Positions 1-64,000 of a DNA stretch of 64,000 bases are shown here, one piece after another. Under the pieces are notes generated by a model. It had not been told where the DNA came from, searched no databases, and was given only the letters and a program-made list of their open reading frames with translations. Source of the stretch: Capitulum mitella (taxonomy: Eukaryota > Arthropoda > Thecostraca > Pollicipedomorpha > Pollicipedidae); the NCBI GenBank assembly GCA_030062745.1, contig CP099845.1, positions 19,508,903-19,572,902 of the forward strand, in the 5' to 3' direction. Position 1 is the stretch's first letter. Each line of letters starts with the position of its first letter. A program made the translations under genes and the position numbers.

Positions 1-2440
1 GCGGCGATCCGTCCGATGGGCAGCGCGATCGGAGCCGGACTCTGACGGCGGCCGGGCCGGCGCCCCTTCGGAGAACGGCGCCGCGTGCGAGCCACCGGCG
101 CCGCCCACGGGCGGCTCCCGCGAACAGCGCTCGCCTCCCGGGCCGCGCGCGCCGGCGCGGAGCGTACCGGGAAACGGCGCGGACCGGGTGCGCGCGACTG
201 GCCGGTTTTCGGGCGCGGAGGAGGATATCTGGCCGGACCATCTACGGAGGAGTCGGTTTTCCTGCGTCGTCCACGGCCGGACCACCCGACCGGGCCGTTT
301 TTCAAACGGCAGTCCTAATTGCCGCCAACAGGCCTCACCCCGGACCAATTACTTTAGCGCGGCCATCCATTTGGCCGGCGCGGGCGCACGGCCGCGATGG
401 ACGGGCTGTACGTCGCGGCCGGCCGATCCGGCCGTCTGATTAATCGGCCGCCGAACCGCGACGCCGCCGCCAGAAAGGCCCAGATAGCGGCTCGATAGGC
501 GCCGCCGCGTCCCCATAAACTGCGGGCGCTGACACGCGCGTTTTTACCGCTGGCCGCCGTCACAATGGCGCGGCCCGGGCGGGGGCGAGCCGGGGGACAG
601 CTGGGCAGCGGCCGGCGCCGGGAGCCACTGTTTTTCCGCGCCGGCCGGCCCGCGCGGCCGCCGCGCCTGTTTGCCGCCGCCGCCATATCCCACGGCGCCG
701 CGGAAACGCGCCATTACCAGCGGCGCATTAGCATTTGCATGCGGCGGCAGTTGGCCGGTCGGCCGCTGGCCACCGTGCACATCCCAATTAGGCGGCCGCC
801 ATTAGCATACGGATCGTGCGGTGGCGCGTCCCTCTCGCCCCGCCGCCGGCGCCGCCGGCCGCCCCCAGTCGGCAGGGTCGCTTCCGCCGGCCGCCGGGGG
901 CGCGCGACTGCGGCTCAGTTAGCGGGGCGAGCCTCGACACCGGGTCTCTGGACGATCGGGGCGTTCTGATTTCCGTCGATTTTGTTTGGGCCGCGGCTGT
1001 TCGAGAGAACTGACCAGCGGCCGTACGCAAGGAAGCCGTGGGATTGTGGAAGACGTGGTGGCGACAGCGGTCCGGTTACAACGTAATAGCGTTTACGACG
1101 CTGTGTGAAACATAATCGTGTTTTTATGGCTCCTGCTTCCTTCTTGCAAGCCTTTTAGTCCCAGCTTCACCCTTCAAATTGACTGAAGGGTGAGAAAGAA
1201 ACAGTTCATGCGACGTCCACGCCCGGCAACGCAGCACATCCAGGCTGCCTCCGGCCCATTGAAGGCAACAGCCCATTGAAGGCCTCTGCTCTCGAAGCCT
1301 GGCGGCGCTTCCTAACCCATAATCGTCATGAGGCCTCTCGAAAGACGAGCGCGGAGGAGCCATTTCTGGAGCGCGGAAAACCATTCCTGCACGACGGCAG
1401 AGGCCCGAGGACGGAGGCATTCGGCCGGGGGACGGAGGCGTGCCCGCCTGCGGGCGCAGCCACCTGTCGACTCGAGGTTGAGGCCGGTCGGCCTGCCCGG
1501 AGCCGCAGAGCAGCCTGCTGCCGCCGGCCGGAGGCGCTTCTGAGCGCGGCCTCAGACCCGCCGGCGCCCCGCAGGAGGCGCGGGTTTGACGGCGCTGTTC
1601 CTCGGAACGGCCGGCGGCCGGCAGGCGGCGGCCCGTGCCCGTGCTCCGAGCGCGCCACGAGGCCCTCGAGCTCAGACGCCGGGTTCAATACGGTGGTTGT
1701 ATTTACACGATGTGAGGAAGGCACGCACATTACACGCTCGGCTCTATCACGGCACAGGGGGCCGCAGGGTCTCAGATGAGCCGACCGCGGACAAATGTAT
1801 GCAGACTGCAGAAGAGAAGGCACGGAAAACGCTCTTCCCGACAAAACATGTCATATTCCTATTTTAAAATTCGTAACATCTCCAGTCAGACAGTGACAGG
1901 GTTTCGATGGGTTTCCTGCGCATGCATGGATCCAACCATCCCGTCCACTGGTTACGCAGACGCAGGCACGGCGACGGCGACAAGGCACTGGACACGGTCG
2001 GAGGCCAGCCGACCGTGAGACGGCGCGACAGGACGCGACGGACCCAGACTGGACCCATTACGGGCCGCGCGTGCAGTTCACTGCCGCGGAACGACTGAGA
2101 AATCGCGTACATGACTTCGCGACAGCGTCGGCGCGCCCTCGGCCTCGCCGCTTCTGGCGCGACGCGGCGAACCAGGCGCCCGCTCCCGCGCCGCGGGTCA
2201 GGCGTTCACAATACTGCGGTGGCTCTCCTCTCCAGATATAACTACAGCGTATCACAGGGCACGACGGCGCGGAACTCTCTCACCGCACGCCTCGCATCAA
2301 AACAAGTCACAGCCTCAACAGAAGATAAATAACAGCTCTTTGGTGTGCACCGCGGCGACGTCCGCCCGCACGGCCTCGGCGCAGCCGCCTGCGCCCACGG
2401 CAAGCGGCGGCCGTCTTCCGTTTCCGCCGCGCGCCCGGCC
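1..2440. other. Intergenic, CpG-rich island then mixed sequence
   Basis: Positions 1-1000 are extremely GC- and CpG-rich with many GGCCG words; the rest is moderately GC-rich. The open frames here lack domains, splice context and conserved words. I see no gene. This would contain the 3' end of the FN3-like gene. Confidence 0.6.
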
Positions 2441-5400
2441 TCACCGCTTGTGGCGCGGCACGATGAAGACGGGCGCGCTGCGCGGGTCGGCGAGCACCTG
2501 CGGCGGCACCTTGAGCACGCTCCTCGCCAGCAGCGTCCGCCGGTCGTCCCTGTCCGCCTCCGCGTCGGCGTCCTCGTCGGCGTCGTCGTCGGCGGCGGCG
2601 GGCGGGGCGAGCCGCCGGCGGCGACGCCGCTCCCGCCAGGCGGCCAGGACGGCCGCCGCGCCGCCGGCCGCCAGGAGCAGGAGCAGGAGCGCCAGCAGGC
2701 GGGCGGGCACGGCGCGCGGTGGCGCCGCCGCCTCAGGAGCCGGTTCCGGCCGGCGCGTGCTCAGCTGGAGCGGCTCGCTGGCGGAACCCTCGCTGAACAC
2801 CTGGCGGGCGGGCGGGCGGGCGTTAGCGGGACGCACGCATGCCAGAACGGACGTGCACGGGCGCGTGCATGCAGGCCGAGGCATAACTTGTGCGCCAGGA
2901 TTTATTGTGTTTGGATTTATCGCGGAGGTCGGGCCGGTGCGTTCTCCGATAGTAACAATAAATCCTGCCGAATGTGTACGTGCAGCAAAATGCCACATTA
3001 GCATACTGCAGTACGGCATACACGGCGGACGTAAATTCAGCGCACTTTTTAAAACGGAAAAACGAGCGTGGTGCAGCGCAGTGCCGGAGGAGGCTGTCTC
3101 CGCGCCGACCAGACGCCGAGCCGTCGGCAGCCTCACCTGCACGACATACTCCTCATCCGGCCAGAGCGGCAGCGTGGCCGAGGTGTCGGTCGACACGAGG
3201 TGGCCGCGGAGCCCGCCCGACATCAGCTCCCAGGTGGCCAGGTACTGGGAGCCCTGGCCGCGCGGCTCCCAGGTCACGGTGGCCGACACGAGCGGCGAGC
3301 CGAACAGCACCTCGCCGAGCCGCAGCGTCCAGCGCCGCCGCCCCTGGAGCACGGCGGCCCGGTTAGCGCGCGATAAGATCGAGCAGCGCCGGCGCGGGAA
3401 GGAATTGCCGCCCGTCGGCGGCGCGCGGCGCGGAGGGCGGGAACGCTCGTGATTTGGCCGGGTGACCGGCGCGACCGGAGGGCGCCGGCCTTGGCGCGGT
3501 CTGGCGATCGCTATCGTCAGAAATAAGCGATGCTAATCAGGGGGACAACTGATGCTTTAAGCGCCGGCCAGATAGGATCGGCCCGCCAGAAGGGGTTCGG
3601 GATCGCCGGCAAAAACAAACGTGGAAACAATGTCGCCGTGGATGCACTGGGATGGGAAAAACACAGCGCGGCCCCGGAGACAATGGGACAGGACGCTTGG
3701 AGGGCAAAAATCCACAAGAAACATGTCGGCGTATCTCTCCGGGCCCGACTCGGCGGCGGCGGCGAACGTGGTCGCGAAACGGCTCGGTAAGGCGTGACCA
3801 TGTTGTCAGATGCCGCGACAAACGCGACCATGTTTTTCGACGGTCTAGCGATCACATCTTCCACACGTAAATCTGCGCGGACGTGCTGAATTATGCGCAG
3901 TTTGCACCAGCTTAAACGTTCATTTGCTTAATTGCAAGTTACGCTCACGACCTAATCCAGTCGCACTGAATAGTCAAATGCAATCCTATGCTGACAAACG
4001 GCGACGGTTTAGCGGCCTATTGATTACCAATCCTCGTTTGCAACCACCAAGTGTGTCTCACCTCGTCATTCCCCAAGCCCGGATCGGAGCTGGTTTGCGT
4101 CCTGAGGCTGTCCAGCTTCCAGACGGCCTCCTTGCCGTCCACCAGGCTGTAGACGTGGCCGCCAGGCGGCGTGTCCGGGGCGCGGTCCAGGCCGACCACC
4201 AGCGGCCGGCCCTCAGCGGTCTGGCCCGCGCCGGCCGACGCCGAGCGCAGGTAGAACAGGCAGGCCTGGCGACAGCCCGACGTCTGCAAACCAGACAGAG
4301 AGCTGCGGTCGCGGCCGGGCCTTGGTGGCTGCACCAGATCATGGCGCTTTCGCCGGTGGTTTTGGCGAGAAGCCAGTACAGCACAGCAAAACAATTTGAA
4401 TTATTTGCTCCGGACTACATAAGAAACACACATCCAGACGTGCCAAATTAGTCAAGGATTTGACCTTTTCCTGAAACTACCCCCTAAAGCTGTAAATGGT
4501 TCCGCAAATACTTACGCATGCTTTGTTGCGTTTGCAATAGTCTCTGATGTAATGGTCGCTCTGGAACGCTTTGCACGACGCCCAGCACTGGAATGAAATA
4601 CGAACATATCAGTTTGCTTTCGATGACTTTTAGTGCACGAAGAAATATCGGACGAGGCGGTCGTAAATATTCCACACGCCGCGGCTCTTCCGTGTCCAGT
4701 TCTTCCAATGAAAGGATCTGGGCCACAGCGGAACGAAAACGTCTTTGGTGCCAGCTCAGAACGCTGGAAAGGTATCAGACGAGGGGCCTTGCATGAGCGT
4801 AGACAATCCCAACACATTCAGCAGCCTGTGGGAATGCTCGGATAAACAGGAAAATACAGCGCCGCCCGCCCCGCCGTGGGAGTGCCTATGGGCCCCATCC
4901 GGCGCGTTTTCCGCGGGCAGCCGGGCCCAATTTGTCAGAGTCCGCCCGCGCGTCCGGCTCGCCGCCACCGTGAGTCTGCAGTTCTGGAATTAAAATCGAT
5001 TTACGACGGCGGCCCGCGGGCCCGGTGCGCGCCATTCAATCTGCTCGGTGCGAACGGTGGCCGTCGACAAAGAACGGATTTCACAGGCGGCGGCGGCACC
5101 GGAGAGGGTCGTTCGCGCCCGCGGGCGCCTGCTGGGCATTCAGGGGAGCCGGCCGCCGGCAAAGGTGGCCGCCTCCGCCTCGCGCGCCGACCAAACAGAT
5201 CGGGAACGGATTAGACAGTGCTACGCGCCCGCCCGACCGGAAAATGCGCACAATGGAGGCGACACCTCCACACGGCGCGGCGGCCGCAAACACCGCCAGC
5301 CGCCCGCAAAGCGGTGTGGGAGCGGACGGCTCGGCCGCTGATCAGAGCCGCTGTCCGAGAGTGGTGTGAAGAGGAGTCATCACTTCGTCACCTGCTGCCT

Positions 5401-8400
5401 CTGGCGACCAATCTGAACACCTGAGCTCTGGAGGCTTTGGGCACGGGAGCGCCATACGGTGGCAAAATGGTCTTGCGGTTACGGTGGCGCTGAAGTGCTC
5501 AGGAGAGACCCCCTGCCAGGTGACGGATCGAGTCGTGCGGACCGGCAGGAAAAGTTTTTAGGAGGCGAATTCGTTGCATAGAAAAACGAAATGGCCGAAG
5601 CAGTACTCACCCTGAGACACTCTTCCTGGACCAGACAGCTCTCCTGCGACGCCTCCGCAGTGAGCTGGAACAAAGCGATATTTGTCGTTAGACGTGAGCG
5701 ACCACAAAAAATCAGGTCGCCGACCCGACAAAGCCCCGGATAATTATGGCATCTATATTGCTTCCGCAGAGGCGACCTACCCCTTTGAACGGCCGTACGG
5801 GGGCCCTTTAATTATAACGCCATTATTGCTCCCTCATAATAGACTCATACATGTAGAATAGGGGCAATTCCCGGCGCTAATTCCACGCTGCGTAACCGTG
5901 CGCAGTCATTATCCGGCCGATTTTTCCGGTAAAAACAGTCATTACGTCAATGGCCGCGCGCAGGCCGTCGGAGGACGGAGCGGGCCGACCGGCGACGGTC
6001 CAGCCCGGCCAGGCGTGAGCTCGACCGCACCGTGAAGCCACGTTCGCCGCCGCTGGCGGCGGCGGCGGCAGGGACGTCATCAGGCGACCGCCGGCCAGAT
6101 GGCGCCGCCTGATCGATTCATTACGGCCGCGCGTCGCCGGCCGATCGGTCAGTGCGGGCGCCGCGCGGCCAGCTGCCGCCGCCGAGTCGCCGGCGACCGG
6201 CGGCGCCCGGCGGCGACCGCGGCGACCCGGCCGCTTCCCGGTCCGGTGGGACGCCGCGCGGCAGGGCGGGGGTCAAGGCCGCGCCCGCCCCGGCGCGATT
6301 TACAGTGGGAGCCGCCGGAGGAGCAGCCGCCGGCGGCGCGCTGCGACGCTGTCGGAGGACGAGGAGTCCACGACGGCGGCGCGCCGGCGGACCGTCAGGA
6401 ATGCGCGCGCCGCCCGGGTCGCACGCCGTCGCCCGGTTAGCGTTGTCACCCGATCGCTTATCGGCCGCGCGACCGGCGCGCCAGATAAGCCGCGATAGCG
6501 CGCGGCAAAACAGCGGCGCAGGGCGGCTGCGCATTCCACGCGGTGACCCGGGCGGACGGCCGACGGAGGCAGACGAGGGGCGTGGGCGGAGGCCGGGCGG
6601 TCCAGTTCAGAGTCATCCCACACATGTCGGAGGTTCCTCGAAGGGTCTCGCCACCGACGGGAGCCAGAGCCGACAGAAGATCGCTGGATGAGAAAGAGGA
6701 CGACAGAAGACTGAACATGATGAAAACGCGAACCCGAATGCGTCTGCCAGGCGCGACGGTCAGGAAAAATCACGGACCCAAAGATATCAAGACGCAGTGT
6801 TTCGGTTGTCGGTTTGAGGCGCGGAGATGATTCCAAGCCGTTCGTCAACAAGTGTTCTCGCCCATACCAGAAGTCCTGCTGTGCTTTAAAATGACCTACA
6901 ATGCGACGTCGTCCCGCATTCTTATGTAAACCGTCTCCCTACGACCTCTTTACGGAGAGCCGTTCCGCGGGTCGCGAGGGGACGCCCCGTAGGTCGTCGG
7001 TCCGGCCGCGCCGCGAGAGGGCGACTCCTCCCGCGGCGCGGCGCTGTCCGCGCTCGTGACCGGCCGCTTTGTGGCCGGCAGCCCTTTTTCCGGGCCGGTC
7101 AGTTTCCCGTATCGGCCATCTGGGCCGGTGACGGACGGCGCGATGGTATCGGCCGGCGCCGTGAGGTGCGGTGCATGGGAGGGCCGCCCGCGGCGGAAGT
7201 CGGCCGGTCCCGCCGCCGCCGCCGCCGGAGCTGACGGACCGTCAGCTGACGGCCGCGTCAGCTGACGCCGTCCGTCGTCGGCAATGACGGATGACGGCGG
7301 CGGGCGATGACGGCCGCCGGCGCTGGGCGGTCTGTCCGTCATCGGGGACCGCTTTCGGCGCTCAGGGTGAGCGAGAGGTGCCGGGGTGGCCGGGGCCGGC
7401 GCGGCCGGGGCGGGCGGTGTCGGCGGAGGGCACCCAGTGAGATGATCTTGAACGGGGCCGCGTGTAAAAAGAGCTGCTGCGGTAGGCAAAAGCGGTGTCC
7501 GGGCAGGAGCAGGTCACGTGTTTTGTTCGGGCGGCAGCGGAGAAGAACGGACAAAAACGCCTCGTTTGTTGCCGAGAAGGTCGCTGCCTGCTTCGTTGCG
7601 GTTGGTGACGACTACCGTGACGCCCTGCGCCGAACGGCGGCGCTCCGGAGCTGCCAACCGGGCGAGCAGCGTGTAGGGCGGCCTGAACCGTGACGTGACG
7701 GACCAGCTGGGCCGTGACGGGAACGAGAGGCAGTGGCAGAGCTCTGGGAGGTCGTGACAGAATTCTGCGCGGCTCGAGCGGTACTCAAATCAATCGCGGC
7801 TACCAAACATTTTTCCGTGGACGGAGAGATGCAATCTCGAGTGTGGATGGCGTTTCGTGCACCTGTCGTGGACGTTTAATTGACATGAACGTTCGAGGGT
7901 GGGACAGAAAACTTGTAAGACTGATTAACGTTTGTCTACTGGCGAAAAAGTCTCAGCCGTTAAGGTGGCTGGTTTATTTCTGACGTAGATCGCGTCGCGG
8001 CTTGGCCAAACGAAGTAAAAGCAGGTAAAGAGCGTGGGCTGTTTGGAGCGCGGATGTGCGATATCATTAACATCTTCTGAAAAGCACAGGTCGAAGTAAA
8101 AGTTGGTGATAACATGACATGACGTGGCATGACTTCACGACAGATTTCCTGCGATTTGATAGCGATGCACCTGGTCGCTGAGAAATGTTTGGTCGTGCAA
8201 AGACCCACTAGAATAAACGGTGCCGATTTCTGGAAACAGCCTGTCTGTGTGATCGAACCTAATGCTTGTACTAGTTGGCCCCAACGTGGAAGAACAATCA
8301 ACACTTCAGAGAAAAAGCACCTGGAAAGATATTTTGTGCGAGATAAGCATGCAATCCGGGAGCCCACTACTTCAAAGACGTGACCACAATTGAACGTGCC

Positions 8401-9366
8401 ATGGACGTGAACCGGATAGTGAACTAGTCTTTGTAAAGCCATAGCACGCTTGCCAGTATGTCTGTGCGATGACTGACAGTGACAAATGAGCATGCCCTCA
8501 GACGCGCTTTACGACTATCATTTTTTTAGAGCAATGGGTAAATCCAGAGACAAAGTACATATCAGACAGAAAAGTGTTAGATTGCAGTGCCTTTCGTGGG
8601 CCAATATACCATCTGTCATACAAGGTCTGGAAAAATACAGCAGATAAGATAATATTTGCCAAGCGCAGATAAGATAATAATTGTCGAACAAGTAAGACGC
8701 TGTATCAGAACTGGGCAAAAAGAATTAGCTGTCTTTAAAAAAACATACTGTAAGGCGTAACAGTGGATGAAGGGTAGTCGGTGGTGGTGGTTGAAGTGGT
8801 TGACGGTGGTAGTCTTAAAGGAATCCGGAAAAGGAAAGCAAACGCTTGACAAAAGCATGATAGTTAACGTACAGCGACTAAATGGTTTTATCGATACAAC
8901 GGTTGTTGGATTGTTTTGAACCGTTTTATACCTGTCATGTGTCGTCTTATCTGCCATTTTTACATAATGATAGGTGTTTTATTGTTTGTATTCTCAGAAA
9001 CGCAGAGAAATTTCTAAAGCAACATATCGTCTACCCTCTTCGCATTTCCGTGCGCATCTCTGTTTCAATTCAGGGCAGTTATCGGCAAAACGCCAACCTA
9101 AACGCATGAGCCAGGGTACCCAGCACCAGACTGCCGCGGCGGCCGCGAACCGTGAGGCGGAAGCGTGCGCGCCGCCGCGAACCGCTCGCGGCGCCGTTTC
9201 GTCGCTCCGCCGCGCCGGAAACGGCCACTTCCGGCGCGGCGGCGGCCGTTAGGCGGCGGTCGGCCGTAGTCGCAGCGCTACGCCGCCTCCCACGGAATCG
9301 GAGCCGTTCCCAGGAGGCGTCCTGGCGCGCGCGCGGTGCCGCTCCCACGACGGCCGCGCTCCACCG

Positions 9367-9399
<33 letters not shown>

Positions 9400-12300
9400 G
9401 CCGAGCCGCCGGCGCCGACAGAGCGCCGGTCGGCCGTCCGTCCGCCGCCGACTAGGCCGGCTGGACGGTGGACGGGGGCCGTGAGAGAGGCGGAGGCCGC
9501 GCTGGCCGGCGCCGCGACCTCGCCCCGGCTCTGCGACGCCGACACGATGGCGAGATTGCGGCACTTGTTCGGCAAGTCACTGTGCATGCTGCAGCGGGAA
9601 AAATCGCCGGAGGACATGTCGCGAAAGTGATGCGATCTGCGCGGCGCGGAAAGCCGCTATCGCGAGGAGATCGTCCCATTTTGCCGCGGTGGCCAGCCGC
9701 AGCTGACACCGTGGAACTAATGATCTGCCTACCAAGTCCCGGGCTGCAGGGGAAGAGGGTTCCCGAGTTGATAGTGGCGCAAAAAAGTGGATTTTGCATG
9801 AAATAAGCTGGCGTGGTTTTGCTGAGTCTACAAAGCTACACATTTTCATCTGCGGCATTCTAGACCTACGTGTGTCGTCTTGGAATACCGCATCAATTGT
9901 TTTAGACTGCGAAGGTGGTTTCACGAACATGACTTTGTGGCAAAACTAAAAAACGTTGCGACTAAAAACATTAGTCATTTGTACAATACTTTAAGGGAGC
10001 AACAAGCGTTTTAAAGTGGATAAGGTTTCTAACAAGCCTATTAGTGGCTCTTGAACTGAATTTCCAGCTCACGAGGGACAGAATGGAATCTGCTTGGAGA
10101 ACCGCAAATGGAGAAAACTGGCTTTGCGCAAAACCGTCTGTAACCGTAGTTTACATCCCATCTTAACGACCAGTTCCAAATCTTCTCAATTCGGTCCAAC
10201 ATGGACTCTGCTTTATTTAGATCGACGTAAGTCTGCCCGATTACGCCCAGTTTAGCTCGCGCTGAATGAGCCCGTGGCGCTTTCATCTAAGCTGTTGTTA
10301 AGTGCTCATCTACTAGCTGCGGCGGCAAAATACTGCAGGGCCACTGACATTCGAAGGGCAAAATAATTGCGATACTCGCTCATAAACGTGGTATAGGCAA
10401 TCAGTTTATTCGAAATGGTACCCTTCACATTCCGAGACAATCGTCGTCTGGCCAGTTACCTAGGCTAACAACAAGGTCGGCATAATCGCCCAGCCATAAC
10501 AGGCCATGCTCACTAACTCGGAGTGGGCATATAATGAAACGAGTCGTTAGCAAGACAGAGACAGGTTCTGCCTATCCGCGCCGGATCCAGCATCTTTTCC
10601 GACGAACAGGTGAATCGAGACGACAACCGATGCCCGAAAAATCAGCTGGAATCACCGCAAAATGAAAAATCCTTTTGCGCCGCATTGTGAAGGCCAAGCG
10701 GGTCGCATGCTCATGCAATGGAGAGATGATATTTCCGAGTTAGTTAGTTATTGGGGCTTAGGGGCGCACCGACTGCAGGGTCATTCGGCGCCCAACGATA
10801 TTTCCGAATCGGCCGGCTTTAGGTCAGCAATCGCACGTCCTTAGCTTATTTGCGATCTGAGGACCTTCCATCAAACCATCTGCACAACGTCGGACTTGCT
10901 GTCGAGGCGTAAGAATGAAAAAGTAATTGTGTGAACTAGGAGCTCTCTCTGATGGGTGGGGCTCCGACTAAAAAAACGGCAGGAGACCGAGCCGCTGTGA
11001 GAGCGCGGCTGAGTACAGGAAATGTGGTGTGAGTCCTCCCAGATTCACCTAAAGCTGCGTGAGACTTCCAAAGGCATGCGACGATTGCGCGAGAAACGTT
11101 CAGGTACCAGATGTTCACACGGGCGCTGCGTCCTATGGCGTGCCTTGACACCCTGCCCTCTCGCAGAGGCCTGCGAGTTAAAACTGAAGTTATATCCTAT
11201 CTCGCTGCGAGTTAAAACTGAAGATGGGAAGAGAGGTGAGTAAAATCCTAACGTTCATCAGCTTGGTTGTGCAAATACCCAGCCTTTTCTAAGCCAAGGA
11301 AAAACGGAATTTCCCAAAATGTCGGGGGGCACGGCTTCCCTGCCCCCCCCTTCCCCCGTTCCTAAGCACATGCCTCGGACATTAAGTGTGAATACCTTGT
11401 TCTATCCGTTGCATTTCCTTCGCTGTGGGTCTGATTTCATTTCGACAATGACAGAGGCATCTCTAGGCCAAGCCCTGTTTTGATATTTTCAGACAGCAGG
11501 TAGCTAGAATAAAGACAATACTTCTTGCCTCAACGCATACAGTCTTGTTTCATCTCCCCCTGTAAACTTTTAAAAGGCAAAGATGGGGTTGGGGCGCCAC
11601 TATAAGTAAATATATTTCGTTCGAGGTTGCAATCTACAACGGCATGCTGCGCTTTGCAGGTGGTTCAACCTACCGCCTGGATGAAATTCAACGGTCTAGG
11701 AAGTCATGTGTCTCTGAACGTTCCAAAGTGGGGCAATTGTGCTGGAATGGCAACAAAACTGTCCTCATAAATATAATAGTCGACAAAAAATGGTTCTACG
11801 GTAATATCATGGTTGGCAGAAATGATTATAGGCACACAAAGGAGCGATCTAGTGGTAATTTTGTCTCCCATGGATGACAGGCACTTGACATAGGTACGTC
11901 GTGCATGTTTCATTTTGCAACTCTATTAGATAATAACCTGTAGGCGAATTCATTCTCATGTATCGTACCTCGTGTGCATTTTGTTAAGGCTTCATAGGTT
12001 GCTACATTAATAAATCGTTTTACAATCCCACGATAAAAAGGCTTTAATGACAGCTGATCACGCTCATCATGGCTACCAGCCATCGGACAAAAACGACATA
12101 CATCACTCACAAGGGGCGTTCTTTTGGATTAGCCAACGTGAAACGAAGGAGACTTAGGACGCTACGAACGACTAAGGGAAAACAACAACGCTACCACAGG
12201 ACAAAGCATTTTCCACACACATCGAGGCAATCGTACATCAGAAGCCCTCCCGGGAGAAACACGGTAGCCCAAGATGCGAACCGTGCATCAACTCTGAAAA

Positions 12301-14090
12301 GAAGTTCGCACTACCAAATAATTACTCTCGCCATAGTAACAAATGATTCGCTTCATAAAATCAGAATAAAGCTAGTTACGTCGATATGTTCCAAATGCAG
12401 CATTTTTCTAACAATGTATCACGAATTTTGGTCTTCTCCACATGTAAGGTTTCGGGAGCACTCACGGCAGGAGATGGTTGTCAGCGGTGCACCCGGGAGA
12501 CACGAAGTGCTTCATGATGAAACAGTACTCTTTGGAATCAAAAGAGGACCTTTGTTTTATCACGTCCTTATAGCAGTACGGCAATTTATACAAATGGGTG
12601 CAAACCTTCGCGATGATACAAATCTAAGTGTTATCGAGAAGGATAGGGCAACTGAACAGACGGCAGTTCGATTGTGTGGTGATGAGACTCGTTTCGAGGG
12701 CAAATTGTGCGAATCTCGTCTTTAGAGAATGCTGTGCTGCTCTCCTGTTGGCAACCATGTATATAACCATGCAACCATGTTCCGCTTCTGTGTATGTTTA
12801 TTTGTGGGATGTGCAGACCCTGTTGCTGGTTAATGATGGTTGCAGTTGCAACCATTGCAGCCATTGCAGTTGCAGCCAACAAGTTGCGAATGGCAGCGTG
12901 ACGCGTTCAGGTGTTTACTGATGTGCGTCAATGAGCTGTTAAACTAGGCCTCAGGTAAGAACATACATAAAAAAAGGTGCGAACCACGTGGGAAAAGTTT
13001 TTCCTCAAAACAAATCGCTGATCCACGTATCCTGCTCAAGGCGGCCATATTCTTCGTCTGCTTTTATAATCACATGTTCTGCATGTATCCCGATCGAGAC
13101 GTTAAACTGCAACGCCCACAAAATACAAAGAGCTTCCGCAGAGGACACTCACACCAGGCGGAAGTTTCTCACCATGAAGGACGGAATAGACAGGACTGAG
13201 CGGACACGGTGGTAAACCGTGAAACAGGCATATGGGAACGTACTCATGCTGAAGGCTATAACAGACGCCTCGTGGGAAACCACCAGCCGGGAATACACGG
13301 AACAGCAGAGCCGGTCTCAATGGATCCAGTCCACGAACTCCCCCCAGGAAGCTATATTTCGTCTTGGACCTGCAGTCGTGAGAAGCCGAGAGTGGATTCC
13401 AACCGAACATTTGCATGCGTGCAGGGCCAAATAATAGATAAACATGATGTCTGACAAAGTTATTACGCATTGAAGAGCTAGTTAACTGAGCTTGAAATCC
13501 TGACGGTTTCCTTTCAGATACTAACAAATAACGGAGGTGATGGGATCCCGTAAAACATTAAAAAATTAGTAATTATAAGCCATTACGATTTATTTTTTTA
13601 TTTTTCATTATTTCATTTCTTTTTACCGAACGTTGATCTCCTTTTCAAATATGATGCAATTGTAGTATGTAGTAACTGCACATCTGGGTTGTCTAGAAAA
13701 CACACGAAAAATGCTGACCAGGGACAGGAACATTTCTATTACGGAGAAGCCCATTCCATCCTGAGGTGACTTTAAACGGAACAGCATCGTGCTTGAAGGA
13801 AAGTCATTCTGCGATGGGCCGCGCTCTGTTTGACCCGTAGACGGCTACATCCATGCTGATGTCTCTTTCTAGACACATCATGGATTCCAAAGTCACGTCA
13901 CGTAGCACCGGTATCGATATCCACGCTGCCGAGACCAGAAGCGCCGACCGCTTACCTGCGCCACGCAGTGGCTGCGGCACTTCTCCACGAACGCGTCGCT
14001 CTTGGTGGCGCTCGGCTTGGCCTGGTTCTGGCCGGCCGCGGCGTGGGCGGCCGTCACCGCCAGGCCCAGCAGCAGCAGGGAGACGTCCAT
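2441..14090 (-). CDS. Type I membrane protein: Cys-rich segment, FN3-like domain, TM (unnamed)
   Basis: Five coding exons read on the minus strand: 14090-13956, 5664-5611, 4283-4062, 3343-3137 and 2800-2441 (stop TGA). Each junction has a GT donor and a CAG acceptor and all four introns are phase 0, giving about 325 residues. Seen: a signal peptide (MDVSLLLLGLAVTAAHA), a Cys-rich stretch at about residues 38-71 with pairs KCRSHC, SCLVQEEC and GCRQAC, and a fibronectin-III-like domain at about 140-225 (ATVTW, YLATWEL, EEYVVQVFSEGSASEP). A Leu/Ala transmembrane helix follows near residue 245, then a basic stop-transfer run (RERRRRRR), an acidic patch and a short tail with no kinase or other domain. 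I chose the second in-frame ATG because the signal peptide follows it directly. Paired N-terminal cysteines before FN3 recall anosmin and Sevenless/Torso-type receptors, but that is inference. The exon chain could be incomplete in the 8.3-kb first intron. Confidence 0.6.
5665..13955 (-). other. Large intron 1 of the FN3-like gene
   Basis: CpG-dense islands at about 5930-6610, 6960-7470 and 9125-9550 alternate with AT-richer DNA. Frames up to 218 codons (12069-12725) show no recognisable motif. An undetected coding exon could be present. Confidence 0.5.
9367..9413. repeat. CCG trinucleotide run
   Basis: A CCG/CGC run with few interruptions inside a CpG-rich island in intron 1 of the FN3-like gene. 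The long poly-Pro, poly-Gly and poly-Ala frames across it are artefacts. Confidence 0.85.
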
Positions 14091-15558
14091 CCTCCTACCG
14101 CGCGGCGCCTCCTCCTCAGCAGTCACCCGGGCTGCCCGCGTAGCACGGCTGCCAGCCGACTCCACTGGCGACGCTCTGCCGGTGCGACCGCGCCTCGCCG
14201 TCACGACCAGCCGACTGGCTCGGCGGCGGCGGCGGCGGCGGCGGGAGCGGGGTAGGCGGACCGCTGTCGCTGCTGCCGGGCGGGGCGGGGCGGGGCGGCG
14301 CGTGGGGGCCTCGTCCCGTTCCCTAACTCTGTGGACGTTCGGTGCTGGCCTGCCGTCCGCAGGGCTGAAATCCGCTTCTTCGGGTGTGGTGATTCTGTTT
14401 GCTGTCTGCTGTTTATTGTCTGATTTCTGTTTGCAGTCTGCTGGCCGGTGGTTCTGGCAGTCCCTTCGGATGCGATTGCTTTGGCTAATGGCCCGAACGA
14501 TCGTCCGTGATCTGCAATGTTCAGTCCGTGTAACAAGCTACTGCCTACATGCCAGCATCATTGTTCTCCTTTCGCAGTTGTTTTTAGGAGTTCTACCAAC
14601 TATTAACAATGCATATATTCCAAAAATTACAGACTTCAATCCGCAAACGCTCTTGCTCTAAAACCTGATCCGCTTATCATTGTTTTGCAGTTTGCCTTCT
14701 ACTTAATCAACTCACGTGTCCGCTGATGCATGTACGTACGTACGTACGTACATGCATCAGCGTCGTGTGGTGTTCTGCGGCTGAAGTTCTTTCATTGATC
14801 GGGACGCGACACAGCCCGTTTGCACGGACCAGGCGGGTTGGCAGCCCACCGCTCCGGCTCTCCCAAGATCACTGCTCGCCGCCCAGAGCCACGCCAGTAA
14901 TCCGTCTCATGGTGCGCACGAGGCAACGCAGGCTGACATCTCATGGGCGACCTCTCCTTTGCGTCGGAAGGGGCTCTCGGGGGGAGGGGGGTCGGTGGTC
15001 GGCGCCAGTCCTGCTCGACAGACATGTAAATCCCGGACGATATCCGGCGGTAAACAGCAGCTTACGACCGATGCGGGAGATCGGGCGGCGCCGGTCTGCA
15101 GAAGTGTCAAGGTCTGACAAAATTTCCCGTCCGAGGGCACGTGGATTTAGTCGGCGCTGACGTTTTACATTTTGCCGCGATGTGTTTTCTTGTGCAAAAG
15201 GCGTACGCCTCGCCGTGTAACGCTTATCGCACTTGATAGAAGAGACAAAGAACGCTGGTTCCGGCCGTGCCATCCTGTGTTCGGTCATTTTTACCCGCTA
15301 GGTTACAAAATATGGAGCAGGTCCTGTGCACCACTCGTGTCCCAACATTCGCACTCGCGGCACGGCTACAAAGGAAACGTGAGGTGTCTTCTGCGCACAG
15401 TGTCAGGCCAGAGCCATTCCAATGTTAGCCAGTCCCGACCCTCGGTGAGGTGATCCCGTCAAGAGCTTTCGTAACTTGTGAATAGCCTTAAGAAACAACA
15501 TTTGAACGACTGCCGCTCCAAAGAAGGTATCTCAGTCCCAGTGGACCGATTACCAACC
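14091..15558. other. CpG island at FN3-like gene 5' end, then intergenic
   Basis: 13960-14330 is CpG-rich, includes a (GGGGC) run near 14280 and covers the first coding exon, so it is a plausible promoter island. Beyond it, apart from the 42-bp palindrome, I see nothing. Confidence 0.5.
14721..14762. repeat. Perfect 42-bp palindrome with (TACG)n core
   Basis: The 21-base left arm (CGCTGATGCATGTACGTACG plus T) is followed by its exact reverse complement with no spacer. The centre is a TACG tetranucleotide run. Symmetry breaks immediately outside these coordinates. Confidence 0.9.
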
Positions 15559-18007
15559 TTAACCCTATTCTCGTTAAAGGGGGCTGAATCCGCCCCCTCA
15601 GGTTTTTGCCTGCCAATTCCAGGGTTTTTGACGCAGTTTCACGAAATATGGTGACATTTCCTAGCTATTTTGTCGTCGCATCGTAACGAAATTTCGTAAT
15701 TCTGTTTTGCTCAGGGGTGAAACCAGGCAACGTTTTTGGGAGGCACCTCAGGCAATTTTTGGTCCTGTTGAGGGTAAAAGGAAAATGGCTGCCAAAATAG
15801 CGTTTTTAAGGTAAAACATAAAAGTCTATATGGATGTATAGGTAAATGGTTTTGTCAAATACAGTTCAAAAATACAAATACAGTTTTGTTTGTCTGACGT
15901 CACTTCATACGGTCAGATCAAGATCAAAAGTCAAAATCTGGTTCCATTTCAATTATCATTTCATCAATAATTTTGGTGCTATTTTGTTCAAATATCAAAC
16001 CCGGAATACTCATAACGTAGAAGGTGGCCCTCTACTTGTATATCAAGTTTCAGCTTGATATCAAGTCGGTTTACGGAGCTATGATCGAAACTTCAGTGCG
16101 CGTACCTAGGTCACAACAGCCGTGAAATGGAATTTTGGAAATAAAGTGAATTCGAATGATCGGAAACGTTTTCAAATAGCATGAAATGTACACAAGATCA
16201 TTTCAAGTGACTCTAAAGTTACTGGAGGCCATTTAACCCTATTCCCGGAGGGCTAGACGGTATGGCCGATTCCCGGCATGGGGGGCGGATTCGGCCCCCC
16301 CTGAGATCTCAAGAACTACTCGTCCGATTTTATCACAACAAACGGCAATGGATTTGCCGTGACGTGAACTACACTTTTATAAAAAGAAATTTTCAAAATT
16401 TCGAAATTTGTGGATACAGGGGGGCAAAAATGTCAAAATGGGGGGTACTTTTGGACTTCTTATAACTCCGTCGTTTATGGACCGATTTCAGTGAAACTGG
16501 CATGAATCGAGAGATTATGGATAGGGCTTTTACCATGGGTCCACAAATCTGAAAATTTGAGAAAATTCATGGGCGTTCACAGGGTTTCAAAAATAGGAGG
16601 ATTAATTTTCCAACAGCTGAATGAACAAAAAAGGTAAAAACACTTTTTTGGCTTCTGCTAGTCATGCTATGCTAAAGAAGTACAAATCGTATTGCAATGT
16701 TGGTATAATGTTAGCATAGGCGGTGCCAGGGACATGAAAAAGGGGGAACTGTCGTGGTCACACGTTCTTCAGATCAACTTGTGACCTTTGACCTTAAATG
16801 ACCTCCAGTGACCTTGGGGTCACCTGGAATGATCTCGTGTGCATTTGATACTATCTGTAAACGTTCTCAATCACCTGAATTCACTCTATTCCAAAAATTT
16901 CATTTTATGCCTATTGCGATATAAGGTACGCGCACTGACATTTTAGGTCATAGCTCCGTGACCCGACCTGATATCAAGCTGAAACTTGGTACACAAGTAG
17001 AGGGTACCTTTCTACGTCATATATATTCCGGGTTTGGCATTTGAAAAAACAAGGCCGAAACTATTGAAAAAAAACTAATTTTGACTTTTGACCTTGACCT
17101 GACCTTGTAAAGTGACCTCAGATAAACAGAATTTTCTGTGCACATTACCCAACTATTTAGCTATACATCCATATAAAGTTTTAAGTTGTATCTTAAAAAC
17201 TCTGTTTTTGGCAGACATTTTCCTTTTACCCTCACCATGGCCAAAAATGACTTGAGGTTCCTCCTAAAAACGTTGCCTGGCTCCGCTCCTGAGCAAAGTA
17301 GAATCGTGAAATTTTGTCACAGCGCGTAGAAAGGAAGGCTAGGAAAAGTCACCAAGTTTCGTGAAGCTGCGTCAAAAAGCCTGGAATTGGCAAGCAAAAA
17401 ACCTGAGGGGGGGCGGATTTAGCCCCCCCCCTGCCGGGAATAGGGTTAAGGTCAAAAGTCGAAAGCTGAACTAAAGAACATGTGACCATGACAGTTCCTC
17501 CTTTTCCATATTCCTGGCACTGCCTATGCTAACATTATACAAACAATGTAATACGATTTGTACTTCTTCAGCATGATATGACTAGAAGCAGCCAAAAAAG
17601 TGCTATTAACTGTCTTGTTAATTCAGTTTTCGAAAGAAAAACCAATCCTCCTATTTTTAAAATCCTGTGAATGCCTATGAATTTTCCCGAAATTTCAAAT
17701 GTATGGACCAAAGGTAAAAGTCCCATACATAATCTCTCGAGTCATGGCAACTTGATTTAAATCGGTCCTAAACAAGAGAGTTACGACAGGTCCAAAAATA
17801 TCCCTCATTTTGAATTTTGACCCTCTATATCCAACCCTTTTAAAATTTTGAGACCTTTTTTTATACAATGTATTCAACGTCATGGCGAATCGATTTCCGT
17901 TTGTTGCGATGAAATCGGATTTGCAGTTCTTGAGATCTCAGGGGGCCGAATCCGTCCCCCCCGCCGGGAATCGGCCATACCGTCTAGCCCTCCGGGAATA
18001 GGATTAA
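15559..18007. mobile_element. Outer piggyBac-like non-autonomous element, split by a nested copy
   Basis: The outer element runs from TTAA (15559-15562) followed by CCCTATTC to GGGAATAGGA followed by TTAA (18004-18007). Its two halves are 15563-16232 and 17450-18003. Joined at the interrupted TTAA they form the reverse complement of the inner element at 16237-17445. Both ends carry a GC-rich subterminal motif (GGGGGC-GATT-GCCCCC). There is no transposase frame, so it is MITE-like. TTAA target duplication is the hallmark of the piggyBac superfamily. Confidence 0.8.
16233..17449. mobile_element. Inner piggyBac-like element inserted into an inverted copy of itself
   Basis: The element begins after TTAA (16233-16236) with CCCTATTCCCGG and ends with GGGAATAGGG before TTAA (17446-17449), about 1.21 kb. 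The flanks read ...GGAGGCCAT-TTAA and TTAA-GGTCAAAAG. The inner copy still holds the unoccupied equivalent site at 16794-16797 (TTTGACC-TTAA-ATGACCTCC), which is the reverse complement of those flanks. This shows precise TTAA insertion. No coding capacity is seen. Confidence 0.85.
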
Positions 18008-20105
18008 CCACAGGTTCGGGGCGACTTCGCCCCTTGAAGCCATCGCAGGCCAGCTAAGCTCGAGCACAGGCGTGCCTGCCGCCGGGCACCAATCCGCGGA
18101 CAGAGAGCAAACCTCAGCGCTGAACTCAGCAGCAAAATCAACGCCGACCGGGCGATACCCCGGGAACGTGACTGCCCGTGTTTCCACAGCCTCGGTAGAG
18201 GAAAGCGACAAACACGACGGTGAACCTCTGCAGCTCGAGGTTCATGGGGTCACTGGCCGGCAGCGACACGGAAGCAAGACTGGCCGGCTTCCAAAACCGG
18301 CGAGTGGCGTGAATGCATGGGCTTTCGCACGCTTTCTAAACGCAAGGCTGCCCGTGCGCCCGCGGTCGTGCTACGTGGTCGGTAGTATTGATCGTTTGAA
18401 TGGTTTTGGCCGCCTGTTCGTGCTGAGGCATGGTCTACTATGCCCATGCTGATCCCACGGCTACGGCTTTCCAAGGTGCGTCGGATGACTTCGCTTTACA
18501 CATGCCTTGCACAAACCTGCATACCGTTGTCGGACTTTGCGGTTCGCCGAACGATGTTAGAACAACTTCGCCTATTCGTTTGAGAAAAGCTGTTTCGCTG
18601 GTGGTCTTCGATGCGATGAACACAATCATAGCTGGCCCTTCCCCGCTTTGCTGATGTCTATAAACCTACGTAAGACCAGCTCATTTGAGGCTCTTGTTTT
18701 CGAGTGGCGTGAAACGTCCTTCACTAAACCCCGTCACATGAATGGAAACCATGCAACGGCTGGTTTTGTTCTGCAAAATTATGTAGCGGAATGTTTTTTG
18801 CATTTCCTTTCACGGACCACAATAACAAACATAAGTAGGACATGAGTATAAGCCCTGCAGAACATAAGAGAGGAACATAAGCACTAACCATAAGCAGAAA
18901 GCTCTATGCTGAACCTAATGGCACCGCAGTGCTAAATGTATGGTTTATTCATTTGCCCATTACATAGCAACGGGCGACCATTGCCTGCAGCCTGTCGAAA
19001 TCCCTGCAAACTTTCCTCGACCAACCAAAATTCGTCCGAGGTCGAGGCCAGCCCAAAACCTTTGCTCTTGAAAGTTGCAGGTGTGGGCTCCATTAAACCG
19101 GCCCAGCATGTGTGGAGATTATACACCTACAAACTTGCGGAATGTAATCGTGTATTGTTTTTCCATGAATGGTATTTGGTATCTCATGTTCATGCACATT
19201 TGTGCCATTAGCATATTTGCTTTCGAATACCTCTGATGCTTCCGTGAACAAAAACAACAACTCATCCCTTCCGGTGGAGGCAGTGAGAACAAAAAGCAGG
19301 ACACGATCGGCCAGGTACACCTCGGCCCATCTATTCTTAGTATTTTTGCCCGTCTTCAAGTATTCGTCAATAAACGCTAGCCAGGTAGCGGCAGCAAAGC
19401 TGGAAAACTGTTGTGGATCTTGGGAAGACGTTTCTATGGTTGACTTCCGTTCTGACTCCACAGATATCTGGACGACAGAAAGACTTTCTCCCAAGGCAGC
19501 TCTTCCCAAGGCTAAAATGAAGGCCGAGGTCAAAGGACGTCCCATTCGTCCGCCGAGTGGTCGTGTTGATATATGCCTGCCATTAAAGCGTATCAGTGCC
19601 ACTAGAAAGTGATCCGATCGGCAGCAGAGATAGAATCAGTTTCCATAAACAAGACTGGAGTCAAGGCTAAAAGCGAGGCAAGTTGCACGGGCACCGGCCA
19701 TGCTTTGTTGTGGTGGGAAACCTTTTTACAGGTATTACATCTGGTTTTGTATTCACAGAAAAGCTTAGATTTATCGTAAACCTCTGTCAGCATAGAGCAT
19801 AGGCATGTCCATTTATTATGGCCGTGCCTGAGAATCGTGGGCCTCAGATGGACGTTACAAAAACTGCCCGTCTCAGTGGGTGGTTTACGCTGCAAACAAA
19901 ATTAAACACCGCCAAAAGTGTCTGAAAGCTTTGAAAATTATTGCAAGTTTCCGGTCTTCTTTCGCGTTGCGCTCAGTCACATTGAAACATAAGGAAAATT
20001 GTAAACATTTTCCAATGAAGAAAATAAATGTAACAAATGCAGTGAAACTAAACAAAGCTTCTGGAAAATGCCACTCAAGGACAGTCACAAACACCGGCAA
20101 CAAAA
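18008..20105. other. Intergenic, no supported gene
   Basis: Open frames lie on both strands (19169-19612 plus, 19093-19895 minus in two frames), but none shows a known domain or splice support. Confidence 0.5.
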
Positions 20106-21788
20106 TTAACCCTCGCCTGGCCGACCTTCGTATCCGCCTTTGCCGGGCCTTCGGGAGTTCATAAGACCCCCACACCAAGATCTCGAGAACCATAGGTTGC
20201 ACAGAAAAAGTAAAAACACTTGGAATGATCTTCGCGGAACTAAAAGAAAGCGCCCAGATGCAGTCCCATTAGGTCATTATTGAGGTCATCAGAGTTCATC
20301 TTATGTCAAATCACCTGTTGGCATTTTGGGCAGACAACTATCATAACTGAGTCGTTCTTGTGGCACCAGAGGTTAGAAGTAAAAGGAATGTCCCATTTAC
20401 CTATCTGATGCAGAAAAAGAGCATCTGAGGTCACATCTGGTCATTTGACAGTCGCGTTTTTTCTCATTGCAAAAGACTGCACTTGGGTTAGATCACGAAG
20501 CAAATGCGCGAAGGATACATATCAAGTCTGCAACCATCATATTAAAGTCAAACAAGGTCAACCTAGTTCAAACGTTTGACGGGTGTAAGTCGGGAGCTTT
20601 TGGTGTTTGTCTTATGATCTGCCGCGCTGCCATGAATCATTGCTAACAAACACGATACAGCGTAAAATCCTACAGCATCGGTGCATGCAATGTGCCTTTT
20701 ACATCATGAAACCATGCTCCAAATCATCTTTTTCACGAACTCGCACAGAAACTGGGCGGCGGCGCGACTGTAATGTAAAAGCCCAATATTTCACGGAAAG
20801 TTATTTTAGCGATGACCACGGTTTTGATTTTGGCGGCCAAAAATATGAGACCTGTGGCAGTGCACGCTGAAGAAAACGTAGGCATGGATGTAGTTATTGC
20901 TATCTGTGGCCATACGAAGTGTACATGCATTGAAAACAAGCAGAATTTTCCAAAATGCCAAATTGGATTGACCTGGACCACGTGGGATTAGGCCAATCTT
21001 GGGAAGTATTTCCTTACCATTTTTCAGTGTTCTAAAGCACATATGACTGCCGATAAACATTCGAAGACCATATCCGACGGATTTTATTCGGCCATGGATC
21101 TAAAAGTTCGGTAAAAGATGTGACCCGACCCTAGGTCACGTATCAAAAGGTACACTTACATATCCAAAAGATGTGAGAACCATGAGAGAGTATTTTCAAA
21201 GTTAAGAACTACTAAACTAGACCCACAACAGCGGCGGAACCTCTGTGGAGATGGGGAGAAGAAACATGATTTTTACCTCTTTTCTTTCCATGCACCGCCA
21301 TGGGATGTTATAGGATAATGTTGATGATGATGTAGGATAATGTTAGATGTTGTGCAAAGTTGGGGGAAGGCCAACTGCCCCCCGCCCCTCAGTTCCTACG
21401 CCCTTGACCCACAGTCTCAACTAATGGCCTAAAAAAGGCCGAAAGTTTAACTGACCTAAGGGCACCGACTTGGACATTTCTGAAAAATTGAAATAACAGA
21501 ATTGTTGCCTCTGCCGTGTTTTGCCAAAGTATAGCAATTTTCAAGTTAACCGATACATTTCGCAAAAAAGTTATGGCACTTGACTTTTTCGGGATATGGT
21601 CTTACCTGGCCTGTCCTGGGTCAGAGCCCTGAAAGAACATGCAATTGAGGAGTTGACTAAGCACGCAAAAAAGATGCTTAAAAAGTTAGGCACCACAAGT
21701 TTCATGCATCAGCGCCTCTTCTTTTTCTGGCCATCCTCGAAAAACCAGAGGGAGGGGTCTCGTGACCCCCTGGCCCTGCGAAGGTTAA
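20106..21788. mobile_element. Second TTAA-bounded element, piggyBac-like
   Basis: It is bounded by TTAA at 20106-20109 followed by CCCTCGCCTGG, and by CCCTGCGAAGG before TTAA at 21785-21788, giving short imperfect inverted ends (CC-TCGC). A subterminal stretch resembles the outer element in layout (G/C block, then AAGATCTCGAGAACCATAG, like the GAGATCTCAAGAACT of the 16.2-kb copy). It is about 1.68 kb with no recognisable transposase; a 105-codon frame at 21596-21913 is unremarkable. Confidence 0.55.
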
Positions 21789-24700
21789 CCGACAGGACAC
21801 GAACTGGACACCAAGGACACTTATGCCTTACAATCCGCCGGAATTGGTCCATGGTCATGGAAGATGTGAGGAATGGAACTGCACCGAATTTGTGCGCCGA
21901 ATTGTTCCCATAAATTTATGACCTATGCTTCCGTCTTTTATCTCACAACGGCCAATTTCGAGGGCATCCTCGCAACCTCTCGGCTCCAAGAGAGTCCTGT
22001 AAGTGTTGCAACACCATGGCTAACCTTCAAATTGTCTCGGTTCGGTTCGGTTCGGTTAGGCTCGGCTTGGTCTCGGTTGACGTGGTTGGGCCAGGAGCTG
22101 AGGAATGTGCGTGTGGGGGAAATAGGGCTACTAAAGGCGCTTTTCCCATACGTTTATGTTAAATTTAAAAAAAGGAGTAGGATGGTCTTCCCTTCCATTC
22201 CTAGCCTATAGGCTGGGCGGTTCCTGTCCGGGTGGCCCGAGCACAGCTCTCCCACACAGGCAACAGCCCGGGCCGCCGCCGCCCGCCGAGATCGTATCGG
22301 CCTCCACACCACGCCCCGCCGCGCCGCGCTCGTCGCCGCGGCGTCGGCGGCGCGCACGCCGCGCCGGTTCGCGAGGCGCGATTGCAGCGACAGCTGAATG
22401 CGGCCTCCGCGGCGGGACGGCGGCCGCGGCGCGACGACTGCGGCCAATTGGCATGCCGGCGGCGCCGCGTCGCGCCGGCCGAGTGGCGGCGACAAACAGC
22501 GGCGCGGCGCGGAGGCGGCGGGCGGCGCTGCGCCACAATGGCCGCGGACCGGAGCTGTCGTCGCGACAAAGGCCGGAGGGCGGTTGGCCGCACGGCGCGG
22601 GGATTCGGAGCGGATGCGGAGGGTGTTTTCGACGGCGCGATCTGCGGCGCGCTCCTCTGCCCGGGCGCGAGGCGCGAACCTGACGGCGCGGACGTCGTGT
22701 TCTGCTGAGGGGACGCCTGTTGACGCTGATTCGACGCGTGGGCGGAGCGGCGTGAAATTCGGCGACGTAGTCATCGGCGCCGGCACTGCATACGCTTCGC
22801 GAATCTGAGCCGAAATGCATTATTCTGGACATCGGCAGGGCCAGCAACGATCGAATTTGCAAAACGCTTCCGCCTGCAACCCTCGGCTGATGTTTAATGT
22901 ATAGCAGGTACTACCGCAACAGCATCTTGAATATTGGACGCAACGGCCACGACGCTTCCGACACAATTCCATTTACAAACGGCGATATTATCGGAAACGG
23001 GTGTTCAACAGGGAAAACTTCATTCTCATGAGTTAATCATACGCTTGACAATATGCAAGGCAGTCATGCGGGACGGTAAAACAACGTTGTGTCATACTCA
23101 GCAAATGCATGGTGACAGCATCAAACATAACTCCTGCTTCAAGACTATGCCCAGCAACAGTACTTGTTTTGTTCAAGGTGCTCTTCCACATGACCACTTT
23201 TTCATTGCCATCGACACGTGCACTTATGGTTGGACTTGGCAGTGACTGATTACACAGAAACTTTTAAATCCAACTTCTTCTTATCTGGACATTTCACTGT
23301 TCGTAGAAAACTAGAGGAGTTAGGAAGCCGAAACCTGCCTGCAGCTCAATATAGTTCTTTGCTACAGCTTTCTTGCCTTTGCATCGTGTAAGCTGTACAA
23401 ACGTTCGCTGTGGAGGAAAACAGGTCAGTATCGTTTGATGACATTTATGCCTGACCTGTTTTCAATCCGAGTCGACTCAGACTCGAGTCCGGACTCACAG
23501 GCTTTTTGGCACTGGATTCATGTGAACTGGTTCAAAAGTTTCCGGAGCTAAACTCGGACTCAGACTCCTAAAGTGACAAAGTGACAAAACATTGGGCTGG
23601 GAACTGTAGAACGCTACATCCGAACTCAGACGAAATAAACAATTCTAACTCAGAGTCCGACTCAGATTCAGACTAAGCCAAGTCCGTACTGTAACAGACT
23701 TAAAAAAAGTCCATCATGAATTACACAATCATCACAATCATGAACTGTATGATGGTGATATCTATCAAACTTCAGAAAACGCGCAAAATAGAATACAACA
23801 TGGCTTGGACCATATTGCTATTTGACGTCATGTCCACTCCAATCATCACTTCTGGACAGGGACTTGTGTACATTTACGACTTGAAACAGTTTATGTTCAT
23901 GGAAGAAAAAATGAATCACGGCCACTTTCATTTGTGTGTCCTCGAAGTTGGCCTTTGTGGGCTGAAATGAGGAAACGTAAAAGTCGTAGGTTTATGGGAA
24001 CAATCCGCGGCACAAATTAGTTCCTATATCTTCCATGACCAGGGCCAATTCCAGCGGATTACAGAACGGAACACGTATTATTTCCCTTAATGTTTACGCA
24101 AGCTGCTCGGGTTTGCGTGTGCTCTTCTCTTCGTTTTACTATTATTACGTAGAGCGATGTCCGCGGCGCACTGCATATCACCTGAAACGCGGCACGGCAG
24201 TGATTGATAACAGTTTAACGCTCAGTTTCGCTTTTTTTACCGACTCCGAATCCTCTCGAGGATTTCCGCCTACAAATTCATTGCTTTCTCTTGGCAGTCT
24301 GTACTACGAAGCCCGCCGTGAGCTTCGGATCTCAGATCTACTACGCCTACCGGAGACGAGGCTTACATAATGCAGATGTTTACCTTGATTGACTACTTTG
24401 GTCCGCAACTGTTTTCGAGCTCCGGGCCCCATCAGCAGCAATGAGATTGAATGGCAAATACCAGCGTCGCATGTCTCTTAAAGGATTATCCATCACGCCT
24501 GACAAAAGAATGAATCAGAGAGATGGAGGGAGAGGGGTGAGTTCATCGTAATCGCACGAACAGGACGAGTGCGGTTAGTAAAACTCGAGCCGACGAAATG
24601 CGCAGACAAAAAAGACGATCAGGCTATACCGTGGGCGAGGATTGAGGGTACTGGTCATTTCCATGTCAATGACACCCTTGCGTGAAGACAAGTCACGCTT

Positions 24701-25592
24701 CGCCCAGTCTTGCCGCCTGCACCGGTCGCATCAGCTTTACGTGTGGACATAAGAGATGGAGGCCACCTAAAACCACGTGCTGCGCCTAGTGTCTGCTAAA
24801 GATGACAGAAGAGAGCCATAATTCTGCTTACACCAGCCTTACTCGGCCATTCGCAATGTCACTGATGAAATTCCGTCCACTTCAGATCTGCTCGAGCCGA
24901 ACAAGTTGTCAGAAACCAAGCCCCCGTGTCTTAAAAATGCTCATACATATTGTTAAAATAGCTTGTACTGCGTGCGCGGAAAACAAATACAAAAAAGGAC
25001 ATGAACGTCACGTACTGAGTCTGAATTACGCTTGCAGGTTTCTCATGAAATCTAGAAGTAAAGAATGAGCGCGTCATAGCGCATTTTCACCCCATAAACG
25101 TAAGAGTTTTCTACCTTTTCCATAAAAACCTTAACTATAGTGTAATGGTAAGAATGTACCTAAGCAGTCTTATTTATGGTCAACGGGCGACGAGAAACGA
25201 ACAGAGCCCAAGAAGCCAAGAACACTGTGTATATAGTCATGAAGACAGAACTTCGGGAACATTATTATTATTCTTATTGTTTAAGACCCATTAGGTCGAT
25301 CGAAACATACTCGCTGGTCTGCCCCGTCCCGATTTTCTTGCTTAAGGAGAATTCATCATGCAGCGAACGCGAAGGAAATCGCTTGTGGCATGTTGATCCG
25401 AATGCCGGCTCGCTGCGATCGGTCATCTTCCGTCAGCCGTCCCGTTCAGCCTCAGCTGTCCACCGCCCGAGAGCTCCCGTCTTCCCCGCCCTCTGCCCGA
25501 CAGTCAGTTTGCATAAGTCCATAAAGCGATCCATTTGTATAATCCTGCGCTGTCTGCCGCGTGGTGCACCTAGAGCCCGGTCAGCCGCGCGT
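21789..25592. other. Intergenic with CpG-rich island and GACTC-rich patch
   Basis: A (GGTTC)n-like stretch lies at 22036-22070, a CpG island at about 22210-22780, and GACTC/GAGTC words are dense at 23465-23690. No supported gene. Confidence 0.5.
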
Positions 25593-25820
25593 CAGCCGTC
25601 AGAGCTGCGGGATGTCTCGTGGGACAGACCCAGTTAACCAGCCGTTAGAGCTGTGGGATATTTGGTGGGACGGGCCAGGTCAACCAGTCGTTAGAGCTGC
25701 AGGGTGTCGGGTGGGACGGGCCCGATCGGCTGCGGGCCAGAGCTGCGGGGTTATCAGTGGGACATGTTCGGTCAGTCAGCCGTCAGAGCTGCAGGGTGTC
25801 CGGTGGGACAGGCCCGGCAG
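25593..25820. repeat. Imperfect 46-bp tandem repeat
   Basis: Five units of about 44-48 bp begin with CAGCCGTCAGAGCTG or a variant and contain GTGGGACGGGCC. They are moderately diverged, and no gene overlaps them. Confidence 0.75.
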
Positions 25821-28500
25821 GCTGGCGGTACAGCCCGACAGTGAGCTTATCCCGGGCTTAGGAAAGCAATCACCGTTCACAGGAAACTCCTACAGTAGCT
25901 ACAGTAAAGTCGGTAGCTTAGGACAGTCTATCCCCAGCAACACAACGAGACACTCGGAGCTCCTCGGACATCTCCACGGACTCCTTGGGAGTCCGTGGAT
26001 TCCTCGGACACCAGAAAGCGTCTGTGGAATTCAGGTTCTATGCGGACCTCGCGAAGTGTTTCATGAACAACTTACGAACCTGCAGGACTGTAACGACATT
26101 GGGCTATTTGAATTCCGCCACAATGTCACGTGTCCAGAAAGTGCAAAACATGTATAAGAGACCAGCAAAAGGTGGTTCCGAGCAAACTACGTTTGATGGG
26201 TTCTTGTCTGCGAGTCTCGGAAGGGCTGTTTTTTTTCACAGAGGCTTCTCAGACTCGGATTTTCCTCGACCTGTGCTTTTGAGCATTATGCTCTGAATTC
26301 GACTGCTTTGTTGTTTCTGTCTAGAATGCCAAGAATTCCATCTGATGTCAAGAATCATGCAGTTGTTTCTTATACTTTGCTAAGGAAAGCCACGTTAGTA
26401 TACTCGCCAGGGGCGCCGATTTCTGTAAATGATTGGAAGGGCCGAACCTAGGGCTCGACAACGTAACCTCACCCCAAATGTAGGTTTCTCAACGGATTTA
26501 GCCCACTTTAGTTCGCCCAACGGAAATCTATAATTTTTTTGTTACTGTTGGTCGAATAAAAAATTGCATCTATCCCCATGTATACAGATAGATATATAGA
26601 TAGAAGATAGAAGTATGGATATATACATCGCTTTAGACTTTATTCTTTGCTTTCCACCAATCTCTTATCTACTGCGGCCGTTCTTTTCGTTATCATTGCT
26701 CAATTACCTTGAAAATGCGCAGAAAATATTGGGTGGGCTCAAACTAACATTGGGTGGGCCCAGATCAACATTGGGTGGGCCAGGGCCCTCTTAAAAGAAT
26801 AAAAATCGACATCCCGATACTCGCAGTTCCTGGATGATGCAACGATCCATGCAGCGCACCCAGGCTTAACGTTCAGTTCCGTAATAAATGGGGCAGGGGG
26901 TGTTTCTCCGTCCCCGTCGAACAAAACCATGCTCAACATTTTTCTTTTTCAGAGGACGCGAAGCACAGCCTCTCGTGATCAACCGGAGTCCATGCATAGT
27001 TATAAACAAGACAGCTGCGAAACGTATACTGAGTAAAACATGCATGCATGGAACCACGGCCAAAGATCCTGGGAAACTGGGAAGGTTAAGACCTCTGCCA
27101 ATGTTCAGAGCTTGTAGCATTGGCACGACGGCAATAACTGGCAAGAACCGTTTTGAAAGAACAGAAAAGTACAGAAGAAAACTGATACATGTCTCTCCCC
27201 CACGCCCAATAGTTTTCGGAAAGTTTAGTTTATCCACCCACGTATGGAGCCATGTCATGCAACCATGCACCATGTAGACCACGTAACCATACGCGGGCTG
27301 CGGCAGCGACGTCCACACAGCGGGAGCTTGGCTGCCGCCGGCCGGCGGGCGGCGCTGGGCGGCGACCGGCCACCGTTCCCGGCAGCGCTCGAGATGGCCG
27401 GCCGCGCCGCGATCAAACCCGTCACGCCGATCAGAAACCCATTAGCGGCGGCTACCGCGGTCGCGTCGCGCCGGCCGCGCCGGGCGCCAACAAAGCGGCG
27501 CGCGACACCGGCGCCCGGCCGGGCGGCGCTCTAATGGGGCTCAGCGTCAGGCTGACGGGCGGAGGCGGCCGCGTCGGACCGCCCGCGACGCCGCCCCGCC
27601 CGGCCGGCGTCCTCCGCGGCTACCGGCCCGTCTTCGGGCGGAGCGGCGCGTCCGGTCCGGCCGGATCGGGCTGGGTCGGGCCGGGTCGCCGGGCGCCCCG
27701 TGGGACGCGGGGTTGCCGGGCGCCGGCTCGAGCATCCGCCGGCCGGCGGCGGCTCGTCAGCCGCGCTCGATAATGGATAGAGCACAGGCGGGCGCAGCGG
27801 CGGCCGGCGCGTAATTGATGATGGCACCTGCCCCGGCGCCACCGGCGGCTGCCGAAATTTAATCAGACGGCTGGGGCGGCGCGGATCCGGCAGCGACGGC
27901 GGCGTCCGGGAACGGAGGAGGCGGCAGACCGGCGGAGAAGGAAGCCCATGGCGGTCCTCCTGAGTCGGAGCCCATGAGACTAGGAAGAGTTCATGGACGT
28001 GGGAGGGAAAACAGGCAAATGTATGCGCTGAGATACGAGCTTAATTTGAAAGGTAAGGGATTCAGAGGTCATCTTGTGTTTCGAGAGGTTCACTCAGAAC
28101 CCTTTTTTGGTATGTAATGGCAAAGTGTTTTGAGCATCTAAAATAGGGCAACTCAAAGGCTTAGCGCTGCCCGTTTTACCAATATTTTCATTTACCAATA
28201 AAGCTTCATATTTCTGGCGTAAGTATACTCCGGAATGTATGCGATCTGAACCAGTGTTACACCGGTCGTAACCGACCCTGCTTTATTCTGTATCTGGTCA
28301 CTATCTACAATGGCCTGCAGTTTCCCTCAGGTGCCCTTCGTAACACACACCAGCAAGCCTCTGCGTCCAGTCCAGCTTCTTTCCTCTCTACGTTCCTTCT
28401 TTGCAACGCTTCTTCACCTGACTTAGCAGCTGCCTTCTGTGACCAGCTTCCTGCTCCGTCTCCATATCCACGGAGGTGACCGAGGAGCCGCTCCCTTCCT
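25821..28500. other. Intergenic with CpG island at 27.29-27.93 kb
   Basis: A GATA-like microsatellite lies near 26585-26620, followed by the short GGGTGGGCC repeat and a GGCCGG-rich island. No supported gene. Confidence 0.5.
26727..26785. repeat. Three copies of a (A)ACATTGGGTGGGCC 17-20 bp unit
   Basis: TTGGGTGGGC appears three times at about 20-bp spacing, with AACATTGGGTGGGCC in the second and third copies. Confidence 0.7.
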
Positions 28501-28842
28501 GCCGCCGCCAGTCCGTCAGGAGCTGTTCTCTGTTCCCTGCTCCCTCTCGCCGCCAGTCCGTCAGGAGCTGCTCCCTGCTTCCTGTTCCCTGTTCCCTGTC
28601 GCCGCCAGTCTGTCAGGAGCTGCTCCCTGCTCCCTGTTCCCTGTTCCCTGTCGCCGCCAGTCCGCCAGGAGCTGCTCCCTGCTCCCTGTTCCCTGGCACT
28701 GCCAGTCCGTCAGGAGCTGCTCCCTGCTCCCTGTTCCCTGCTCCTTGCTCCATGTTCCCTGTCGCCGCCAGTCCGTCAGGAGCTGCTCCCTGCTCCCTGT
28801 TCCCTGCCACTGCCAGTCCGTCAGGAGCTGCTCCCTCTCTCC
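28501..28842. repeat. Minisatellite with nested 7-bp subrepeats
   Basis: Seven units of 45-66 bp start with (C/A)GCCAGTCCGTCAGGAGCTG and then contain a variable number of CTCCCTG/TTCCCTG heptamers. Unit length varies through the heptamer count. Long open frames in all three plus frames are by-products of the repeat. Confidence 0.85.
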
Positions 28843-31800
28843 GTCTGCCTCCGCCGGCCGCCGCTGTGCCCGCGATTCAAATCCGGATCAGTACGTGGTC
28901 GGGTGGGTGGGAACGGGCCCAGACGGTTAGTGGGTCCGGCCACCGGCGAGAGGGTAAGGGGAGCAGGGGGAAACTCCGAGAGGCTGGGCTGAGATAGGTA
29001 GAGGAGGACGTGACAATGTCTCCGAAAGGCGATTCTTGCAGCAGCGGGCCAAAGAAGACGATTCTTAGGCCAAATGAAGAGGAACTGTAAGTCGCACGCT
29101 GGGTGAAAATCTGCTGAACTGAACGCAGAAGTAAACAGAGGGTGGCGAAAAGAAAGAACGCAGCTGTTTCGTTGCGGCCACCGGCTATGGTAGGTGGTAA
29201 GCAGAAACGTTTAAGTAGTACTGTTAGTAAAGCACGTTGGAAGACAGTGGAACACGGCTCAAATCATGGAAGAGGAGGTCAGCGACCATAACAGACACGG
29301 GGGCGGTTCGGAAAAAAGAGAAAGATATTCGTGAGTGGGTAGCGCTTAAGTACAAACACCGGCTGCGGGAAAGCTAGAACCTGCGGCGTGCACGGCACTG
29401 ACGAAACGCTCGACCCGGTCTGTGCACGCATTGCATCAGCGCACACAGCGGCTGTGTAAAAACCCAAGCAAATCGCATGGAGATTATTCCAGGAAGGCTC
29501 CCTTGAAACGCCTCCATGAGGCAATGACGTTGCAGAGCTCAGGAGCATGGACACTCGCTCCGCGGAACAGCTGACTTCAAGCCGTGCCTCGCGATATCGT
29601 CATCGATGATGCCCTCTACCAGCGCTGGCTGGACTTCGGCCCCGTGCCCCCCGCCTGCGTTCTGTCGGTTGGGTGTCAGTGAGTGTTGAACTGCAGCGGC
29701 TGCGGCGGGATTCGCGCTCTGTGTCTGTAGAGCGTGGAGGTGTCACCCGGAGCCTGCTTCGATAATAAGTGCAGATTGACTGATGGGATCTCGCAGAGGG
29801 GATGGTTTGTCAAGAAGAGCCGGGACTCCCGATCAAGTGTAGCCGTCACTTTAGGGCTATCGGCCACATCGCGCCCATGTCTTACGTTAGACAATTCTGG
29901 TCGGACTTGAATCACCTGCTTAGATTTTCAAGGCAGTCGAGGACCAGCGAAAGCAGCGGCGAACTATTGACTAAAACATTGCAACGCAACAGACCAAAAA
30001 TATAAGACGGCCTGTGCCTGTGAGCTGCGCCTTTGAGACGAAAGCAGACAGACAATTTTATGTTTCCGCCAGTGTCTGCCCAGTCATGAATGGCCATCCG
30101 ACATATGGCTGGGTGCAGGTGCACCTGTCTGCAAACAGCGCCCCATTTCTCACGGGTGTACGCCATCGGTGTCCGGGGTTCGTGGCGTGACAAGTTTTTG
30201 CCGATCTTAACATCGCTGTTTATGGAGAGACAAGACATTTTTCAGACTTGCGCGTCGGCGAGAAAAATCGGCTGCAGCATTGTACAAAGTGACACCAAGC
30301 ATGCAACACCACCTATTTTCGGCATAAATGCCTGCCCGTTTTCGTCATTGGAAAACGATCATTGTTTCTGGAATCCATTCTAACGCCAGCGATGACAAAT
30401 AGTTGTATTTTCCGGTTGCAAAGATAAGGGTGCCGCGAAGAAACAAAAACTCCAGCCTTCAGCCGCAGACGATGGATGAACAAGATTATTTCGAAACCAT
30501 GTTTTCATTCATGAACACAAAAAACAGCTCGCAAACGGCTTTGTTATGCAGTTTTACTTTGGTTTATTACCGCTCCCAGACTAAGCGAATTGAAGGGCAC
30601 GTCAGAAGGAGCAACGGAACACAGTGGAAGTCAAAATGCTGCTGCGTTTCGTGTACGAAATACCGTGTGCAGACATTTTTTTCCGTGCACAAATATACAA
30701 AAAGGCTACGTGGGGAAGGAGCTAGACAACCCGCCATCCGCGTTGACGTTGCGCGTCCTTCATGCAGAGATCTTCATTATGCCATCTCGAAATGACTTTC
30801 AAAAGTAAGCATAACAATAAACATCACAAAATGCTTGTAGATTATGCAAACATAGAGGTCTAGCCACATTTTCGAAAGATATACTCGCAGTATTTACGGG
30901 TAATCACAGAAAAGTAGCAGGCAGTACAGGAGTACAAATTACGTACTTAAGTAAGTACTGAAGTAACGCACACAATGCACTAACATCGCAGTCCGTGATA
31001 TCTGCACTCCCCCTTTCCCCCGGATCAACTGCAGTTGTGCATTGCACCGTATAGCCGTGCAAAAACCAGGTATCATTTGCCGATAACATGCTGCTATGGT
31101 TTCGGAACCAGGCAACACTGAACAGTTGTTCATACTTGTTCTAACTCACAAATCACGCGCTCTTTTTAAGTCTGCCGCTGGTACGGCCTATGCTATCATT
31201 CAGAGCAGGGTAATGCACACGGTATGTTTCACAACTCATTTGCCACTTTTAAGCGTTCCAAAATCCCCGAATCTCCGTCCCAAAACCAACAAGTTTCCTC
31301 CCCCCAAAAAACGGCATCATCCTGTTGTTTCAACAGTCGTTTGGAAGCCGGGTGGGTGCGCCACGGATTAGCGACTGCCCCGCTGCCGACCCTACCGACG
31401 GCGGACCGTGAAGTCGCGCCGCCGTGCTGCCGGTCACACGCGACTCCCGGCGGGAATGAGGTCAACCGTCCGTCGATGACTTGCGTCGTCGAGCCTTTTC
31501 AGCCGGAATGACATGGAAAGGTCCCATATACTGGCGGGCGCGATGCCTCTGGCGGCTCTGGCAGCGGCAAGGAGCTTTGGTTTTAGACCCAGGGCTTAAA
31601 GTTTCATCGAGGATAAGGCGTGGTATTAGCGGAATGGCTCGTCTGGAAATTTATCGATCATGATTGTTGATTTCACAAACCGCAGAAATGGACAAATGAA
31701 GGTAACAGGAATCGATTTTTATTCGATTTCCAGCTAGATGGATAAACCTAACTGGTATGGATAAACCGATGAAGTTATTACAGTTGTGCTTTTGGGAGGT

Positions 31801-32825
31801 GCAGATTTCACGGATTTCACGGATTTGAACAATTCACGAACAATACACAAACTTGAATCATAATAAATAATAAGCATCTGATAAATTCGCATACAACTTG
31901 CTGGTCTCTGCTTCTGGACTTCAGTGCGGTAAGGGTAATCACGGGATAATAAACATCAATAAACCTGTCTTTGTCTTCTATAGAAAATGATTAAAACCAA
32001 TTGCCGTATGTTTTGCCGTTTTAGAGAAGGGACGGCAGAAGATGATTGGTGGGAAGAACTGGGGTATGTGCACCACTCAGTTTTACGTAGTTTGAGGAAC
32101 GGTAACATAGGCTTAAAGTGGCTAATGGAAACAGTACAGAGTGGCATCAGAATCCCCTTCTTATATGGAAACGTTTCGACACTTTGTCAGAGGTTAGATA
32201 CAGGGTTTTGCGCAGCAGTGCATCCTCAGCGTCCAGTCACACCGCTATCTGAGAAGTAACAGCGCCTTAGATTTCATGGCTTTCTTTGTGCTGATGGAAC
32301 TGCGTCAGTGCTCTTGCCTTGCACCCATGTGCTCGGATCGGAGCGGCTGGTTTATGGCGGAGGGAGGACGTTGTTTCGCCATTGACGGTGATCGATGCGT
32401 TTAACATGACACTGGCTTCGGAATCTCCCCGCTGGCCGCAGCCGTGGCCAGTAACCCAAGTCGAGAGGACGCTACGTATCCAGCGGGCTAGGTGGTGGTG
32501 CTGATGCAACATGGCCGGTGAGCTCCGCTGCGATTGACGTGACTGAGGCGGGCCTTCCAGCGTCGCATTTGTCATTCCAGTCGCCAAGCGCGAGCCATCA
32601 TGCAATTTAATATATTCTCACAGACCAGGCGACGACAACTATCGAAGCGTACATCAGGGGACATGGTCACACGAACCTTACAGCTTGGTCGCTGACGGGG
32701 TTCGTGACCTTTACCAGTACCGAGCCGCAGCTTTCGTGAACTCGGAGCATTCGATCGTGTGACGAGTCGCTGTCACCGTCGTTGGCTGATAAGCCTCACC
32801 CGGCTGATGACGACGGTGTCCGGAC
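28843..32825. other. Intergenic, nothing recognisable
   Basis: Mixed composition. Frames up to 130 codons (30403-30795) lack domains. I see no gene or mobile element. Confidence 0.5.
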
Positions 32826-33055
32826 AAAATGGCGAAACATAAAAATGGCGAATGCCTTTTTGGCGAATGCTAGATGGCGAACGCTAAATGGCGACATGCT
32901 AAAATGACGAGAGGCCAAATGGTTCGCCTTCGCGTTCTGCGCCCTTTGGCCGTTCGCCATTTTAACACGTCGCCATTTTTACGCGTCGCAATTTAGCGTT
33001 CGCCATCTAGCATTCGCCAAAAAGGCATTCACCATTTTTACATTTCGCATTTTAC
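32826..33055. mobile_element. Fold-back (palindromic) element built of TGGCGAA motifs
   Basis: Two arms of roughly 100 bp are near-perfect reverse complements, both containing AATGCCTTTTTGGCGAATGC and GCTAGATGGCGAACGCTAAA. A short GC-rich loop lies around 32930. Within the arms TGGCGAA recurs about every 16-20 bp. No frame is present. I see no clear target duplication. It is most likely a non-autonomous fold-back or MITE copy. Confidence 0.75.
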
Positions 33056-35273
33056 CCTAGTACCGATGACGACAGCAATACTTTGCGATATGTAATACAA
33101 AGCAATGATACAAAGCCAGCACCTTGCAAGTTCGTGATAAAATCTGTAGCCGACTGCGCCAGTGTGATGTTAGTGTTCTAGCTCCAGTACCGTGGGGATG
33201 TCCTTCGTAACTATCAAAGCAGATAACTCCCGACAGTCTGTGCATTCTGAGTGACCGCTCATGGCCACCAGACCACCACTGGCCGTCCGTGACCGTGTGC
33301 GACAATCCGTGACCACTTGGCGCGCCTATGACCGCCGGTGACCGCGAGCGACTTCCAATGACCGCCGGGCCCGCGCACGACACGGACAGACTCTGGCGAT
33401 CGTGCAAGTCACTTAAGGACCTGACCGGCCACTTCTCCAGACTGGAACGGTGAAAGCGAAGAAAGCATTTGCCGCTTCTGCCGTTCTCAGAGTCACAAGT
33501 GATCTTGCTTGATCAGAGGGGCGTGATCATTATTCTGAAAGAGTTTCGTTGACGCAGCTGTTGTCCCATAGAACGTGGATCACGAACCGCGCTGGTTCCC
33601 ATGACCCTCCTATTTCTCTTGGCGATAAAGTTCGAGGTCCAAGATTTAGCTGGTTTGGAGTTGGAATGGTTCAGCGCAAAAAAGATCAAACTTGTTTTTC
33701 CCTCTTTCATAATATCCATCGATTATGTCTCGAGTTCGTGTATTCTGAAGACGCTCCAAACCATGCAAAAGAGGAAGCAGATTTACCACAAGCTCTGATG
33801 TAAAATGAACGCTAAAATGGCCTCAGCTGGCCGTACCGTGCCGGATACCAGCCGTCAGTGACGCCCGCGCGTTCCCGTAACCTCGGCCAGATAAAGGTGT
33901 CCGGTGTGGTGAACGCAGCGAGTTTCCGACCACGTTTTAGGTCTGGCGAGATAGCCAAACCTAGAGCCCAGGACTTTAGCAGCAGCCTAGAGAATTTGCT
34001 TTAGGAAGGCACTATTGAATGTACGTAGTTAGCTCAGTCCTCCAAAGAAAGAAGTACGTCGTGGTGCACAGATGGTTGCACCGTAGTCTACATCAGGAGC
34101 ACGTTTCCGCAATGTACTGCAGTTTACTAGCTTACATAGTCCCCGAAACGCCATCAACGTTTATGGATGATTAAGTGAAATCGAGGTGGTGCGCCATTGT
34201 AATGTAGAGTTCTGGCATTTAGAGATTTTCACTTCGACAACACTTTAGCCGCCAAGAACGACTACCGTAAAACTGGCTGCCAGGTCACAGCATGAGCTGA
34301 TAAAAATTAAACATCAGCGTACAACTGCAGGAACCAAAAATAAACGACGGCGTAGCCCGCAGTGCCACTGCACTGCCCTCGCTGCAACAAAGTCCACCTG
34401 GAGCCGAGCCTCACGCCACGTTCGGGGAGCCCAGCCGACCCTGTTACGGCCTCACCGCGTGCCCCCGGGCGCTAGAGCTCACATTACCCGACACAGCGTC
34501 GTCGATCGCACGGCCGCGCCCCGTCCATTACCGGCCACCCGAGCCCGGCGTTACAGCGGGACCGCGGCCTGCGCTCGTCACTCCCGCCCCGGCCGGCCCC
34601 CGGCGACAGCGGCGGCGACCCGGCCGGCCCCGCCGCCCGCCGCCCGGCCATCCATCGTCGGCCGTCGCCTGTCGCCCGTGATTGCCAATCGAGCGTCAAT
34701 CGGCGCTGCGGCGGCGGCGCTGCACGTCGACCGCGCGCTATCGGCCGCGGCGGCGGACGGGGCGCGAGGGCACCGTCGACGCTCGGAGACGACCGGTCCG
34801 CCGCCGTCCTCGGCGGCGCCGGGTCGAGCGAGTGATGAATAGGCGGCGGGTGACCGCGCCGGCCGCCTGGTGAGTTATGCAGCCGGCGGCGTTTACAGGT
34901 GTTTGACTTGCAGCGACCCTTCTGCCTTTGATCTGATCGTGTACTTGATTGGCGTCCGCCTGCGCCGCTGCTGTTCTTTTTGTGTTGGATTGAAAGGAAC
35001 CAGCGCACCCGTTGAAACGGGGTCGGCTCGAACACAGGACAAAGCGCTCGGCCTGCAGACGTCCTCGAGCGGCTCTCAGCAGCCGCACGGATAGCTGCTG
35101 GGGCCCGCTGGCGCTGCAGGCGGCACCGAGCGGGCCTCTCGCTCCGCACCGCTGTCGGACAGGGGCCCGCTCGCTGTCGGCCGATAACTGATATCTGTCC
35201 GTTGACAGAGGATACCCAGCAGAGGGTACCGCCGCCGCCGCTGCAGCCGAAGGAAAACAACCGTGTCGCCAGT
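33056..35273. other. Intergenic with CpG island at 34.48-34.87 kb
   Basis: The island is GGCCGG-rich like the others. Open frames spanning it on both strands are compositional. No supported gene. Confidence 0.5.
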
Positions 35274-35590
35274 CACCACAGGGACAGTACTCTGCCGCTA
35301 CAGCCGTCACAGTGACGGAAGCCTGACGCCACAGCTATCATAGGGACGGTACTCTGCCGCCACAGCCGTCACAGTGACGGAAGCCTGCTGCCACAGCTAT
35401 CACAGGGACGGTACTCTGCCGCCACAGCCGTCACAGGACAGAAGCCTGCCGTCACAGCTATCACAGGGACAGTACTCTGCCGCCACAGCCGTCACAGGAC
35501 AGAAGCCTGCCGTCACAGCTATCACAGGGACAGTACTCTGCCGCCACAGCCGTCACAGGGACGGAAGCCTGCCGCCATAACTATCGGGGT
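35274..35590. repeat. 61-bp minisatellite
   Basis: About five units of 60-62 bp contain CTGCCGCCACAGCCGTCACA, GGAAGCCTG and CACAGCTATCACAGGGAC. Neighbouring units are nearly identical, suggesting recent expansion. Confidence 0.85.
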
Positions 35591-36285
35591 CCACTGTGGG
35601 GATGGCCTACACACACACACTTGCAAGACGTCCTCTGTCAAAATTATCAATACTGGCTTCAGGAACATCAACCCTACAGGTGCCGAAAATAATCTGATCA
35701 CTTCAGTTAGTTAGGGTGTCTAACTGTGATGGCTGCGGCGACGGGGTACTTTCCGACAACGATGTCGTTATATATCGTTCAGTACTTACTGGACCTACCC
35801 AGTTTTAGTTTTCCTCGTGATTGCATTGTTTCGTGTTTTCTCCCGCACCACACGGCTCCCCACCATGCGGCAGCAAATCTACACTGACACGTGTAGCGAA
35901 CCGAGCTGTGTTCAGTTGAGCATAAACAAAACTATTTCCTGTGAGGCAAAATTGACAGCTGCTGCAGTTTCGTCGCAGCCATCTGTGAATGATCTTCCTT
36001 TTACTTTGACAGACACGCAGAGCTGCTTCGCAATCCATTCATATGGATTATGAAACAGATTATCAACTTCAAAACCTATGGTTTATCAACTTTCAGATTT
36101 CATCAAGCTTGCTAAACTTATGGATTATCACCTTTCAACACCTAAAAAGAATAATACAGGAAAATGTCAAAATTCAAGTAATCCGTCTCGATAAGTGAAG
36201 TTTGCTTTCTGAACCGCCACGCATTGCGAATGCTGGACACTGCGGTACACTAGTTTAAAACAAAATTTACAATAAATGATATGCA

Positions 36286-36291
36286 TTTATT
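36286..36291 (-). promoter_or_regulatory. FIG4: Candidate poly(A) signal AATAAA for FIG4
   Basis: The plus strand reads TTTATT here, so the minus strand reads AATAAA about 415 nt beyond the FIG4 stop codon. This is a motif match only. Confidence 0.35.
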
Positions 36292-36705
36292 TGCTTATTT
36301 TCTTTTCTCAGTTATTTTACATCCCGGCCAATGATTACATGATATAATGGTCACAACCAACAGACAAAAAAAGAGACACAAGCCTTTGTTATGCCATTCG
36401 AGAAGTACGACATACATTATACATAAGCGGTCATCAATGCCGAAAATCGCATCCAATCTGCCCGTGTACCATACTTTACAGTAGCGACCGATACAACACG
36501 CCGATAAATAGTGCATGATATAAGCAAAGATAAATGCCACTGTGTAACTCAAATAAACTAACATAAAATCCCCTGAGGTATGCATAGCGGTATGGCAAAA
36601 GTCCACCTCCACGGAAGTCACGCTTGCCATCCTCCGTTCACAAAGTCAAACCACACAGCATAGCACAAGTTTCCAGCAGTCGCCACCGGCTGAGCCGTCA
36701 GCTGA

Positions 36706-39700
36706 CTAGCCCCCGCCGTTGTTGGCGACATAGCGCCGGTAGACGGAGAGGCAGCGTTTGGAGACGGGCGCCGGCTGGCAGCTCACCACGCGCCGGTACA
36801 CCTGCCGGCCGGGCACAGACAGTAACCAGGAGAACAGCGGCCGATGATAAGCGCAGGGAAAACCGCAGCCAAACACCCCGGTGCACGCTCCAAACCGTGC
36901 CCATTCTCTTCATGATTTCACTGGGGGATACTGATGTTCTAAAAATGCATCGATTTATTAAATTTGCCATTTTATGCCAGAAAAATGTCGATTACAACAT
37001 TACGGGGCAGATATCATCCACAGACGTGCACAACAAAGTGCACACGGACCGCACAAACAACGATACGCCAGGCCGGCGACTCGTACGCGTGCTCTGCTGA
37101 CCTCCTTGGCGGCGCGGCTGGCGACCGGTGGCGCCACCTCCCGGCCGGAGTCCATCTTGAGCTGGGACAGCTGCAGGATCCGGACCGGCTGCTGGGAGGC
37201 GGTCCTCAGCGCCTCCCGCGGCGTCACGGACGGGGGCACACAGCACGCGCCCAGGCTGGCGTGTCTGCAACGGCGCGCGGACCTCACCGAGATGCCAGAA
37301 ACACGACAGAGACCAGCCCGACCAGAGTTAAACGGCACTGATATCCTGTCCAAATGGCTTAGTCAGCATGGTGGGATGGTCGACAATCGAGGCATTCAAG
37401 ACAACTTCTCCGGCATACCACGGCAACCACATGGCCTGAAATACCGTTGACTACACAGCAACAAAACAGACAACGGGATTTCAATTGGCACCGCTGAAGA
37501 AATCACGACCCGACAGGCCACGTTCACATAGGAGACTTTCTCGCGCATCGTCCGCTTGCTCCTCACACCCCGCGGTCGTCACCACCAGTAACCGCAGCCC
37601 ACATCCCACCACAGGCCGACCCCCGCAGTCCACCACCGCCTCCCACCTCTTGTAGAGGCTGACGTCCTTCTTGGCGGGCGTCCTCAGCTGGATGCCGTAC
37701 TGCTGCGCGGGCGAGGAGAGCAGAGCGGCCAGGGTCAGCGGCGGCCGCGGCGCCGGCCCGGACGGCCCGCCGGCGGAGGTCGGCAGCAGCGCCTCCTCCG
37801 ACGAGTCGGTCGGCTCCGAGCCGCTGTCGGAGGGGGGGGGGGGGGTGGTCAGACAAGGGGTGAGACACCTTGACCACCAAGGGACGTGACACGCCGACAC
37901 TATATTAAAGCAGCCCAGAGCGGGCACACGGTAGATCCCAAGGTAGCGGGTAGACATCGTCCTAATATAGACACCACATGCTATTTGGATTTTAAAGGAA
38001 AGTCATCTCTCAAAATGAATTCGTGCCGAGGGGCATGACTTGAACAAACCGGTGTCTTTACATGACTTATGGGAGTGGATATCAGACCATGTTCAAACCG
38101 GAAAAAGTTTCGCGTAGTCCTCCAAAAATCGGACCCAACCTCGGATCAAAACCACTGCCACCCCCGACTCGTCCAGCTCTGCGAACAAGCCAACAGGGCA
38201 GACAGGCCGGGGCACCGTCTGCCCGGGTGGTGGGTCCGATGTCCACGCTCTGGCGTCGGTCACCTGGACTCTGTGCCGGTCTGGCACGGCGTGGTGGGCG
38301 TCTTGCCCTCCGGACCTGCCAGAGGACGGCGCCGGATCCGCACGGCAAACGGCGACTCGTCCACAAACAGCGACGGCATGTAGTCCCTGGCGATAGACGC
38401 AAGGACGTGAGACGAACAGTCGTGACGCCATGTAGTCGCTGGCGATCACACAAGGCTGTGGGCCAAACAACGGTGACGACATTGCAGTCCTAGTGACGGA
38501 CAGAAGACGGTGAGACGAACAACTATAGTGACGACACGTAGTACCAGCCTAGTGACGACCCAATGCTGTCAGTCTAACAACGATGACGACATGAGGTCCC
38601 TGGGGACGACACAAGATCGTGACGAACTAAAATGAAATCCCGCGCTACTGACAATGACCACATGGCTTCATCACGGCTCCTCACAGTTTCCTGCAAATCC
38701 ACTTTAACTCAATCCTTCCCAACATTTTCCTGAAACCCCTTCACGAGTTCTGCACGGTTTCCAGACGCAACCAGCAGCACGTATTCCAGGCAGTCCTCAC
38801 CTGACCGAGTGGACCATGTTGAAGTCGAACAGCTCGGAGAAGCAGCTGAACTCGTGCGGCCGGTACTGCTCGCGGAAAACGTCGCCCCGCCGGTCCGTGG
38901 CCGACATCTTCTCCATGTGGCTGCACCGCTTGTCGCGCTCGATGGCGGCGCTCGGCAGGTGGCGCATCACCTCCGCAGTCCACCACTGGGTCGGGCTGGG
39001 AGGGAGACGGTACATCACGGAACGCTGACAGCGGGCGGGGATGGGGACGCACGCGACGTCAGGGAAGACTGGTGCTGGCTCCGATGAATCCTACTGTCGT
39101 GCAACCCTTGACGTCCCTCCCCTGGGCTGTGTAGCTGTAGCGGTTCATGTTCAGTTCCTTTGAGTTTCATACGGTTGTTGCAGAAAACCCGTTTCCGTTG
39201 ACGTCTTAGTCCTTTACGTTGTGATGCGGTTGTTGAGGTACGGCGGCTCGCCGGTAACCTCTGTGCCGATAGATCTCTAGGTTCCCTGGGATGAGGCTCT
39301 GACAGAAGCGGCTCATCTGTACCGGTAGATGTCCCTGTCCTATGAACCATGATGTGGTTGTTGCGGAACAGCAGCCTACCTGTACCGGTAGATGTCCCTG
39401 TCCTCTGGATTCTACTGAGGTTATTGCGGCAGAGCGGCTCACCTGTTGCAATAGATGTCCCTGTCCTCTGGATTCTACTGAGGTTACTGCGGCAGAGCGG
39501 CTCACCCGTACCGGTAGATGTCCCTGTCCTCTGGGCTCTACTGAAGTTATTGCGGCAGAGCGGCTCACCTGTTGCGAGATGTCCCAGTCCTCTGGATTCT
39601 ACTGAGGTTGTTGCGGCAGTGTCGCTCACCTGTTGCGGTAGATGTCCCTGTCCTCTGGATCATATTGTGGTTGTTGCGGCAGAGCGGCTCACCTATTGCG

Positions 39701-42700
39701 GTAGATGTCCCAGTCCTCTGGATTCTACTGAGGTTGTTGCGGCAGTGTCGCTCACCTGTTGCGGTAGATGTCCCTGTCCTCGGGCCTGTGGTGCAGCTGG
39801 TAGTCGCTGGGCAGCTCCCACAGCGCCGGCCGGCCCGGCTCGGGCACAAACGAGCCCAGAAACAGGTTTATCGCGTTCTGCTTGTCCGAGTCTGAAAGCC
39901 GGCACAAAATAGCTCATGTTCATGCAGGCTGGATACGTGATGAATTTCTGGTAAAGTGGGACAAAAGCGCTGGAGAGGCATCAGAATGATAGGGATACAA
40001 CAGAAACATCTAATCACAGACAAGATTTAAAGCAAACAAAATTGCTCATTACTGAAAAAGTCGCAGCGTAAATACAACCCTGCCACCAAGTTCTCTTCAA
40101 ACACCAAACAGCGATAGTCATGTAGTAGTCATGGAGTATCTTTTGCGTGTCATCACATATAATGTAAGTAAATCGTTAATCACAGTGCAAGTTCTGCAGA
40201 GTAACATGAAAAGCCTTTCTTATCCATTTTTCATTATTTCCTTTGGCTGTCTCTCATCTCCGCATGAATCATCTCCTGAACTATGCCCATCGCCGACGGA
40301 TATCTAAACAACAGATTGCTGGGAATATTGAACTCGAATACGCACCAAGCTTACAATTATCCCCATATCATCCAATCAACTTTCGTATGTTCACTTATGG
40401 TACCGGCAAATACTGCTCTGACTGACTGACCAGAGAAGGTGTTGCTGTAGTAGCGCTGCATCGTCTGGACGATATCGTTGCCCTGCGAGCCCCAGTGGGC
40501 CGTCTTGCGGTAGGTGCGGATGCGGTGCACCAGCTGGGAGCCGCCGTACTGCAGGGCCAGCATGTCGCCGTGGTCCTCATACATGTCCTCCAGGATCGAC
40601 ATGCAGTCCGTGTCGAAGTCCAGCTCCGGCGACGGCACGGCGCCCAGGCTGAACAGCTGGCGAGACAGGGGCGCTGAGGCGAGACAGGGACCGAGGCGGG
40701 GTCCAGGGTCGCTTCCGAGACGTCACAGCTAACGGCATAAAATGACCAATGAAATCGAGTAAAATGGGACATTTCCCATTTTCCCCGGTCGGGCACATCA
40801 GGATGGTATTAATGACCATCTCAGGGTGAGAACCCCGGCCAAATGTGGCGCTGGTCGGTCGGAACGCAGACGTCGTGCTCGAACATTGCGCCTGACGCAC
40901 GAGCCGGGGACAACACCTCACGTCAAAGTCAGCAGACGGCAAACCAGCACAGGCCGCTAAACGGCAGCGTTGACCACATGCATCCACGACAGACGCGGCT
41001 GTCTGGCTCCACGCGGTGCGTTTGACGTCAGCAAGATTAGAAAAGGCGTTGTATTTTTAGTGCTGAAAAGAACAAAGGAAAATGTGTGCTCCAGGAACAT
41101 TTTATACTCCAAATGTACGATCTTGTGCCTCCACCGAAAAGCTACATCAAAACCATGCTGACAAATTACTAACTCTGAACGCAAATGACTCTGCCTCTAT
41201 TCAAGTAAGAAGTACGTATGATAACTGACTTACTGACCGTTATGACTGACTTCATAACTGACTTACACCAAACAATGCCAACGTAAACCAGTCTTACTGT
41301 TCGCAAAATTTCTGTACTCCACAACAAAAAATATACACCGACACCACGAACAAAAACCAAATTTCCAGCCCCGGACGCCAGCCGCGTGTTGTCGTCCCTG
41401 TGACGTCAGCCGCATGGCGCCAGCCCACAACTCTGACCTGTGCGGCCAGCGCCGACTTGCCGATGGCGAACTGCGCCGTGTTCGTCCGGTCCAGGCAGTC
41501 GACGCAGTTGACCCGCACAATGCCCCGCTGTCGGAGGCCCCCGTTCGGTACCTGCGACGACTGGGGCGGACAGAGGCTGCGTCAGATGGCGAATGAGCGT
41601 GGCTGAGTAAACAGCGGACTGCGGAGAAACGGATGCAGCATATGCCCGTTCATTTTACAGTCCTCAGAGGACGCGGCAGCAACGGGGACCGAAGGTAGTC
41701 ACTGACCACGCACAAGCTGATCAACGAGAACATATTTTCTATCGTCGAGGATCAGAGTCACAAAAGAAACGGCAAACGGGACAGCAAAGACATACAGTAA
41801 GAGACGGCTAATCGCCGAATTCCGCCCTGAATAGGCCGTCGGCGCGTTAACGTCACCTCCGCCCGGTCCCCACTGGCTGTGACGTCATTCCAGGCCTTGG
41901 GCGGCGGTCGGCTCACCGCAGCCTCGGCCCGGCCTGCCCACACTGCACACGAACCACACTGGTGACAATGGCCACACACGAGCGGGGACCTGCCGCCACT
42001 CGGAGACGGGCACGCTCACCTGGACCGGGATCGGGGACGGCGACCGGAAGAACGTATTCAGAGGCGGCCGCGACAGGAAGATGCCCGTCTCCCTCAGCGA
42101 GGCGTTGGCGATCTCCGTCAGCCGCTGCATCACGCTCTCCCGCTTCCTGAGCAGGCACAAGAGACAGAGCATGCGAAGACGCAAGCACGTCAGCCATAGT
42201 GTAAAACCCTGACTTATCAGTGTCACCAGCCAAGACTGTCCCAGCGATACAGCACAATGTTTTGGAAAAAAATAAGAAAGCACGCGAACGACATCTGAAC
42301 AAACGTGAAGTCCACCAGGCATTTTTACCGAGAGAAAACTGAAATTCTGTCCTGACACGACGATGGCGGCACTCACAGCTTGTTGGCGCGCGCCATGTCG
42401 AAGCTGATGTAGCGGATGTGGAAGGCCGGCGGCAGGAAGAGGTTCAGGTAGGCCACGGCGCGACTGAAGGCGGCGTGCAGGAGCGACTCGTGCGAGCGCT
42501 TCTCCCTCTTCTTCACCAGGTTCACGACGAACAGCGGTGCGCCGTACCGCGACAGCAGGTCGTTCAGGTGCTTCCCTGCCGGCGGCGGACGGCTCGGGTG
42601 AATTCACGCGGCAGAAGCGGGAAATGGAGACAAAGGCTGGCAGGAAGACCCAGAGCGACACGATGTCGGGGACTGACAATGGTGAAACGTGGCGCAAAAC

Positions 42701-45700
42701 ACGCCCGGCGTGGTCCTTACCATCCGAAACGACGACGTACAAAATATCCCATGCTGATAAAGATAAAAATCATTCGATGCTGATCGAAAAAAAACAGCAA
42801 TGCAGTCATGTGGGTATATCCCTTTGTTTTCCCAGACACTTTCAGTTTCAGACAGCTTCAGAGCCGTCCGCAGTCTTCCCGGGATAGTAGCACCAGGACA
42901 CTATGAAGGTCACTTGGGTGATACAACTGGAGCCGCCAATGCCAGCGAGCACACCAAATCACATCACGTCTAGCTTTCCGTAAACGAAGCACACTGCCCG
43001 TCGATCATCAAAGATCTGACCACAAACCGTACATCGCCACTACACACCGTGTTTCGATACTCCGACGCTCGACTTCGTCCGGCACTCACCTGGCGTCACG
43101 TGACAGGGTCTCCCGGCCCGGCCCGGCACTCACCTGGCGTCAAGTGACAGGGTCTCCCGGCCCGGCCCGTCACTCATCGGGCGTCGCGTGACAGGGTCTC
43201 CCGGCCCGGCCCGACACCACCTGGCGTCACGTGACAGGGTCTCCCAGCCCGGCCCGACACTCACCGGGCGTCGCGTGACAGGATTTCCCAGCCCGGCCCG
43301 GCACCACCTGGCGTCACGTGACAGGGTCTCCCAGCCCGGCCCGACACCATCTGGCGTCACGTGACAGGGTCTCTCGGCCCGGCCCGGCACTCACCGGGCG
43401 TCACGTGACAGGGTCTCCCGGCCCGGCCCGGCACTCACCGGGCGTCACGTGACAGGGGTCACACAGCTCCATCTGGATGGGCGGCTTGGGGATGCGGCTG
43501 GTGTCCTGGAACCAGTGGCAGGGCACCGAGCCGCGGATCTGCGGGCCGGCCGAGCGTCAGAGGCCGCCGGCCGCCGCCGCACCAGAGGTCGCAGATGAGC
43601 CAGTCCCATTCGGTGTCAGCAAAGACAGGTACCTCATATGCAAGCTTAGGTATCGAGACAATTAACAGCCTTGAACAATGCTGCAAACGGTGTTGTTTTT
43701 TGGTGTCAGAGAACACCAGAAAATATGGCCTCCAGGAACATTTTATGCTCAAAAGCTTGATCCCATCGGATCAAGCTATCGGATGATCTACATCTACATG
43801 ATCTATGATCTACATTGGAAAGCTACATTATAACCATGTTGACAAATTTCTAACTCTGCAAGCAAATGACTCTGTCTCCATCCAGTAAGAAGTAGGTATG
43901 ATGTCATAACTGTCTTACACCAAGAGCATCAGCTTAAAACAGCATCAGTAATGCAAAATTTTGTACTCCAAAGCAAAAACTGTGTTCCTTTACCAAGAAC
44001 AAAAACCAGATCTCCAACTCTGGTCTTGAAGGATCTTATGGGTCAATAGCAGTTTTCAAACTTGGTTCGTATTCGAGTACACATACACACACAAAAAAAA
44101 ACGGGGCAGAGTCTTTAAGCGCAGGTCCTCAAAGGAGTCAACCTCAAGCCAGCGTTCCGGGGAAGGTTCTCCGATACCTGAACGTGAGAGCTGAACATGC
44201 CATTCTGCAGGGACGACACGCAGGCGTCGTGGACAATCTGCTCAGTCTCCACCTCGTTGGCCACGTCCCCACTAAAGCTGGCGCCGCGCTTCAGAAACCG
44301 GGTACCAGCGTACTTGCTGGAACAAAACGTCATGTCTGAACGGTTTTGTTACACAAGACGACGAATATCACGCGGGCCTTAAGTCATTTCCAATCAAACA
44401 TTGGTGCCATCACAAACTAATCACGCACCTGAATGGTCTAAAAACAGTGGATGACGTCTTCTCCATTACGCCGAAAAGGACAGCACAGCTCACACAACAA
44501 AGCGCACACACGCTTCTGCAGCCGACACGAGACAACTCCACGCCGTCGCCCGTCGCCCCCCTCTTCCCACGAGCGCTCCCCCGCCCGCGGTCCCAGCCGG
44601 CGACCCACCTGGATCGGCGGGCGATCAGCGTCAGGAACAGGTGGCGGCCGTGCAGGTAGAGCGTGGCCTGGCCGATGTAGCCGTGCGTCACGTACAGACG
44701 CCACTCCCAGCCCAGCTGGCGCTCGGCCGGCGCCAGTAGGTGGCCGTTCCAGACGAAGCGTCGGTGCGGCTCGGGGCGCACGCCGACCGTGGGCGGCCGC
44801 GCCCGCGCGCCCGGCGCCAGGACGCTCGGCGACGCCGTGCTCACGGCGTAGTCGAACTGGGCCTCCTCCAGCGGACCTGGCCGCGGAGGGTGGACGTGAA
44901 CCGGCGGACGCGTACAGAGAAGCACAGCGAGTTATGTGGCCAAACTGTGCCTCTTTTCATGGGATCTGGATGCAGAGGGGTTAATGTGAACTGGAGGTCA
45001 TGGCTTTATACGGCCATCAACAATGTAATGCGCAGTAGCCCAAGCACTTCCATTAGCTTTATGTGGTCTTGACAGATGAAGACAAAACAAGAGTCCAGAA
45101 AATTGTCAATGACCTGTTTGTACTACAGTTCCTGGCAAATTATGACATTTGTGCAGCATCTCCATCAATTCGCGGGCGAGTTCACGCGCAAAAGATTGCG
45201 ATGCATTACATTCAATGCCACATCGTACCTTCGCCGGCCGTGTTCGTCTTGACGAAGCCGTCCCCAAACACGGCGTTCACATCCTCCGGCGTCAGGCGTG
45301 GCTCGGCGGCGTTGTACTGCAGCGTGTGCGTCAGGTCATAGCTGTAGCTGGAACGGCCGAGGAAGCGGCGGCTATTCTGTTATCATTAGCGGCGTGGATC
45401 GATCGCCACGTGCAGCAGACTTGCAACTTAACAGTGTCCGCGCCTCTGTCAAAGTCTTCTGACGGAAGCCGTGAAACAGTCAACACTACGGGCACGCAAA
45501 CCTTGCACATTCTCCCACATCACGACAGTTTACTGATGGGCCAGGACCTAATCAAACTGCTAGGCAGTAAAGCCAATCAGCCTTTCAGCGGCATCAGCAG
45601 ACAGATGGAAGACGTTACTATAACGGTAACTCAACGACAGCCTCAGCAGCCCTGACGCGGAACATATCGGAAGACGACCACGTCCTGTCTGCCCACCTGA

Positions 45701-47060
45701 AGTAGAAGTTGCTGCCCATGGCGATGCTCTGGAACAGCCGGAGGTAGCGCTGCTCCTCGGGGCTGGACTTCTTCGTCTGGTTGGGGATGTAGATCATCTT
45801 GGTGTCCTCGATCTTGTAGATAACGTGGGGCCCGATGACTGCCACGCGTCGCCGCTGGGTGATCACGATCATGTAGTAGCCCTCCGTGAACCGGACAAAC
45901 CCTGAAACATAGCAGGTCGGCCGTAATGATATGACGTGAGGCTGACAGCCCATCACGCTGTACGGCGTCACAGCATCATCTCCATATCGATAACAATGAC
46001 AAATGTGATCTGATAATAAAAACAGACTGATAATATTCAGTCCGATTTGGCAGTACGCCAGTTAAATTCCACAATGATGATGTTTCTTAGCACAGGAACA
46101 TAAAAAGTTAGTTGCACATGCAGCAAGCAGGGCAACCAAACATGGAGCTATCAAAAGGAAAGCACACTGAAAGCCGCCGTGGGGACTGACCGACAATGCC
46201 GAACGCGGAGACCCTCATGACGAGCCCGCGCGCCTGGGTGCCGGCAGAACGCAGCCGGTTACCCTCGTCCAGGCTGCGCATAATGTCCCGCATCTCGCCG
46301 GCCGAGTACTCGAGCGCGTCGTCCACGATCAGCAGCTCCTGCGACTCGGTCCGGTCCACCTTCAGGATCCGGAACCGGTCCTGCTCGTTGTTGGAGCCGA
46401 TGATGAAGAAGCGCTGCAGGACGCAGGTTTTGATTGGTGTGCTTTGAAAACTGTACACATTTTCAGACTGAAGGTGGTTCAGACGATTTCCTGGTCAGGC
46501 CAAACTCTTTTGGAAACAAAGCGAATGTATACACGATCTTCAGACTCTTTGTTGACACAATCTGCTTGGTTATTCATAACAGAGATAGTCCATCATAAGA
46601 GGATAAGGTCTTAATACAGTCCTTCTGGATGCTGGCAGCTCCAAGACAACTATGTACAACATAAATTATGCAACAATATCATTACAATCTTACCACACAT
46701 ACTGCCAGATTTATTGTGGATGGAAGATGACAAAACAGTAAGAAGCCACCATGTAGGCTAAGCATTTATATTTGCACATCCATATTAGGCACTAACTTTG
46801 TACTGTTAGCATGATGAGTGTGCAGGCTTTGTCTTAGCCCTTAAATTGGCTTTGGGGTTACATCTAATAAATCTAAGATAAACATAAAGTCAGCAAAAAT
46901 GAGCATTACAGCATCCAAAACATCATTCATGGTAAAAAGGGAAACATGAGATTAGGAAGTTAGGAATGTTACTCACTGCTTTTGTTTCATAAACTCCAAC
47001 TTTCTGTATTGGTGAAACAAGTGGAACTGCCTTGATATGCTTTTTCTCATTTTCTTCCAT
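36706..47060 (-). CDS. FIG4: FIG4 polyphosphoinositide 5-phosphatase (Sac domain), 17 coding exons
   Basis: Exons on the minus strand: 47060-46977, 46413-46191, 45901-45697, 45347-45229, 44876-44609, 44316-44178, 43538-43439, 42575-42377, 42146-42020, 41560-41438, 40656-40431, 39891-39756, 38995-38801, 38386-38264, 37823-37647, 37264-37102 and 36801-36706 (TAG). All junctions are GT-AG and all phases agree: 2703 nt, 900 residues, close to the 907 of human FIG4. Seen: the Sac N-terminal region ([18 protein letters not shown]), [11 protein letters not shown] and [11 protein letters not shown], the catalytic CX5R motif in [16 protein letters not shown] (Cys507, Arg513), [20 protein letters not shown], and the FIG4-specific C-terminal half. 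In the family, FIG4 works with VAC14 and PIKfyve on endolysosomal membranes and turns over PI(3,5)P2. The start has a good context (ACCATGG); a CAG acceptor 22 nt upstream suggests a 5' UTR intron. Nothing in the frame suggests decay. Introns 7, 12 and 13 carry unusual minisatellites. Confidence 0.96.
37832..37845 (-). repeat. 14-nt homopolymer serving as FIG4 exon 15 polypyrimidine tract
   Basis: Fourteen consecutive G on the plus strand, so C on the minus strand, ending a few bases before the TCCGACAG acceptor of exon 15 (37823). A homopolymer of this length is prone to length variation. Confidence 0.7.
38365..38640 (-). repeat. 51-55-bp imperfect minisatellite at the FIG4 exon 14 acceptor (intron 13)
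   Basis: Five diverged copies, with starts near 38377, 38429, 38480, 38535 and 38590 on the plus strand. In minus-strand sense each includes a CAG or TAG acceptor-like end followed by GACTACATG-like sequence, which is the start of exon 14 (38386). The true exon is the copy nearest the downstream coding sequence. Confidence 0.75.
39200..39790 (-). repeat. 63-bp minisatellite in FIG4 intron 12 carrying the exon 12 splice donor
   Basis: About eight clear copies, plus decayed ones further into the intron, repeat every 61-63 bp. Successive copies of the plus-strand motif CTCACCTGTTGCGGTAGATG or its variants begin near 39751, 39687, 39625, 39564, 39501, 39438, 39375 and 39312. On the minus strand each unit contains the last codons of exon 12 (GACATCTACCGCAACAG) followed by a 5' splice site (GTGAGC), then about 40 bp of intron. 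The copy at 39756 is the real exon end. Several long open frames here result only from the 63-bp period. Confidence 0.9.
41045..41375 (+). repeat. Interspersed repeat copy in FIG4 intron 10
   Basis: This shares many blocks, in the same order and orientation, with 43694-44025: CTCCAGGAACATTTTATACTC, AAAGCTACAT, CAAATGACTCTG, AGTAAGAAGTA, CTTACACCAA and AACAAAAACCA. It is intron-internal and does not touch the exon edges. Confidence 0.7.
43083..43460 (-). repeat. 44-bp minisatellite in FIG4 intron 7 carrying the exon 7 splice donor
   Basis: About nine tandem units of 44 bp start near 43083, 43127, 43171, 43215 and onward up to the real exon 7 end at 43439. On the minus strand each unit reads as the last 21 nt of exon 7 (CTGTCACGTGACGCCCG), the donor GTGAGTGCC and a GC-rich tail. 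Several units keep GTGAGT intact; others have ATGAGT or GTGGTG. The unit also holds CACGTG. Confidence 0.9.
43694..44025 (+). repeat. Interspersed repeat copy in FIG4 intron 6
   Basis: A diverged counterpart of the intron 10 repeat, with an extra short (GATCTACAT) tandem near 43787-43816. Blocks such as CTCCAGGAACATTTTATG, CAAATGACTCTG and AACAAAAACCAGAT match the other copy. Confidence 0.7.
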
Positions 47061-47082
47061 GGTTGCAAGCAGCTGACCTAAA

Positions 47083-49784
47083 CTGGAAAAAAGACAAGTC
47101 ATGTTTCACAATGTCTCACTTATAATAACACACAACAAAATAATGAACACAAGAACTGTTTATTGGTCAAATAAAGATGCCAATACCAGTGAAAGGCACA
47201 TGACACAGAATGTCCAGATTCATTCATTCATTTTTCAATTACCAGAAATTTTTCTTCAGATTTGGAAGTATATTTTAACACATATTCTGCACATTTATTC
47301 TACTGATGTATCCTGCAATATCAAAACATGTTTATTGGACAATGCCAGCACTTTGCACTGAAAGATTTGCAGGATTTCATGCCAGGTGGCAATGATCCAG
47401 TCTGCAGACCATGTAAGAGGGATCAACAAGATATATGGGGTAGTGAGCTGCCCCACTTGGGGTAGAATTTATGAGCCTTACCTACACCTAAAATGTGCTG
47501 TTCATCAAATTTAACTGACATTATCTTGTAGCCTGGGAAAAATTGGCCATATCTTTTTTACTGAATTTTTCTGTGATAAAATGGGACACACATGCAACAT
47601 CTGGGACAAGTGTGGCACATCAGCACAGCTGCTGCTTGCTTAATGATCCAGTCTGATGCTTGCTTAATGATGATAATGATTTCTGCCTCCAAATTTTTAA
47701 ATCATGTCCAAACCAAACTTATTGCCCCAACTCAGCCCCAATGAATGCTTGCTGAAACCTGCCATATTTTATAACCATATTTTGTAGATTACCCAATGGT
47801 TTGCTTTCATTACTTAGAAGTTCAAAAACAATTGCTGAAAAATTTTGATCCATGTCCCAGTTATTAGTGGGTATGATGTTATTTGCCTCCTTAAAGCCTA
47901 AGGGTCAGGTAAAACCACCTATTAAGTTATGCTAATGATAATCAGTTACCAATTAACAAAATTTATTTTAAAGACTAACATTCTATTCAGTAAATGTGGG
48001 AATAACAATGAATCATGGAATTACCAGGTAACGCACACAGCTTCTTATCTGCACTTATCCTTGTAATTTCAAATTAATTTTGGAGATTAGGGGTCATAAA
48101 GCAAGTTGTATGAGGAAAATGGAGGGTGTTGAGACTAGCTTTATACCCCAGTTACAAGAAGGAGCTTTGGTTAGAAAGGCTTGAGAGGATGGCATGCAAA
48201 AATATGCAGAGACAGAGTGGAATAATTCATGGATTGTCCATTCTCTTTAAGTAAATTAAAGGCCGATCCCAGGAAGGTGATGAGGCGGTCAAACTCTGGA
48301 AATAAACCATTGCGACGAGTTGAATAGTTGATAAAATGGATTCACAAGAAGAAGGTGGAAAGCCATGCACACTTAGCTCCAAAACAAAGAAGAACATACG
48401 AAACACATCCACCCGTTCCTTTTGCTCGTCAACAAAGCTGACGCAAACGGAGAACGATATTTTGTATGCCACTGTTCACTATTTATCATAACCATCCACA
48501 TTTGACAGATATGCGCCATGAACGTTCAGAGTGTCCGCCACAAAATACATCGCATTAGTATAGATATAAATGTCTGTGTGTATTATGCATAACTTTATTG
48601 CATCAAAAAACGCAGGAAACTTTGAGGTAGAAAGCATTCGAATGAAATGCCATTGTGACGTCTCAGAATAAAAAGCATTACCATTTCTTTAGGTCGCGAT
48701 TGCGCCTGACCTACAAAATCGCACACAAGGCGCCACTGTCAATACCTGGTGCTTCCAACAGGCGCATTCAGGGATTGATCCGATGTCCTGAATGGTGCGT
48801 GCGGCTATGCGATGGCTGAAAAAAATTGACGTTTCATTTTCTGAACAGAAAAGAGGAATGCGAGGGATCACGAAAAACAAGGTGCTTTGCAGTATTGCAC
48901 ATGTATTTGGTGTGAAACCGATACAACCAAGTGACTAGCCACACAACGTACGTCCAAAAACGAGCTTGCAACTGATTAAAGTGCCCCGTAATTTAAGAAC
49001 GTGCTTAAAAAGATTAAATTGGGAATTCGGAAGAATACCCCAGAACCTTAAAACGATGAGAGTTATTTGATGCGTTGCGTAAAAACAAAGGAACTGCGTT
49101 CCCTGAGCGCACCATACTGACTGTGTATAACAAGGTTCAGTTTTAATTCACCACCATCTTATTGCAGACTTCTGCATCCGTTCAAACGCTTACAGGAGCA
49201 GCGACACGTGAAAATAAGCTCAACCATGCCAAAAACGTATGTTTAAACAAATGTTTTGTTCGAACGCTTATCGTTTCGACGGACTGGAGGACCCAGTCCG
49301 TCATGCGTGGTTTAGACCAGTGACAAACGCGCTGTTACGTACGTTTACATAGTACAAACGACCACGTAACAAAGCTAGCAAAGGCACTCCGAGGGTCTCG
49401 CCACCAGTGGCTGTCCGAACGCAACGGACAGGGTCGACCTGAGGAACACGGCTGCAGTGGCAGCTCATAGACGACAGTAGGGCACGATGCCGCAAAACCA
49501 ATCAGCCAGTCACGACGACCGCCGGATAACAGCGCTGCGATGTTCCGTTATCACGCGCTCTAACAGTCATCGGTTGCGAGAGTCGGGCAGAGAGAGCCCA
49601 TCTGGCAATGGGTTCCAAAAGTGCTGGCATCCCGACCACGAAGCGAAACATCGCGACGGCCACGCGGAAAAAACTCTCCACGCACCACGAAAACGTCCAC
49701 CCCCTCCACGCCGACAGCCGAACGGCTGGCCGCCCCTACCGTCCCCCCAGCTCGCCCGCTTGGACGACCGGCCGCGGGCGGCGG
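47083..49784 (-). other. FIG4 upstream region / ARMT1 downstream region
   Basis: AT-rich. It must hold the FIG4 promoter and probably a 5' noncoding exon, because a TTTTTTCCAG acceptor ends at 47083, 22 nt before the start codon. I cannot place the promoter. Confidence 0.5.
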
Positions 49785-52700
49785 TCACAGCTCGTCCCGG
49801 CGGCGCGGGGTGTCGGCGCACTCGCAGAGCTGCACCAGCGCCCACTCGCCGGAGACCATCCAGCGCGGGTCGGAGGCCGTCAGCGCCTCGCGCTCGGCCG
49901 CCAGGCCCGACACTAGGTCGGCCTTGAGCGTGCGCAGCGCCACCAGCGGCGCCGGATGGAAGCCCTCCAGCGAGACGCAGAAGCGCGTGTCGTGCGGCCA
50001 GTTGCGGTCGCCCAGCAGCTTGCGGTAGTTGAGGTCGCCCTTGAAGATGAGCAGGTCGGCGGCCTGCAGGCGGCGGTACAGCGCGGGGTCCTCGCTCTGC
50101 ATCCGGCTGAACGGTAGCGGCGTCGTCCAGAAACAGTCGGCCTCAAAGCGCCACACGCCGGAGTCGATGTAGTGCTGCCACCTCTCAGCCAGTTTGGGAA
50201 GTGCAGGTTTGTCGGCGGCCGCCAGCATGCGCCGTAGCATCCATTGCAGGTCCGCCGACGTGGTGTCAGAGACGAACCACGGGATCGCCTTGATGTGGAA
50301 AGTCATTCTCTGCGCGATGCTGAGCGAGGTCAGCAGGTCGGCCAGGCAGAGGTCGGAGAACAATTCGAATCCAGCGTTATCCATTATGATGTCTGAAAGC
50401 ACAAAAACACAAATATTTTACCAGGGTTCCAGGTGAATATATTCCGGCACTAAAGGAGCCAGGAATGGACATTTTACACATTATTACTCTTGCACCTCAC
50501 ATACCATATGCTTTCAGCCTGCCATGTTACAATAACTAACAGGCTTTTGGCAAAAAAAAATAATGACGAAAAAAAACATTTTGGCAAATTTATCCAGAAT
50601 CAAACAGAAATCCAGCCCAATATCACCTTCAACATGAAAACTAAGCAACAGACCCTAGATATGTTCCGCCAATGTAAGCTCAACTGCACTGCTCACCGAT
50701 CTGAACATCCTGCTGGTTCTTCAGCATCTCCAGCTGGGCAAACACGCGCTCGCTGTCGTTGACCAGCACGAAGCTGTTGAGCTCGACCAGCTGCGTCAGC
50801 GGCGAGGTCTCCTGCGAGACGTGCGCGCCCGCCGAGATCGACAGATCGTTCTTGTTAGCCCACAGAGACATCTGTCGGCCGAGAATGAAACTGACGGACG
50901 GTACACCATCTCGTGAGACCATTTCTCGAATCGTTGTTTTCGTTCTGTCTATCTTTCTGCCTATCTGTCTGTCTATCTGTTTGTCTTTCTGCTACAACGA
51001 GAATAAAAACTGTTTGCACATTATAATTATTCCTCCACACTGCATAACCAAGTAATGTTCATCTTGATTACACAACCACGAATGGAATGGGCCATTGGCC
51101 ACTGCCTAAATGAGAATATTTAACAGTCCGGGCAAAACGACAAACTACACTCGATTTCGTACCCCGAGGAAGTCCGAGAAGGCCCTTTTGATTTCGGTCC
51201 GGGGTCAGAGCGTCTGGATCCGCCACCATCTCCAGAAGATGCTCCCCCAGCAGCTCGATGGCCCCCAGAGAAGCCTCAAACGTGTCTCTCTTCTGTTGTC
51301 GGAAGTAGTCGTAGTCGTGCAGCTCTCCGCTGACGACATAAGGCAAAGCGTCAAATGACGTCACCAGGACCGCAGATGGCTACACTAAGCACAGGCCGTG
51401 GCTTGCGGATCAGCACAAAGCACATCGAGGTACTGAAGGGAACATCAAAACTTCGTCTCATGATCAAGGGGTCAGACACATATAAAGTTTTGTATTATTC
51501 TCGGAGGAAATGGCCCATCTGAAAAGTGTTTAGCCCCTCTGATGTTTTGGACCTTGGAAATAAAGTTTGTGGGGAGCTTGCGTCACAGAGAGTGTTGCAT
51601 AATAACGATAATCGTATTCCGTGTACCCGTGCGCTACGATAACTGTGTTCGGTACCTCCTGTTTGCTCTGTGGAATCGCCTAAAAGGTACCCCCGGTGGG
51701 TACACAATACAAGGACTGAGAAAATACACGATTTAACTGTTTTTTTTTTAGTATTTAATACGTTTATATCTCATCCAGTTCAAACTCGCATCAATTCAAG
51801 GCAAGGTCATGAAAACAGAATAACAACTTGTCCTGAAAAAATCACCCAGACACACAGAGCAAAAAACATTACAAAAGCACAGCTCAATTTTACTTCTCTG
51901 GAAACATCCCATGGCAGTCCGCGCAACTTCACATGAACCGAAGCATTCGCCGGCCAGCGCTGGACACTCGCCTGTTCTCCAGGACCTCGCGGATCTTCCT
52001 GTACATGTAGCACTCGACGAAGAGCCACGGCGCGGAGAACCAGATGGGCCGCTGGCCATCGTGCGACAGCTCATCCAGCAGCCGGTTCCACAGCGGCACG
52101 TCCGGCGCCGAGCCGGTCAGCGGCTGCAGCGGCTTGTTGCGCTGCATTGTGCTCTTCAGCTCGGACAGCTGGCCGTTGATTGACTTCAGCTTCTCGCGCG
52201 CCGCCTGTCGTTTAAATAAGCAGGCGTGCTGCAGGCAACGTTCTCCGAGGCAGGCCGTGTTCACAAGGAATCTGGTTGTTGAAAGTGGCATGTTTATTGT
52301 TTCCAAATTAAGACGTTCTGTACATTTACAGTATACACACCAAATGAAGGATGTCTGCCATGAAATGAGCATGACTTTTCAGGAAAAGATTGCAAGATTT
52401 GGATTTATAAGAAAGCAAACTTAAAAATTCAATCAATTTCGTATTACATGCATCCATTTTTTTTTAACTTCTGACTGGTGATCTGGCAATCAAGATTTTG
52501 ACTTACTTCACCATAAGTTTCCCCTATGTTAATCTTCTCTCTGTGTAGCAGGTCAATCACTTTTGTCAGAATGACTGGCATTCTTTCTGAAATTGTCTTG
52601 TATGCAAATGACCTGCAAATAGTGGCAATGTTCTCACATGCTGCTATAATACAAATGCTCATATGACATCAAACATCCCTTCCAAAGCAGCATTGTCATT

Positions 52701-55623
52701 TTAAAACTTGGAAAAAGTGATAAGATCAAGCGATTTATCTCCACCACAGAGCCAAAAATACTTCTGGACTATTTATGATACATTCTAATCAAACAGCTAC
52801 TCAATTCTGACAATGGGCATACTTGTTCTTCAACAGCAGCCTTTTCTCATTTAAAGTTGATATGTTGAGTTCCAACCAAAAAGAATATTCTGATACAACA
52901 TTGCTCAGGATTCCCTGAAAAAGACTCATACATGCATATCAGACCAAACCAAAAATACATCTGTTCCTCATGTCTTCTGCAAAGGCAATTCCCCATTTTT
53001 TGAAGCTTTGGAAAATGCACTGTGCAACACTCGATCCCAAAAAGATAAAGCCATACAGCACAAGCGATTTCAAGAAGGCTGATTCGATTTTTGCATTTCA
53101 GTCCACATTAATGTACCAATGTGGGTTAGAACATTGAACCGTAGTTTTTCCAAGTAATTTTCCCAACAGAAAATGAGCCAACCCAAAAATTCATGGTATC
53201 CATTAACAAGAATAAGCTGCCAATTAGGGTCGTAGTACGGGTTTCGCCGAAGTTGGGGGGACAAGTCAGATCAGGGAATCCTCGTGACCAACTGGCGCCC
53301 ATGCGGATAAAATCATGACTTAAAACGACGACTGCTATACACGGAAAAATGATGAATGTAAGAGGCATCCGTCAAGCCTGTACGAACGTCTTTACAGGGA
53401 AACAGCCCCCCCCCCCCTTTACAATCTAGCAGAGCTGCTTCACAAGCTGGCAGGGAGTCTCTCTACTAGCCAGCAGGGGCCTCCTTACAGATCGAAAGGA
53501 GGCCCCTCTAGAGGCTAACAGGGGTCCTTTGTGGGCCAGCATGGGGCCCTCCTGACAAGCAGTGAGCCCTCTACAAGCTAGCAGGAGCCTATGAACATTC
53601 ATTCAGACCATGGACCCCTTCATAGCATACTCGGATTGCGTTTCTTAGGTTCGTAAATCTTCTTTACTCCTTAAAGTATTCTTATACTGTGTTGATTATC
53701 TGGTGAGGACAGTGTAACATGCCCTGTGGGTACCTCACACTATCCAAAGCAATGGGGCCTACGGCCCCAGGGAGACCCGCTCGGCCCCCAGGGGGGCCCA
53801 CCTAGCCTCCAGGGGGACCAGGGCCCCTTTGCCCCCTGGCTACGCCACCGTTGTGAATCATCATACTGGCAACATCCGTGGTCATTGCAAGCCAATAAAC
53901 CTGGGTTCGAATCAGGGGCATGGAAAATTTTATCACGCACCTACCAGTGCCATTTTGTTGCATAAATCCACCCAAACTTGTTGTTATATGCTACACTGGA
54001 AGATTTTTGGCAACACCTTGCCTAAAAAAAAACTGTCATTATGCAGGTGGCTGAAACCATCGATTTCTTTCTGAGCACCAAGCCTGGTACCTATTGTTCA
54101 ATATAGTGTTGGACTCGTCCATATTTACTCAGGTATCCGAGACTGTTAATGACATCTTCCAGGACTTTGGAAGCATTGTTTACTTACAATGAAGGATGAT
54201 AGCTCATAGCAGCAGGGGTTAATAAGCATTGTATCATTGGTGTGTTCTGGTAGCATTTTTTATCTTTTTAAATGCAGCCTGGTAGGCATTAATGTTCATC
54301 ATCTCATATATGTTTTGTTTCGTAGTCCTGCATTTCACCTGTGGTTTTACTTCCACTATGACATCAAACATTTTGTTTTAACAGAATGCAATGAAGAAAA
54401 GCAGAAAATGACCATTGATCAGAACCATGAGCAACACGTGACACCATAGGATGCCTTAGGTGACCAAAGAGTTCAGAATTCTGCACTGGTTTCTGTTTTT
54501 TGCTCCCAGTTTGGTCAATAATAAACATCACCTGGCCTTTTTGGTCTTGATATTGTAATTTATTCCATGAAACATTAACAATGGTAGCCATGCCCAAAAT
54601 ATGGTCAGAACTGATCATCCTGATGGTGACTGTTCCATAGCCATCCAGTTCAAGGTCAAAGAATCCTACCAGACAAACCAAATTGAGCATGTGGATGCTT
54701 GATATGTCAGGGAGCATTTCAAGGGCACAATAGGCAGTTCTGAGATATTTATTGGCCTACTGGTACAATTTTTATCTGCCCCTGTTGCTGTCTTTTCTCA
54801 ATATATGTGAATACAGGTTCCAAAGTCCTGGAAAGAGTCATTACAAGTCACTTATACTGGAGTAAATGTGGACAAACCCACCACCATATTGCAGAATAGG
54901 TATCAGGCTTGGTATCTTGAAGGATGTCAATGGTTTCAGCCACCAGCATAACAACAATTTATTTTGGTGAGATTTTGCCAAAATATCCCAGTGTACCATA
55001 TAGCATCTTGGTTGGGTGGATTTGTGTGACAAAACACTGGTGGTAAAGATGTAATAAAATTTTCCCTGCCCTTGATTTGAATGCAGGCTTATTAGCCAGC
55101 AATGGCCACAAATGTCATCAATATGATGATTGGTGATCAATGAATGATTGGCAACTTCTGGGTAAAGCATACCTGGAATTTTTGTATTGGTCTATTTCCT
55201 GTTGACAAAATCTACAGATGTTAACAAATGGAAAATTATGGTGTTATCTTCCTTATCCACTATGATACATGACAGGGGACTTTAATTCAAAAACTAAGTC
55301 AACATGCTCCTCTTTAAATTACTTGTGCTCTGCAGACTCTATCTGTTTGGGAACAAATTTTGCACAGTTGATCTTCTAAAGACTCAAAGAATGGGCAATC
55401 AACTTAGCAGATGATCTATGGAGAAACTTTTTGGGCTGATATAACATACATGTTCAGTCCAGTCCAGTACAAACCAAACATTTTGTCCACAATAGTAATC
55501 TTATCTCATCAATTCTAAAATTTAATTATCTAACATGACTATCAGTAACCATTAACAATAAGTGCCTTACCCCTCATAGCTACCCCTCAGTACATCAGGC
55601 AGCTCCTCATTAGCTTGCCCCAT
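49785..55623 (-). CDS. ARMT1: ARMT1-like DUF89 metal-dependent phosphatase/carboxyl methyltransferase
   Basis: Exons on the minus strand: 55623-55571, 52612-52507, 52204-51972, 51329-51163, 50871-50697 and 50392-49785 (TGA). The expected product is about 446 residues, against about 441 in human ARMT1. Seen: GSFAYKTISERMPVILTKVI at the N-terminus, WFSAPWLFVECYMYRKI, SLWANKNDLS, MDNAGFE, IPWFVSDTT, FKGDLNYRKL and GFHPAPL. Asp249, Asn250 and Asp287 match the metal-binding triad of this family. Family knowledge: human ARMT1 has metal-dependent phosphatase activity on sugar phosphates and was reported to methylate acidic residues of PCNA. Two oddities: the exon 3 donor is GC (ACAG|GCGAGT), and exon 4 is one base out of frame with exon 5. 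Frame A encodes the helix around DYFRQQKRDTFEAS and the next frame encodes IKRAFSDFLG, joining smoothly to MSLWANK. An in-frame alternative donor at 51227/51226 would drop about 21 residues. This may be an assembly indel, a polymorphism or real alternative splicing. Confidence 0.92.
50940..50998. repeat. Imperfect TCTG/TCTA microsatellite in ARMT1 intron 4
   Basis: CTATCTGTCTGTCTATCTG-type tetranucleotide run between ARMT1 exons 4 and 5. Confidence 0.7.
51163..51329 (-). CDS. ARMT1: ARMT1 exon 4, with apparent one-base frame disruption
   Basis: This exon starts after a CAG acceptor and ends at a GT donor. Its length is 167 nt where 166 (mod 3) is needed to link exons 3 and 5. The first part (DYFRQQKRDTFEASLGAIE) is in the incoming frame. 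The last part makes family-like sequence (IKRAFSDFLG) only in the +1 frame, whose nearest upstream stop is at 51205-51207. The switch therefore lies between about 51190 and 51204, next to a four-base G run (C on the coding strand). Confidence 0.75.
53852..54171 (+). repeat. Interspersed repeat in ARMT1 intron 1, plus-oriented copy
   Basis: About 320 bp whose reverse complement recurs at 54820-55142. Shared blocks include GGCATGGAAAATTTTAT, AAATCCACCCAA, GTGGCTGAAACCAT and TTCCAGGACTTTGG. It contains GGGTTCGAATC, which looks like a Pol III B box, so a SINE origin is possible. Confidence 0.65.
54820..55142 (-). repeat. Interspersed repeat in ARMT1 intron 1, minus-oriented copy
   Basis: The diverged reverse-complement copy of 53852-54171. 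The pair forms an inverted repeat with arms of about 320 bp and a spacer of about 650 bp inside the transcribed intron. Confidence 0.65.
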
Positions 55624-58311
55624 GACTGATGTTTGCTGTAGCAAAACAAAAATGAGTATTGTGCCAGTAAAATATGCAGCAGGCATCTGGAAGTAAAAGG
55701 AAGAACATAAACCAACACACACAGGATACAGGATGCACAGGAGAAGTGACAAAATTTGTAGTTATGTTCTAAAAACTTCATATTCAATCTCATTCTAGTG
55801 CTGCTGCTTTTTGACATACCAAGGAATCAAGTTTGCTAAGCAGAACCTCATCTGACTTGAAATGCACACCTATGCTTGCATCTTTTGAAACTGCATGGAC
55901 TTTTTACTGGCATGCAAAATGTTACACTCTAACCACACAAAATATGTGACCCAAATTCAATGCTGACAGATTTAAGGATTTCCACCTATGCACACAACAA
56001 TTGAGGTGAAGGTTGCCAACTACTGGCTGTTCTGCCCCAAATTAAAACAGAAAAATGAAACAAAATTAGTACATAGCTTAATTTTTTCCCATTCTAATGG
56101 TTTCTGGTTTGACCTATTCAGATCACCTCATGACCTCTCAGGTCAATGCAGAAAATGGTACTATGGCTCTGACTTCATCACAGTGGACTTACAGCAGAAG
56201 GACCTTCAAATGATCATTTCACAGCTAAGTAGTTTTAAATCTGACCCAGCCTCTGTATTCAGCAAACATTCTCTTTCTTAGGATCAAGGTCAGGCTAATG
56301 AGAGGCCAAACATCAAAATGACCCATTTCACATTGCTAGTACCAGACACCATTATCCATTACTACAGAATAAAGTTAAAATAATGCAGGAGGGGTAACAT
56401 TACTTCTAAAATAAAAAGGAAAACCACTAAAATAAGGTTTTGCTGGTTTTAGACATTTCCCCTTCAAATACCACCGTTCCGCAAAAATGGAGTCATGCTA
56501 TACCATATTGTGTCTGCAACGCCTACGCCTGGTAACTCAGAATTAATATTTTTAAATGGGTTAAAAAATGATATTCTTGAACACGTTTCCTGAAACTACG
56601 GAAAAAATATAGGCAACACGCATCAATGAAGAGCGCGCCGTGGGATACCAGAGCAAAACGTTGATGGAAGAAAATATCGGAGAATGCACACGGCGAACGA
56701 CTTGTCCTGATTGACACATGAGCGTCATAAACGTCACACTGCTCCAGGAATTTGGAAGCAGTTTTTATCTATAGATTTCCTTCTATTGCTCCATGGATGC
56801 AGGATACCCACATGCGCAATCAGTTTCCATGCATTGCGGACAATTCATTTTCGCTATTGTTCTCGGAAGTACTGTAGGCTTCGCATACGTCCTGATGACC
56901 TCTAAACGACCAGGAACTTTAACCCCTGTCGGTGTTGCATTGAGCTTTAAAAAAGTTCGACACCACCACCGATACTGATCTGCATGCTTGCACTACATAT
57001 AATTCCCAAAGCTCAGTTCTCACAGCAATGCCAGCCACGTTTTCAAAAAGACTGCAAAACTGGACGCATCCATAGATGCTCAGCAGATAAGCCTTCTAAT
57101 CCTTTGTCGACGTTACATTTGCTAGCATGCGTGTACAGTGGTAATTCGTCCCCACCCCCCATCTGGCTCGTCGCCCATCATGTGCCGGCTACTGGCCAGG
57201 GGCACACGCCGTCCATGCAATGGTTCCCTATGTCTGAGCGACGGCGTTAGCGTCAGCAATCGGCCAACTAGGCCCCTTCGGTCCCCGTGCCGCTGCTGTG
57301 CACCGTCCGCCCGCCGGCGGAAACGCAGCTGGATTTGTCGTGAGCGCCTCTGTGGCGCCAGGTTCGGTCCCGTCCGGTCCTCGCGAGCCTGCCACCGACA
57401 GGACGGGCGTGCGCCCCGTATCCGCCGGAGCCCCGTGTCCGCCGGATGGGTCCGCTCCCACCGTGTCGCCCAAGGTGACCGATGAATCAGCTTGAACTGG
57501 GAGGGAGGGCTTGGGAAAGCCGGGAGAAACCAAACTGGGGCCGCGACTGCATGCGTTGTCTTTTCAGAGTCGATGCCACACTTCCGATAAGCCACTAAGC
57601 GATGCCACGTCCAAAAAAGTGTGACTGCCTTGTTTGGATGTTCTACCATACAGTCACCTGGATCAAGTCAAAGGATGTGATTATGAAAAAAGGAGGAGAT
57701 TTGGGCCTGTGTCATTTATTGTAACTTTGGCACATCTCGAGATCTTAGTGGTTGTCGAGATTTTTTCAAAAAGGAGCGTACAGCATTCAACCCGGGATTT
57801 CATGGTTGGCTAGTTATTGGGCTATTTATCGACGTCCTCGCCTGCATGAGGCCGAAGCACCTGCACCAGCGGTCGTAAGACGACAGCGTCATGACCATTT
57901 GCATCATTCCTGACGTGAATTGTCCCGGTCCAACAGCGATGATTCATTTAAACTTCGCTACTGAATGCGACAAAGTTACCGTGCAAAGCGCCTGATGGCG
58001 TTCCTTCAGCAGCCGCAGCCATAGCACCCACAGCAGTAAACGACATTGTTACGCGGGCCGATGTGCTGTATAGCCGTGGTGCCGTGATCGAGAGGCTTGC
58101 ACCAGCATGCCATTGTGTCTCGGCTACTCCTTCGCCCTCCTCCGCATGCATGTGGTTGCACGGGAAAGTAAACAAGACTGATCCAAAGCTACGTCGATGT
58201 AAGCGAGGCTATGACGGAGTGTCGTCGTTAATCGACGCTCGAGGCGACCTCCGAGGCGCCAGGGGCGGTCTGGAAGTCCGTCCGGCGGCAGTGTGCGCCG
58301 GAGCCGCCAGG
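55624..58311. other. Divergent intergenic region between ARMT1 and the DEG/ENaC gene
   Basis: AT-rich to about 57.1 kb, then GC-rich at 57.14-57.5 kb. It separates a minus-strand and a plus-strand gene, so both promoters should lie here. No TATA or Inr element is convincing. Confidence 0.45.
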
Positions 58312-60148
58312 ATGGCCGGCCGTGCAGCCGACGGCCGGAGGAGGATGACCAGCGCCGTCCGCTCCGGGCTGCACTGGACGGCGCGCGCCGCGCTGCTGCT
58401 GCTGCTGATGGTGCTAGTGTGGGAGCAGGTGGTGGAGTACCGGATGCAGCCGGTCAGCTCGACGGTGGAGAGCCGGCTGGCACCCTTCCCCCGACTGACG
58501 CTCTGCCCCGGCAAACTCCTCGACGACGGCCTCCTGCTGGATCAGTACCGCCAGCTGGCGAACGGCTCCATGGCGGTCGAGGAGTTTTATCGTCAGGCGA
58601 CGCTCGATATCGTGGGCGGCGATAGCCAGTATAACATCATGCGTGTGCATGATAAAGAGACCAACCCCATTCCCAGTGATGGGCCGCTCGGCGTGTGGCG
58701 ACGCAAGTTCTATCTGATTGTGCGCCATGACCGCTCCATGCCGATGCGGTGTCTGACGTTCGAGCCCAGCTCGCGCCTGCACGAGTCGGCCAGCAGCGTG
58801 ATCGAGATGGCTCTGGTGCTGCTGGCGTCGCTTCTGACCACCGACGAGTTCCAGGTGTCCCATCGGCTCTTCGTCCACGGATCAGAGGAGCCGAACGTGG
58901 GCGACCTGCCGTACCCGGAGCGCGGGCTGACGGTGCCGACGACGGCGTCGATCGAGCTCGGTCCGGGCCGCGTCGGCCGCCGCGTGGTCTCGGCGCGGCT
59001 CAAGCGGCTGGTGAGCGTGCGCCGCCGGCCGTGCCGATCCGAGCCCGACTACTCGGTGGCCCGCTGTCTGAAGGAGTGTCTGTGGCGGCGGCTGGCGGCG
59101 CGCACCGGCTGCCGGCTGCCGCACATGGTCTCGGCCGGCGTGTACCTGCCCGAGCTGCGTGGTCCGCTCGACCACCTGCCCGCCTGCACGCGGCTGGTGC
59201 AGACGGAGTGGATGCGCGGAACCTGGATTTTCCCGACCGAGCCGCCGAAGTTGCCCTGCGTAGAGCAGAGCAAAGCGGCAGATCGGTCCGATCTTGGCAG
59301 CAAGTCCATCCCGCCGGAGGCAGAGAACGACACGGACCGGGGAGCGTCCTTTTCCCCGCGCGTCGTCGTCGATGGAAACCTCAACCAGTCTCGGGCTTCA
59401 GGGCCGCCGCCGCCTCCGCCGCCGCAGTCGCCGCCGCCTCCTGTGTTCTCTGCGTTTCCGAGACCGCCGGGGTCGGAGCATTTCGTGTCTCAGGCTCTTC
59501 TGCAAGACGTGAGGGGCTGTGATTGCCCGGCCGCCTGCCGGGAGGACATCTACAACCTACGACCGGAGACCGATGTATGGGGAGTTGCCCTGTCTCCTGG
59601 CAATTTTCCGATGTATAACTGCGTGGCGCCGCTGGTCCTCAGGCTAGATCTGAGCGCAGACCAGGTTCAGGAAGTCCATTGCGTTCACGCTGAGCACTCT
59701 GCTGGCCAACATCGGAGGGTTTCTGGGACTGATCACTGGTATTTCACTCTTCACTCTGGCCGACCTCGTGGAGGTTTTGACGTGGGGCGCCGCACGGCAT
59801 TGGATTGGCAAATGGCAGAATCGGGTCAACATTCCAGACGTTTGGGTGAAACGCACACTCACCCAGGAACAAAGAACACAGGATGGCCACTACAAGAAGC
59901 AATGGTCGAACCATGCACACGGCCACCGACTGACCAAAAACGGCCAACGCCCCCACCCACTGCCCAATCGGCAACTGGGAAATTTCGCATTGCCAGCAAC
60001 AGTTTGGCAGCAGCCGGCAGCAGTCGCCGTCCAGAACGCGCAATCGGCTGAGGCCGTCGTCACATGGGAGGAGGGAGAGTGTCTTGCCGACGCCTGTACA
60101 ACAATATCACCGAACACGGTGTTAACGCGGCAAACTAGACACACCTGA
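58312..60148 (+). CDS. Degenerin/ENaC (pickpocket/ASIC-like) sodium channel subunit, frame disrupted near TM2
   Basis: One uninterrupted exon region, about 611 residues if one base near 59654-59665 is disregarded. Seen in order: a short N-terminus, TM1 (AALLLLLMVLVWEQVVEY, about residues 26-43), the post-TM1 signature FPRLTLCP, a cysteine-rich ectodomain with the family pattern EPDYSVARCLKEC and LPAC near 240-300, a proline-rich insertion near 364-380, the pre-TM2 motif CDCPAACREDIY near 400, and TM2 (LANIGGFLGLITGISLFTL) with the G-x-S filter (GIS). TM2 and the C-terminus lie one frame over: the first frame runs to VLRLDLSADQ and the next resumes at TRFRKSIAFTLSTLL. DEG/ENaC channels are trimeric amiloride-sensitive cation channels of the plasma membrane. 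I do not see the usual HG gating motif before TM1, so the true start may lie in an upstream exon. In-frame upstream ATGs exist from 58063. It could be a pseudogene, an assembly error or a real gene with one sequencing indel. Confidence 0.82.
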
Positions 60149-60452
60149 AACACACGTATAGCCGCACGGAGCCTCCAGTTACGATACCTGTCCATCGCAT
60201 CCTCCTGCAGTTAGACTGGTGTCGAGAGGTGGACTCGAATGCAGTTTGTGAAAATAACCGCGATGCCCCGAGATATTACCGGACATTTCATCCTCTCCAA
60301 GGGTGAATTTCTCAGCGGATTCGGGCCACTGTATGTTAAGTAATGCATTTTAAAAAGTCATTGTAGAAATATCGTTGTTGTTCGTCACCAAACGCTGCTT
60401 ATTTGTAAATATAGCTATTGCACCAAAGCGTTCATTTTGTCTAGCTCATGGC

Positions 60453-60458
60453 AATAAA
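60453..60458 (+). promoter_or_regulatory. Candidate poly(A) signal AATAAA for the DEG/ENaC gene
   Basis: AATAAA lies about 305 nt after the channel gene's stop codon, on the same strand, in an otherwise AT-rich stretch. This is a motif match only. Confidence 0.4.
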
Positions 60459-63400
60459 GCCCATTCCATGAAGTTCTAGAAATTTCATTTCCAAACACAT
60501 TTAAATCGCAATTCTAAAAAATCTAACAGGTCTGTAATTCTCGACGTCTGTCAAAATCCATTAGTCAGCTTTTAACAATAAGACAGAGCTGAGACAACTG
60601 ACATTCTTTACTAGCTACGTGAAGCGGTTCTTCCCGTGAAAAGACCTCACAGCACCGACCCTTGGACTTCTAGACAGCTCATTTCCCATGACTGCAAGGC
60701 AATACCACGGTGAATGATTGGTCAAGTTGACGCTTTATTTCCCCTGATACGAGTTCGTACAGTGACATCCTATTGGTTGCATCACGTCATTCTTGCATCC
60801 CCGGACCCAACTCAAAGCGGGTTGGTCCAGGTCGCTATGCTCACGCTCTCACGCGCTGGCTGTAACCCTCTCTGTGACGCAGAGATCCTCTGTGTGCGCA
60901 GGTGACTGTGGCTGACTAATAGTTGGCGACTGCGCGCGGGATGTGCGTAGTTGTTGGGCAGTGAAAATCTTTTTGGCGAATGAAGTGAACTCGCGAGAAA
61001 GACTGGCATCGGAGCGAAGCCACCTCTAATAGAACTTTCATGTAGGCAGAAAAATTACTACACCCGTTCTGGCCGACTGCATTGTTGAGGCCCACGCGCT
61101 CATAAGGGGTGCGCAGGTTCACATTTTTAAAAGAATGGGTCGTACTAAGAGGCCACAAAAGGACGTCCCTAAAGGAGGTGCATCTTTGCCGTGCCATGCG
61201 GTCCGACGTCCGGACTGCGGCCGCCCCAAGAACTGTAGCACATCCAGGGCAGTCACCCGTTTGTGGGACACGTGACGTTGACGAGTCGAGCGGAAACCGA
61301 AATTCATCACCATTTACCACGAAAACCAGCACGTGAATGCATCGCCAATCCAAACTGGTATAAGGTAAAAAAAGGAACATCGTGACGATGGTAAAATGAT
61401 GGGAACACTGGTCGACACCTTTACATCCCTTTCGATCGACATGAAAATGTCTCTGTTACGGTCATATCATTAATCCAGGCAGTGAGTGCTAAACCTAACA
61501 CAGAAAACCGTATCTCCGATTATTACTTTCCTCCATGGACGAAAGGAACAAATAGGCAAAAGGACAAAGACCTTTATCACCCATTAGCGAGACCCGATAA
61601 AAAAGGGGTCAGACCCGTTCCAATTCCGTGGACTTCCTTCCAGCAAGGCAATTTACAGGCGTCCTGGGCACCGGCCGTCTGGCGCACCGCGCCTGGAACT
61701 GTGGACGTTTGGTGATGCCCCGCTCACTTCACTACCTCTCATCGCGCTCACCTCTCTCCCCTCAGCCGAGGCAAGCTCTGGGCCATCTGGGTCGCCTTGT
61801 CGTCTATGCGTGTTCGCATTGTGTTGAGCTGTATGTTTTAATGTACATATACATATGTACGAGTATGTGTTCTGTATGTGTCGTGGCATAGCCTGGTGAT
61901 TTTCGCTGTCGTATGTGGACGCGTGCTACCGCACGTCATACCCGCGTGAACCTGCCTGGCGATTTTCCTAGCCGTATGCTGCGTACCCGGTATGACTCGG
62001 CCTAGCCATTTCCACACCCTGTATGCATATGCTATGTGTCACAACCAGATTACTCTCATTACCGTAGCTCCGTGTCGTTTCAAGTGCCGTATACGCACTC
62101 GCCACGGTGCGTTCTGAACGTTATAGCTTCGTCAGGCGTTCGCGCCATGGCCATGGTTGGCCATGTTTGCACGTGTGTAGCAGCCCGTAACGCACTTGCG
62201 GCAGCGGCTCTACCGACTTGGAGTAATTTCAACATAGTTTCTATGCTGTTGTATGGAAAGAAGTTGCCTAAGAGTGGCTCTGGTCCTACCGACTTTGAAG
62301 ACGCTCCTACGCCGACGAGTCACATGTTTGGCATCGTGGTTGATTCAGCAACACACAACCTGCACTTGCTTTGTATCGCCTAAATGCTTTTTATGTCGTA
62401 TGTCCATTTAGCTGTTTAGTGGGAGCGACTCTGTGTGTGGTTATGACTAATATATTCATCGGTACGCGAAGGCCATTGTAATTTCGCTTCGAGCAAAGAC
62501 CCAAGACGAGAACGGCAGCATCATAACGCATGGACCTTTTCAGACGGGAATGAGATGAAACTTGTTAACGCAGTGTGATAGAGCCATCCCAGCTCATATT
62601 TCTGTTTTATAAATTTGATTCGAGTGGTTCGGCAGAGTGATTTAAGAGATTAGACCACGTACTAAGCAGACCTTGTTACACTGACTCCGACGGGGAGACC
62701 AGCGCTCTACCAGCTGAGTTATCGAGCACGGTGGTACAGATGAAGGAAAATTGTTTCTGTTTCTAGACAGAAAACCGACCGAAGTGATTCAAGCGCAATC
62801 AGCGAATTCAGTTGAGCGAAATGTGTAAATCAGAAGAGGCAAACGAAGCTTGGGTGAGGGTGAGTTGACTTGCATTTCGGTCCTCTAGATGACTTGCCTC
62901 TAACCAGCTTGTTTCCCTAAATACATACGCTATACTGTGCCCGCAATATTCATTGAACGAAAAGCTTGAAACGTAGCACGGAACGGATTCTGGCTGTCAG
63001 GAGTTACAACATAGGGAAGCTGGTTGCGTGTTAACAGCCGAGGCACCAAGCCAGTCTCCTGGCAATCGCTGTTTTATCGCCTGGGGCTGGTCCGTCGAAA
63101 AGGCGTCGCGCGTCGAATCCAGGTGCAGAATGCAACGCAGTACCAGCAGGCTTCATATGAGCTGTGGCTGTTGTATGACGCCCGTCAGCAACGGGCAAAA
63201 ATCAGGACGGAATACACACGCCATGATTCAGTGACAATGCTGGCTTTTCAGGCCCTCCTGCATTCACTCAGGTCAAGCCGCGTCAACGACTCCGTCAGTC
63301 GGCTATACCGTGCGGCCGCCAGGTAGGCGAACCACCCCTGACTGGAAGCCCAACATGGCAGAGGGGCACACAGCAAGCGGTCCTGGGCTCCTGGCGTGTA

Positions 63401-63861
63401 AAGCTTTCGGAACAGCCTACGTCATCAGTGTTATGAGCTAGGCATGAATTTGTTTTAAAACGACCACAGAAACTGTGTCCTAGGAATTTAGGCATTTGAG
63501 GAGACACGTGCCTTGTCACAAAGCAACAGTTATTTTCTACAACGCATACTTCAGCTATGCCGAATAAAACAAAATATAAAAAGGTCTGCTTACTTCGATT
63601 TACATACATTTATAACCTCAGGACATCGATCCTACTATAAACGCGCCCGTCGCGATGGAAACGACAAGAAGAACCAGTACCGGCTGAAAGGAACGGATGA
63701 CATGGGCAAGGATTTGGAAAGATGTCAGGTTTGTTCAAACCATCTGAGACGCTGTAGCTACGGGGCGCTGCCATCAGCAGACCAGCATAGAAATTAGGAA
63801 AGGAAGATAAGGTTGATCAGATTGGATTAAAGGACTAAATCATTCACGGTTTTATCCTGTT
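60459..63861. other. Intergenic, no supported gene
   Basis: Mixed composition. Apart from the tRNA-like fragment near 62.7 kb, I see only short unrecognised frames. Confidence 0.5.
62600..62735 (-). repeat. Possible tRNA-derived SINE head
   Basis: The minus strand reads GATAACTCAGCTGGTAGAGC, which is a tRNA D-arm with a Pol III A box. The D stem has one mismatch and no matching anticodon or T arm follows, so it is not an intact tRNA gene. Confidence 0.4.
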
Positions 63862-64000
63862 TTAACCGTCACCGGGTCGCCCTCCGGGTCCACCCTTGCC
63901 GGGCCGGGGGAAGGTGGGTTCATGAGAACTCCCCTTCAAGACCTCAAAAATCATAAGTCTCTTAGAAATAGCAAAAACACAGTCGAAAAGTTCCTAACTA
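63862..64000. mobile_element. TTAA-bounded element running off the right edge
   Basis: TTAA (63862-63865) is followed by CCGTCACCGGG, a GC block, then GAGAACTCCCC and AAGACCTCAAAAATCATAAG, in the same order as the left end of the 20.11-kb element. Only the first 135 bp are inside the window. Confidence 0.45.

Follow-up and report, generated by a model that had tools for sequence, protein, structure and literature searches.

Lancelet mirages are minisatellite-like tandem duplications of exon-intron boundaries that carry repeated splice signals (PMC3087553, PMC3902484). According to these two papers, mirages occur in Adh3, in the globins BflGb6 and BflGb9 and in TnC, with similar repeats in PGBD5, and their length is reported to be variable. 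Reported RT-PCR results suggest that they leave normal splicing undisturbed (PMC3087553). The same paper also presents a model in which introns are gained by tandem duplication of AG/GT-containing sequence. Outside lancelets, minisatellite units at the exon-intron boundaries of human segmental-duplication genes reportedly can alter splicing (PMC2812944), and in C. elegans a minisatellite has been linked to alternative splicing (PMC4039745). A search that reached titles, the openings of abstracts and few subscription journals returned no boundary-repeat literature beyond the two lancelet papers and the human paralog paper PMC2812944. Nor did it return barnacle papers on tandem repeats at splice donors or on minisatellites in introns.

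Two arrays of this kind lie in a single gene of the window, by which we mean the whole 64,000-nt stretch of Capitulum mitella DNA that was analysed. The initial annotation had named this gene FIG4, and the assignment holds. A 44-residue translation of the exon adjoining the first array matched human Fig4 (7k1w_F) at 1.3e-9, and a by-eye assembly of the window's exon pieces matched it at 1.9e-149. The genes neighbouring FIG4 encode an ARMT1-like phosphatase domain (minus strand, window 49785-50417) and a DEG/ENaC-type (ASC) channel (plus strand, window 57952-60051). The parts of FIG4 that bear on the arrays are listed below, with a slash at each exon-intron junction.

43439-43538, minus strand: FIG4 coding exon IRGSVPCHW...CDPCHVTP, ending CCG/GTGAGT at the first donor of the second array and joining in frame to 42575
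42576-43438, minus strand: FIG4 intron bearing the second array, placed by the frame of the join
43079-43457, minus strand: second donor-spanning array of FIG4 (TRF: 43-44 bp units, 8.7 copies)
39756-39891, minus strand: 136-nt FIG4 coding exon bordering the authentic donor, its last codon incomplete (2 bases), placed by frame and by homology to 7k1w_F residues 597-631
39750-39755, minus strand: authentic 5' splice site CAG/GTGAGC, its use predicted from frame and homology
38996-39755, minus strand: array-bearing FIG4 intron of 760 nt; a splice to 38995 leaves the frame open
39307-39781, minus strand: first donor-spanning tandem array (TRF: 63-bp units, 7.6 copies, 84% matches), each unit made of about 29 nt of exon end and about 34 nt of intron start
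39311-39692, minus strand: downstream donor copies of the first array, after 39693, 39630, 39569, 39506 and 39443 (GTGAGC) and 39380 (GTAGGC), with a dead copy after 39317 (ATGAGC)
38801-38995, minus strand: downstream FIG4 coding exon, starting with a split codon S; its probable 3' end at 38801 (CAG/GTGAGG) is placed by consensus

An array of units that join the end of an exon to GTGAGC had been annotated at 39200..39790. The array is present, with the earlier start lying 107 bp beyond the edge that TRF finds. It had been credited with about eight near-identical donors. Near-identity was borne out, and the count comes to seven GT donors including the authentic one (six GTGAGC and one GTAGGC), the GT being lost in the eighth copy. 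Upstream of donor 1 the repeat takes in 29 nt of the exon, and the unit thus spans the exon-intron boundary. One unit is 61 bp long and the others are 63 bp. One copy has a 2-bp deletion and several carry substitutions, coding changes included; the copies are not maintained as codons. Units 2 and 4 are identical at 60 of 63 positions, which suggests recent turnover.

We then followed the reading frame through each donor. From the authentic donor at 39756 the frame runs on as ...IYRNS-PTQWW. From all six downstream GT donors, and from the dead copy, the product is ...IYRNR followed by a stop, exactly the AGG-TGA read-through that had been proposed. Because every donor below the first brings a TGA one codon past the junction, only 39756 is expected to be productive. 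The authentic donor shares its predicted U1 pairing energy of -11.1 kcal/mol with three other copies; the remaining copies of this array are predicted to pair more weakly. Among copies 2-8, conservation is 0.873 in the nine donor columns, 0.875 in the rest of the exonic part and 0.779 in the intronic part. These values are consistent with turnover in which the donors are not clearly protected. The intronic columns are nevertheless less conserved than both the donor and the exonic ones, and this leaves room for weak selection.

The second array has the same design. Its repeat reaches 19 nt upstream of its donor 1, so here too the unit spans the exon-intron boundary, and it holds five GTGAGT donors, with several other copies damaged. 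Splicing from 43439, where its first donor lies, keeps the frame, and the joined product aligns with human Fig4 ungapped at that place. The four downstream GTGAGT donors all give ...GDPVT and a stop (frames were computed for these four; the array also holds two GTGGTG copies). In both FIG4 arrays, in-frame joins that follow human Fig4 come only from the first donors. Predicted U1 pairing in the second array is -13.3 for the two most distal donors versus -10.5 for the first. With four donors of the first array equal in U1 pairing, and the most distal donors of the second stronger than its first, pairing strength leaves the choice of donor undecided. The window has further tandem arrays: one of two steps, 31 and 61 bp, at 35277-35585, beyond the identified FIG4 exons, whose units have no strong donor, and a complex nested one at 28498-28836 (TRF periods of 45, 52, 66 and 111 bp).

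How do these arrays compare with the systems described before? In lancelet mirages and in FIG4 alike, the repeat unit spans the exon-intron boundary and carries splice signals, and the FIG4 units of 63 and 43-44 bp fall within the 10-160 bp given for mirages. Mirages, however, occur in cephalochordates and the FIG4 arrays in an arthropod. Mirages also include both kinds of boundary, whereas the FIG4 arrays are donor-side only, and the one acceptor word that we tried has no genome-wide excess. The FIG4 arrays are therefore mirage-like in form and not lancelet mirages by descent. The human boundary repeats are described as differing between paralogs and as tied to novel introns or alternative transcripts (PMC2812944); their likeness to FIG4 is one of position at the boundary. 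With the model of intron gain by AG/GT duplication (PMC3087553) the arrays share duplicated splice signals as raw material for introns, but the model yields a new intron, while the FIG4 copies sit in an existing one and no new intron is seen.

We consider it likely that the arrays are tolerated tandem duplications, in which the exon-proximal donor is used, the other copies are decoys and mis-spliced messages are nonsense. Such an array would start when a stretch across an exon-intron junction is duplicated in tandem. Slippage or unequal exchange would then add further copies, every one with a donor and the ~29 nt of exon before it. The exon-proximal copy would stay in use, most likely since exon definition prefers an exon of 136 nt to one of 199-512 nt, and the remaining copies would become intronic decoys. 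Choice of a decoy would bring in the TGA and truncate the product, so such a message should undergo nonsense-mediated decay. Since neither the first donor nor the frame is harmed, duplications of this kind may persist and are presumably neutral.

An alternative, which the initial annotation had raised along with noisy donor choice and a copy number that would differ between individuals, is that the competing donors tune FIG4 output: part of the transcripts would be sent into nonsense decay, in a proportion set by copy number. Several copies are indeed near-equal in U1 pairing, every downstream donor choice tested is non-productive, and one gene holds two such arrays. However, lancelet mirages are reported to leave splicing undisturbed (PMC3087553, PMC3902484), and the donor columns in FIG4 are no better conserved than the adjoining exonic columns. 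We regard tuning of FIG4 as unlikely and find it unsupported.

We next looked beyond the window, at the assembly of 477,042,490 bases in 16 contigs. A genome-wide profile search for Chitin_bind_4 gave 150 scored matches and 627 candidates, with large clusters at G000:C10:20.95-21.07 Mb, C10:28.58-28.75 Mb, C9:23.43-23.58 Mb and C13:17.71-17.86 Mb; a cuticle family of such size marks an arthropod. A lancelet origin, considered at first because mirages were described there, was rejected on this count; a search for the GFP family gave 0 matches, which does not prove that the family is missing. G+C content ranges from 0.44 to 0.57 across 20 sampled stretches of the genome. We counted pairs of donor words, using each pattern read backwards as its control. 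The perfect donor word CAGGTGAGT occurs in 188 pairs 20-50 bp apart, versus 13 for the reversed word. Single occurrences number 3,851 versus 2,374 (1.6-fold), which puts the pair excess per site at about nine-fold. Pairs within one array are not independent, and the 100 pairs listed of the 188 form 33 clusters. On the most cautious comparison, of these 33 clusters from the listed pairs with the 13 control pairs taken as separate clusters, the excess is not significant (p = 0.22); scaled to 62 clusters, which rests on extrapolation, it gives p = 1e-4. CAGGTGAGC, the word of the FIG4 array, forms 528 pairs 40-70 bp apart versus 12 for its reverse, a 44-fold ratio that would shrink if the single word itself exceeds its reverse. 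In 344 kb the single word occurs 7 times versus 4 reversed, five of the seven inside the window. Grouping its first 100 pairs as listed leaves 35 clusters. The first two contigs hold 32 of these, and scaling this up puts the genome-wide number at about 180. Pairs of CAGGTAAGT, with the GTAAGT donor, number 3 versus 1 reversed across the genome, the word itself being absent from the 344 kb. For the single acceptor word tried, TTTGCAGG, there is no pair excess in the genome, the control being the higher (36 versus 106). A weak permutation test on 80 sample arrays found AGGTGAG at least twice in two arrays, both in the window, a count reached by 4 of 105 letter orders; AGGTCAG appears at least twice in four (4 of 420 letter orders reach this) and AGGTAAG in none. 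Two donor arrays about 26 kb apart, G000:C6:6607092-6607209 and C6:6633480-6633597, have identical listed matches; going by these matches, it looks as if the locus was recently duplicated, array included.

An excess of this kind could mean that spare donors are beneficial, an array of U1 sites beside an exon aiding its recognition, and that arrays are selected for. Paired donor words are in excess and the acceptor word is not, as selection for spare donors would have it, but a mutational bias would yield the same excess. Moreover, the GT is lost in one copy of the first FIG4 array, and several copies of the second are damaged. Such a benefit therefore seems improbable to us.

Do the other arrays also lie at exon ends? 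Of the clusters formed by the 100 listed CAGGTGAGT pairs, 19 contain more than one pair, and we examined the flanks of the 12 that come first in the list; three of these 12 came without a 3' flank. Flanks were scored for codon use with a score trained on the exons of the window, and a 90-nt stretch counted as exon-like if its score exceeded the 95th percentile for random sequence. Such a stretch precedes the first perfect donor in 8 of 12 arrays and follows the array in 0 of 9. This count leaves out both FIG4 arrays, whose exons trained the score, and an array from sampled sequence (L002, below); it covers CAGGTGAGT arrays, the sole CAGGTGAGC array with its flank examined being that of FIG4. 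One exon-like flank matched a PDZ domain at 6.1e-10 and one an I-set domain at 0.003, which is under the Pfam cut-off. The other six hit no Pfam family, nor did the best-scoring frames of L039 and L040. By codon score no exon shows at L032, L033, L034 or L040.

The remaining donor-spanning array comes from 280 kb of evenly placed sample sequence and lies at the end of an exon.

L002:9491-9730 (G000:C1:2009491-2009730): donor-spanning array with donor AAG/GTCAGT and periods of 36 and 105 bp; its exon encodes ...GINAETFCACPGRQPCPLLWDPEDGRSVTHGSNQYK

We take the product of this exon to resemble an arthropod secreted cysteine-rich protein; the exon has no Pfam match. Judged by eye, L002 is the only one of four AGGTCAG arrays with a clear exon at its edge. 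At L016:6999-7501 lies a minus-strand array of ~32-bp units with CAGGTC-type words and 11 AGGT-type donor-like words, and a clear edge exon was not found for it.

These flanks bear on the idea that tandem duplication favours a GC-rich word with CAGGTGAG in it for a reason outside splicing, and that donors merely include this word. The strong enrichment in pairs of GTGAGT and GTGAGC words, against only 3 versus 1 for GTAAGT, would agree with this, as would the 4 of 12 arrays that lack an exon-like 5' flank by codon score. However, the GTAAGT comparison has little power because CAGGTAAGT is so rare. A duplication-prone word also sits poorly with the one-sidedness of the flanks, which are exon-like in 8 of 12 cases ahead of the first perfect donor but in 0 of 9 past the array, and with the two exons that match protein domains, the I-set match being the one under the cut-off. 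We therefore find this explanation doubtful. That the array was collapsed or falsely expanded in assembly is very improbable: units that differ by substitutions and a 2-bp deletion, together with paired donor words at many loci, are hardly an assembler's invention; the exact copy count may still be off.

Tolerated duplication would account for FIG4, but neutral tolerance alone leaves the excess of paired donor words over the reversed word unexplained. Tentatively, donors may be preferred birthplaces of minisatellites in this arthropod genome: a process tied to donors, be it duplication linked to transcription or splicing, or selection that favours spare donors, would turn many exon ends into arrays, and two FIG4 introns would have been hit independently.

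Minisatellites that span donors had previously been described in a handful of lancelet genes; here they appear in an arthropod, and twice in one gene. Extrapolation from the paired donor words points to perhaps more than 100 loci, and if this is true, such arrays are a recurrent outcome of genome evolution. This genome-wide donor excess is the part worth following. With their nearly identical donors the arrays offer natural tests of splice-site choice by the spliceosome, and they also allow one to ask whether donor repeats seed new introns.
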